Shown here: positions 1-43,222 of the stretch, piece by piece
How positions within the stretch are numbered: position 1 is the stretch's first letter
Layout: each line of letters begins with the position of its first letter
Assembly (NCBI GenBank): GCA_903875445.1
Contig: CAIQWD010000027.1
Coordinates: forward strand, 1-43,222
Source: an uncultured delta proteobacterium
GTDB taxonomy: Bacteria > Desulfobacterota > Desulfobulbia > Desulfobulbales > Desulfocapsaceae
DNA: 43,222 bases
Direction of reading: 5' to 3'
Translations under genes and position numbers: made by a program
Notes under the pieces: generated by a model
What the model saw: the letters and a program-made list of their open reading frames with translations, nothing else
The model's database searches: none
Told to the model about the DNA's origin: nothing

Positions 1-1223
1 CCGAATCGGCGAGGAAGTTTCCGAGCAATTGGAGATTATCCCGGCAAAGATTCAGGTGATCCGCAATATCCGACCGAAATATGCCTGCCGGAATTGCGAG
101 GGAGTGGAGGATAACGGTCCCACCGTCAAGATAGCCCCGGTCCCCGCGCAGATTATCCCGAAATCCATTGCTACTCCCGGCCTGTTGGCGCATATCTTGA
201 CCGGCAAGTTTATTGATCACACACCATTTTATCGCCAGGAGAAGCAGTTTCTCCGCCTTGGCGTCGAATTATCACGGACAACCATGTGCAAATGGGCGAT
301 GCAGGCAGCGGTTGTCTGTCAACCCTTACTGAATTTGCTTACCGACGAGATTTTGGCCGGTTTCTATATGAATATAGACGAGACCACCTTGCAGGTTCTC
401 CAGGAACCCGGTCGAGATCCGACGAGCAAATCGTCGGTGGGTCTTTCGGCGGGGGTATCCCGAAAGACCGGTTCTCATCTATCAATACCATCCAATTCGA
501 AGCGGCGACGTTGTCCGTGAATTCCTGCGTGATTTCGAGGGCTATGTGCAAACCGACGGCTATGCTGGTTATGATTTTCTTGTCCATCAGAAAAAGATCC
601 GTCATATCGGCTGTTTTGCACATGTTTGCCGCAAGTTTACCGATGTGGTCAAGGCTCGGGGTGCAAACGGCAAAACCGGCAGTGCCGATGTGGCATTGAA
701 TTACATCAAAAGGCTGTATGCCTTGGAAAAGGAGGCCCGGGAGAAATTGTTTACTTTTGACGAGATCCGCCTGATGCGCGGGGAACGGGCAAAACCGATT
801 CTTGAGGAGTTTCGCGCATGGCTGAGCAAGAAATCTCTCCAGACCCCACCGAAAGGGTTGCTCGGCAAGGCCGTATCCTATGCTTTGAACCAGTGGGAGA
901 AACTCGTCGGCTATCTTGAGGATGGTCGCCTTGCTCCGGACAATAATATGGCCGAAAACAGCATTCGCCCGTTCGTTATAGGTCGGAAAAACTGGCTGTT
1001 CAGCGGCACACCAGCAGGAGCCGAGGCCAGTGCTCTGCTCTACAGCCTGATTGAGACTGCCAAGGCCAACAACCTGGAACCGTACGCCTATTTGCGATAT
1101 ATTTTCGACAGATTACCCCTGGCATCAATGCTGGAGGACTACGAGGCGCTCTTGCCCTGGAATGTTACTCCGGAAAAACTGGGAATTGTCGCGCCGGCAA
1201 GGTGCGGTTGATATGGCGCTTAC
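1..1223 (+). mobile_element. IS66-family insertion sequence, right-hand part
   Basis: The window opens inside an IS66-type element. It holds most of the large transposase reading frame, broken by a frameshift (see the pseudogene). Three bases after the transposase stop comes GGCGCTTAC at 1215-1223, whose reverse complement GTAAGCGCC matches the conserved IS66-family terminal inverted repeat, so I place the right end at 1223. IS66 elements make 8-bp target duplications; the candidate flank is 1224-1231, but the left end lies outside the window, so this cannot be verified. The accessory orfs of the element (tnpA/tnpB type) are not in view. Confidence 0.8.
2..1211 (+). pseudogene. IS66 transposase (TnpC type), 5'-truncated by window edge and frameshifted
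   Basis: The reading frame is already open at base 2. The first part, to about base 432, carries the zinc-binding region (YACRNCEG) and the start of the DDE core with MNIDETTLQVLQEPGRDP. It then continues in another frame with WVFRRGYPERPVLIYQYHP, VQTDGYAGYD and the IS66 C-terminal region LEPYAYLRYIFDRLP...LLPWNVTP, ending at the stop at 1208-1210. The shift lies near 430-436, where a codon or two of the usual SYMWVF stretch is compressed, consistent with a 2-base deletion (or equivalent). Unless it is rescued by recoding, this copy is inactive. The family assignment is firm; the precise lesion is read by eye. Confidence 0.85.
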
Positions 1224-1298
1224 GTCTCTTCGTTGGAAAGGACTTTATTCAGGAAGCCCGAAGAAAGCGATTATTTGTCACCATCACCGGAGGTTCAC

Positions 1299-2468
1299 AT
1301 GCACGTCTCGCATCGTAAGCAGGATCGAAACCTTGGGCTGTGCGGCGCCATCATGGCCGCCCTTTCTTTCGCCGCTCTCACTCTGCCGTTTGCCGCTGTT
1401 GCCCAGACAATCTACAACGACCCGAAGGGCCGGTTCGATCTTCAGATTCCCGCCGGCTGGCAAGTCACCTCTGACCAGCGCGTCGATCAGATCAGTGTGC
1501 GCAAGGGCGCTGTACAGGAAATCATTTTTGTGCTGCAGCAAAACAAGAGCCATGCCATGACGGCAAAGGAGGTCATCGACAGCACGGCAAGCGAATTTCA
1601 GCACCAATGCCCAACCCACCGCGCACTCGGAGGTGGCACGGTCACCCTCGCAGGCACACCTGGCGTCTACTCGCTCTTCACATGCAGTGACCCAAAGTCG
1701 CCGGCTGTCGCTGAGGTGTCCTCGGTACTCACGGAAAACGATGTGCTGATTGGCCTCACGATGATTGCGCCGCTGGCCGAATACTACACAAATCTCCCTA
1801 CCTTGGATGGCATCCGCGACAGCTTGCACCTCATCGGGAGCAAGAGCAAAACCGGAGCACCCACCCCCACCGAATCTCTGGCTATGACGGAGCTCAAGAA
1901 GGCTTGCATTGTTGGTGCGTTTAAGCAAGAGGATTGTGCCAGGCGCATAGGAATTCTTCGTGGCCAGGAAGCAAAGCCCGGCACGGCCGGCTCAGAACCG
2001 GCAACCAGCGGAGTTTATCGAGACCCCAAAAACCGCTTTTCGGTTAAAATCCCCGAGGGTTGGAGTGCCACCTCCAAAGGGGAAGCCGGATCCCTCGGCG
2101 TACAGCTTCGCTCCGGTTCAAACTGGATTAACATCATGCCCGCCGAGTCCGCCACGAGCGCCAGTGAAGTCGTGCTTAACCAGGAGCAGAAGATCGCTGC
2201 GCAATCCAGATCTTCGCGAAAGACTCCTTTCGGTACGATGGGCCTGATCCAGCTCTTTGGCAATGGTCTTGAGGTCACCTACGATCATTTCACCGCATCA
2301 TCGGTGCAAGAGAACGCTATCGAATCCTACATCGGCGGCGTCGGCAAGATCGACGGCACCGATCATACCTTTATGCTCTTGGTAGCCTCCATCGACGAGC
2401 AGCAAAAGAGTCACGCAGGTGCCATCTTCTTGTCCGTGGCGCAGAGCATTCGCCTCGCTGCCCATTGA
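1299..2468 (+). CDS. Exported two-repeat protein, PsbP/DcrB-like (unknown function)
   Basis: A 389-residue protein from the ATG at 1299, chosen because GGAGG lies 5 bases upstream at 1289-1293; the frame is open to a TTG at 1233. Residues 1-36 form a signal peptide ending near FAAVAQ. The mature part has two homologous units, each opening with an aromatic-D-P-K-x-R-F motif and a G-W a few residues on: YNDPKGRFDLQIPAGW and YRDPKNRFSVKIPEGW. This opening resembles the PsbP/DcrB/DUF1795 superfamily, but that is a fold-level guess. A central stretch has cysteine pairs (KKACIVG, KQEDCARR). The gene sits directly beside the IS66 end with no functional partner. It could be cargo or an ordinary envelope protein. 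Confidence 0.6.
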   Translation: MHVSHRKQDRNLGLCGAIMAALSFAALTLPFAAVAQTIYNDPKGRFDLQIPAGWQVTSDQRVDQISVRKGAVQEIIFVLQQNKSHAMTAKEVIDSTASEFQHQCPTHRALGGGTVTLAGTPGVYSLFTCSDPKSPAVAEVSSVLTENDVLIGLTMIAPLAEYYTNLPTLDGIRDSLHLIGSKSKTGAPTPTESLAMTELKKACIVGAFKQEDCARRIGILRGQEAKPGTAGSEPATSGVYRDPKNRFSVKIPEGWSATSKGEAGSLGVQLRSGSNWINIMPAESATSASEVVLNQEQKIAAQSRSSRKTPFGTMGLIQLFGNGLEVTYDHFTASSVQENAIESYIGGVGKIDGTDHTFMLLVASIDEQQKSHAGAIFLSVAQSIRLAAH

Positions 2469-2665
2469 CGAACCTGTTCGACTCTAAGCGTCCGACAAAA
2501 ACGTGGCTCGCCGCGACATAGGAGTGCTCAATGTGGATTGAAGCGGTCATACAGACTTCGGCCGGGGCAAATTCTCCATAAATTGAGGCTTTGGTCGATC
2601 TTCAAATCTCAACAGACCTCTTTTATGGGATATGCATTTAAAATTGAATGATTATTATTCCTTTA

Positions 2666-2753
2666 TAGGTCGTTAGATTATGGATAAATCAAGGCGAAGA
2701 CCACATGCTGGAAACCCAAGCATTTAAAACTCTGTTTTTTTATCCACGACCTA
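2666..2753. repeat. Split inverted repeat
   Basis: TAGGTCGT (2666-2673) and GGATAAA (2682-2688) recur inverted as TTTATCC (2739-2745) directly followed by ACGACCTA (2746-2753). The left arm has eight extra bases between its two blocks. It could be a mobile-element remnant end, or a hairpin that ends transcription from the left. Confidence 0.5.
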
Positions 2754-2792
2754 TTAGCCGGGTTTCGAATCGGACCCTTACATAAAATAGTC

Positions 2793-2806
2793 CCGTATAA
2801 ATACGG
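2793..2806. promoter_or_regulatory. Perfect 14-base palindrome before the small Cys-rich gene
   Basis: CCGTATAAATACGG is a perfect inverted repeat (6-base arms, AA centre). It lies 7 bases before an AAGAGGAG ribosome site (2813-2820) and 23 bases before the ATG at 2829. Placement suggests an operator or an overlapping -10 region; no known regulator is assigned. Confidence 0.4.
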
Positions 2807-2828
2807 TACATTAAGAGGAGCTTCCAAA

Positions 2829-3041
2829 ATGTTTTATACATGTCAGAACTGTGGCTCGACCGCAGATAATTACAGTGACCTCTGCAACCCAACCAGTGAG
2901 AAACTCGACACAAGATTCTGCGGTGTCTCGACGATCCAGATTTGCGAAGGCAAACTCCCAAGCATGCAATATTCCTGCGACGCTTGTGGGAGCGTATCGG
3001 CAGATGCCGAACATCTCTGCAATCCGAGCAGAATCAAATAA
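2829..3041 (+). CDS. Small cysteine-rich protein with duplicated zinc-ribbon-like motif
   Basis: A 70-residue protein with a strong ribosome site (AAGAGGAG, spacing 8). It contains two copies of one motif: YTCQNCGS...LCNP at residues 3-21 and YSCDACGS...LCNP at residues 48-66. Each has a CxxC knuckle and a single distal Cys followed by Asn-Pro. Two further cysteines (CGV, ICEG) lie between the copies. This is probably a metal-binding (zinc or Fe-S) small protein that arose by internal duplication. It ends 11 bases before the next gene and is probably co-transcribed with it. Function unknown; coding status is well supported by the ribosome site and the internal repeat. Confidence 0.7.
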   Translation: MFYTCQNCGSTADNYSDLCNPTSEKLDTRFCGVSTIQICEGKLPSMQYSCDACGSVSADAEHLCNPSRIK

Positions 3042-3052
3042 AGTTCGGAATC

Positions 3053-4267
3053 ATGGATCTGATTAGGTTTCGCATAATCGGCCATCCCGCCATTCCAAAT
3101 ACCCCTTGGCTGAAAGTTGGTAAAGGGCTCAATATAATAAAAGCCGTTGATGCAGAGCGGGCGAAATCCCTGTTAAAAATGTTACAGGCTATTAACCCGC
3201 CTTATGATTTCAGGCAGATAGATCCATTCCAAGATCTTCCTCAGTTTATTTCAGGCAATCCGCATCCAAGAAAGATCATACCGTCTAAAAAAACAGCAGC
3301 CATCGCGATTTTTACTGCTCCAATATCCCTTGTGAAAGAATTGGTTGCCATAGATCCGGCGTTTTTTGAAATCAACCAGATTGAATTTGGAAGACGCCGC
3401 GATCACAGCCGGTGGATCAATTTCATCGAGCTGTCCAACGCAACGCGCTGGAGCGAAATCGAATCAGGTATCAGAGGCATGCTCTCTCGGGTCGGACCGG
3501 ATGCCGTCTCGGCTGTTGAGCGGTTTCAAAATACCGTTGCGCATCTGTGCAGTGCCGATCGAATTAAGGGGAAAACAGCGGTAGATTTGCGAGAGCGATT
3601 GGAAGAGCTACAACCTTTTTTACTGGGGAGTGATCAGGCTCATCTGCAGCAATGCGTCAATGCGGTAGGCCGAGCCGAACATTTTCAGCAGGCCAAGGAA
3701 ATTGTTGAAGATCGCATCCCGTTGTTCTTGTCTGTCACAAGTTCTCTTTCCGGCTGCCCTTTTAATAAAACAGACAACACCTTATCCGATGCAGTTAATT
3801 CGGCGCTTTTTGATCTTCTCATAAAACCTCAGAGGGGAAAAGACCATGCAGATGAAGTGTCGTTGCAACAGCGACTGCAGCAAGTGAACCTGAATTTACG
3901 AACCAAGAATTCCGTGCTGACTCCGCATTTCAGATTGGAAGGATCTTCAATAGTCCTTGAAGGCATGCAGAATTCCGCCGCTATTTCACTCGCAGAATTG
4001 CAACCCATTTACAGGCTTGAGGTCTTGCTGCCAGCCCTTGCGGCACTCCATAGAGAACTCTACGGTAATGATCCGATATTTCTACTTGATATCAGTGAGA
4101 TCCAATTTAAGAGGCAGGAACTGAACGATTTGTCCAGGTTATTGCTGGGCTATTCCGCAAAAGGGCAGATCCTTGTCGTACCCGACAGCTCTTTTCTCGC
4201 ACTCTGTTTAGATACTGCCTCAAACAATGAACGCCATCCAGCTACGATCATTGAATTGTTACAATAA
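3053..4267 (+). CDS. Unknown protein resembling an ABC/SMC-type ATPase without a P-loop
   Basis: A 404-residue protein from the ATG at 3053 (the frame is open further upstream, overlapping the previous gene). The N-terminus has the layout of RecF/SMC-like ATPases: a beta strand, then WLKVGKGLNII, where the P-loop would follow, but here it reads KAVDAERAKSLL with no Gly-rich loop. Near the C-terminus, LEVLLPALAALHRELYG followed by DPIFLLDISE resembles the helix plus Walker B that follows an ABC signature, and QILVVPDSSFLAL resembles the H-loop strand (usually VTHS). The middle is helical (REDUCED similarity to anything I know). If this reading is right, it is a pseudo-ATPase. The 3' end overlaps the convergent molybdoenzyme gene by 20 bases. 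The family assignment is inference only. Confidence 0.55.
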   Translation: MDLIRFRIIGHPAIPNTPWLKVGKGLNIIKAVDAERAKSLLKMLQAINPPYDFRQIDPFQDLPQFISGNPHPRKIIPSKKTAAIAIFTAPISLVKELVAIDPAFFEINQIEFGRRRDHSRWINFIELSNATRWSEIESGIRGMLSRVGPDAVSAVERFQNTVAHLCSADRIKGKTAVDLRERLEELQPFLLGSDQAHLQQCVNAVGRAEHFQQAKEIVEDRIPLFLSVTSSLSGCPFNKTDNTLSDAVNSALFDLLIKPQRGKDHADEVSLQQRLQQVNLNLRTKNSVLTPHFRLEGSSIVLEGMQNSAAISLAELQPIYRLEVLLPALAALHRELYGNDPIFLLDISEIQFKRQELNDLSRLLLGYSAKGQILVVPDSSFLALCLDTASNNERHPATIIELLQ

Positions 4268-5291
4268 CGGCATGTTCGCGGGAGCCGTTGTTGCCATAAC
4301 CAAGGACATTCCAACTGGCTGACATGGGCTGAATCTGCCCGCGATCATCAATGGCGCGGGATAAAAGAGTATGCATTCCAGTTTCTGCAGTTTTCCAGGA
4401 ATATTCCCATCGGCGCCAGGCATAACGTTCGTGTGGACCAATGAATTCGACGGCATGCCAAGTGAGGCCGTCATCGACACTCACTTCAACATTGGTGATA
4501 TCTGCTTCACCGCCGTAAGCAGCACCCCTAATTACCACAAGTCCGCCTGTAAGGATGGCTCCATTTGCCGGTGACGTAATAATCGATTTGAGTGGAATGG
4601 TGGTGACTACCTTACCTGATCCCGGCTCTTCTCCTTTTTGAAATATCCGATATACATTGTCCATGAAATATCCAGAGACTGGGTCTTCCAACAGTGAGAT
4701 TTTACTCAGCCATTTAACGCAATTTGCCCCTGTCCAACCCAAGGCCAGTGCACGCAAGGGAAAGCCATGTTCAAGGGGTAACGGTTCCCCATTCATTTCA
4801 TAGGCGAGAATCGTTGAATCCATCGCTTTTTCTAGCGGAATACTCCGGATAAATTTTACGGTACCTGTTGTAAGTGGATTATCTAATCCTTCAAAGCCAA
4901 CATGCCTGACCTCAGGTGTGATCCCGGCCCTTACCAGCACATCGCTCAATCGAACCCCGCCCCAAATAGCATTTCCAACGCCACCTATGGTCCAAGGATT
5001 TCCGGGGGCTTTATCCCGAAGGAGAGATCGTCCATTCCCGGAACACTCTAGGGTGTTTGCCACCTCGACTTTTGTCATTGAAAGAATATCAGAAAAACTC
5101 AGTTCGATTACCTTCTTCACCCGACCCTGTATCGACAAGGACCAGCTCTCAAAAGCTACGGGTGATGCCATAATCATTTCCTGATTTCTTTTAAAGAATA
5201 CCTCATTGCTGGTAATCCAGGATTGCAAATTGTCCAGCGGCGTCTCTGCATTCAACGGGGCTTCTGACATAATGTGCATGGTCTTTTTCAT
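4248..5291 (-). CDS. Sulfite-oxidase-family molybdopterin oxidoreductase
   Basis: A 347-residue protein. The start at 5291 is chosen over an ATG 30 bases upstream because GGTGGAG lies 8 bases before it. The first about 210 residues are an oxidoreductase molybdopterin-binding domain. The motif TLECSGNGRSLL supplies the Mo-coordinating cysteine (Cys83), and IWGGVRLSDVL and HGFPLRALALGWTGANCVKWL are typical of the fold. Residues about 225-335 form the Mo-co dimerisation domain (PANGAIL, VEVSVDDGLTWH, WEYSWK). No Tat or Sec signal and no heme domain are visible, so it is probably cytoplasmic, or exported only with a partner. Substrate (sulfite, or an S- or N-oxide) is not determined. No electron-transfer partner is adjacent. 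Confidence 0.85.
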   Translation of the reverse strand: MKKTMHIMSEAPLNAETPLDNLQSWITSNEVFFKRNQEMIMASPVAFESWSLSIQGRVKKVIELSFSDILSMTKVEVANTLECSGNGRSLLRDKAPGNPWTIGGVGNAIWGGVRLSDVLVRAGITPEVRHVGFEGLDNPLTTGTVKFIRSIPLEKAMDSTILAYEMNGEPLPLEHGFPLRALALGWTGANCVKWLSKISLLEDPVSGYFMDNVYRIFQKGEEPGSGKVVTTIPLKSIITSPANGAILTGGLVVIRGAAYGGEADITNVEVSVDDGLTWHAVEFIGPHERYAWRRWEYSWKTAETGMHTLLSRAIDDRGQIQPMSASWNVLGYGNNGSREHAVIVTIQ

Positions 5292-5350
5292 CGTGCAATC
5301 TCCACCTGGGTCAAGTATCAAGCCATTTTACCTTTGTTGATCAGTCCAGT

Positions 5351-5602
5351 TCAAGTGGGGTGATCAAAATTGTGTTTGAGTTGTCCAATTTGCATCCCCA
5401 GCGGAAAGCATGTCTTTCCATCTAAACAATTGTCAGCTTCATCCACTTCAATGAATGTTCGGAGATGATGCTGTCCATGGTGTAGGTCCACAGCCCAGGC
5501 TTTGACGGTCTCGTCATATTCGACATCAAAATCTATCCCGCAAACACCGGCCTTTGGAAAAACATTTTGAATCTTTTTGCAGAGTTCATCTTTAGTTACC
5601 AT
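5351..5602 (-). CDS. Conserved small protein, unknown function
   Basis: An 83-residue protein from the ATG at 5602, which has an AAGGAGG site 8 bases upstream. It starts MVTKDELCKKIQ and has an acidic mid-section with WAVDLHHGQHHLRTF, then CLDGKTCFPLGMQIGQL. The two C-terminal cysteines (spacing CLDGKTC) and the HHGQHH cluster could bind a metal. It resembles short uncharacterised proteins seen in Geobacter-like bacteria, a recollection of family style and not a search. It lies about 60 bases upstream of the molybdoenzyme on the same strand, so the two may be co-transcribed. Confidence 0.65.
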   Translation of the reverse strand: MVTKDELCKKIQNVFPKAGVCGIDFDVEYDETVKAWAVDLHHGQHHLRTFIEVDEADNCLDGKTCFPLGMQIGQLKHNFDHPT

Positions 5603-6558
5603 AATTGTTACCTCCTTATGCACAGGGCACAGACAGCACAGAAAATCTGCCCGTACCAGCACTATAAGAAGTAACAGCTTAATAACAAGAATATGAACCT
5701 ATGTCGTTTCTTCTCAGCGGGGTTAAATTGAATTTCCTCATACCTTCTGCAATATGCCACCGGTATCATGGCGACACTAAAGATCTGCGGTGTTCCAGCT
5801 CTAACCCGTTAACATTAAAATTTGCAAAGGCCTCAATGATCGTAATCGATCACAGGGCATGATTCCTTTCATAAGTGTCAAGTTGCTAAATTTATGAACT
5901 AATATCAGGGTATTATTAAAGTCAAAGTGGTCAGGTAGTCATAACCTATAGAGTGTGCTTTCCATCCGAAGCTTACCAAGGGGCACCTTTCCTCACAGTA
6001 ATGCTGATTAACTCATTCTGAAAGAGACTCCATTGGAACGGGCTCTTTAATAAAAGTCGAAAGAGCTGCGATTTATCACAAATATGCAGTCGAGTCAGCC
6101 GATATCGTGCTGATCTGGTCACCTTTCCGGTATTTATAGGGTTATCGGGATCTGCCACACAAATTTTTGTAATTTTCACTACGACTTCTTTTGATGATTT
6201 AGCTCCATTGTTATAGGTAGTTCTTTCACCGCCAGAATTTTTAATCGATTTGGCCTTTTTTGCACTTGATCGGATGATAAGCAAGCGACCATTACCCTCA
6301 GCTCAGTCTCGGTTGTCAGCAATAGGTCGCGACTTTGAAGGTTTGGGTCAGAGGCGGAGTCGAACAAATTCAGCTTGCCAAGTCGTCCTCTGAACCCATC
6401 TGCCGCAATAAAAATTACAAAAACGGAAATTTTATTGTAGTGAGATCACATAAAAGAAGCGAAAATTCATTTTGATAATCCCGAATATCCATCAATGCAA
6501 ATGGTCTATTAAATCCTATATCTTGTTAAAACAGTATATTATCAATTCCCTCCGACAA
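5603..6558. other. Long AT-rich intergenic stretch, no supported gene
   Basis: About 950 bases between the divergent small gene and the urt promoter. Two overlapping minus-strand frames (5973-6284 and 6179-6367) lack a recognisable domain and a good ribosome site, and could be eroded coding DNA. GTGAGATCAC at 6452-6461 is a short palindrome within TGTAGTGAGATCACA, about 100 bases upstream of the sigma54 promoter; it could be an activator site but fits neither the NtrC nor the NifA consensus well. Confidence 0.4.
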
Positions 6559-6574
6559 TGGCATATCCTTTGCT
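6559..6574 (+). promoter_or_regulatory. Sigma54 (-24/-12) promoter of the urea operon
   Basis: TGGCATATCCTTTGCT matches the RpoN consensus TGGCAYRN4TTGCW with correct spacing between GG and GC. Transcription should begin near 6585. This excludes the upstream in-frame ATG at 6587 as a usable start and supports urtA starting at 6644. It implies activation by an enhancer-binding protein (NtrC or NifA type) under nitrogen limitation. Confidence 0.85.
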
Positions 6575-6643
6575 TCTTCCCTAGCCATGAACGTCACAAT
6601 GGGTGACATGCTTTCAACCAAGGAAAAGAAAGGAGAAAACCTC

Positions 6644-7930
6644 ATGAAGATGAAGTTGTTAAAGATGACTCTGGCTCTTGCATTGCTGGTCGGCACCTTC
6701 AATACTCAGGCTGCTCTAGCGGAGGAGACCATCAAGGTCGGAATTCTGCATTCCCTGTCCGGGACCATGGCGATCAGCGAGACGACGTTGAAAGACACCA
6801 TGCTTATGCTCATCGAAGAGCAGAACAAAAAGGGTGGATTACTCGGCAAAAAGTTGGTCCCTGTGGTAGTCGACCCAGCCTCCAACTGGCCACTCTTTGC
6901 CGAAAAGGCCCGAGAACTGATCCAGAAAGAAAAGGTTGCAGCGACCTTCGGATGCTGGACCTCGGTATCACGTAAGTCGGTGCTGCCGGTATTTGAAGAA
7001 CTGAACAGCCTGCTTTTTTACCCGGTGCAGTATGAAGGCGAAGAATCATCTCTCAATGTCTTTTACACCGGCGCCGCGCCAAACCAGCAGGCCATTCCGG
7101 CTGTCGATTACCTGATGAATGAAATCGGTGCCAAACGTTGGGTTTTGGCCGGCACCGACTACGTCTATCCCCGCACCACCAACAAGATCCTTGAGGCCTA
7201 CCTGAAGTCAAAAGGCGTTGCCGCTGAGGATATCATGATCAACTATACCCCTTTTGGTCATAGCGATTGGCAGTCAATCGTCGCCGATATCAAGAAATTC
7301 GGTTCGGCTGGTAAGAAAACTGCAGTGGTCTCGACCATCAACGGAGATGCCAACGTCCCCTTCTATAAGGAACTGGGTAACCAGGGAATTAAGGCCGACG
7401 CCATTCCGGTTGTCGCCTTTTCTGTTGGCGAAGAGGAATTGTCCGGTATCGATACAAAACCGCTGGTCGGACATTTAGCGGCCTGGAACTATTTCATGAG
7501 TGTTAATAACCCGGCGAACGCCGCATTTATCAAGACTTGGAAGGCCTTTATCAAAAACGACAAACGTGTAACCAACGACCCGATGGAAGCCCATTATATC
7601 GGCTTCAACATGTGGGTGAAGGCGGTGGAAAAGGCCGGTACCACTGATCCGAAGGCGGTACAGGATGCAATCATCGGGGTTGCCGTGCCCAATCTTTCCG
7701 GCGGATATTCGGCAATGATGCCCAATCATCATATCACCAAGCCGGTCCTGATCGGTGAGATCCAGGCCAACGGCCAATTTGAGACGGTCTGGCAGACCTC
7801 GGGCCTGGTGGCCGGCGACGCGTGGTCGGACTATCTGGAGGGCTCCAAGGATCTTATCTCCGATTGGCGTAAACCGCTCTCCTGTGGTGCATATAATGTT
7901 GTGACTCATAAGTGTTCAGGTACTAAATAA
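6644..7930 (+). CDS. urtA: Urea ABC transporter, periplasmic substrate-binding protein
   Basis: A 428-residue protein; the start at 6644 has an AAAGGAG site 8 bases before it and fits the mapped sigma54 promoter. A signal peptide (MKMKLLKMTLALALLVGTF...AALA) leads to mature EETIKVGILHSLSGTMAISE, the typical opening of type I branched-chain/amide-binding proteins. FGCWTSVSRKSVLPVFEE and LLFYPVQYEGEESS are characteristic of the UrtA/AmiC/FmdD subgroup. It delivers urea to UrtBC in the inner membrane. First gene of a urt-ure run of twelve; followed by an intercistronic hairpin that may raise its expression relative to the permeases. Confidence 0.95.
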   Translation: MKMKLLKMTLALALLVGTFNTQAALAEETIKVGILHSLSGTMAISETTLKDTMLMLIEEQNKKGGLLGKKLVPVVVDPASNWPLFAEKARELIQKEKVAATFGCWTSVSRKSVLPVFEELNSLLFYPVQYEGEESSLNVFYTGAAPNQQAIPAVDYLMNEIGAKRWVLAGTDYVYPRTTNKILEAYLKSKGVAAEDIMINYTPFGHSDWQSIVADIKKFGSAGKKTAVVSTINGDANVPFYKELGNQGIKADAIPVVAFSVGEEELSGIDTKPLVGHLAAWNYFMSVNNPANAAFIKTWKAFIKNDKRVTNDPMEAHYIGFNMWVKAVEKAGTTDPKAVQDAIIGVAVPNLSGGYSAMMPNHHITKPVLIGEIQANGQFETVWQTSGLVAGDAWSDYLEGSKDLISDWRKPLSCGAYNVVTHKCSGTK

Positions 7931-7946
7931 GCCGTGTTTACAGTAA

Positions 7947-7973
7947 CTCCCGGGGCTCGTACAAGCCCGGGAG
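7947..7973 (+). other. Intercistronic hairpin between urtA and urtB
   Basis: CTCCCGGGGCT / AGCCCGGGAG pairs over about 10 bp with one bulged G and a short loop. There is no T-run after it, so it is more likely an mRNA-stabilising or attenuating structure than a full terminator. That would suit the usual excess of binding protein over permease. Confidence 0.65.
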
Positions 7974-7983
7974 AGAAGATCTC

Positions 7984-9639
7984 TTGGCATCCATCTCAAC
8001 TTCGCTACAATCGACGATGAAGAAGACAGAGAGACGCACCTGCCGGCTGCTCCCGCCCCTTGTTCTGTTGCTGCTGGTCCTTTTTCCAGGAAACTGTCAT
8101 GCTGCCCTGGATGACGGTTTTGCCGAAGGGATCGCCCTCCTCGCCAGCAAGAGTTTTGCCCAAAAGACGGAAGGAGCGGAAAAAATCGCCGGCAGTGGCG
8201 ATAAAAGGACAGACAAGGTTCTCCGAGCCTTCCTCGACGGGCAGCTTTATTTTACCAAGGAGGGGCAGGTTCTGGTATACGGTGTGCCGGGTAGTGATGG
8301 ACTGCAGGTAACCGATGCCCTGATCGAGACCCCGCTCGGAATAATGAGTGCCGATCAACTCAACAAGATCACCATCAATAACCAACTTCGCGGGCAACTG
8401 AAGACCCTTCTTGCTCGCTTAAGTCTCAGAAGTGCCGATCCGGCTGTACGTCTCGCCGGGGTACGCGAGATGTTCGCCGATATCACTCCCGAGACGGCCA
8501 AGGTTTTTGATGACCTGCGGCAGACGGAAAAAGACGACCGGGTACGCGAGGCGCTCCTGACAGCCTTAGCCCTGGCCGGGGTACGAAGTGCCGATCTCGC
8601 TGAGCGGAAGAAGGGCCTTGTCACTCTAGCCGAAAGCCTCGACCCTGAGGTGCGCAACGAATTGACCCGCCTGATCGGCGAGGAAAAGGACAAGACCCTG
8701 CTGCAAGAGGCGAAACGGTCCCTTGGCAAGATTGAGGCAAAACTTTCTTGGTACGCAAAGCTCGAGACCGTATTTTTCGGCCTGAGTCTCGGCTCGGTTC
8801 TGGTACTGGCAGCCATTGGTCTGGCCATCACCTTTGGGGTAATTGGGGTCATCAACATGGCCCACGGTGAACTGATCATGATTGGTGCCTACACCACCTA
8901 TGTCATGCAGCTCCTCCTGCCGGATGCCTTAGGTGTCGCTTTGGCCCTCTCTGTGCCGGTTGCATTTGTTGTCGCCGCCTTAGTAGGTATTGCTATTGAA
9001 CGCTCAGTGATTCGCTTCCTCTATGGTCGTCCACTGGAGACACTTCTCGCCACCTTTGGCCTCAGTCTGATTCTCCAACAGGCGGTGCGCTCAATTTTCT
9101 CGCCCCTCAACCGCAGCGTGGCTACCCCGGCGTGGATGAGCGGTTCCATTGCCATCAACCCGGTGCTGTCGTTGACCATAAACAGGGTCACCATCTTTGT
9201 CTTCGCCATGCTGGTTTTTGCCGGACTCTTTCTGCTCTTGAAAAAAAGCAGCCTCGGCCTTCAGGTTCGGGCTGTCTCCCAGAATCGGGCGATGGCCAGG
9301 GCCATGGGGGTGCGGGCCTCGCGGGTCGACGCCCTAACCTTCGGTCTTGGCTCTGGGATCGCCGGCATTGCCGGGGTCGCCCTCAGTCAGCTCACTAACG
9401 TCGGGCCAAACCTCGGTCAGTCCTATATCGTCGATTCTTTTATGGTTGTGGTCTTCGGCGGGGTCGGTAACCTGTGGGGCACCTTGGTGGGTGGTCTCGT
9501 CCTGGGAGTCGCCAATAAATTTTTGGAACCGTGGAGCGGGGCGGTACTTGCCAAGATTGTCATTTTGGTCTTCATCATCCTTTTCATTCAGAAGCGTCCC
9601 CAGGGCTTGTTCCCACAACGGGGCCGGGCGGCGGAGTAA
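7984..9639 (+). CDS. urtB: Urea ABC transporter permease UrtB
   Basis: A 551-residue inner-membrane permease. The start is a TTG at 7984 with GGAGAG 9 bases upstream; an in-frame ATG at 8017 has no clear ribosome site but begins the signal-like stretch CRLLPPLVLLLLVLFPGNCHA. Residues about 40-255 form the periplasmic helical-repeat extension typical of UrtB. The LivH-type permease follows: GLAITFGVIGVINMAHGE, ETLLATFGLSLILQQ and MVVVFGGVGNLWGTLVGG. It pairs with UrtC. It ends 4 bases before urtC, indicating translational coupling. Confidence 0.93.
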   Translation: MASISTSLQSTMKKTERRTCRLLPPLVLLLLVLFPGNCHAALDDGFAEGIALLASKSFAQKTEGAEKIAGSGDKRTDKVLRAFLDGQLYFTKEGQVLVYGVPGSDGLQVTDALIETPLGIMSADQLNKITINNQLRGQLKTLLARLSLRSADPAVRLAGVREMFADITPETAKVFDDLRQTEKDDRVREALLTALALAGVRSADLAERKKGLVTLAESLDPEVRNELTRLIGEEKDKTLLQEAKRSLGKIEAKLSWYAKLETVFFGLSLGSVLVLAAIGLAITFGVIGVINMAHGELIMIGAYTTYVMQLLLPDALGVALALSVPVAFVVAALVGIAIERSVIRFLYGRPLETLLATFGLSLILQQAVRSIFSPLNRSVATPAWMSGSIAINPVLSLTINRVTIFVFAMLVFAGLFLLLKKSSLGLQVRAVSQNRAMARAMGVRASRVDALTFGLGSGIAGIAGVALSQLTNVGPNLGQSYIVDSFMVVVFGGVGNLWGTLVGGLVLGVANKFLEPWSGAVLAKIVILVFIILFIQKRPQGLFPQRGRAAE

Positions 9640-9643
9640 GCAT

Positions 9644-10735
9644 ATGACCCACATCGCGAGAATTCTAAAGGATGACCGACCAGGTGCTGCATTACTGATA
9701 ATGCTCCTTGCCGCTAGCGCCGTTGTCCCCTTCTGCAACCTGGCACTGGCGGAAGGCAATCCGCTGCATCTCCCCACCTACAGCATGACCCTGTGGGGCA
9801 AATATCTGTGCTACGCCCTGCTGGCGGTGTCCGTCGATCTCATCTGGGGCTATCTCGGTATTCTCAGCCTTGGTCATGGGGCATTTTTCGCCCTCGGCGG
9901 TTATGCCATGGGTATGTACCTGATGCGCCAGATCGGTGGCCGCGGAGTCTATGGTAACCCTGTGTTGCCGGACTTCATGGTTTTTCTCAATTGGAAGGAA
10001 CTGCCCTGGTTTTGGCATGGGTTTCAGTGGTTTTGGTTTGCAGCCCTGATGGTGGTAGCAGTGCCATCGGCACTTGCCTTTGTTTTCGGGCGCTTCGCCT
10101 TTCGTTCGCGGGTCACCGGGGTCTATTTGTCGATCATCACCCAGGCCCTGACCTATGCCCTGCTGCTGGCCTTTTTTAGAAACGAGATGGGCTTCGGCGG
10201 CAATAACGGGCTCACCGATTTCAAAGATATCTTAGGGTTTAGCCTTCAGGAAGATGCAACCCGGGCCGGGCTCTTTGCCCTTTCGGCCCTGGCCCTTGCG
10301 GCAGGCTATCTCGCCTGTCGCCTGATTACCGCCTCCCGGCTCGGCATGGCCTGCACCGCCATCCGCGACCAAGAGTCCCGCCTGCGTTTCGTCGGCTACC
10401 GGGTCGAGAACATCAAACTCTGGGTCTTCACCTTTTCCGCGGCCCTGGCGGGAATAGCAGGGGCGCTCTACGTACCCCAGGTGGGAATCATCAACCCCAC
10501 CGAGTTCTCGCCACTGAACTCCATTGAGATAGTTATCATGGTGGCGGTTGGTGGTCGGGCGAGCCTCTACGGCGCGGTGGCCGGGGCGATTCTCGTCAAT
10601 GCAGCCAAGAGCTGGCTCACCGTAGCCTTCCCCGATGCCTGGCTGTTTGGCCTCGGTGCTTTGTTTGTGTTCGTCACCCTTTTTCTGCCCTACGGCGTGG
10701 TTGGATTGATTCGCAAGAAGGGGAAAAGATCATGA
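9644..10735 (+). CDS. urtC: Urea ABC transporter permease UrtC
   Basis: A 363-residue LivM-type permease. The ATG at 9644 was chosen for the GGAG at 9632-9635 and the 4-base gap from urtB; the frame is open far upstream inside urtB. Around eight to ten membrane segments are apparent. Diagnostic stretches: DLIWGYLGILSLGHGAFFALGGYAMG, FGGNNGLTDF, and ACTAIRDQESRLRFVGY, the loop that contacts the ATPase. It overlaps urtD by 4 bases (ATGA). Confidence 0.93.
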   Translation: MTHIARILKDDRPGAALLIMLLAASAVVPFCNLALAEGNPLHLPTYSMTLWGKYLCYALLAVSVDLIWGYLGILSLGHGAFFALGGYAMGMYLMRQIGGRGVYGNPVLPDFMVFLNWKELPWFWHGFQWFWFAALMVVAVPSALAFVFGRFAFRSRVTGVYLSIITQALTYALLLAFFRNEMGFGGNNGLTDFKDILGFSLQEDATRAGLFALSALALAAGYLACRLITASRLGMACTAIRDQESRLRFVGYRVENIKLWVFTFSAALAGIAGALYVPQVGIINPTEFSPLNSIEIVIMVAVGGRASLYGAVAGAILVNAAKSWLTVAFPDAWLFGLGALFVFVTLFLPYGVVGLIRKKGKRS

Positions 10736-11571
10736 CCGCAAGAGACCGACTGCGCGCCATCTTCGGCATTGAGGATCCGATAATCTTTCCAATCCCGGAG
10801 AGTTCTCCCGAACTTGATCTTCGGCACGGTGTCATCCTCTATCTGGAGGGGATAAGTGTCAGTTTTGACGGGTTCAAGGCAATCGACGATCTCAATCTCT
10901 ATATCGATGACGGAGAACTGCGTTGCGTCATCGGTCCTAACGGGGCCGGCAAAACGACGATGATGGACATCATCACCGGCAAGACCAAACCCGACAGCGG
11001 TTCCGCCTGGTTCGGCGGCACCATCGACCTGCTGCAGATGGACGAACCGGGAATCGCCGAGGCGGGTATCGGCCGCAAATTTCAGAAGCCCACGGTCTTT
11101 GAGGAACTCATCGTTCACAGCAATCTTGAACTGGCCATGGCCGGCAATAAAGCAGCATGGCCGACCTTTTTGGCTCGACTCGATGATGGGCAAAAGGATC
11201 GGATAAACGAGACCCTGAAATTGATCAACCTGGAAAGCCTTACCAAAACCAAGGCCGGGTCTCTCTCCCACGGCCAGAAACAGTGGTTGGAGATCGGTAT
11301 GCTGTTGATGCAGAATCCGAAATTACTGTTAATCGATGAACCGGTGGCCGGCATGACCCAACAGGAAATGGAGCGGACGGCGGAGTTGCTGACCAGTCTT
11401 GCCGGCAGTCACTCAGTGGTGGTGGTTGAACACGATATGGATTTCATCCGTTCCATCGCCCGAAAGGTATCGGTGCTGCACCAGGGCAGGATTCTCGCCG
11501 AGGGAACCATGGATGAGGTCCAGAACAATCAACAGGTGATCGAGGTTTATCTGGGGGAATACCCATGCTGA
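10732..11571 (+). CDS. urtD: Urea ABC transporter ATP-binding protein UrtD
   Basis: A 279-residue LivG-type ATPase. Walker A GPNGAGKTT lies at residues 68-76, the signature LSHGQKQWLEIGMLL follows, then Walker B LLLIDEPVAGM and the H-loop VVVVEHDMDF. The N-terminal extension of about 35 residues is usual for UrtD. The start overlaps the urtC stop by 4 bases and its own end overlaps urtE by 7 bases, so urtCDE are translationally coupled. Confidence 0.95.
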   Translation: MTARDRLRAIFGIEDPIIFPIPESSPELDLRHGVILYLEGISVSFDGFKAIDDLNLYIDDGELRCVIGPNGAGKTTMMDIITGKTKPDSGSAWFGGTIDLLQMDEPGIAEAGIGRKFQKPTVFEELIVHSNLELAMAGNKAAWPTFLARLDDGQKDRINETLKLINLESLTKTKAGSLSHGQKQWLEIGMLLMQNPKLLLIDEPVAGMTQQEMERTAELLTSLAGSHSVVVVEHDMDFIRSIARKVSVLHQGRILAEGTMDEVQNNQQVIEVYLGEYPC

Positions 11572-12260
11572 GCGTTGCAAAACTCAACCAATTCTACGGC
11601 GAGAGTCATACCCTCTGGGACATCGACCTGGCGGTTGCCGCCGGGCAATGCACCTGCCTTATGGGCCGTAACGGGGTTGGCAAGACCACCCTCTTGTCCT
11701 GCATCATGGGGCTTCTTGTCCCAAGGTCGGGCGAGGTCCTTTTCGAGGGCCGGGGAATCTCCCGGACCCCTGTGGAAAAAAGGGCGGACATGGGTATCGG
11801 CTATGTGCCGCAGGGGCGGCAGATCTTTCCCCTGCTGACAGTCCGGGAAAACCTGGAGATCGGCCTTGCCTGCCGAAAAGGCAAAAAGAAAGCCATCCCC
11901 GAATTGGTATTCGACCTTTTCCCGGTGCTAAGGGAGATGCTTAGTCGACGGGGAGGCGACCTCTCCGGCGGTCAGCAGCAACAACTAGCCATCGGCCGGG
12001 CCTTGGTTCTGGAGCCGAGACTGCTCATCCTCGATGAACCGACGGAAGGGATTCAACCGAATATCGTCCAAGAGATCGGTGAGATCATCGGCCGGTTGCA
12101 GCGCGACCTCGGGATGACCATCCTCCTGGTCGAACAAAAGCTGAAGTTTGTTCGGGCGGTGGCCGACTGTTTTGCCATCCTTGATAGGGGGCGGGCAGTG
12201 GCCACGGGGCCGATCGACGGACTGCACGAGGGATTGATTAAGGAGTATCTGACGGTATGA
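11565..12260 (+). CDS. urtE: Urea ABC transporter ATP-binding protein UrtE
   Basis: A 231-residue LivF-type ATPase. Walker A GRNGVGKTT at residues 34-42, Q-loop IGYVPQGRQIFP, signature LSGGQQQQLAIGRAL, Walker B LLILDEPTEGIQPNIV and H-loop TILLVEQ. With UrtD it drives urea import. It overlaps ureD by 4 bases (ATGA), so importer and urease genes form one transcription and translation unit. Confidence 0.95.
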   Translation: MLSVAKLNQFYGESHTLWDIDLAVAAGQCTCLMGRNGVGKTTLLSCIMGLLVPRSGEVLFEGRGISRTPVEKRADMGIGYVPQGRQIFPLLTVRENLEIGLACRKGKKKAIPELVFDLFPVLREMLSRRGGDLSGGQQQQLAIGRALVLEPRLLILDEPTEGIQPNIVQEIGEIIGRLQRDLGMTILLVEQKLKFVRAVADCFAILDRGRAVATGPIDGLHEGLIKEYLTV

Positions 12261-13093
12261 GAACGGTTGCGGTAAAACCTGAGACGAGCGGCTGGCGGGC
12301 GGAATTGCGCTTGGCCTATGCCGTAGCGGGTGAAACAACCATTCTCGCCGACAACCGCCACCGGGGACCGCTCCGGGTGCAGCGACCGCTTTACCCGGAA
12401 GACGGGGTTTGCCATACCTGCATCCTTCATCCGCCCGGCGGGGTGGTCGGAGGCGACAGTCTGCATCTGGAGCTGGCGGTGCACCCGGGCGCCCATGCGC
12501 TGCTCACTACGCCGGGGGCCACCAAGTTCTATCGCTCCGGAGGTCGGCCTGCCTCGCAGCGCCAGATTCTGACGGTTCGTGACGGAACTCTCGAATGGCT
12601 GCCCCAGGAGACCATTGCCTTTCCAGGGGCTGAGGCTGAGCTCGTCACCGAGGTGCGCCTGGAGGGGGGCGCAAAATATATTGGCTGGGAGATCCTCTGT
12701 CTTGGTTTGCCTACCAGGGGAGAAGCCTTTACCACTGGACGCTTTGAGGGTCGGTTAGCCCTCTATCGGGATGGTCGGCCACTTTTTATCGATCGGCTGC
12801 GGGTGACGGGTGCGGGGGATTTGGACAGTGTGATCGGGTTGCGTCGCTCCCCTGTCACCGGCTGCTTTCTCGCCACTGGAGTGAGTCGCGAAATAGCTGA
12901 GGAACTGGGCGCTTCACTGTCGCGGCAAGGTGGCGATTTAACCGGGCTCACCCTCCTTGGCGAAGTGCTGGTCGCCCGCTATCTCGGAGATTCAGGAGTA
13001 ACCGCCCGGGAGTTTTTCACAGATTTGTGGACAAGGCTGCGCCCTCGTCTGCTTGGAAGGAACGTCTGCCCGCCAAGGATTTGGTCAACATAA
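12257..13093 (+). CDS. ureD: Urease accessory protein UreD (UreH)
   Basis: A 278-residue scaffold for nickel-centre assembly on apo-urease together with UreF and UreG. Family hallmarks visible: GPLRVQRPLYPE, CHTCILHPPGGVVGGDSL, LLTTPGATKFYRS and LEWLPQETIAFPGAEA. The start overlaps the urtE stop. The gene ends 18 bases before ureA. Length is normal for the family. Confidence 0.95.
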   Translation: MRTVAVKPETSGWRAELRLAYAVAGETTILADNRHRGPLRVQRPLYPEDGVCHTCILHPPGGVVGGDSLHLELAVHPGAHALLTTPGATKFYRSGGRPASQRQILTVRDGTLEWLPQETIAFPGAEAELVTEVRLEGGAKYIGWEILCLGLPTRGEAFTTGRFEGRLALYRDGRPLFIDRLRVTGAGDLDSVIGLRRSPVTGCFLATGVSREIAEELGASLSRQGGDLTGLTLLGEVLVARYLGDSGVTAREFFTDLWTRLRPRLLGRNVCPPRIWST

Positions 13094-13111
13094 GAAAAGG
13101 ACGAAAAAACA

Positions 13112-13414
13112 ATGGAACTTACACCAAGGGAAAAGGACAAACTCCTGTTGTTTACCGCGGCGCTTTTAGCCGAACGGCGCATGGCCCGCGGGCTGAAACT
13201 CAACTATCCGGAAGCGGTGGCCTATATCAGCGGGGCGCTGCTGGAAGGCGCCCGCGACGGACGGACGGTGGCTGAGTTGATGGCCGAAGGTCGAACCCTG
13301 TTGACCCGCGACCAGGTGATGGAAGGGGTGGCGGAAATGGTCGAGGAGGTTCAGGTCGAGGCCACTTTCCCGGACGGTACCAAGCTGGTAACGGTGCATA
13401 CACCGATCCGTTAA
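13112..13414 (+). CDS. ureA: Urease gamma subunit
   Basis: A 100-residue protein that starts [23 protein letters not shown]. It contains [21 protein letters not shown] and [17 protein letters not shown]-like text (read here as [17 protein letters not shown]), all typical of UreA. It is a separate gamma gene, so the enzyme is the three-subunit bacterial type (UreABC) and not the fused Helicobacter or plant type. Confidence 0.97.
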
Positions 13415-13440
13415 CGTTTTTAAAACACAAGGAGAACGAC

Positions 13441-13758
13441 ATGATTCCGGGAGAAATGGTTACAGCGGAAGGGGAGATTCAGCTCAATGTCGGCCGGACC
13501 ACGGTGCTGATGGAGGTAGCGAATAACGGCGACCGGCCGATTCAGGTCGGCTCGCACTATCATTTCTATGAGACCAACGAGTCCCTCGTATTCGATCGTG
13601 AAGCGGCGCGCGGCTTTCGTCTCAATATCGCCGCCGGAACGGCGGTACGCTTCGAGCCGGGGCAAAAACGCCGAATCGAATTGGTGGCCTATGCCGGAGA
13701 TCGGCGGGTCTACGGATTTAACGGGGCGGTGATGGGGCCTCTGGAGGATGGACTATGA
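13441..13758 (+). CDS. ureB: Urease beta subunit
   Basis: A 105-residue protein beginning [19 protein letters not shown], with [19 protein letters not shown] and [14 protein letters not shown], standard for UreB. An AAGGAGAACG ribosome site precedes the ATG. It overlaps ureC by 4 bases (ATGA at 13755), so the beta and alpha subunits are translationally coupled. Confidence 0.97.
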
Positions 13759-15458
13759 CAACGATGACGAGACGGGCCTATGCCGAGATGTTCGGGCCGA
13801 CTGTCGGTGACAAGGTACGGCTTGCCGATACCGAACTGTGGATGATGGTCGAGGAGGATCGGACCATTTACGGCGATGAGGTTAAGTTCGGTGGCGGCAA
13901 GGTAATCAGAGACGGCATGGGCCAGAGCCAGCGTGTCTCTCAGGAAACCGCCGACCTGGTGATCACCAACGCCCTGATCCTCGACCATTGGGGAATCATC
14001 AAGGCCGATATCGGTATCAAAAACGGGCGGATCAGCGGCATCGGCAAAGCCGGGAATCCGGATGTCCAGCCGGGAGTGACAATCGTCATCGGTCCCGGCA
14101 CCGAGGCCCTGGCCGGAGAGGGGATGATTGTCACCGCCGGGGGAGTCGATTCCCATATCCATTTCATCTGTCCGCAGCAGGTGGAGGAGGCTCTCAGCAG
14201 CGGTATAACCACCATGCTGGGCGGCGGCACCGGCCCGGCCACCGGCACCAACGCCACTACCTGCACGCCAGGCCCGTGGAATATCAGTCGCATGCTCCAG
14301 GCGGCGGAAGGTCTCCCGATGAACCTCGGTTTCATGGGAAAAGGCAACGCCAGCCTGCCGGAGGGACTGATCGAACAGGTGAGGGCCGGTGCGATGGGAC
14401 TGAAGCTCCACGAGGATTGGGGGACGACGCCGGCGGCCATCGATAACTGTCTGGCAGTAGCCGATGCCATGGATGTTCAGGTGGCGATCCACACCGATAC
14501 TCTGAACGAATCAGGCTTTGTCGAAAAAACCATCGCCGCCTTCAAAGATCGGGCTATTCACACCTTCCATACCGAGGGGGCCGGTGGCGGGCATGCGCCG
14601 GACATTATCAAGGCCTGCGGTCGGGCCAACGTACTGCCATCGTCTACCAATCCGACGCGGCCTTACACCATAAATACCATTGATGAGCACCTCGACATGC
14701 TCATGGTCTGCCATCACCTTGACCCGAAAATCGCCGAGGACGTTGCCTTTGCCGAGTCGCGCATTCGTCGGGAAACCATCGCCGCCGAGGATATTCTCCA
14801 CGACCTGGGAGCTTTTTCCATGATCTCCTCAGATTCACAGGCCATGGGTCGGGTGGGCGAGGTGATCCTTCGAACCTGGCAGACCGCCCATAAAATGAAG
14901 GTACAGAGGGGCAGCCTTGGTCCCGACCCAGCTGGTCACGATAATTTTCGGATCAAGCGCTATGTCGCCAAGTACACCATCAATCCGGCGATCACCCACG
15001 GCATTTCCCACGATGTTGGCTCAGTCGAGACAGGCAAGCTCGCCGATCTGGTGCTCTGGAAACCTGCGCTTTTCGGGGTTAAACCGAGCCTCATTATCAA
15101 AGGGGGGATGATCGCCGCCGCCGCTATGGGCGACGCTAATGCCTCCATTCCATCTCCTCAACCGGTGCACTATCGACCGATGTTCGGGGCCTTTGGCTTG
15201 GCTCTGCCGGCTACCACTATGACCTTTATCTCGGCAGCGGCCGCCGGCGAAGGGTTGGCGGAGCGGCTCGGTCTCAAATCGCTTCTTGGTATTGTCGGCA
15301 ATTGCCGGAAAATCGGCAAAAAGGATATGATCCATAACGACTACCTGCCGCAGATTGAGGTGGATCCGCAGACCTACCAGGTGCGGGCGGACGGCCTGCT
15401 CCTGGCCTGTGAACCGGCACAGGTTTTGCCCATGGCCCAGCGCTATTTTTTGTTTTGA
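13755..15458 (+). CDS. ureC: Urease alpha (catalytic) subunit
   Basis: A 567-residue nickel amidohydrolase that converts urea to ammonia and carbamate. The key residues are all present: His134 and His136 in DSHIHFICP, the lysine to be carbamylated Lys217 in LKLHEDWG, a nickel His in [12 protein letters not shown], another in [13 protein letters not shown], the catalytic His in MVCHHLD, and the Asp in SSDSQAMGR. Length is exactly typical and nothing suggests inactivation. The product ammonia would feed nitrogen metabolism under the same control as N2 fixation. Confidence 0.98.
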
Positions 15459-15504
15459 TAAATGGACAAGATAAACAATGAACTGCAGGGGGAAGAGTAC
15501 CAAT

Positions 15505-15987
15505 ATGATGACGCTCATTGCCAAAAGAAAGAGTGCCGATGATATCCGTTTTAGCGTTTGTCTGCCCTGGGAGAAACGGATTAAAAGCCGCTTACTGGTG
15601 CAGCTTGACAGCGGCGAGGAGGCCTCGATTATTTTGCCGCGCGGCACAGTTCTGCGGGGCGGTGACGTGCTCGCGACTGAAGACGGGGTTGCCGTGGTTG
15701 TGAGAGCAGCACCGGAAAAGGTGTCCACTGTCCGGACCGCCGGACCTTTGCGGCTTGCCCGGCTGTGCTACCATCTTGGCAACCGTCATGTGGACATTGA
15801 GATCGGTGGCGGCTATCTCAGGTACATTCATGATCATGTGCTGGACTCTATGGTACTCGGCTTGGGTGGTGAGGTAATTGTCGAGGAGATGCCTTTCGAG
15901 CCTGAATACGGGGCGTACGGAGGACATGGGAAGGGCGGGCATGGTACTCACAGCGAGCACGAAAGTGGCCACGATGCCGTCTCTTGA
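15505..15987 (+). CDS. ureE: Urease accessory protein UreE (nickel metallochaperone)
   Basis: A 160-residue protein. I take the ATG at 15505 because GGGGAAGAG lies upstream at workable spacing; an upstream ATG at 15478 is alternative. The N-terminal domain includes ASIILPRGTVLRGGDVL. The C-terminal domain contains CYHLGNRHVDIEI, with the conserved His that binds nickel at the dimer interface. The tail is His-rich (GGHGKGGHGTHSEHESGH), a nickel store as in Klebsiella UreE. The 3' end overlaps ureF. Confidence 0.9.
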   Translation: MMTLIAKRKSADDIRFSVCLPWEKRIKSRLLVQLDSGEEASIILPRGTVLRGGDVLATEDGVAVVVRAAPEKVSTVRTAGPLRLARLCYHLGNRHVDIEIGGGYLRYIHDHVLDSMVLGLGGEVIVEEMPFEPEYGAYGGHGKGGHGTHSEHESGHDAVS

Positions 15988-16651
15988 TCCTTCCCTGATT
16001 CGCCTCTTTCAGCTGATCAGCCCCGGCCTGCCCACCGGGGCGTTCAGTTATTCCCAGGGGCTCGAATGGGCGGTGGAGGAAGGATGGGTCCACGACCGGG
16101 AAAGCCTTGGTAAATGGCTGGACGAGGTCATGGTTCATTGCCTGGGCATGGTTGATATTCCGATCCTTGGCCTTATGTACCTCGCCTGCCGGGAAGGCGA
16201 CATGCAGATGCTTGATGCCCGGTGCGATCTGCTCCTCGCCTGTCGCGAGAGTCGTGAGTTTCTTCTGGAAGAAGGTCAGCGAGGCCGAGCAATGGTGGTT
16301 CTCCTCGCCGGTCTCGGGGTAGTGAATGACGGTCGGTGGAAGAAGGTGCTCAGCCGGAGTCAGTTGGCCGGTTTTGCCTATGCTGCCGAGGCCTGGGGGA
16401 TCGAACTGCGGTTGGCCGCCATCGGCTATCTCTTTGCCTGGCTGGAAAATCAGGTGCTGACCGGGGTAAAGATCATTCCCTTGGGCCAGACCGCCGGTCA
16501 GCAGCTTCTCCTGGAGCTGGGTGGGAAGATCGATCTTGTGGTCAAGCATGGCCTTGCTCTTTCTGAGGAGTCGATCGGTGCTTCTGCTCCGGCTCTGGCG
16601 ATCGCTTCCATGTTACATGAGAACCAATATACCCGGCTATACCGGTCGTAA
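15974..16651 (+). CDS. ureF: Urease accessory protein UreF
   Basis: A 225-residue all-helical UreG-binding protein needed for nickel loading. The family opening [24 protein letters not shown] is clear, with [13 protein letters not shown] and [22 protein letters not shown] further on. The start is uncertain: ATG 15974 best matches the family N-terminus, ATG 15941 lies after a GGGAAGGGCGGG run. Both overlap the end of ureE, which implies translational coupling. Confidence 0.9.
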
Positions 16652-16664
16652 GAGGAGAAGAAGA

Positions 16665-17294
16665 ATGGCAGGACAGAATAATTCAAGCGTGTTACGGGTG
16701 GGGGTCGGCGGGCCAGTGGGATCCGGCAAGACCGCCCTGGTCGAGGCCCTGTGTCGCCGACTGGCCGGGCGCTACCGGTTGGCAGTAGTCACCAATGATA
16801 TCTATACCCGAGAGGATCAGGAGTTTCTTATTCGCAGCAAGGTACTTCCGGCCGAGCGTATCATCGGGGTGGAAACCGGCGGTTGCCCGCATACGGCTAT
16901 CCGCGAGGATGCCTCGATGAATCTTGCTGCCATCGACGAATTGATCACCCGTTTTCCTGACCTGGAGCTGATTTTCGTCGAGAGCGGCGGCGACAACCTG
17001 AGTGCCACCTTCAGTCCGGAATTGGCGGATCTAGCGATCTATGTCATTGATGTGGCGGCTGGTGATAAAATCCCGCGTAAGGGCGGGCCGGGTATTACCC
17101 GCTCCGATCTTCTGGTGATCAACAAGATCGACCTCGCCCCCCTGGTCGGTGCCTCGCTGTCGGTAATGGACGCCGACACCAAAAGAATGCGCGGCAATCG
17201 TCCCTACACCTTCGCCAATATGAAGACCGGTCAGGGACTGGAAGAAATCATCGCTTTTATTGAACGGGAAGGAATGCTGAAGAATAGGTCTTGA
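16665..17294 (+). CDS. ureG: Urease accessory GTPase UreG
   Basis: A 209-residue SIMIBI GTPase that powers nickel delivery to urease. The start at 16665 has an AGAGGAG site. P-loop GPVGSGKT lies near residue 16, then [12 protein letters not shown], the nickel-binding Cys-Pro-His motif in [29 protein letters not shown], and the guanine motif NKIDLAP. Last gene of the urea block; no terminator hairpin with a T-run was seen directly after it. Confidence 0.96.
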
Positions 17295-17357
17295 TTTCTG
17301 CACATGCTGATTGTAGCCTTGCCCGATTGTTCAGCGTATCCAGACGAGGAATCAGAC

Positions 17358-17897
17358 ATGACAGAGAAAAACGATTCATTTCCTTTGCCGGAATTGCAAA
17401 TATTAAAAGGTTTCAAAGACGAGCAAGCATCTGCTATACATTACGCCGGGTGGCTGGTGGATGGTCGCGCCGGCGGTCTCATTGTCGGAAGAAAGTATCC
17501 CTCCGACAGTATTTTATGTTTTGTTCGACACCCCGACGGCAGTTTTTCTAACATACTTGTTGAAGGCTTTGAGTATATAATAAACCCATACGCGGCTGCG
17601 AACAATCAAACAAGGCTGCAAGAGCTCAATGCGTTTGAGAACGAATATCCTCCCTTAATTGAAATTCCTCTTAGTCTTGCCAGCAGAATTATAAACACCT
17701 CGGCAGAACCTGAAGACAAATTCATACTTCTGACGTTTGGTTCTTTCATAATAAACCAAAGAGCCACGGCAAAACACTTCGCAGAGCTGGAGGAGATCAA
17801 CAACAGCTTGAACAAGCATAATATTTTTGATAAAAACTTTTTAAATCCGGATTACTGGGACGAAAACGGCAATTTCAAAAAAAAGCCTCCTCGGTAG
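17358..17897 (+). CDS. Hypothetical protein
   Basis: A 179-residue protein from an ATG with GAGGA 7 bases upstream; the frame is open to an ATG at 17304. No family recognised. It is soluble, beginning MTEKNDSFPLPELQILKGF, with AGWLVDGRAGGLIVGRKYPSDSILCF, which could be a beta-rich domain, and a charged C-terminal tail ending NFKKKPPR. Base composition is more AT-rich than the urease genes before it. It is closed by a good terminator. It starts the accessory stretch between the urea and nif blocks. Confidence 0.6.
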   Translation: MTEKNDSFPLPELQILKGFKDEQASAIHYAGWLVDGRAGGLIVGRKYPSDSILCFVRHPDGSFSNILVEGFEYIINPYAAANNQTRLQELNAFENEYPPLIEIPLSLASRIINTSAEPEDKFILLTFGSFIINQRATAKHFAELEEINNSLNKHNIFDKNFLNPDYWDENGNFKKKPPR

Positions 17898-17990
17898 AGC
17901 AGGCACTTGTTGCGTTGGAGCGGCGTTATAGTGTGGCTCCGGTCTTCGCACCATTTGTTTGTACATAGACTTTTTTGGAAGTCCACTTAC

Positions 17991-18021
17991 CCCGCAGCCA
18001 GCATGGTTTGCGGGTTTTTTT
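17991..18021 (+). terminator. Intrinsic terminator
   Basis: CCCGCA-GCCA-GCA-TGGT-T-TGCGGG followed directly by TTTTTTT. It ends transcription of the hypothetical gene, and possibly of read-through from the urease operon, ahead of the next promoter. Confidence 0.85.
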
Positions 18022-18066
18022 ATCCCAGGTCGTCCGGAATAGAACAGGAGTTTCGGGGAATAGGTG

Positions 18067-18095
18067 TTGCATAGCCAAAATATATGGTGCATAAT
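18067..18095 (+). promoter_or_regulatory. Putative sigma70 promoter for the DUF4143 ATPase gene
   Basis: TTGCAT (18067-18072), a 17-base spacer and CATAAT (18090-18095). The predicted start near 18102 lies 26 bases before the ATG, leaving room for the GGAG at 18119-18122. Short inverted ATATGG/CCATA elements surround it and could be an operator. Confidence 0.5.
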
Positions 18096-18127
18096 TCCAT
18101 AAATTAATATGAATATATGGAGTGACC

Positions 18128-19261
18128 ATGATTAAATTCCTTGATCGGGCTGTTTCGCTCGCCGAATCCCTTGTTCCAGGTAAGGTGCTGGTTATTTATG
18201 GGCCGCGGCGCGTCGGCAAAACAACCCTTCTCAAATCGTTTCTTGCCACCTGTGGCCTGCGCTACCGCCTGGAAACAGGCGACGATGTGCGGATCCGTCA
18301 TCTGCTTGGGTCGGGCGATATGCAGCAGATTGTCGCCTTTGCCGAAGGTTTCGACCTCGTTGCCATCGACGAGGCCCAACAAATTCCGGATATCGGTATG
18401 GGGCTGAAAATTTTGGTCGACCATCTCCCCGATCTGCGGATCATTGCCACCGGCTCTTCTTCCTTCGACCTGGCCGGCGCAATTGGCGAGCCGCTGACCG
18501 GTCGCAAACGAACCCTCGCCCTTTTCCCTATTAGCCAGATCGAGTTGAAGAAACAGTTCAACAGCTATGACCTGCGGGGGCGGCTGGAGGAGTATCTGGT
18601 CTATGGCTCCTATCCGGAAATTGCTGTGACCGAGGGAAGAAAGGAAAAGATCGAACTGTTGGAGGAACTGGCCGGTTCCTATTTACTGAAAGACGTGCTG
18701 GCGCTGGAACGTATCCGCTCTTCACGCACCTTGCTGGATCTATTGAAGCTCGTCGCCTTTCAGGTGGGCAGCGAGGTGTCGCTGAATGAGCTGGCCACGC
18801 AAGTCAAACTGGATGTAAAGACGGTCGGTCGTTATCTGGACATCCTGGAAAAGGCCTTTGTCCTGGTCCGTGTAGGAGGCTTCAGTCGCAACCTGCGGAG
18901 TGAGGTGACCAGCAAGGCGAAATACTACTTTCTTGATAACGGCGTGCGCAATGCCGTCATCGGCCAGTACAACCTGCTCGATTCGAGAAATGATATCGGT
19001 GCGTTGTGGGAGAACTTCATAGTGGCCGAGCGCCTGAAAAAACGATCTTACACCGGCATATACGGTACCTTTCACTTCTGGCGAACCTACGACGGCAAAG
19101 AGATTGACTATGTCGAAGACCGCGATGGCGGACTGTTCGGTTTCGAGTGTAAATGGTCGGCAAATAAGCCGATCAAGCCGCCGCGGAAATGGCTGGAATC
19201 CTATCCCGGAGCGACCTTTGACTTGGTGACACCGGATAACTATCTTGATTTTGTTGGATGA
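18128..19261 (+). CDS. AAA+ ATPase with DUF4143 domain
   Basis: A 377-residue protein from the ATG at 18128 (GGAG 6 bases upstream; an in-frame GTG lies at 18122). Walker A YGPRRVGKTT near residue 23, Walker B DLVAIDEAQ and sensor IIATGSSSFDLAG, then a winged-helix region (SEVSLNELATQVKLDVKTVGRYLDIL). The C-terminal DUF4143 domain is nuclease-like, with EIDYVEDRDGGLFGFECKW. These stand-alone ATPases are common in accessory DNA; their biological role is unsettled. Monocistronic, with its own promoter. Confidence 0.85.
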   Translation: MIKFLDRAVSLAESLVPGKVLVIYGPRRVGKTTLLKSFLATCGLRYRLETGDDVRIRHLLGSGDMQQIVAFAEGFDLVAIDEAQQIPDIGMGLKILVDHLPDLRIIATGSSSFDLAGAIGEPLTGRKRTLALFPISQIELKKQFNSYDLRGRLEEYLVYGSYPEIAVTEGRKEKIELLEELAGSYLLKDVLALERIRSSRTLLDLLKLVAFQVGSEVSLNELATQVKLDVKTVGRYLDILEKAFVLVRVGGFSRNLRSEVTSKAKYYFLDNGVRNAVIGQYNLLDSRNDIGALWENFIVAERLKKRSYTGIYGTFHFWRTYDGKEIDYVEDRDGGLFGFECKWSANKPIKPPRKWLESYPGATFDLVTPDNYLDFVG

Positions 19262-19391
19262 CAATCTGACAAGTTTGCTTATTCATTTCAAAGCCAAACC
19301 GGATCCTGTTTACTGTTCATGTTCAGCGACAGATTCTATTCCCATCTCGTCATCTTGGAAGCCTGACGCTTTTGCGACCCTAGTTATGCGT

Positions 19392-19832
19392 TTATTGTGC
19401 TTCAGCCTTCACCTTGAGAGCCTGATTCATCTCTTCGAACCCTCTTCTCGTGTCCCTATTCAGTGTACCCTTGAAAAACGGGACGAGGATGCCGCTGAAG
19501 AGTTCACTTTGCCGAAACCTGATCTTACCATCAGCGATCGGCTGGATACCGAAGCGATGCTCACCGTCGAACAGACCTGGCATCAGGAACCGTCCAAGCC
19601 AGCGAAGTTCCTGGGCTGGAACGGCAGTGATGACACTTGGACGAAATGTCATGCCTTTCGTTCCACTAGGTTGAATCCGAACCACAAGGGAGGCTCCCAA
19701 GTCTGGTGTTCCTCGGATAGATCGGATGAAGGGATTCCAATCCGGATAGGCCGAGAAGTCGGTGAGGATTGCCCAGACTCGACCAGGTGGTGCGGCAATA
19801 TCTATTTCTGATTCTAACTGGTAACTGCTCAT
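19392..19832 (-). CDS. SRPBCC (START/polyketide-cyclase-like) family protein
   Basis: A 146-residue protein starting MSSYQLESEIDIAAPPGRVWAI. IDIAAPPxxVWAILTDFSAYPDWNPF is the classic opening of the SRPBCC fold, and ELRWLGRFLMPGLFDGEHRF matches the later strands. It should bind a small hydrophobic ligand; the ligand is unknown. It stands alone on the minus strand, convergent with the DUF4143 gene. Confidence 0.85.
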   Translation of the reverse strand: MSSYQLESEIDIAAPPGRVWAILTDFSAYPDWNPFIRSIRGTPDLGASLVVRIQPSGTKGMTFRPSVITAVPAQELRWLGRFLMPGLFDGEHRFGIQPIADGKIRFRQSELFSGILVPFFKGTLNRDTRRGFEEMNQALKVKAEAQ

Positions 19833-19967
19833 CTGTTTCTCGTGGTTTGTTTCGCCCAATTGTGAAATAACCTGCCGGCCGACATGCTGTCATTTTTTAA
19901 AACGCGTTTAATTCCGGTCAGGTCTATTGACTTGTTCGGTGGTTCGAGATGCAATGATTCGACAATT

Positions 19968-20468
19968 CTACAAGGATTCATGCGATTCGAGAGGTAGTAG
20001 AACAAGTGCTAATTTGGCAAAAATATGCGAACCGAAAAAAGTTGTAGCTAAAACTGCGGCATTTAGCTCGACGTGTTTTGGGTCTTGATCAGGGTCAGGT
20101 CTCACTGTGGATAATTTTTCCCCAAACGGTTCGCTGATTGAGTCGATTTCCTTCAGGGTAACTTTCATTTTTGGTTTATGAGCGCATTTATTTCTAAGAG
20201 AATTTAGACGTTCAAGTGAAACGGTGAGGTTCTCATCCAAAATTCCTAAAGCATCTACAACAGCTAATTTCTGCACAAAACTCAACCGAGCTTTGTTCGC
20301 CAAGTTTGCCCCGCGAGGGAGTGAATCTATTATGATGCGTTCAAGCATATTTTCAGCAAGCAAATGAAATCTGAGGACAAAGATTAGTAAGTCGTGAGGT
20401 GCATTAATAAACTCATCAAATTCCTTGAGTTGGTGAATATAGAATTCGGAATTCTGGTCTAAAGTCAT
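19968..20468 (-). CDS. HEPN-like protein with RNxxxH motif
   Basis: A 166-residue, mostly helical protein. RNKCAH at residues 92-97 fits the R-(N/H/D)-x-x-x-H catalytic motif of HEPN RNases. It follows a helix containing LSFVQKLAVVDALGIL, and the N-terminal part has FVLRFHLLAENMLERII, resembling other HEPN/MAE-type proteins. No nucleotidyltransferase (MNT) antitoxin gene is adjacent on this strand, so a toxin role is not established. It sits in a stretch that also holds HicAB and the DUF4143 ATPase. Confidence 0.55.
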   Translation of the reverse strand: MTLDQNSEFYIHQLKEFDEFINAPHDLLIFVLRFHLLAENMLERIIIDSLPRGANLANKARLSFVQKLAVVDALGILDENLTVSLERLNSLRNKCAHKPKMKVTLKEIDSISEPFGEKLSTVRPDPDQDPKHVELNAAVLATTFFGSHIFAKLALVLLPLESHESL

Positions 20469-21035
20469 AACAATTGCTTATATCTTTCGTGGAATTCGAA
20501 CCAAGGGGTTCACCAGTTTCTATGAAACCAGCATTCCCAACGATCCAAATGATTTCAGACAGAAAAAGAAACTGCCCGGAGAATGATGAAATTGCTCCAT
20601 CAATCCAGTTGTAACATGTCAAAAGTGCATATAAATCCTTTGATGCTCCATTTGCAAGATGTTAGTTGTTTTTCCGGCGAAACATGCAAAAATAGCTGGT
20701 TCTACAATCAAAGGAGAATCGCATGCTTATGGTATCCGAAACCATTCAAAAACGATTTTCCCAGTGTTTGGTGAGCAACGCCATTTCCATCAATAAAGCA
20801 TGGTGCATAACAGAAATGGTTGCGTTACTCCCTCGATTTTTGCAAGAAATATGCGTTGGAAGTCGAGGCGGCAGGGTAGCAGGCTGATGTTTCTTTGAGA
20901 CACTTGATGACGTTGGAAATCCATAAAAAACGTTTGCTTATCTCCCTCATCCTTGCAATCGGGCAATCAGCCAGGTAGTGTAGAAGCACTGAGATCCATT
21001 CCGCACGGCGCCATTGCCTTACCAAAGAGGGTGAT
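20469..21035. other. Intergenic region, no supported gene
   Basis: About 570 AT-rich bases. A 54-codon frame at 20723-20887 has a good AAAGGAG site but no recognisable content. GGAATTCGAACC near 20491 resembles part of a tRNA T-arm but no cloverleaf surrounds it. Confidence 0.4.
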
Positions 21036-22373
21036 ATGAAAAAGATACTGCTCATCAGTCCGGCCTATCGGTCGAAGCTCCTGGAAAACGTCCGGGTGCT
21101 GGCCCTGCCGCCATTGAATCTTCTGATGCTTGCCGCTTATACCCCGGTGGATTACGCTGTGGAGATTGTCGATGAGGCATTCGAGGATATCGATTATGAC
21201 TGCGGTGCCGATTTGGTCGGCATCACCTGTATGACGCCGCTTGCACCTCGGGCCTATGCGATTGCTGCGGAGTTCCGGCGGCGCGGTAAGGCGGTGGTTT
21301 TGGGCGGGATTCATGTGTCGATGCTGCCGGACGAGGCCGCCGCTTACGCCGATGCCGTGGTGGTAGGCGAAGGTGAGGAATTATGGCCGCAGGTGCTTGC
21401 CGATTTCACTGCCGGCAGGCTTGCGAAGCGCTATACCGCCGGCGAAAGGCCCGATCTGGCCAACCTTCTGACCCCGCGGCGAGATCTTCTCCGTAACAAA
21501 TACTTTGTGCAAACGGTGCAGACCTCCCGGGGTTGCCCCCATAACTGCCGGTTTTGTTCGGTCACCAGGTTTAACGGCGGCCACTTCCGTATGCGCAATC
21601 TCGACAACGTCATTGACGAGATAGCCGCAATCCCCGACAAGAGGCTGTTTATCATCGATGACAATATCATCGGTGCCGGCGAGACATGTATAAAACGGGC
21701 CTTCGATCTGTTCGAAAGGTTGCGTCATCTCGGCAAGGAATGGGGCGGGCAGACCTGTCTGAATATTGTCGAATATGACGGTTTGCTGGCGGCGGCTGCA
21801 AAAAGCGGCGCCAAGGCGTTTCTCATCGGCTTCGAATCGCTGCAGGAAGCCTCCCTTGCCCACTACAACAAAAAGATGAACCTCCGCCCGACGACTCGCA
21901 ATTTCAAGGAGGCGATCCGGAAAATTCAGGATCACGGCATTGCCATCATCGGCGGGTTCATTTTTGGTGCGGATGAGGATAACCTGGATGTCTTCCGGAC
22001 AACCCTGGATTTCATTTTCGACTCCGGTATCGATGCGGTGCAGCTGAGCATCGCAACGCCAATGCCGGGCACCGCTCTCTACCAGGATCTCTCGGAGCAG
22101 CGGCGGTTGCTGCTTACCAATTATCCCGATGATTGGGAGGCGTATAATATTTTTGAGCCGGTCTTTCAACCTCTGCACTTCAGCCCGGAAGCACTCTATA
22201 CCGGTCTCATCGAGGCCTATCGGGAAGTGGCCTCTTTCCGGCGCTCCCTGCCTCGTGGACTGAAGACTTTTCTGCGCACCCGGTCGCTGTTCAGTACCGG
22301 GATCTCCTTCTTTTGGAATTACGACAGCTATAAATCAATAAAAACCATCACCAGGCCGCGGTTTTTCGGCTAG
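21036..22373 (+). CDS. B12-binding-domain radical SAM protein
   Basis: A 445-residue protein. The N-terminal cobalamin-binding-type Rossmann domain reads MKKILLISPAYRS...DLVGITCMTPLAPRAYAIA and VVLGGIHVSMLPDEA. The radical SAM core has the cluster motif CPHNCRFC (Cys167, 171, 174) preceded by VQTSRG. Later text includes FIIDDN, GFESLQEASL, IIGGFIFGADEDN and TPMPGTALYQDL, as in the large class B methyltransferase/HpnJ-like group. A C-terminal helical tail of about 90 residues follows. The cobalamin domain may have lost the base-off His (no DxHxxG seen). Substrate unknown; no pathway neighbours are present. Confidence 0.85.
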   Translation: MKKILLISPAYRSKLLENVRVLALPPLNLLMLAAYTPVDYAVEIVDEAFEDIDYDCGADLVGITCMTPLAPRAYAIAAEFRRRGKAVVLGGIHVSMLPDEAAAYADAVVVGEGEELWPQVLADFTAGRLAKRYTAGERPDLANLLTPRRDLLRNKYFVQTVQTSRGCPHNCRFCSVTRFNGGHFRMRNLDNVIDEIAAIPDKRLFIIDDNIIGAGETCIKRAFDLFERLRHLGKEWGGQTCLNIVEYDGLLAAAAKSGAKAFLIGFESLQEASLAHYNKKMNLRPTTRNFKEAIRKIQDHGIAIIGGFIFGADEDNLDVFRTTLDFIFDSGIDAVQLSIATPMPGTALYQDLSEQRRLLLTNYPDDWEAYNIFEPVFQPLHFSPEALYTGLIEAYREVASFRRSLPRGLKTFLRTRSLFSTGISFFWNYDSYKSIKTITRPRFFG

Positions 22374-22422
22374 CTTTCACGAGCATAAAATTCTTGTTGT
22401 TTGCGCTGGAGCAAAACCACCC

Positions 22423-22451
22423 TTGAAAATATATCTTATTTGATATATCAT
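22423..22451 (+). promoter_or_regulatory. hicAB promoter with embedded inverted-repeat operator
   Basis: TTGAAA (22423-22428), 17-base spacer, TATCAT (22446-22451). The spacer and -10 carry a perfect inverted repeat ATATATC-N6-GATATAT (22429-22448), a good candidate operator for HicB autoregulation. The expected start site is within a base or two of the hicA ATG (22458), so the message may be leaderless. Confidence 0.65.
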
Positions 22452-22457
22452 GTAAAT

Positions 22458-22643
22458 ATGACAGGAAGCCAAATCATTGCAATACTCAAGGCGTCGGGAT
22501 GGAAACTTGATCGTATTAACGGCAGCCACCATATAATGACCAAGGAAGGTAAGGCAGTCCCTGTTCCCGTTCATGGAAAACGAGATGTTGGCTTCGGGTT
22601 GTTACTCGCGATTCAAAAGCAAACCGGAGTCAAATTGAAGTAG
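22458..22643 (+). CDS. hicA: HicA-type mRNA interferase toxin
   Basis: A 61-residue double-stranded-RNA-binding-fold toxin. MTGSQIIAILKASGWKLDRINGSHHIM is the family opening, with the catalytic His in GSHH, followed by VPVPVHGKRDVGFGLL. The ATG at 22458 gives the standard HicA length; an upstream frame start would make it overlong. No ribosome site is visible, consistent with a leaderless message. hicB follows after 9 bases. Confidence 0.92.
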   Translation: MTGSQIIAILKASGWKLDRINGSHHIMTKEGKAVPVPVHGKRDVGFGLLLAIQKQTGVKLK

Positions 22644-22652
22644 GAGAAAATT

Positions 22653-23069
22653 ATGGATATTAAATATCCGGCACGTATCGAATCTCAGGAACCATCGGGT
22701 TTCTTCGTCAGTTTTATTGATTTGGAGGATACCTTTACGGAAGGTGCAACCCAGGAAGAGGCATTATTCAATGCATCCGAAGTCTTGTCTGCCATGCTTT
22801 CCTGGCGTATTGACAATGATAAACCTCTTCCCGAACCGTCTCCGAATGTTGCTGGTGCTTTCTATGTCGCACCCGATGCACGAACACAAGCGGCACTGCT
22901 GGTCCGTCGTTTCAGAGGTGATCGTTCTCTAGCAGATATTGCCAGGCTTTTGGAAACGTCCTGGCCTTCCGCTCAGCGCTTGGAGGATCCTCATCATTGG
23001 CCAAGCCTCAAACAATTGGAAAAGGCTGCCGCAGCGATGGGACGGCGGTTGGTCCTCTCCTTTGATTAG
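22653..23069 (+). CDS. hicB: HicB-type antitoxin with C-terminal HTH
   Basis: A 138-residue antitoxin. The N-terminal partial RNase-H-like fold (YPARIESQEPSGFFVSF, EGATQEEALFNASEVL) neutralises HicA. The C-terminal helix-turn-helix (SLADIARLLETSWPSAQRLE) should bind the inverted repeat over the hicA promoter. An AGGAG site precedes the start. Confidence 0.92.
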   Translation: MDIKYPARIESQEPSGFFVSFIDLEDTFTEGATQEEALFNASEVLSAMLSWRIDNDKPLPEPSPNVAGAFYVAPDARTQAALLVRRFRGDRSLADIARLLETSWPSAQRLEDPHHWPSLKQLEKAAAAMGRRLVLSFD

Positions 23070-23085
23070 ACCTTAGAAAAATTAT

Positions 23086-23139
23086 TTGCACATTTTGTGC
23101 GAAGACTCGTTGTCCGGCCGACCCATCAGGGTCGACCGG
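23086..23139. terminator. Hairpins between convergent hicB and fumarase genes
   Basis: CCGGCCGACCC / GGGTCGACCGG (23114-23139) pairs over 11 bases with one mismatch around ATCA. TTTGCACA / TGTGCGAA (23086-23103) forms a second stem which, read on the minus strand, is followed by AAATAATTTTT. Together they probably end both convergent transcripts. Confidence 0.6.
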
Positions 23140-23148
23140 ATGCGCCAT

Positions 23149-24768
23149 CTAACAACCCAGCTGCTTAAAGAAATCGTTGCCCTTGTCGTCAACCAAGATA
23201 AAGGCGGGGAAGTCAACCACCTCAATTTTCCAGACCGCCTCCATCCCCAGTTCGGGATAATCGATGCACTCGACCTTCTTGATGTTTTCCTCGGCCAAGA
23301 GGGCGGCCGGGCCACCGATCGATCCCAGGTAGAAACCACCATGCTTTTTACAGGCATCGGTGACCTGTTGGCTGCGGTTGCCCTTGGCGATCATGACCAT
23401 TGAGCCGCCATGGCTCTGCAGCAAATCGACATAGCTGTCCATCCGTCCGGCGGTGGTCGGGCCGAAGGAGCCGGAGGGTTTGCCCTTGGGCGTTTTCGCC
23501 GGGCCCGCGTAGTAGATGGGGTGTTTCAGCAGATACTCGGGCAGCGGCTTGCCTGCGTCGAGCAGTTCCTTGAATTTACTGTGGGCGATGTCCCGACCGA
23601 CAACGATGGTGCCGGTGAGGAGGAGCGGCGTGGACACCGGATGTTTGCGCAGTTCGGCGAGAATACTCTCCATCGGCTGATCGAGATTGATCTTGACGCC
23701 ATGTTCATGCTTGCGGCGATAGGCCTCGGGGATGAGACGGCCGGGATTGGCATCGAGTTCCTCAAGCCACAGGCCATCGCTGTTGATCTTTGCCTTGACG
23801 TTGCGGTCGGCCGAGCAGGAAACCCCCATACCCACCGGGCAGGAGGCGCCGTGCCTGGGCAGACGCACCACCCGGATGTCATGGGCGAAATAGACGCCGC
23901 CGAACTGGGCACCGATTCCTAAGCCTCGTGCCTTTTCCAAAAGCTTTTTCTCAAGCCCAACATCGCGGAAGGCTTGGCCATGCATATTGCCCTCGGTGGG
24001 CAGGTTGTCGTAATACTTGGTAGAGGCGAGCTTGACGGTTTTCAGGCAGGTCTCGGCCGAGGTGCCGCCGATGACAAAGGCGATATGGTAGGGAGGGCAG
24101 GCAGCGGTGCCCAGGTACTTCATTTTTTCCACGAGAAAGCTCTCCAACCGCTGCGGATTGAGCAGGGCCTTGGTCTCCTGGTAGAGCATGGTCTTGTTGG
24201 CGCTGCCGCCACCCTTGGCGACGAAGAGAAAACTGTAGCTGTCGCCCTCGGTGGCAAAGAGATCGATCTGCGCCGGCAGGTTGGTGCCGGTGTTCTTTTC
24301 GCTGTACATGTCAAGCGCCACGGTCTGGGAGTAGCGCAGATTTTCTTCAGTGTAGGTGCGATACACCCCCTTCGACAACATCTCGGCATCGTTGCAGCCG
24401 GTCCAGACGTTCTGACCCTTTTTGCCGATGATGGAGGCGGTGCCGGTGTCCTGGCAGATCGGTAGTTCAAAGCGGGCGGCAACCTCGGCGTTACGCAGGA
24501 AGGCGATGGCCACCCCCTTGTCGTTCATCGAGGCCTCGGGGTCGGCGAGGATGGCTGCGACCTGCTGGTTATGGGCGGAACGCAGCAGGAAGGAGACGTC
24601 GCGCATGGCCTGGTTGGCAAGGACGGTCAGGCCTTCCGGGGCGATTTTCAGGATCTTCTCGCCGTTGAAATCGGCTATCTCTACATACTTGCGGGAGTCG
24701 GGAAGGAGGCGGTATCCGGTCTGGTCCTTGGTGAGTGGAAACGGGTCTTGATATACGAAATCGGGCAT
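23149..24768 (-). CDS. fum: Class I [4Fe-4S] fumarate hydratase
   Basis: A 539-residue protein that interconverts fumarate and malate. The three cluster cysteines sit at Cys105 (PICQDTGT), Cys224 (GTAACPPYH) and Cys318 (GVSCSADR), the spacing of E. coli Fum[11 protein letters not shown] and [11 protein letters not shown] complete the family picture. The oxygen-labile class I enzyme suits an anaerobe. It lies 153 bases downstream of nifB on the same strand, separated by strong hairpins, so co-expression with nif is possible only as partial read-through. Confidence 0.95.
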
Positions 24769-24798
24769 TGTTTTTCTCCTGTAGGGTGATGGAAATCT

Positions 24799-24880
24799 AC
24801 GGCAGCGGCTAGGATGCGGCTGCTGCCGTCAAAAAAAGTCACCGCCATTGTAGCTGCTGACGCGATTTTTGTCAGCAGCT
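24799..24880 (-). terminator. Paired hairpins with T-run after nifB
   Basis: On the minus strand, AGCTGCTGAC / GTCAGCAGCT (24852-24880) forms a perfect 10-bp stem; 14 bases later comes TTTTTTT (24831-24837), then ACGGCAGC / GCTGCCGT (24799-24829). This is probably the end of the nifENB transcript, perhaps leaky into fumarase. Confidence 0.65.
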
Positions 24881-24921
24881 CATTGTCATTCCATCACATT
24901 TCCGAGGAGCTTACAGAGCCT

Positions 24922-26199
24922 TCATCCGCAGCCGCCGCCCGAACCGCTGCAGGTTCCCTCGGAACAGGGGTTTTTGCGGCCGCGGAGGAAGGCGGTGTTG
25001 CGATTCTCGTAGACGCTTGTCAGGCCTTCCTCGATAAAGCCCGCCGCTTCCACCGGTTTTACCCCGGATTTACTGAGGATGTCGAAGGGGGTCTGTCCTA
25101 CGCCGCTGACCAACACCGCCCGGCAGTCGCCGAGAACCCTGGCCAATTGGTGCCAGCGTTTGATACCGCCGCCGATGGCCGGAGTCGACCGATCTTCGAC
25201 CTTCTTAAAGCCGTCTTCGGTTCGTTCCCAAATTTGCAAGGTGCGGGCTTCGCCCAGGTGTTTATTGACCAGGATACCCTCCTCCGTCGCCACAGCCACA
25301 TAGGGCCGTTCCGCGGCTGGCATCGGTTTTATGGTCGAGCAGGCGGTCAGGCAACTGCGGAATTCATCGGTGCGGTCATCGCCCAAGAGGCCGACCGCAT
25401 CGGCGCGGCAGCGGGTGCAGTGGCGCATCTGCGGCAGATATATTTCCGCTTTGGCGCGGAGCTCCTCCATCATCTCCTTGCTCGGCTGGGGGATGGTGCC
25501 GAAGGGGGTATTGACGTTCGGAAACATCGCCATGCAGTTGAGCAGGTCAACGCCCAGATCCTTCATGGTCCGGGCCACCTCTTCGACATGGTGGTCGTTG
25601 ATGCCGGGGATGACGATACAGTTGACCTTGACGGTGATGCCGTGCGCCTTCAACTTACCTATCGCCGCCAACTGGCGGGTAAGCAGTATCTCCGCCGCCT
25701 GCCGGCCCCGATAGATGACCTTGCCGTCCTCGACCCAAGCATAGATCTTTTCGCCGATCGCCGGATCGACAGCGCAGACGGTGATGGTCACATGGGAGAC
25801 TTCAAGCTCAGCCAGCGTCTCTATGTACGGGCCGATAGCCATGCCGTTCGACGACACGCAGAGCAGGGCCTCCGGATGATTGCGACGGATGGTCCGCAGG
25901 GTGGCGATGGTCTCCGGGCCGTTGGCGAAGGGGTCGCCCGGACCGGCGATTCCGGCCACCGTAATGCGCGGCTCTTTTTCGAGAACCTTGTGCATATACA
26001 CTCCCGCCTGTTCCGGGGTGAGGAGGGTGGAGGTGACGCCCGGTCGCGACTCGTTGACGCAGTCATATTTGCGGTCGCAGAAATTGCATTTGATATTGCA
26101 CTTCGGGGCAACCGGTAGGTGTACCCGGCCGAATTTGCCTTTGGCGTCGGCATTAAAGCAGGGATGGCTTTTGAAATCCTGTTTTCTTGAATTTTTCAT
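24922..26199 (-). CDS. nifB: NifB, FeMo-cofactor core (NifB-co) synthase
   Basis: A 425-residue radical SAM enzyme that builds the 8Fe-9S-C core of FeMo-co. The cluster motif CNIKCNFC gives Cys34, Cys38 and Cys41. GPGDPFANGPET, SSNGMAIGPYIETLAELEVSHVT and CRADAVGLLGDD are typical. Residues about 305-400 are the NifX-like cofactor-carrying domain (HLGEARTLQIWE...GGGIKRW). The tail CSEGTCSGSGGGCG is Cys/Gly-rich. It is third in the leftward nifENB unit. Confidence 0.97.
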   Translation of the reverse strand: MKNSRKQDFKSHPCFNADAKGKFGRVHLPVAPKCNIKCNFCDRKYDCVNESRPGVTSTLLTPEQAGVYMHKVLEKEPRITVAGIAGPGDPFANGPETIATLRTIRRNHPEALLCVSSNGMAIGPYIETLAELEVSHVTITVCAVDPAIGEKIYAWVEDGKVIYRGRQAAEILLTRQLAAIGKLKAHGITVKVNCIVIPGINDHHVEEVARTMKDLGVDLLNCMAMFPNVNTPFGTIPQPSKEMMEELRAKAEIYLPQMRHCTRCRADAVGLLGDDRTDEFRSCLTACSTIKPMPAAERPYVAVATEEGILVNKHLGEARTLQIWERTEDGFKKVEDRSTPAIGGGIKRWHQLARVLGDCRAVLVSGVGQTPFDILSKSGVKPVEAAGFIEEGLTSVYENRNTAFLRGRKNPCSEGTCSGSGGGCG

Positions 26200-26232
26200 G
26201 ATAAATCCTTGCAGTAAAGAAATGAAATAAAC

Positions 26233-27585
26233 TTACATATAACTGTAGCCGACAGGTGAATCGTCCTGCTTCTTTTCGATCAAGGTGTTGGCAATTAGAT
26301 CAAACAGGGCCTGGGCGCCATGGTAGCCGAGGTGGAGAATGCGCTGGCCGCCGATGCGGTCGTGGATTGGAAAACCAACCCTGACCATCGGTAGATTTCT
26401 CCGCCGGGCAAAGGCGTAGCCCTTCGAGTGGCCGACGACCAAGTCGACCTCCAGTTCTTCCGCCAGGGTCTCGATATCAAAAAAATCGACATCCTCTTTC
26501 ACCACCGGCATCGGGCAGTCGAGATATTCGATGGCGGCGGCGATGCTCGCAGCCATCCTGCCGCTTTTACCGCCGGAGGCGCAGAGCACCGGCCGGACGC
26601 CGATCTCGGCCAAGAGGGCGGTCAGGCCGACCACCAGATCCTCTTCGCCATAGACCACCGCTTTTTTGCCGAAGACATATTTGTGACCATCGACCATGCT
26701 GTCGATCAGCCGGCCGCGGGCTGCCGCATGGCACCCCGGGATCTCCCGGCCGGTGAGTTCGGCCAGCAGCTGAAAAAAGGCATCGGTAGCGCGGATGCCG
26801 ATGGGCATCCCGGTGCGGTGCAGCGGCGTGCCGTGGATGTCGCGCAGCACCGTGCCGGCGGTCACTTCCGGCAAGGTCGCACCGAGTTCGACCGTCGCTT
26901 TCGCCCCGCCCATGGCGCGAATGGCAGCAAGCGGTGTGCCGCCCTCGGGGATGAGCGGATAGTCGTCGAGGGCCGGGCCGTCGAGGGTGTCGGAATAGTC
27001 GGGGAGGATGGTTGCATTGATGCCGAAGTCATCTGTGACTTCCCTCAGATAGCGGATGTCGGCGGGCGAGATGAAACCGCTGAGCAGATTGATGCTGTCA
27101 TTTGCGGTCGTCGCAACCGCCAACTGTTCGACGACCGCCCGCACCGCCGCATGGAAGCCCTCCATATGCGTACCGGAGTAGCTAGGGGTCGACACATGAA
27201 CGAGCAGCGGCGAGCCGGCGGTGGCGAACTCCTTTTTATATTCGGCTAAAAGCATGGGCAGGTCGTCGCCAATGGTTTCGGTCAGGCAGGTGGTGGCGAC
27301 GCCGATCAGTTTCGGGGCGTATTTGGCGGTAACATTTTTCAGGCCCAGCTTGAGGTTCGGGCCGCCGCCGTAGATGGCGTTTTTCTCGCCCAGGGACGAC
27401 GAGGCGATGTCGATCGGTTCGTTGAAGTGGCTGATGATATAGCGCCGCATATAGGTGGCGCAGCCCTGCGAGCCGTGCAGGAAGGGGACGCAGCCCTCGA
27501 CGCCGCGGAAGGCGATGGAGGCGCCGAGGGGTTTGCAGAGCTTGCAGGCATTGGTGGTTGCGGTGTAACTCGGCATCTTTGTCAT
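26233..27585 (-). CDS. nifN: NifN, FeMo-co scaffold beta-like subunit
   Basis: A 450-residue NifK homologue. NACKLCKPLGASIAF, GCVPFLHGSQGCATYMRR and TTCLTETIGDDLPM align with NifK P-cluster regions. With NifE it forms the scaffold on which NifB-co matures. The start overlaps the nifE stop by 4 bases (27582-27585), so translation is coupled. nifB follows after 33 bases. Confidence 0.95.
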   Translation of the reverse strand: MTKMPSYTATTNACKLCKPLGASIAFRGVEGCVPFLHGSQGCATYMRRYIISHFNEPIDIASSSLGEKNAIYGGGPNLKLGLKNVTAKYAPKLIGVATTCLTETIGDDLPMLLAEYKKEFATAGSPLLVHVSTPSYSGTHMEGFHAAVRAVVEQLAVATTANDSINLLSGFISPADIRYLREVTDDFGINATILPDYSDTLDGPALDDYPLIPEGGTPLAAIRAMGGAKATVELGATLPEVTAGTVLRDIHGTPLHRTGMPIGIRATDAFFQLLAELTGREIPGCHAAARGRLIDSMVDGHKYVFGKKAVVYGEEDLVVGLTALLAEIGVRPVLCASGGKSGRMAASIAAAIEYLDCPMPVVKEDVDFFDIETLAEELEVDLVVGHSKGYAFARRRNLPMVRVGFPIHDRIGGQRILHLGYHGAQALFDLIANTLIEKKQDDSPVGYSYM

Positions 27586-28940
27586 GATTTTTTCTCCTCT
27601 TTTCTCCGGGGAACAAATTTCCAGATCGGGCTCATCACCGAGCCGTAAACCTCGCGGGCGAAATTGAGCATTCCGGCAAAGCCGGCGAGCATCTCCTTGC
27701 GCTCGTGGTTGTGGTCGCAGAAGGCTACACCTAATTTATAGGCGATAGGCCGCTCCTTGACGCCGCCGACGAAGAGATCGACCTCCTTTTCCTTGAGGAA
27801 TGCCGATAATTCCAATGGGTTGGAGTCATCGACGATGATGGTTCCCTCGTCGGTGATCTCTTCCAGCTCGATATAGTCCTCCTTGGTGCCGGTCTGCGAG
27901 CCGACCATCACCACGTCCATGCCGATGAGGCGGAAGGCCTTGACCAGAGAGAAGGCCTTGAAGGCGCCGCCGACGTAAATCGCCGCCTTTTTGCCGGTCA
28001 GGGCCTTTTTGTATACGGCCAGTTCGGGAAGGAGGGTTGCCAGCTCCGACTTCACCACCTGCCGGGCCTTTTCCATCATCTCCGGTTCACCGAAGTGGCG
28101 GGCGACGGCATAGAGCGCCTCGGCCATGTCTTCAACACCGAAATAGGACACCCGCAGCGAAGGAATGCCGTAGCGCTTCTTCATTATATTGGCAAGGTCC
28201 ATGGTCGAGCCCGAGCATTGCACCACGTTCAGCGCTGCACCGTGGCAACGCTGTATATCGGCAATCCGTCCGTCGCCGGTGATATTGGCGACCACCTCGA
28301 TGCCGATGCGCTCAAAATATTCCCGAATCAGCCAGATTTCGCCTGCCAGATTGAAGTCGCCGAGGATGTTGATGGAGTGTTTGCCGATACCGGCGGTATC
28401 GCCGGTTCCCACCAGGCGGGCCATGGCGCTGCAGGCGGCTTCATAGCCGGCTCGTTTGTTGCCCTTGAGACCGTCCGACTGCACCGGCAGCACTGGAATA
28501 CCTTTTTCGGTCGAGACTTTTTTGCAGACCGCCTCCAGATCATCGCCGATAAGGCCGACGATACAGGTCGAGTAGACAAAGGCGGCTTTCGGCTGATAGC
28601 GGTCGATCAGTTCATCGAGCGCCTTGGCGAGTTTTTTTTCGCCGCCGAAAACGACATCCAGTTCCTGCAGGTCGGTGGAAAAGGACAGGCGATGCAACTC
28701 CGGTCCCGACGACAGGGCGCCGCGGATATCCCAGGTGTAGACGGCGCAGCCGATCGGCCCGTGCACCAGATGCAGGGCGTCGGCGATGGGGTAGAGCACT
28801 ACCCGTGAACCACAGAAGACACAGGCGCGCTGGCTGACCGCACCGGCCAGGCTATCCTTGTTGCAATCCAGTTCAAACGGGGCGGACCCTTTTCGATGGA
28901 TCTGCTTGGTTCTTTCTTTCAGGAGAGTTTGGGCGCTCAT
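27582..28940 (-). CDS. nifE: NifE, FeMo-co scaffold alpha-like subunit
   Basis: A 452-residue NifD homologue. ACVFCGSRVVLYPIADALHLVHGPIGCAVYTWD, YSTCIVGLIGDDLEAVC and QCSGSTMDLANIM are diagnostic for NifE. First gene of the nifENB unit, with a sigma54 promoter about 55 bases upstream and a NifA-type site further up. Confidence 0.96.
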   Translation of the reverse strand: MSAQTLLKERTKQIHRKGSAPFELDCNKDSLAGAVSQRACVFCGSRVVLYPIADALHLVHGPIGCAVYTWDIRGALSSGPELHRLSFSTDLQELDVVFGGEKKLAKALDELIDRYQPKAAFVYSTCIVGLIGDDLEAVCKKVSTEKGIPVLPVQSDGLKGNKRAGYEAACSAMARLVGTGDTAGIGKHSINILGDFNLAGEIWLIREYFERIGIEVVANITGDGRIADIQRCHGAALNVVQCSGSTMDLANIMKKRYGIPSLRVSYFGVEDMAEALYAVARHFGEPEMMEKARQVVKSELATLLPELAVYKKALTGKKAAIYVGGAFKAFSLVKAFRLIGMDVVMVGSQTGTKEDYIELEEITDEGTIIVDDSNPLELSAFLKEKEVDLFVGGVKERPIAYKLGVAFCDHNHERKEMLAGFAGMLNFAREVYGSVMSPIWKFVPRRKEEKKS

Positions 28941-28993
28941 CGGCTATGGTCCTTTTGCAAAAAATGGATGGATGCGTTGCTTACCCATCCTTG

Positions 28994-29009
28994 AGCAAGG
29001 GCCATGCCA
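28994..29009 (-). promoter_or_regulatory. Sigma54 (-24/-12) promoter of nifENB
   Basis: Read on the minus strand, TGGCATGGCCCTTGCT is a full match to the RpoN consensus with correct spacing. The predicted start is near 28983, giving a 5' leader of about 40 bases before nifE. Confidence 0.9.
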
Positions 29010-29094
29010 GGCCGAAAAATCATGTGATATGTAAACGAAAACAGGAGGTTAGTTTTGATGAATAGAGGCGGGACTTGGCTATGGCACCGGCCAT

Positions 29095-29110
29095 TGTATC
29101 AAATACTACA
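29095..29110. promoter_or_regulatory. NifA-type upstream activator site
   Basis: TGTATCAAATACTACA is a perfect TGT-N10-ACA. It lies about 100 bases upstream of the nifE -24 element, the usual distance for NifA binding. A second half site TGTATCAA occurs at 29162-29169. Confidence 0.75.
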
Positions 29111-29255
29111 AAAATGCAGGGAGACGACCTCTTTTGTAGGTTTTGCCGTAGCTCAGTTTTTTGTATCAACAGTTGCCGTCGGCGAATGGGTCATGGTGGA
29201 AGGGGAGAGCAATTTTTTTCCGATGCCCATCACTTTTTTTCGGAGGTTTTCGCCT

Positions 29256-29277
29256 TTTGTAAGAAATTTGTAAGAAA
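29256..29277 (+). repeat. Tandem 11-base repeat
   Basis: TTTGTAAGAAA occurs twice head to tail, 40 bases before the ATG of the next gene. It may be a binding site or a slippage product. Confidence 0.6.
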
Positions 29278-29317
29278 TTCGAAGTAAACACCAAGATATC
29301 AAACTGAGGAGGGCACT

Positions 29318-29509
29318 ATGACCGAGATACAGAGAGATTCCATTATCGACCGCTGGAACCTGTGCGACAGAAACACCAAGATCCGCATGGCCGCAGAGTT
29401 CTTCAGGATTCTGAGAAATGGCGAGCTGCAGGGAGACTGGTGGCATTTCCTCGACACCAAACTATCTATCTTAACCTTTACCGAAAGTGATGTATATTGT
29501 GACACCTAA
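29318..29509 (+). CDS. Small protein, first of a tandem paralogous pair
   Basis: A 63-residue protein with a strong GAGGAGG site. It reads IIDRWNLCDRNTKIRMAAEFF...GDWWHFLDTKLSI. Its layout matches the following small protein (see there), suggesting a local duplication. No domain recognised. It sits between the nifE promoter region and a universal stress gene, divergent from nifE, so it may share the regulatory region. It overlaps the next frame by 20 bases. Confidence 0.65.
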   Translation: MTEIQRDSIIDRWNLCDRNTKIRMAAEFFRILRNGELQGDWWHFLDTKLSILTFTESDVYCDT

Positions 29510-29684
29510 TCAAGAACAAGATCTGCTTATTGAATGGAGCCTCTACTCACCGCAGCAACAAGAAGTCATTCTTACCGAATTTCGCCGCAAATTCCCCGGC
29601 GCCCACAGCCAAACCGACCTCCTCGAATTCCTCAAAGAGAAGCTTGAGATCGAGGGGTATTGGGAGAAAGTGGGTCTGAAATAA
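29490..29684 (+). CDS. Small protein, second of a tandem paralogous pair
   Basis: A 64-residue protein; the start could be ATG 29490 or the GTG at 29487 or 29499. The body LLIEWSLYSPQQQEVILTEF...TDLLEFLKEKLEIEGYW parallels IIDRWNLCDRNTKIRMAAEF...GDWWHFLDTKLSI of the preceding gene: an acidic residue plus Trp, hydrophobic spacing, a phenylalanine, then F-L-x-x-K-L-x-I. Function unknown. It overlaps the upstream gene, so translation is probably coupled. Confidence 0.6.
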   Translation: MYIVTPNQEQDLLIEWSLYSPQQQEVILTEFRRKFPGAHSQTDLLEFLKEKLEIEGYWEKVGLK

Positions 29685-29710
29685 GGTCACACCTGACCAT
29701 AACTCACGAG

Positions 29711-30133
29711 TTATCTCACCACTAAAACCGGGCAGGGGGCGGTTTGCAGGACCCTGGTAGTCACACTGCCGACTATGAGATTGGTGAGGTTGCTGAAGCC
29801 TCGCGAGCCCATAATGATTAAGTCGCATTTCTCTATTTCGGCGACTTCGGGGATGATTTTCCCGGCAGGTTCCTCCATGAGCCGATCCTCGACCTGGATA
29901 TTCTCACTCTGCAAACGCTGCATAAAGGGCGCGACCAATTTTTCGCTCTCCCTGATTATGCTGGCGATCTGACTATCTCTGTAGGGCTCACCCAGGTTTA
30001 CCGGGAACTTCTCGTGGCAATGCACAAGAATAATTCCCGTATCGAGTAATTTTGCGTATTCAATGGCTTTTTCCAATACCGTGCCGGAATGTTCAGATCC
30101 GTCAATTGCCAACAAGATTCTATTTTGACCCAT
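29711..30133 (-). CDS. Universal stress protein (UspA family)
   Basis: A 140-residue protein. It begins MGQNRILLAIDGSEHSGTVLEKAIEYA and carries the ATP-binding G-x2-G-x9-G-S motif in GSRGFSNLTNLIVGSV, ending APCPVLVVR. It probably binds ATP. It lies between nifE and the sigma/lepB trio without an evident operon partner; an AAGGAG site precedes it. Confidence 0.93.
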   Translation of the reverse strand: MGQNRILLAIDGSEHSGTVLEKAIEYAKLLDTGIILVHCHEKFPVNLGEPYRDSQIASIIRESEKLVAPFMQRLQSENIQVEDRLMEEPAGKIIPEVAEIEKCDLIIMGSRGFSNLTNLIVGSVTTRVLQTAPCPVLVVR

Positions 30134-30247
30134 GGTATTTCTCCTTGTAATTTATCGAGCGCCTCGATTTAGAACAAAAATTCTCATTTCTGGACAGACA
30201 CCAACCAAAGTGCGTAGAGCGCACCCTGATTGGAACAAACTACCATT

Positions 30248-30808
30248 TTATGTCGATTGTTTACATCCGAAATAAGCACCGACAAGAAGCCTCATTCGTT
30301 CTTTAGCCCTGAAGAGCCGCGATTTCACGGTGCCAACGGTAATCTTTTCACTTGCTGCAATTTTTTTAAGAGAGCTTCCTTCTAAGCTCATCAAAATCGT
30401 TTTTCTGAAAGGCTCGGGAATCTGTTGCAGGGAAGTGGCTACGGCGTTCATCTGCTCTTTTGCCAGCAAATTTTCTTCCGGATTCTTCCTGCCATCCAGA
30501 AGGAAATCTAAACCATCGAGATCTATTCGCTGCCCGGTGCGCCTCTTTCTTAGAACCGTAATACAGCGGTTCCTGGCTGCAGTGAAGATCCATGCTGAGA
30601 AGGGGATGCCCGTATTTTCATCGAAATTTTTTAGCGACCTGTATACGGTTAAAAAAACCTCCTGACCTATGTCCTCCACCACATCCTTGTCACCGACAAT
30701 CTTAAAAATATAGGCAAGCAATGGTCGATGATACCTCTCCACCAACAGGGCATAGGAATTTGTATTGCCTGCTTTGATTTCTCGAATAATTTCTATTTCG
30801 TCCAACAT
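30248..30808 (-). CDS. ECF-type RNA polymerase sigma factor
   Basis: A 186-residue sigma70-family ECF factor. Region 2 reads FKIVGDKDVVEDIGQEVFLTVYRSL...FSAWIFTAARNRC, and region 4 LKKIAASEKITVGTVKSRLFRAKERM. It is the last gene of a leftward trio after a small membrane protein and a signal peptidase, suggesting an envelope-stress-type module. The trio is AT-rich relative to the nif genes on each side, which hints at separate acquisition. Confidence 0.92.
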   Translation of the reverse strand: MLDEIEIIREIKAGNTNSYALLVERYHRPLLAYIFKIVGDKDVVEDIGQEVFLTVYRSLKNFDENTGIPFSAWIFTAARNRCITVLRKRRTGQRIDLDGLDFLLDGRKNPEENLLAKEQMNAVATSLQQIPEPFRKTILMSLEGSSLKKIAASEKITVGTVKSRLFRAKERMRLLVGAYFGCKQST

Positions 30809-30880
30809 TTCTCCGTCTCTCTAAAACCCGGCAATACAGGAAAAAAGGGGTGGTGTAAAAAACGATGAGTCGTTTTCCGG

Positions 30881-31531
30881 TCAATCGATGAGTTTGCCGA
30901 TTCTGTTCAGTCGAGGCAGCCATCGGTCTTTGTCCCAGGACCAATATTTGACAAATGCCAGGCCGACTATATCGTCACTTGAGACAAAACCCCAAAACCG
31001 GCTATCATACGAGTTGTCTCGGTTGTCACCCATCATGAAATAGGAGTTTGCCGGAACCTGAATCGGGCCAAAGTTGTCACGCACCGCCAGTTCTTGCGGT
31101 AAAATTTTGCTATCTGTATGCAATTCATGGGGATTCTGGTAGAGAATTGCATTTACATACACTTTCTTGTCGCGAATTTCAATCTTGTCACCCGGAACCC
31201 CTATTAAACGCTTGATATAGTCTGTTGAGCGGTCGAGCGGGAACCTGAAGACAACAACATCACCTCGTTGCGGATTGCGAATCTGTGGTAAGCGCAGGTT
31301 CGTGAAGGGCACTTTTATACCATAAATGAACTTGTTGACAAACAGGCAGTCGCCAATAATCAGAGTGTTTACCATCGATTCAGAGGGAATCTTGAAGGGC
31401 TGGACCACACAAGTTCGGACAAAAAGGAAAATAATGATACACCAAAAAAGAGTCTCTATATTTTCTCGAAGTTTTGACTTTGATTTGCTCTCCAGTCGAT
31501 TATTTGCATATACACCAGTTATATCTACCAT
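30881..31531 (-). CDS. lepB: Signal peptidase I
   Basis: A 216-residue membrane serine-lysine protease that cleaves Sec/Tat signal peptides. A single N-terminal membrane segment (about residues 27-44) is followed by catalytic Ser52 in PSESM and Lys107 in YIKRLIGVPGD. The C-terminal box GDNRDNSYDSRFWGFV is complete. Between a small membrane protein gene and an ECF sigma gene, it is probably a second, specialised LepB, although I cannot see the rest of the genome. Confidence 0.95.
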   Translation of the reverse strand: MVDITGVYANNRLESKSKSKLRENIETLFWCIIIFLFVRTCVVQPFKIPSESMVNTLIIGDCLFVNKFIYGIKVPFTNLRLPQIRNPQRGDVVVFRFPLDRSTDYIKRLIGVPGDKIEIRDKKVYVNAILYQNPHELHTDSKILPQELAVRDNFGPIQVPANSYFMMGDNRDNSYDSRFWGFVSSDDIVGLAFVKYWSWDKDRWLPRLNRIGKLID

Positions 31532-31558
31532 GTGATATTATAATTCTCCTGACAAATT

Positions 31559-31747
31559 TTAGAAAACGTGGGTAGCGGTCAATACTCCGAACAGAGCCCC
31601 GCACAAAGCCAGCGCATTGCGTTGCAACAAATCATATATCTTAATCTTTTTTAAAAAAGAGCTTTTTGAAGCCTCATACTCGTAAACTCGTCTCATAGTT
31701 TTTGAAACAAAATCAGGAGACGGCTCGTAGTTGTTGTTCATATTCAT
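31559..31747 (-). CDS. Small single-pass membrane protein, possible anti-sigma partner
   Basis: A 62-residue protein with GGAGG 10 bases upstream. The N-terminal segment EPSPDFVSKTMRRVYEYEA is charged and probably cytoplasmic; the C-terminal NALALCGALFGVLTATHVF is a membrane segment. This shape (short sigma-facing peptide plus one membrane segment) and its place ahead of lepB and an ECF sigma gene suggest regulation of that sigma factor, but there is no recognisable anti-sigma domain. Inference only. Confidence 0.6.
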   Translation of the reverse strand: MNMNNNYEPSPDFVSKTMRRVYEYEASKSSFLKKIKIYDLLQRNALALCGALFGVLTATHVF

Positions 31748-31791
31748 GATCGATACACCTCCTCTGTATCTGGATGGTTGCTGTTTGCGGC

Positions 31792-31813
31792 TATTGCTTT
31801 TTTAAAAGCAATA
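31792..31813. other. Hairpin upstream of the sigma/lepB trio
   Basis: TATTGCTTTT-TT-AAAAGCAATA is a perfect inverted repeat, extended outward by TTTGCG / CGCA with a two-base bulge. It lies 45 bases before the small membrane protein gene. It could be an operator or leader structure, or the end of the nif-side transcript. Confidence 0.55.
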
Positions 31814-31909
31814 CGCAGCAAATGCCGAAAAGTTCCCGAAAAATACTAGAAAATAATAAGCTTGTGGTGCAAAATAGCGGGACAGCAGTGGGGGGAAGGG
31901 TACGGGCTT

Positions 31910-31942
31910 GCCATTCCCCTGCTAGAAAATGAGGGGAGTGGC
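31910..31942 (-). terminator. Hairpin after the last small gene of the nifH operon
   Basis: GCCATTCCCCT / AGGGGAGTGGC forms an 11-bp stem with one wobble pair, 22 bases beyond the stop of the 109-residue gene. There is no T-run, so it may be a Rho-assisted 3' end or an mRNA-protecting stem. Confidence 0.5.
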
Positions 31943-31964
31943 AACGCCAAGCGTGTCGGAGGAA

Positions 31965-32294
31965 TTACATCTCGTTTTCCAGGAATTCCAGGGAAAGGGT
32001 ATTGTCAGCCGCATTCGGCATGAGCCGGTAGGTACCCAGGCGGGTGATGGTGAGGCGAGAGTGTTTGCCTGCGTCGGCCAGGGTCTCGGCAATCCCTGCC
32101 CGTTTATCCGGCTCCGATTCGCTGTTGAAGAAGAGACTGACCTCCTCGCCCTTTTCCTCCATGCGGAAAAGAAAGGCGTTATGTTCGATAAAAATCAGAT
32201 CCTCATAACAGTGGGTCACCTGATAACCGAGGCTTTCCAGGAGGGTCTTGAGGATACCAAGGGGCCTGATGGGGATGGAAGGTGGTTCTGTCAT
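31965..32294 (-). CDS. nif-operon small protein, unknown function (109 aa)
   Basis: It begins MTEPPSIPIRPLGILKTLLESLGY and continues with YEDLIFIEHNAFLFRMEEKGEEVSLFFN, an alternating alpha-beta pattern. No cysteines of note and no recognised domain. Last of a tightly packed leftward series after nifK; codon and base use match the nif genes, suggesting it belongs to the operon. A role in nitrogenase protection, cofactor or electron supply is possible but unsupported. Confidence 0.7.
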   Translation of the reverse strand: MTEPPSIPIRPLGILKTLLESLGYQVTHCYEDLIFIEHNAFLFRMEEKGEEVSLFFNSESEPDKRAGIAETLADAGKHSRLTITRLGTYRLMPNAADNTLSLEFLENEM

Positions 32295-32363
32295 GGTTGC
32301 TTTCTCGGTTGAAGGTTAGGGAGAAAAGTGGACTGCTATTAGCTGTCCGCTTTTCTCTCCCGG

Positions 32364-32615
32364 CTACGCCGCGTCCGCCTTGCTCAGTGTGCGGATTGAG
32401 GTAAGTTTGTCCCAGCCGTAGTAGGTGTTGACGGACTCTTCCGTGCTTTGTTCGGTTATACGAATGAAGCCGTCACCGAGAAACAGCACTGCTTGCTCAT
32501 AGATTTTGCCTTCGTTGATCTGAATTTTTACGCCTTTACGGATTTTCCGCGACAGGGTGCCGTGGACCGGCATGGAGGCATATTCAAAAATCTTTTCCAG
32601 GGTTTCCTTATTCAT
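32364..32615 (-). CDS. nif-operon small protein, unknown function (83 aa)
   Basis: It starts MNKETLEKIFEYASMPVHG with an AAGGAG site. The middle, KIRKGVKIQINEGKIYEQAVLFLGDGFIRIT, is predicted beta-rich and might be a small barrel. The C-terminus has YYGWDKLTSIRTL. 18 bases after the HEPN-like gene. Function not recognised. Confidence 0.7.
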   Translation of the reverse strand: MNKETLEKIFEYASMPVHGTLSRKIRKGVKIQINEGKIYEQAVLFLGDGFIRITEQSTEESVNTYYGWDKLTSIRTLSKADAA

Positions 32616-32633
32616 TTTCTTGCTCCTTGTGGG

Positions 32634-33056
32634 TCAGTGGGTTGCGCCGCTTTGGGCCTCATACAGGTGCGGATAAAGAACCGCCCGCACCTCCTCGCCG
32701 ATGGCGAGAAACCTGATTACATCTTCCTCGCTCGGGATGCGGATGGTGAAATGTTCGAGGCTACAAATCTCCTGGAAGTCGTTCATATACAGAAGCTTGT
32801 CGGCAAGTTCGGGAATCGCGCCGAGATGCAGTTGCAGTGCCCGCAGCAGGTCGCCCATGGTATGGTTTTCGGCGAGATCGCCGTTTTTCATCAAGAAGGC
32901 CATGATCAGCTTTTCGATGGCCATGCAGGTCAGATTGTAAAGGGTGTCGGTGGAAAAGGTCTTTTTCTTTTTGTTGTAGGCCCCTTGGGCGGTTCTGAGG
33001 AACTGTTCGCCGTCGCGCCGGTAGTCGCGCCAATTGTCGATCTGGACAAGTTTCAT
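32634..33056 (-). CDS. nif-operon HEPN-like helical protein
   Basis: A 140-residue protein. The ATG at 33056 overlaps the GNAT stop by 4 bases and has AAGGAG upstream within that gene. LYNLTCMAIEKLIMAFLMKNG...NHTMGDLLRAL matches the substrate-helix pattern of HEPN proteins. The catalytic R-x4-6-H motif is not evident, so it would be a non-nuclease member that binds a partner or nucleotide. Family call by pattern only. It is translationally coupled to the GNAT gene. Confidence 0.7.
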   Translation of the reverse strand: MKLVQIDNWRDYRRDGEQFLRTAQGAYNKKKKTFSTDTLYNLTCMAIEKLIMAFLMKNGDLAENHTMGDLLRALQLHLGAIPELADKLLYMNDFQEICSLEHFTIRIPSEEDVIRFLAIGEEVRAVLYPHLYEAQSGATH

Positions 33057-33508
33057 AGGAGTATCTCCTTGTTGGAGTATTTGCGCAGGCAGATGAGCTG
33101 CGTTTCCTGCCAGCCTTTTTGCCGGTAAAAATTGAGGGCCGGGAGGTTGGTGCGGTCGGCCAGCAACTGCATTCGGTCGGCACCCAAGGCACATCCCCAC
33201 TCGTCAAGGGCGATCAGCAACTCGGTGCCGATGCCTTGGTTCTGCCGGGTCGGAACAACCACCAGATCTTCAAGGAGCAGGGATGGCCCACCTTCGGCGG
33301 TGGAGATCACCAACTGAGCTGTGGCCATGCCGACCACTGCACCTTCTTTCTCGGCCACCATGACTGCCGCCGCAGGGGCGGCAAGGAGTAATTCCAAGCC
33401 CCTTTGCTGCCGCTCGGCAGAAAAATCGAAGTCCGCTTCAATGGTAAAGAGCCGGTGCAGCAATTCGACCATGGCGTTTATATCGGACCGGGTGGCCGGG
33501 CGGATCAT
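33053..33508 (-). CDS. nif-operon GNAT-family N-acetyltransferase
   Basis: A 151-residue protein starting MIRPATRSDINAMVELLHRLF. The acetyl-CoA-binding motif A is RQNQGIGTELLIALDEW, preceded by LLLEDLVVVP and followed by LPALNFYRQKGW. Substrate unknown. Located between the ferredoxin and HEPN-like genes in the nifH operon, so its target may be a nitrogenase component or another protein of this set, which is speculation. It overlaps the next gene by 4 bases. Confidence 0.88.
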   Translation of the reverse strand: MIRPATRSDINAMVELLHRLFTIEADFDFSAERQQRGLELLLAAPAAAVMVAEKEGAVVGMATAQLVISTAEGGPSLLLEDLVVVPTRQNQGIGTELLIALDEWGCALGADRMQLLADRTNLPALNFYRQKGWQETQLICLRKYSNKEILL

Positions 33509-33525
33509 AGGTGTTGTCCTGTTGT

Positions 33526-33828
33526 TTATTTGATGAGGTATTCGGCCGCCGGCGACCCGTCTTGCAAACCGTCGAGAATCGCATCGATGGCTGCCTCGCT
33601 GTCGATCCCCTTGAACCACCAGTTATCCGGCTGGATAACCATGATCGGTCCGGCTTCGCACTGCTTCAGGCAGCCGGTGGCGACCACTTGCATGTCCAGG
33701 CCGCGGTCGAGGATTTCTTCCTCGATATATTGTAAAAAACCGTCCGTCTGTTTGTGGCAGATCCCCTTGGGATCGCCTTTTACGCGAAAACTCTGGCAGA
33801 GTAGAACCTGCCTCTCCGGTGTCGCCAT
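33526..33828 (-). CDS. Thioredoxin-like [2Fe-2S] ferredoxin
   Basis: A 100-residue protein with the thioredoxin-fold ferredoxin pattern: Cys11-x12-Cys24 and Cys53-x3-Cys57 (VVATGCLKQCEAGPIMVI). These ferredoxins accompany nitrogenase genes in several lineages (Shethna-type FeSI/2Fe-2S relatives) and may supply electrons or protect the enzyme. An AAAGGAG site precedes it. It is separated from the NifB-like gene by a repeated hairpin element. Confidence 0.9.
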   Translation of the reverse strand: MATPERQVLLCQSFRVKGDPKGICHKQTDGFLQYIEEEILDRGLDMQVVATGCLKQCEAGPIMVIQPDNWWFKGIDSEAAIDAILDGLQDGSPAAEYLIK

Positions 33829-33887
33829 TTTCAGCTCCTTTATTTGTTCATAGTGTTTAGCGGGTTTGTAACGACCCGTGGTTAGAA

Positions 33888-33955
33888 CCTTAAAAATTCA
33901 TTTCTTGTTTTTTAAGAATGAGTTTTGTGAAGGTACTTATCCCCCTTTTTGGGGG
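33888..33955 (-). repeat. Intergenic hairpin element, copy 2
   Basis: Between the NifB-like gene and the ferredoxin. On the plus strand: CCTTA, an imperfect A/T-rich stem (TTCATT-TCTT / AAGAATGAG), the core GTGAAGGTACTTAT (33927-33940), then CCCCCTTTTTGGGGG (33941-33955), ending at the stop of the NifB-like gene. It matches copy 1 at 38298-38363 in order and in 17 of 19 core bases. Confidence 0.7.
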
Positions 33956-35128
33956 TTAATGAGATTTTCCTTTCTTGCCCTTTTTGCCGCCGCCGTACAG
34001 GACATCAACGGTACCCTCAATGTTGTCCTCGGTGATGAGGACCTTGATCCCTGCTTTGGCCAGAACCCGGCGCGGGGTATCGCCGGCGCTGGCGGCAAGG
34101 ATCACGAAACAGTCATGCAGAACAGCTGCCAGCTCGCTCCACCGCTCTGCCGTCCCCGGTTCCGGGGCGTCCCGGGTTTCCAGCAGGCAGGCCAGACCGT
34201 CTTTGCGGGGGCCGTAGATGAGCAGCCTGATTGCCTGGCCGAGATGCAGATCGATTTCGATGCCGTTCGAACTGACTACCGCCACGTTCGGCCGGGTCCC
34301 GGTCGGGCGGGGGAGCGGCGGCGCTTGCAAGGTGACGCTCCCCGCGGCCTCGCCGGGCTGGTCGAGGAGCAGCGGTTCGACGATCGGCAGAGAGATGCGG
34401 GCTTTTTCCGTTATTGCCTGTACTGCCCGTGGGGCAGGGCTTTCCATGTCCACCTCGGCGCCCGATTCCGGGGCATAGGGCATAAGGGCCATACCGCCCG
34501 CCCCGAGGACCATCATTGCCGCGCTGATCTTTGGCACATGGTCGATGTTCAGGCCGGGGTAGAGGGTGGTAAGGATTGTCACCTCGATATTATGGAATCT
34601 CAGGGCCGACACCCCGTTACGCTGTTCTCTGATCAAAAGATCCACTGCCTCGCCGACCTTCAGGGTTTTAAGTCCCGGTCTGATCCAGGCATAGATTTTT
34701 TCGAGAATGTCCGTTTTGATACCATCGACCTGCATCTCAACATAGTTGACCCCGGCTCGGGCCAGGTCTCCGGCCAGCTTTTCGCTTCCTAGTCCTAAGG
34801 TTTTCAGGCCGATCTTTACTGCCGGATAGCGCTCGTGCACCAACTGTACGGCCTCTAAGGTGATATCTGGGGTTGCCAGAGGATCGCCCGGACCGGTGAT
34901 CGCCACCATGGCGATACTTTTTCCTCTCTCTTGCATCACCCCGTCCAGCAGTTCCATGGCTTCGGGAACCATCAGACACCCACTGCGCAACGGGGTCGGC
35001 GGGGAAAACCGGGTCCGGGCGACCACCTGCGGGGCAACCGGTAGATACACAACCGATTCCGCTTTGTTCGGTTTAGGGCAACAGCAACTTTTATGGTCTG
35101 CAAGAGGGATAACGTTCATTTTTTTCAC
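33956..35128 (-). CDS. NifB-like protein without radical SAM cysteines
   Basis: A 390-residue co-linear NifB paralogue (GTG 35128; ATG 35119 possible). YLPVAPQVVARTRFS aligns with HLPVAPKCNIKCNFC of the NifB in this window, placing Val35, Thr39 and Ser42 at the three cluster cysteines. GPGDPLATPDITLEAV, DILEKIYAWI and the NifX-like C-terminal domain (about residues 270-370: HLGQAIRLLIYG, AERWSELAAVLHDC) are kept. Three consecutive cysteines (Cys15-17, KSCCCPKP) are new, and the tail is Lys-rich (GGGKKGKKGKSH). It cannot do standard radical SAM chemistry with that motif; it may bind or carry a cofactor precursor, or act as a partner of NifB or NifDK. Located directly after nifK. Confidence 0.88.
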   Translation of the reverse strand: MKKMNVIPLADHKSCCCPKPNKAESVVYLPVAPQVVARTRFSPPTPLRSGCLMVPEAMELLDGVMQERGKSIAMVAITGPGDPLATPDITLEAVQLVHERYPAVKIGLKTLGLGSEKLAGDLARAGVNYVEMQVDGIKTDILEKIYAWIRPGLKTLKVGEAVDLLIREQRNGVSALRFHNIEVTILTTLYPGLNIDHVPKISAAMMVLGAGGMALMPYAPESGAEVDMESPAPRAVQAITEKARISLPIVEPLLLDQPGEAAGSVTLQAPPLPRPTGTRPNVAVVSSNGIEIDLHLGQAIRLLIYGPRKDGLACLLETRDAPEPGTAERWSELAAVLHDCFVILAASAGDTPRRVLAKAGIKVLITEDNIEGTVDVLYGGGKKGKKGKSH

Positions 35129-35147
35129 CGATAACCCTTAGCAAATG

Positions 35148-35179
35148 GCGGCAGCGGGCAGGGTAACCCCGCTGTCGCA
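35148..35179 (-). other. Hairpin between nifK and the NifB-like gene
   Basis: GCGGCAGCGGG / CCCGCTGTCGC pairs over 11 bases with one imperfect pair. It could lower downstream expression relative to nifHDK or protect the 3' end of the nifK message. No T-run follows. Confidence 0.55.
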
Positions 35180-35180
35180 A

Positions 35181-35220
35181 AGGGCACTAGAGAACCAGTA
35201 AGGGAACTAAAGAACCAGCT
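35181..35220 (-). repeat. Tandem duplication of the nifK 3' end
   Basis: Two adjacent 20-base units, 35181-35200 and 35201-35220, agree at 17 of 20 positions. On the minus strand the second contains the true nifK end (CTGGTTCTTTAG), and the first repeats it beyond the stop as CTGGTTCTCTAG. Confidence 0.75.
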
Positions 35221-36580
35221 CGAACTTCGATTCCGGATCGTCACGATCCTTGCGGTCGAGCAGTACCCCGAGGATTTTTTCCAAGAGTCGCAGCCCGCCC
35301 ATGTAACCGACCGTCGGGAAGTGCTGATGGCCCTGGCGATCAAGGATCGGGAAGCCCCAGCGAACATAGGGCAGATCCTCGTCGCGGGCGATGTACTTGC
35401 AATAGCTGTTGCCGATTATCAGATCGACCGGCTCGTTCTTTATCCACTGATGCAGAAGGAACATGTCGCCTTTGGCCCGGACATTGACTTTTTGTCCCAT
35501 ATCCTTGGTGATTTCATTGATCCGTTCCTCAAAGCGTTTACCCGGCGTACCGGTGACGATATGGATCGGGCACATATCGATGGAGACCAGGAACTCGGTC
35601 ATGGCGATGACCTGATCGGGGTCGCCGACCAGCGCCACCTTCTTGCCGTAGAAGTACTGGTGCATATCGGAGATCATGTCCACCAGCTTGCCCCGTTCCA
35701 TCATTACCTCGTCCGGTACCGAGGTGCCGGCAACGGTCCGCAGGGCATCGACAAAACGATCGGTGGCCTTCAGACCAAAGGGCATGTCGAGGATCGAGCA
35801 GGGGACCTTGCACTTGGTGTCAAGGAGCCGGGCCGCATCCGCCGAACACCATTCGCCAAGGGCGAGCGTGCCGATACTGTTACCGCTGTCCTTAATATCG
35901 TCAATCGAGGCCCCGGCGTCGGGAAACATCTTGTATTCACCGGTGAGCGGGCCATTGAGCACCCCCGAGGTATCGGGAAACATGTTGATGCTCACTCCGA
36001 TCATGGCGGCGATCTTTTTGATCTCCTCCATGTCCGAGGGCTCGACCCAGCCGGGAATGATATTGATCTTGCCGTTCTTCTTCCCCGATGGCTTAGCCAG
36101 GGCGGCCATCGCCTTGACCATGTTGGAAAAGCCGGTGACGTGGGAACCGACATAGCTGGGGGTTTGGGCGCCGATCAGGGTCTTACCTGCGGGCACCTTC
36201 TTTTCCTTCATCGCTTTGTCGAAGATCTGCGGCAGGTCATCGCCGATGGTCTCGGACAAACAGGTGGTGTGCACGGCGATTACATCCGGTTCATAGACCG
36301 TGAAGATATTATCGATTGCCTGCAACAGGTTGGCTTGCCCGCCGAAGACCGAAGCGCCTTCGGTAAACGAGCTGGTGGCGGCGGAGATCGGTTCCTTGTA
36401 GTGGCGGGTCAGCGTGCTGCGATGGTAGGCGCAGCACCCTTGGGAACCGTGACTGTGGGGCAGACATCCCTTGATCCCCAGAGCAGCATACATGGCGCCG
36501 ATCGGCTGACAGGTCTTGGCCGGGTTTATCATCAGAGCCGACCGCTCCGTTATCTCTTTTGGTGTGTGTCGTAGTAGCAT
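35207..36580 (-). CDS. nifK: Nitrogenase MoFe protein beta chain
   Basis: A 457-residue subunit. P-cluster ligands are Cys24 (KTCQPIGAMYA), Cys49 (HGSQGCCAYHRS) and Cys107 (HTTCLSETIGDDL). It lacks the N-terminal extension of about 50 residues found in the Azotobacter/Klebsiella beta chain, a Clostridium pasteurianum-type trait. It starts 54 bases after nifD with GGGAAGG upstream. Confidence 0.98.
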   Translation of the reverse strand: MLLRHTPKEITERSALMINPAKTCQPIGAMYAALGIKGCLPHSHGSQGCCAYHRSTLTRHYKEPISAATSSFTEGASVFGGQANLLQAIDNIFTVYEPDVIAVHTTCLSETIGDDLPQIFDKAMKEKKVPAGKTLIGAQTPSYVGSHVTGFSNMVKAMAALAKPSGKKNGKINIIPGWVEPSDMEEIKKIAAMIGVSINMFPDTSGVLNGPLTGEYKMFPDAGASIDDIKDSGNSIGTLALGEWCSADAARLLDTKCKVPCSILDMPFGLKATDRFVDALRTVAGTSVPDEVMMERGKLVDMISDMHQYFYGKKVALVGDPDQVIAMTEFLVSIDMCPIHIVTGTPGKRFEERINEITKDMGQKVNVRAKGDMFLLHQWIKNEPVDLIIGNSYCKYIARDEDLPYVRWGFPILDRQGHQHFPTVGYMGGLRLLEKILGVLLDRKDRDDPESKFELVL

Positions 36581-36634
36581 GGTTATACCTTCCCGATGGA
36601 GCCGATTGGCGCTCTATCATCTATCGTTCACTGG

Positions 36635-38272
36635 TTATTCCCAAACATAGGTTGCCGAAAGTTCGGGGTTCTCCTGCCATGGCGCCTTCATATAACTCCA
36701 GACCCGACTATTCACCAGCCGGTCGATCTCATGGTAGAAGTTAATCGCGCCTTTAAAGCCGGCATACGGGCCACCGGAGTCGTAGCTGTGCAGCTGTTTC
36801 ATCGGAACGCCCAATTTCTGGATGGAATATTTTTCCTTGATTCCGGCGCAGAAGAGATCCGGTTTCAGCAGTTCCACCAGTTTTTCCGCCTCGTACTGAT
36901 TGAGGTCGTCGATGATCAGCGTGTCTTTGTCCATGTTCGGGTTGAGCCCTTCGTAATCCTTGAATGTGAGCCCTTCCCCCGCAAGCGCTGCCAGCTCCTC
37001 AACGGTTTTTCGTGGCCGGTAGAGCAGCGGGTCCGCCTCCACCTCGATCTCCTCGATATTCCTGCTGTCGGCATCGACCTTCAGGGTGGGGATGACATGA
37101 CGACCTTCGTAATCGTCCCGGTGGCCGAACTCATAGCCCGCCGACAGGGTCTTGATGCCCATTTCGTTAAACAGTTCCTGGTAGTGATGCGCCCTCGAAC
37201 CACCGACGAAGATCATTGCCGTCTTGCCCTTGGTCCGCGGATAGACCTCCTGCAGCGCAACCTGGACTTCCGGCATTTCCTCGGCGATAACCGCCTCGAC
37301 CCGGTCGATCAGCTCCTGCTCGCCGAAGTAGGTGGCGATTTTCCTGAGCGACTTGGCAGTCGCCTCGGCACCGATGAAGTTCACCTTGATCCAGGGAATG
37401 CCGTATTTGGTTTCGAGCATGTCGGCCACGTAGTTGATGGAGCGGTGGCACATGACGCAGCTGAGATCCGCCTGATTGGCGGATGCGAACTTGTCATAGG
37501 TGGCGTTGCCGGAAAAGGTCGAGATGTTCTTGATCCCGCATTTTTCCAGAATTCTGTCGATCTCGAAACCGTCGCCGCCGATGTTGTATTCGCCCAGCAG
37601 GTTGATTTTATACTTTTCGATCTTTTCCGTTTCGCTCTTGCCGACGACGTGGGTGAACACCTGGTTGTTGGCGATATGGTGGCCGGCCGACTGGGACACG
37701 CCTTTGTAGCCCTCACAGCTGAAGGCAAAGACATTGCAATCGCCGAACTGATCCTTCATCCTCTTGGCCACCGCGTGGATATCGTCGCCGATCAGGCCGA
37801 CCGGACAGGTGGCGAAGATGGCTATGGCCTTCGGGTGAAACAGGTCGTAGGCCTCCTGAATCGCCGCCGCCAGTTTTTTCTCTCCGCCGAAGATGACATC
37901 CGAATCCTGCATATCCGTGGTCATAGCATAGGGGATATAATTGGAGTTCGTATCATTTTTGGCGTCGGTCTGATTGCGCCGGGTCAGCCAGGCGTAAAAA
38001 CTGCAACCTACCGGTCCATGCACCAGGTTGACGATGTCGCTGGCCGGTCCCATGATAACGCCCTTGCAGCCGGCATAGGTGCAGCCGCGCATGGTGATGA
38101 TGCCGGGGATGGTGCGAACGTTGGCGACGATTTCCGGCGTGGTGTTCGAAAGCGCCTCGTTGATCATTATCTGTCCGGCGCGTTTACGGGCAACCTTCGG
38201 CGGATACTTTTCCAGCAGTTGTTCCTTGATATTGTGCGGCTCCCACTGCACCAGTTTCTGTGCTTTTGCCAT
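36635..38272 (-). CDS. nifD: Nitrogenase MoFe protein alpha chain
   Basis: A 545-residue catalytic subunit. P-cluster cysteines: Cys64 (MRGCTYAGC), Cys90 (HGPVGCSFYAW), Cys156 (ATCPVGLIGDD). FeMo-co is held by Cys275 (VMCHRSINY) and His495 (KQLHSYDSGGPYAGF); the catalytic His198 is in SAGHHIAN. Between the cofactor ligands an insertion of about 50 residues (roughly 390-440, EEIEVEADPLLYRPRKTVEE) marks the Clostridium pasteurianum-type/group II-III lineage. Molybdenum type is indicated by the nifEN set. A ribosome site AAGGAG precedes it. Confidence 0.98.
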   Translation of the reverse strand: MAKAQKLVQWEPHNIKEQLLEKYPPKVARKRAGQIMINEALSNTTPEIVANVRTIPGIITMRGCTYAGCKGVIMGPASDIVNLVHGPVGCSFYAWLTRRNQTDAKNDTNSNYIPYAMTTDMQDSDVIFGGEKKLAAAIQEAYDLFHPKAIAIFATCPVGLIGDDIHAVAKRMKDQFGDCNVFAFSCEGYKGVSQSAGHHIANNQVFTHVVGKSETEKIEKYKINLLGEYNIGGDGFEIDRILEKCGIKNISTFSGNATYDKFASANQADLSCVMCHRSINYVADMLETKYGIPWIKVNFIGAEATAKSLRKIATYFGEQELIDRVEAVIAEEMPEVQVALQEVYPRTKGKTAMIFVGGSRAHHYQELFNEMGIKTLSAGYEFGHRDDYEGRHVIPTLKVDADSRNIEEIEVEADPLLYRPRKTVEELAALAGEGLTFKDYEGLNPNMDKDTLIIDDLNQYEAEKLVELLKPDLFCAGIKEKYSIQKLGVPMKQLHSYDSGGPYAGFKGAINFYHEIDRLVNSRVWSYMKAPWQENPELSATYVWE

Positions 38273-38297
38273 GATAGTTTCTCCTTTAGTTCCTTAG

Positions 38298-38388
38298 AAA
38301 AATTCTTTGCGTGTTTTTTTCAAAGAATTTTTCGTGAAGGGACTTATACCCCGCCAGGGGTATCATATAAAAAATCCCGTTTGTCGGG
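38298..38388 (-). repeat. Intergenic hairpin element, copy 1, between nifI2 and nifD
   Basis: Three stems lie between nifI2 and nifD. A perfect 12-bp A/T-rich stem AAAAATTCTTTG / CAAAGAATTTTT (38298-38332), then the core GTGAAGGGACTTAT (38334-38347), merging into ATACCCC-GCCA-GGGGTAT (38346-38363). Closest to the nifI2 stop is a weak CCCG / CGGG stem which, on the minus strand, is followed by ATTTTTT (38370-38388). Likely roles: partial termination or RNA processing that sets the nifHI to nifDK ratio. Confidence 0.7.
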
Positions 38389-38389
38389 T

Positions 38390-38764
38390 TTAGGCGATTG
38401 ATTTCGCACCCTTCTCACCGGTACGGACGCGAACGGCATCCGCCACCGGCAGGACGAATATCTTGCCGTCTCCGGGTTTGCCGGTTTGATTGATTTGGAT
38501 AATTGCCTGAACGATATCGTCCACCTCGTCGTCCTTGACGACGATGGTGATCATCCTCTTGGGGTAGAGTTTGCCCTTTTCCCCGAGCAGTATGGCCGCT
38601 TCCTCATAGCCTTGTTCCGCACCCTTAATGAGATCGCGGTTGACAAAGCCGAGGCCTCGCCCCTGCGCCTCGTGGCCGAAGAAGGCGTCGACGCCGGCCG
38701 CGGTCAGCGCAGCCTTGGTCTTGTTCATCATATTCATACGGACCACCGCGACTATCTCTTTCAT
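38390..38764 (-). CDS. nifI2: NifI2, PII-like nitrogenase regulator
   Basis: A 124-residue PII-family protein. It starts MKEIVAVVRMNMMNKTKAAL, has a longer T-loop region (HEAQGRGLGFVNRDLIKGAEQGY) than GlnB, and ends with GKIFVLPVADAVRVRTGE. Together with NifI1 it binds the MoFe protein and blocks electron transfer in response to 2-oxoglutarate and adenylate status (known from Methanococcus). It overlaps nifI1 by 4 bases. Confidence 0.96.
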   Translation of the reverse strand: MKEIVAVVRMNMMNKTKAALTAAGVDAFFGHEAQGRGLGFVNRDLIKGAEQGYEEAAILLGEKGKLYPKRMITIVVKDDEVDDIVQAIIQINQTGKPGDGKIFVLPVADAVRVRTGEKGAKSIA

Positions 38765-39111
38765 GCCGCTACCTCCGCCGGGGTATCCTCGCGCACGCCG
38801 GAACTGATGGTGTAGACATCCTCCACCTCGGTGACGAAGATCTTGCCGTCGCCAAACGCCCCTTTGCCGGGGGTACGGGCCGCATCCATAATGGTGTTGA
38901 TGACAAAATCCTTGTCCGCCGCCTTCACCACACTCATCAGCATGGTCTTGGGGATCTCGTCATAGGTCACCGCCCCGATCTTGATGCCGCGCTGTTTGCC
39001 GCGACCGGTCACCGAATATTTGGTAACCGCGGGAAAGCCCGCATCCATAAGGGCGGCAAGAACGTCGTCAGCCTTTTCCGGTCGAACTATGGCTCTGATC
39101 ATGATCATCAT
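38761..39111 (-). CDS. nifI1: NifI1, PII-like nitrogenase regulator
   Basis: A 116-residue PII-family protein with MIMIRAIVRPEKADDVLAAL, GRGKQRGIKIGAVTYDEIPK and DGKIFVTEVEDVYTI. Position between nifH and nifI2 is the canonical order in archaea and anaerobic bacteria. Its presence in the operon implies ammonium switch-off at protein level; no draT/draG is in the window. Start at 39111, AAGGAG 9 bases upstream. Confidence 0.96.
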   Translation of the reverse strand: MMIMIRAIVRPEKADDVLAALMDAGFPAVTKYSVTGRGKQRGIKIGAVTYDEIPKTMLMSVVKAADKDFVINTIMDAARTPGKGAFGDGKIFVTEVEDVYTISSGVREDTPAEVAA

Positions 39112-39144
39112 TGTGGTATCTCCTTCTTCAAATTGGTGGGTGAA

Positions 39145-40092
<948 letters not shown>

Positions 40093-40102
40093 CTACCTAT
40101 GA

Positions 40103-40118
40103 GCAAGAGGTGTGCCAT
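40103..40118 (-). promoter_or_regulatory. Sigma54 (-24/-12) promoter of nifH
   Basis: On the minus strand TGGCACACCTCTTGCT, a full RpoN consensus match. The predicted start near 40091 gives a leader of about 120 bases to nifH, containing the palindrome TTGGCGCCAA. No perfect TGT-N10-ACA site lies between here and nifA; the nearest is TGT-N10-ATA at 40296-40311. Confidence 0.92.
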
Positions 40119-40396
40119 GCTGAACATTCTGAAAATAAAACAATAATAACAGTATGATATTGTGAATAGCTGGAACTCGCGTGATGAGTTTGCCGGGTAG
40201 GAGTAAAGGTGCAATTTGGTGGGAACGCGACAAATAAGTAACAAAAAGTGGATTTCGGAATGGCTCCGACAATCAATCAAAACAAATTACATAAATGTAA
40301 ATTACTAGATATTTAGATGCACAAATTTGTTCTAAAAAACGGCCAAGTTCTCCGGAAAATAAAAATATACAGAACAATTACATGTAGTTGAATAAA

Positions 40397-40412
40397 TGGA
40401 ACGACTTTTGCT
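40397..40412 (+). promoter_or_regulatory. Probable sigma54 promoter of nifA
   Basis: TGGAACGACTTTTGCT matches the RpoN consensus except A for C at the fourth base. The predicted start near 40424 gives a leader of about 105 bases before nifA. This implies control of nifA by NtrC or by NifA itself. Confidence 0.7.
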
Positions 40413-40530
40413 TCTCTGTAGGATGAAAGAGTTCGGCAGCCGCGTCATCGTACCGCCGGCTGCCGACCAAAGGATGTGGTGCTGTGGTAAACGGGCGGAT
40501 GCAAGGTGTTCACCGCTGAGGAGCTAAAAG

Positions 40531-42129
40531 ATGGATGCGTACACAATGGTTACACCTATGGACGGCAGGACCCAGGGGATTGAGCTGATCGCCCTTTCCA
40601 GAATTACCGAATTGATCGGTAAGGCCGTCGATCTCGACAGCACCCTGGCAAGCATTCTCCGAGTTCTCGGCGATACCATGAAAATGGAGAGAGCAACGCT
40701 GCTGGTCTTTGACCGGGCCAAGCAGAAGCTGACGATTAAGGCATCCTGCGGTCTGTCCGATGAGGAGGAGATGCGCGGCGTGTATAGGCCGGACGAGGGC
40801 GTCTGCGGCCAGATATTTCAAACCTGCTTGCCCTTTGTCGTCCCTGATATCAACAGCGAACCGCTTTTTCTTAACCGGACCGGGGCGCGGTCGAAGGTTC
40901 GAAAAAATAAGATCTCCTTTCTCGGCGTGCCGGTGGTGGTGCAGGGCAAACCGGAGGGAGTGCTGTCCGTGGACAGATTGTTCGGTGATGATGTCAGCTT
41001 TGAGGAGGACATCCGCTTTCTCACCGTCCTTGCCACCCTCATTGCCCAGTTTCTCACCCTGCACCGGGAGATTGCCAAGAAAGAGGCCAAACTGGTCGAG
41101 GAGAATGCCTCGCTCAAGGCCCGCCTGCACCAGGTACACGGCGATCATTTTATTATCGGCCATTCCAAACCGATGCAGGAGGTGTTCAGCATTATCGATA
41201 AAATCGCCAGCAGCAAGGTGACCGCCCTCTTGCTCGGCGAATCGGGAACCGGCAAGGAACTGGTGGCGAGGGCCATCCACGAGGGCGGCAATCGCAAAGA
41301 CAAACCGCTTATCAAAGTCAATTGCGCGGCCCTGCCGGAGACCCTCCTGGAAAGCGAGCTGTTCGGCCATGAACGGGGGGCCTTTACCGGGGCCTATGCC
41401 TCGCGGCCGGGGCGCTTTGAGCTGGCCGACTGCGGCACCATCTTTCTCGATGAGATCGGCGAATTGCCGCTCTCCCTCCAGGCCAAGATGCTCCGGGTGT
41501 TGCAGGAAAAGCAGTTCGAACGGATCGGCGGCTCAAAGACCTTTACCGTCGATGTCAGGATCGTCGCGGCGACCAACGTCAGTCTTGAGGACGCCGTCGC
41601 CCAAGGGCGGTTTCGCGCCGATCTGTATTACCGGTTGAATGTCGTGCCTATCGTTCTGCCGCCGCTGCGTGAGAGAAAGGAGGATATTCCCCTGTTGTTC
41701 AGCCATTTCCTCGGCAAAAGCAATGAACGTAACGGCAAGAAGGTGCAAATAACTTCGGAATTGCTCGATTTTCTCATCAATTACCCCTGGCCGGGTAATA
41801 TCCGCGAGATGCAAAATCTGGTGGAAAGGATGGTTATTCTGGTGGAGGGCGATCGACTCACTCTGCATGATTTGCCGCCTAATCTTTTTATCAATCATCG
41901 TTCCGTTGCCGGTGAAGGACGGGAAGGTGGGCCTGTCATCAAGGTCAATCCTCCGACGGGACGGAAGTCGCTCCATGACATCGAACGGCTGGAGATCGAG
42001 GCATCGCTGCGGCGCAATGGCTGGGTGCAGGTGCGGGCAGCCCATGAACTGGGCCTGACCGAGCGGCAAATGGGCTACCGAATAAAGAAGTACGGCCTCA
42101 ATCGCTACGATTCCTTTCGCTTGGAATGA
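40531..42129 (+). CDS. nifA: NifA, sigma54-dependent activator of nif genes
   Basis: A 532-residue enhancer-binding protein. An N-terminal GAF domain covers about residues 20-175. The AAA+ domain has Walker A GESGTGKE (236-243), the sigma54-contact loop GAFTGA (283-288) and Walker B TIFLDEIG (303-310). The C-terminal Fis-type HTH (NGWVQVRAAHELGLTERQMGYRIKKYGL) is typical of NifA. The redox-sensing Cys linker of rhizobial NifA is absent and no nifL is adjacent, so signal input is probably through the GAF domain. GAGGAG precedes the ATG. Divergent from nifH. Confidence 0.94.
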   Translation: MDAYTMVTPMDGRTQGIELIALSRITELIGKAVDLDSTLASILRVLGDTMKMERATLLVFDRAKQKLTIKASCGLSDEEEMRGVYRPDEGVCGQIFQTCLPFVVPDINSEPLFLNRTGARSKVRKNKISFLGVPVVVQGKPEGVLSVDRLFGDDVSFEEDIRFLTVLATLIAQFLTLHREIAKKEAKLVEENASLKARLHQVHGDHFIIGHSKPMQEVFSIIDKIASSKVTALLLGESGTGKELVARAIHEGGNRKDKPLIKVNCAALPETLLESELFGHERGAFTGAYASRPGRFELADCGTIFLDEIGELPLSLQAKMLRVLQEKQFERIGGSKTFTVDVRIVAATNVSLEDAVAQGRFRADLYYRLNVVPIVLPPLRERKEDIPLLFSHFLGKSNERNGKKVQITSELLDFLINYPWPGNIREMQNLVERMVILVEGDRLTLHDLPPNLFINHRSVAGEGREGGPVIKVNPPTGRKSLHDIERLEIEASLRRNGWVQVRAAHELGLTERQMGYRIKKYGLNRYDSFRLE

Positions 42130-42166
42130 GATCGGTTTCGCAGCTAAAGATACCCCTCACCCGACA

Positions 42167-42198
42167 ATCGGCCGGTTGCCTTCGACGCTCCGGCCGAT
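42167..42198. terminator. Hairpin after nifA
   Basis: ATCGGCCGG / CCGGCCGAT is a perfect 9-bp stem with a 14-base loop, 38 bases beyond the nifA stop. It is followed by AATTCCTGTCTTAT, not a strict T-run, so termination strength is uncertain. Confidence 0.6.
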
Positions 42199-42337
42199 AA
42201 TTCCTGTCTTATAAATATCTCTCTTGATCGACGTCTTTTTTGTTGCAGACTTCATAGCAGATGTTATGAATCATTGATCAGTTTAAATACCTTGACCTGA
42301 TCTCAATAGGCAAAGTCAAAACAACCAAGACAGAAGA

Positions 42338-42559
42338 ATGAACCGACAACTAGAGAACCTTCCTGACCTGGTGAAGGAAGTTCGCAGACAGTTGAGGCTC
42401 TCCCAAGAGGAGCTGGCCCACGCGCTGGGAGTGAGCTTTGCCACCGTAAACCGCTGGGAGAACGGCAAAACCATGCCGTCGAAGCTGGCACGTAAACAAT
42501 TCTCGGCCTTTGTCGCGGCGCAGACCCGTAGCGGCAAGCTCTCTCTAAAGGACTATTAG
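42338..42559 (+). CDS. Xre-family HTH regulator next to hsdM
   Basis: A 73-residue protein, essentially one Cro/C1-type HTH: LVKEVRRQLRLSQEELAHALGVSFATVNRWENGK. It ends 4 bases before hsdM, so it is probably the controller of the type I restriction-modification operon. An imperfect inverted repeat TGATCAG...CTGATC at about 42275-42302 upstream might be its operator. Confidence 0.88.
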   Translation: MNRQLENLPDLVKEVRRQLRLSQEELAHALGVSFATVNRWENGKTMPSKLARKQFSAFVAAQTRSGKLSLKDY

Positions 42560-42563
42560 GCAC

Positions 42564-43222
42564 ATGACCCCAGCCAACTTTCAACAACTCGCAAATTTCA
42601 TCTGGTCCGTTGCCGATCTGCTGCGCGGTCCTTACCGCCCGCCGCAGTACGAACGGGTGATGTTGCCGCTCACGGTTCTCCGCCGTTTCGACTGGGTGTT
42701 GGAACCTACCAAGGATGCGGTGCTTAAAAAACACGCTGAACTTACCGCCAAGGGCCAGCCCAACATCGACGCCATCCTTAATAACCTGGCCAAGGACGAA
42801 GACGGCAAACCGCTCGGTTTTCATAATCACAGCCAGCTCGACTTTCATAAACTAAAGGGCGACCCGGACAACATCGGCCGTCACCTTGCCGACTATATCA
42901 ACGGCTTCTCCGAGAACATCCGCAAGATTTTCGAGCGCTTCGAGTTCGAAAAAGAGATCGAGAAACTCGAAGAGGCCAACCGCCTCTATCAGGTGGTTGC
43001 CCAGTTCAGCGAAATGGACCTGCACCCCATGCGGGTGGACAACATTACCATGGGACTGGTGTTCGAAGACCTGATCCGCCGTTTTAACGAGGCGGCGAAC
43101 GAGACCGCCGGTGACCACTTTACCCCGCGCGAGGTCATTCGATTGATGGTCAACCTGCTGTTGGAACCGGATACCAGGGTGCTCACCCAGGAAGGTGTCA
43201 TCGTCACCATCTGCGATCCGGC
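42564..43222 (+). CDS. hsdM: Type I restriction-modification DNA methyltransferase HsdM, 5' part
   Basis: The frame is open from the ATG at 42564 to the window end (about 219 residues seen). The N-terminal helical domain reads FIWSVADLLRGPYRPPQYERVMLPLTVLRRFD. It continues with MRVDNITMGLVFEDLIRRFNE and the start of the methylase domain at AGDHFTPREVIRLMVNLL, all typical of HsdM. The SAM-binding and NPPF motifs lie beyond the edge. hsdS and hsdR are expected downstream. Confidence 0.93.
   Translation, partial: MTPANFQQLANFIWSVADLLRGPYRPPQYERVMLPLTVLRRFDWVLEPTKDAVLKKHAELTAKGQPNIDAILNNLAKDEDGKPLGFHNHSQLDFHKLKGDPDNIGRHLADYINGFSENIRKIFERFEFEKEIEKLEEANRLYQVVAQFSEMDLHPMRVDNITMGLVFEDLIRRFNEAANETAGDHFTPREVIRLMVNLLLEPDTRVLTQEGVIVTICDP

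What the first reader, a model, noticed from the sequence alone, without database searches (positions are those of the whole stretch)
33956..35128. Full-length NifB paralogue with all three radical-SAM cysteines replaced, inside the nitrogenase operon
The gene aligns end to end with the true NifB of the same window (24922-26199), including the GPGDP motif and the NifX-like C-terminal domain, yet Val35, Thr39 and Ser42 replace Cys34, Cys38 and Cys41. A new run of three cysteines (residues 15-17) and a Lys-rich tail are added. The frame is intact and base use matches its neighbours, so it looks maintained and not decayed. It may be a cofactor or precursor carrier, a NifB partner or a MoFe-associated protein.
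Basis: partly seen in the sequence, partly recalled or inferred. Interest (0 to 1): 0.85.

Follow-up and report, generated by a model that had tools for sequence, protein, structure and literature searches.

The report
Dead NifB turned nitrogenase cofactor carrier
Next to the nitrogenase genes of many sulfate-reducing bacteria sits a copy of the cofactor-building enzyme NifB that has lost its catalytic cysteines but has kept, and tightly conserved, the part that in related proteins holds the cofactor, so it probably carries or delivers the cofactor instead of making it.

Summary
The 390-aa protein aligns along its length with the window's NifB (28% identity) but lacks CxxxCxxC and nearly all other NifB cluster ligands. 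It is not local decay: of 112 distinct orthologues 0 have CxxxCxxC, 108 lie directly after nifK and 107 directly before a [2Fe-2S] ferredoxin. In the window's order 105 of 116 genomes with a match to it or to NifB have it. dN/dS of the 25 closest pairs is 0.12-0.29 but for one 0.67. In an unrooted tree it is one group apart from all 35 NifBs included.

The strongest result: constraint is inverted. In NifB the barrel is more conserved than the NifX-like domain; here the NifX-like domain (63%) is far more conserved than the barrel (40%). The histidine matching NifX H35, a NifB-co ligand, is invariant (111/111), and NifB's N-x-H became NifX's D-x-H. CCC is not conserved (12/112); the basic tail is (90/112).

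Best reading: a NifB duplicate turned non-catalytic two-domain cofactor carrier, working like NafY/NifX, probably at NifDK. It is dispensable: some relatives with nif genes lack it. Binding and client are inferred.

The parts
33956..35128 (-). pseudo-NifB gene (390 aa, GTG start): dead radical-SAM barrel plus NifX-like domain plus basic tail
34379..35050 (-). degenerate radical-SAM barrel (residues about 27-250); radical-SAM cysteines and nearly all other NifB cluster ligands lost
   Evidence: Pfam Radical_SAM below cut-off
35003..35026 (-). former CxxxCxxC site (V35, T39, S42)
34880..34894 (-). retained GPGDP motif (residues 79-83)
33995..34294 (-). NifX-like domain (residues about 279-378), most conserved part of the family
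34244..34246 (-). H295, equivalent of NifX H35 (NifB-co ligand); invariant 111/111
   Evidence: PMC13128457
34109..34111 (-). C340, invariant 111/111, shared with NifB (43/43)
33959..33994 (-). basic C-terminal tail GGGKKGKKGKSH
35207..36580 (-). nifK, directly upstream
   Evidence: synteny
36635..38272 (-). nifD
38390..38764 (-). nifI2 (PII-like)
   Evidence: tblastn match to an annotated P-II gene of the N. vulgaris nif cluster
38761..39111 (-). nifI1 (PII-like)
   Evidence: tblastn match to an annotated P-II gene of the N. vulgaris nif cluster
39145..39972 (-). nifH, from the start [13 protein letters not shown]; the listed ORF runs to 40026
   Evidence: tblastn match to annotated nifH
33526..33828 (-). 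[2Fe-2S] ferredoxin-like, directly downstream (NCBIfam matches below their cut-offs)
24922..26199 (-). true NifB (comparison)
   Evidence: TIGR01290 386.8 bits, cut-off 343.65

Best explanation
A duplicate of a whole two-domain NifB lost the radical-SAM cysteines and nearly all other cluster ligands of the barrel and was turned into a non-catalytic cofactor carrier. The NifX-like domain, through H295, holds an apical iron of NifB-co or FeMo-co (inferred); the dead barrel and the basic tail act as docking parts that bring it to a client, most likely immature NifDK, with the logic of two-domain NafY for MoFe protein or AnfO for FeFe protein (inferred). Shown: loss of catalysis motifs, single group in the tree, purifying selection, constraint shifted to the NifX domain, NifX-type D-x-H motif, linkage to nifK. 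Inferred: cofactor binding, client, direction of transfer.
For: 0 of 112 orthologues have CxxxCxxC, against 49 of 50 NifBs (the one NifB without it is cut by the end of the fetched stretch). H295 and C340 111/111, D293 109/111 where NifB has N 43/43. Profile alignment puts H295 on residue 35 of NifX (9ian) and on the His of LDGHFG in 1p90 (1p90 is listed as 'hypothetical protein', that it is NafY's core is recalled). H35 ligates NifB-co, and NafY, VnfX and NifB's own NifX domain share this His (PMC13128457). The NifX domain is more conserved than the barrel in 136 of 136 same-locus pairs, against 6 of 136 for NifB in the same 17 loci. Directly after nifK in 108 of 112. Model pLDDT 90.2; in Foldseek NifB takes ranks 1-5 and NifX of the NifEN-NifX complex rank 24, with other radical-SAM proteins between. 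dN/dS 0.12-0.29 in 24 of the 25 closest pairs. Present in 105 of 116 genomes with a match in the order.
Against: No binding data. 11 of 116 matched genomes in the order lack it, and so do 40 of 48 genomes with full-length NifB elsewhere in the phylum sample (hand count). G085 seems to have lost it (remnant) and has no PF02579 match but NifB, so a separate carrier is not needed there. Three genomes with it also have a small NifX-like ORF next to nifB (G060, G074, G083), and G061 by its coordinates. A NifX-like fold need not bind cofactor: in AnfO the NifX-like N-terminal domain binds the apo-enzyme and the other domain the cofactor (PMC11938142 passages); NifY and NafX have the fold without the His. 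NifX's tail docks on a positive patch of NifE, whereas this tail is basic, so the docking must differ.
Confidence: 0.6

Rival explanations
1. NifB partner or regulator: it pairs with true NifB (pseudo-enzyme and enzyme) and accepts NifB-co or tunes its output.
For: Same fold and origin as NifB; retained GPGD, Q169, N194; the window genome keeps a true NifB.
Against: The barrel is the less conserved half; the gene is linked to nifK; in the window it lies about 7.8 kb from nifB.
Confidence: 0.15
2. NifX equivalent: a NifB-co shuttle from NifB to NifEN and not a NifDK chaperone.
For: Same His as NifX H35; in the window genome the PF02579 matches other than NifB and this protein lie on other contigs.
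Against: Some genomes have both this protein and a small NifX-like ORF next to nifB; NifX docks on a positive patch of NifE whereas this tail is basic (K/R 33%, D/E 6% of the last 15 residues, 111 proteins); the gene is linked to nifK.
Confidence: 0.15
3. The barrel keeps a small-molecule or SAM site and performs cluster-free chemistry or binds homocitrate or SAM.
For: GPGD kept in nearly all; R38, R40 and P151 are conserved here and differ from NifB, R150 is invariant.
Against: Barrel identity only 40%; NifB N118 (43/43) is replaced by L in 94 of 111; no bound-ligand data.
Confidence: 0.07
4. Decaying pseudogene or assembly error.
For: Remnant in G085, so loss does occur in some lineages; one of the 25 closest pairs has dN/dS 0.67.
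Against: Long open frames in 112 loci, dN/dS otherwise 0.12-0.29, present in 105 of 116 matched genomes in the order.
Confidence: 0.02

Closest known systems
NifB (radical SAM + NifX-like domain)
   Same: Domain order, barrel fold, GPGDP, shared ancestry
   Different: No CxxxCxxC; of the other conserved NifB cluster cysteines only the C14 column is Cys in about half (57 of 111); basic tail; inverted constraint
NifX / VnfX (small NifB-co carriers)
   Same: PF02579-type domain, H35 equivalent and, for NifX, D-x-H motif
   Different: Fused to a dead barrel; its NifX domain groups with NifB's own domain in the tree; tail basic
NafY (FeMo-co and apo-NifDK chaperone)
   Same: Two domains, one of them NifX-like with the His
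   Different: NafY's other domain is a sterile alpha motif domain (title in the reference list), not a radical-SAM barrel
AnfO (two-domain cofactor sorter of Fe-nitrogenase)
   Same: Logic of one domain on the apo-enzyme and one on the cofactor (PMC11938142 passages)
   Different: Other domains; in AnfO the NifX-like domain is the one that binds the apo-enzyme
Paenibacillus NifB3/NifB4
   Same: Extra NifB copies not essential to N2 fixation (PMC8287671 passages)
   Different: The two-domain copies are listed there with the Cx3Cx2C motif; the paper says they could be pseudogenes

Membership tests
NifB (TIGR01290) | CxxxCxxC radical-SAM motif | tested here: not met
   0 of 112 orthologues
NifB (TIGR01290) | other conserved cluster cysteines (PMC6053413 assigns them to K1/K2; matching by motif is mine) | tested here: not met
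   columns of C47, C114, C261, C264 not kept; C14 column 57 of 111 Cys
NifB (TIGR01290) | curated score cut-off 343.65 bits | tested here: not met
   105.2 bits
NifB (TIGR01290) | two-domain layout and GPGDP | tested here: met
Radical SAM superfamily (PF04055) | Pfam gathering score 29.5 | tested here: not met
   23.2 bits; the fold is nevertheless of that kind
NifX/NafY cofactor carriers (PF02579) | Pfam gathering score 26.3 | tested here: met
   29.7 bits
NifX/NafY cofactor carriers (PF02579) | cofactor-ligating His of NifX H35 | tested here: met
   alignment; 111/111
NifX/NafY cofactor carriers (PF02579) | binds NifB-co or FeMo-co | not testable with these tools
   needs biochemistry
NafY | second domain that targets apo-NifDK | tested here: inconclusive
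   a second domain is present but is a dead barrel; only linkage to nifK supports the client

The most novel reading that the evidence does not exclude
A retired maturase became the delivery vehicle: the dead barrel of an ex-NifB serves as docking module (and perhaps, with its conserved arginines, as a residual pocket for the anionic cofactor or homocitrate), making this a distinct class of nitrogenase cofactor chaperone used by sulfate reducers and cable bacteria in place of NafY.
Probability: 0.35. Interest if true: 0.8.

Novelty: new variant of a known kind. Interest (0 to 1): 0.64.

Why it matters
How the FeMo cofactor is carried between maturases and NifDK is not settled, and the work seen here was done mainly in Azotobacter. 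This family offers a natural separation of function: NifB's fold with the catalytic ligands removed and the carrier-type domain under the strongest constraint, in the nifHDK operon of anaerobic bacteria. It makes the unknown role of NifB's own NifX-like domain (PMC5715403) testable, and may be a useful part for nitrogenase engineering. It also bears on sequences that a NifB census set aside as wrongly annotated (PMC5715403), although whether this family was among them is not known.

Tried and rejected
The first genome scan with the single protein found nothing; the scan with alignment A2 worked. Its 80 kept loci bear Desulfobacterota-type or unspecific titles (proteobacterium, deltaproteobacterium, 'Bacterium'); 45 of the 125 relatives were not returned, so presence in other phyla is not excluded. 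The idea that CCC is a new metal site was dropped (12 of 112). The idea that the NifX domain came from a stand-alone NifX was dropped (short alignment, quick tree). Replacement by a stand-alone NifX in genomes without the gene was not consistent: G082 and G068 have a small NifX-like ORF by nifB, G085 and G069 have no PF02579 match but NifB, and G063's second match is far away. Promoter and terminator scan gave nothing clearly above its shuffles. Model coordinates were not in the Python box, so no pocket overlay on NifB was done. Literature; no paper naming this family was seen in those listings (open-licence PMC only). Papers: PMC13128457 outline and sections 5 (part 1 of 2), 7, 8; PMC5715403 passages and section 13; PMC11938142, PMC8287671 and PMC6053413 passages; the rest search listings only.

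Full report
Observation. The ORF is on the minus strand, in the order nifH-I1-I2-D-K-[this gene]-[2Fe-2S] ferredoxin; nifE-N-B lie further on. It is 28% identical to the window's NifB over 373 columns. NCBIfam NifB gives 105.2 bits, far below its cut-off of 343.65; Pfam Radical_SAM is below and PF02579 above its cut-off. The window lies in an unnamed 4.9-Mb, 117-contig genome; the nearest named orthologues are MAGs and isolates of Desulfobulbales type (the order name is my reading of the titles).

Family. Loci were sorted into this family or NifB by which of the two window proteins scored higher in tblastn. Of 97 genomes searched, the window's own included, 58 have a match at E 1e-10 or better; by my count of the list 53 have this gene and 5 (G063, G068, G069, G082, G085) only NifB (G068 read). 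In the order 159 genomes at least 90% complete, the own included, were searched: 116 have a match at E 1e-60 or better, 105 with scores of this family (359-562 bits) and 11 with NifB-level scores only (about 300 bits or less) (hand count; a missing match can be a gap in an assembly). Elsewhere in the phylum sample of 395 genomes, 8 of 48 genomes with a full-length NifB-level match (250-302 bits) have it; genomes with lower-scoring matches (NifN-B-length frames, short radical-SAM proteins) had none in the list (hand count). In the class of G110, 6 of 7 matched genomes, of 30 searched. Named carriers include Desulfofustis glycolicus, Desulfogranum spp., Desulfobulbus alkaliphilus, Desulfopila aestuarii, Pseudodesulfovibrio pelocollis and Candidatus Electrothrix cable bacteria.

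Synteny. Of 112 distinct loci, nifK is the next of the 13 genes looked for upstream, within 600 bp, in 108 (1 cut by the end of the stretch, 3 exceptions), and the ferredoxin downstream, within 800 bp, in 107 (3 cut, 2 exceptions). In the cable-bacterial L127 nifK lies 5 kb away, and in L132 none was found in the 8 kb upstream. Nitratidesulfovibrio vulgaris has nifHI1I2DK-ferredoxin-ENB without it. In G063 and G082 nifK is followed directly by the ferredoxin. In G085 a piece that by eye reads as the gene's tail lies between nifK and ferredoxin; its tblastn match is 14 residues, 71%, E 7.3, so the position and the motif carry the claim, not the score.

Residues. On 111 members and 43 NifBs of near full length: the three radical-SAM Cys columns are mostly A/V, I/T/L and A/S (Cys in 12 of 111 at the third); NifB's C47, C114, C261 and C264 are not kept (C114's column Cys in 12); C14's column is Cys in 57 of 111. 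PMC6053413 (passages) assigns NifB cysteines to the SAM, K1 and K2 clusters; my column matching to that paper is by motif. Kept: GPGD, G112, W148, R150, Q169, N194. In the NifX part H295 and C340 are invariant and D293 is 109/111, where NifB has N in 43/43. The profile alignment places H295 on residue 35 of the NifX chain 9ian, a ligand of NifB-co (PMC13128457).

Constraint. Mean identity over all pairs: this family barrel 0.398, NifX domain 0.626 (6105 pairs); NifB barrel 0.633, NifX domain 0.559 (903 pairs). In the 17 loci that hold both genes, the NifX domain beats the barrel in 136 of 136 pairs for this family and in 6 of 136 for NifB; in disjoint nearest pairs, 52 of 55 against 5 of 21. 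The 136 pairs are not independent. dN/dS (own Nei-Gojobori script) of the 25 closest pairs, some sharing members, lies between 0.12 and 0.29 except one of 0.67 at dS 0.11; NifB of that same pair of loci has 0.22.

Origin. Careful tree of 73 rows (38 of 111 members and 30 of 43 NifBs, chosen for spread, and 5 outgroup rows): the family is one side of a branch, 100/100, in 100% of 200 bootstrap trees; the root is not known. A short NifX-domain tree (79 rows, quick, many forks open) places its domain with Desulfobacterota NifB domains and not with small stand-alone NifX ORFs. So a whole NifB was duplicated, most likely once.

Structure. AlphaFold2 on A2 gave pLDDT 90.2, pTM 0.85, with residues 1-14, 261-266 and 387-390 below 50. 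Foldseek: NifB chains of 6y1x, 7jma, 7bi7 and 7jmb take ranks 1-5 (E 1.0e-19 to 1.4e-17; 7jma TM 0.94 on the target); other radical-SAM structures follow, and NifX 9ian_F is rank 24 at E 2.1e-6.

Function. NafY and AnfO are two-domain proteins that combine a hold on an apo-enzyme with a hold on a cofactor (PMC11938142 passages). This family could have the same logic with other parts: a constrained NifX domain and a dead barrel. Against an easy transfer, AnfO's NifX-like domain is the one that binds the apo-enzyme; here the kept His argues for cofactor. Linkage to nifK and the basic tail point to a client other than NifX's site on NifE. Cofactor binding and client are inferred. A NifB census excluded 28% of candidate sequences, most without Cx3Cx2C and each with a NifX domain, and took them for NifX (PMC5715403); some may belong here, which I could not check.

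Limits. Genomes outside the phylum were reached only through one motif scan and the plasmid search, where the four matches I fetched beyond N. vulgaris and Treponema were NifB or radical-SAM genes used as outgroups. Nif genes were named by similarity to the window's proteins. Hand counts rest on printed lists.

Noticed in passing
L185:2890-3536: In the nif-bearing relative G085, between nifK and ferredoxin, a stretch reads by eye as a remnant of the pseudo-NifB tail, beside two small ORFs (one resembling window 32364-32615, one that looks like a Nif11-type protein; the latter name is recalled).
   Followed up: partly
33053-33619 and 32634-33200: A GNAT-like acetyltransferase and an ORF I called HEPN-like (both names recalled, not tested) follow the ferredoxin in many orthologous loci; their link to nitrogen fixation is unexplained.
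   Followed up: partly
L127, L132: In cable bacteria (Ca. Electrothrix) the pseudo-NifB and ferredoxin stay together but nifK is 5 kb away (L127) or not found in the 8 kb upstream (L132).
   Followed up: no
L036, L049, L033, L168, L200: Small stand-alone NifX-like ORFs lie next to nifB in some relatives, with or without the pseudo-NifB.
   Followed up: partly
L053:9929-11192: On a Treponema saccharophilum plasmid a NifB-like radical-SAM protein and a NifX-like protein are encoded as two overlapping genes before nifH.
   Followed up: no
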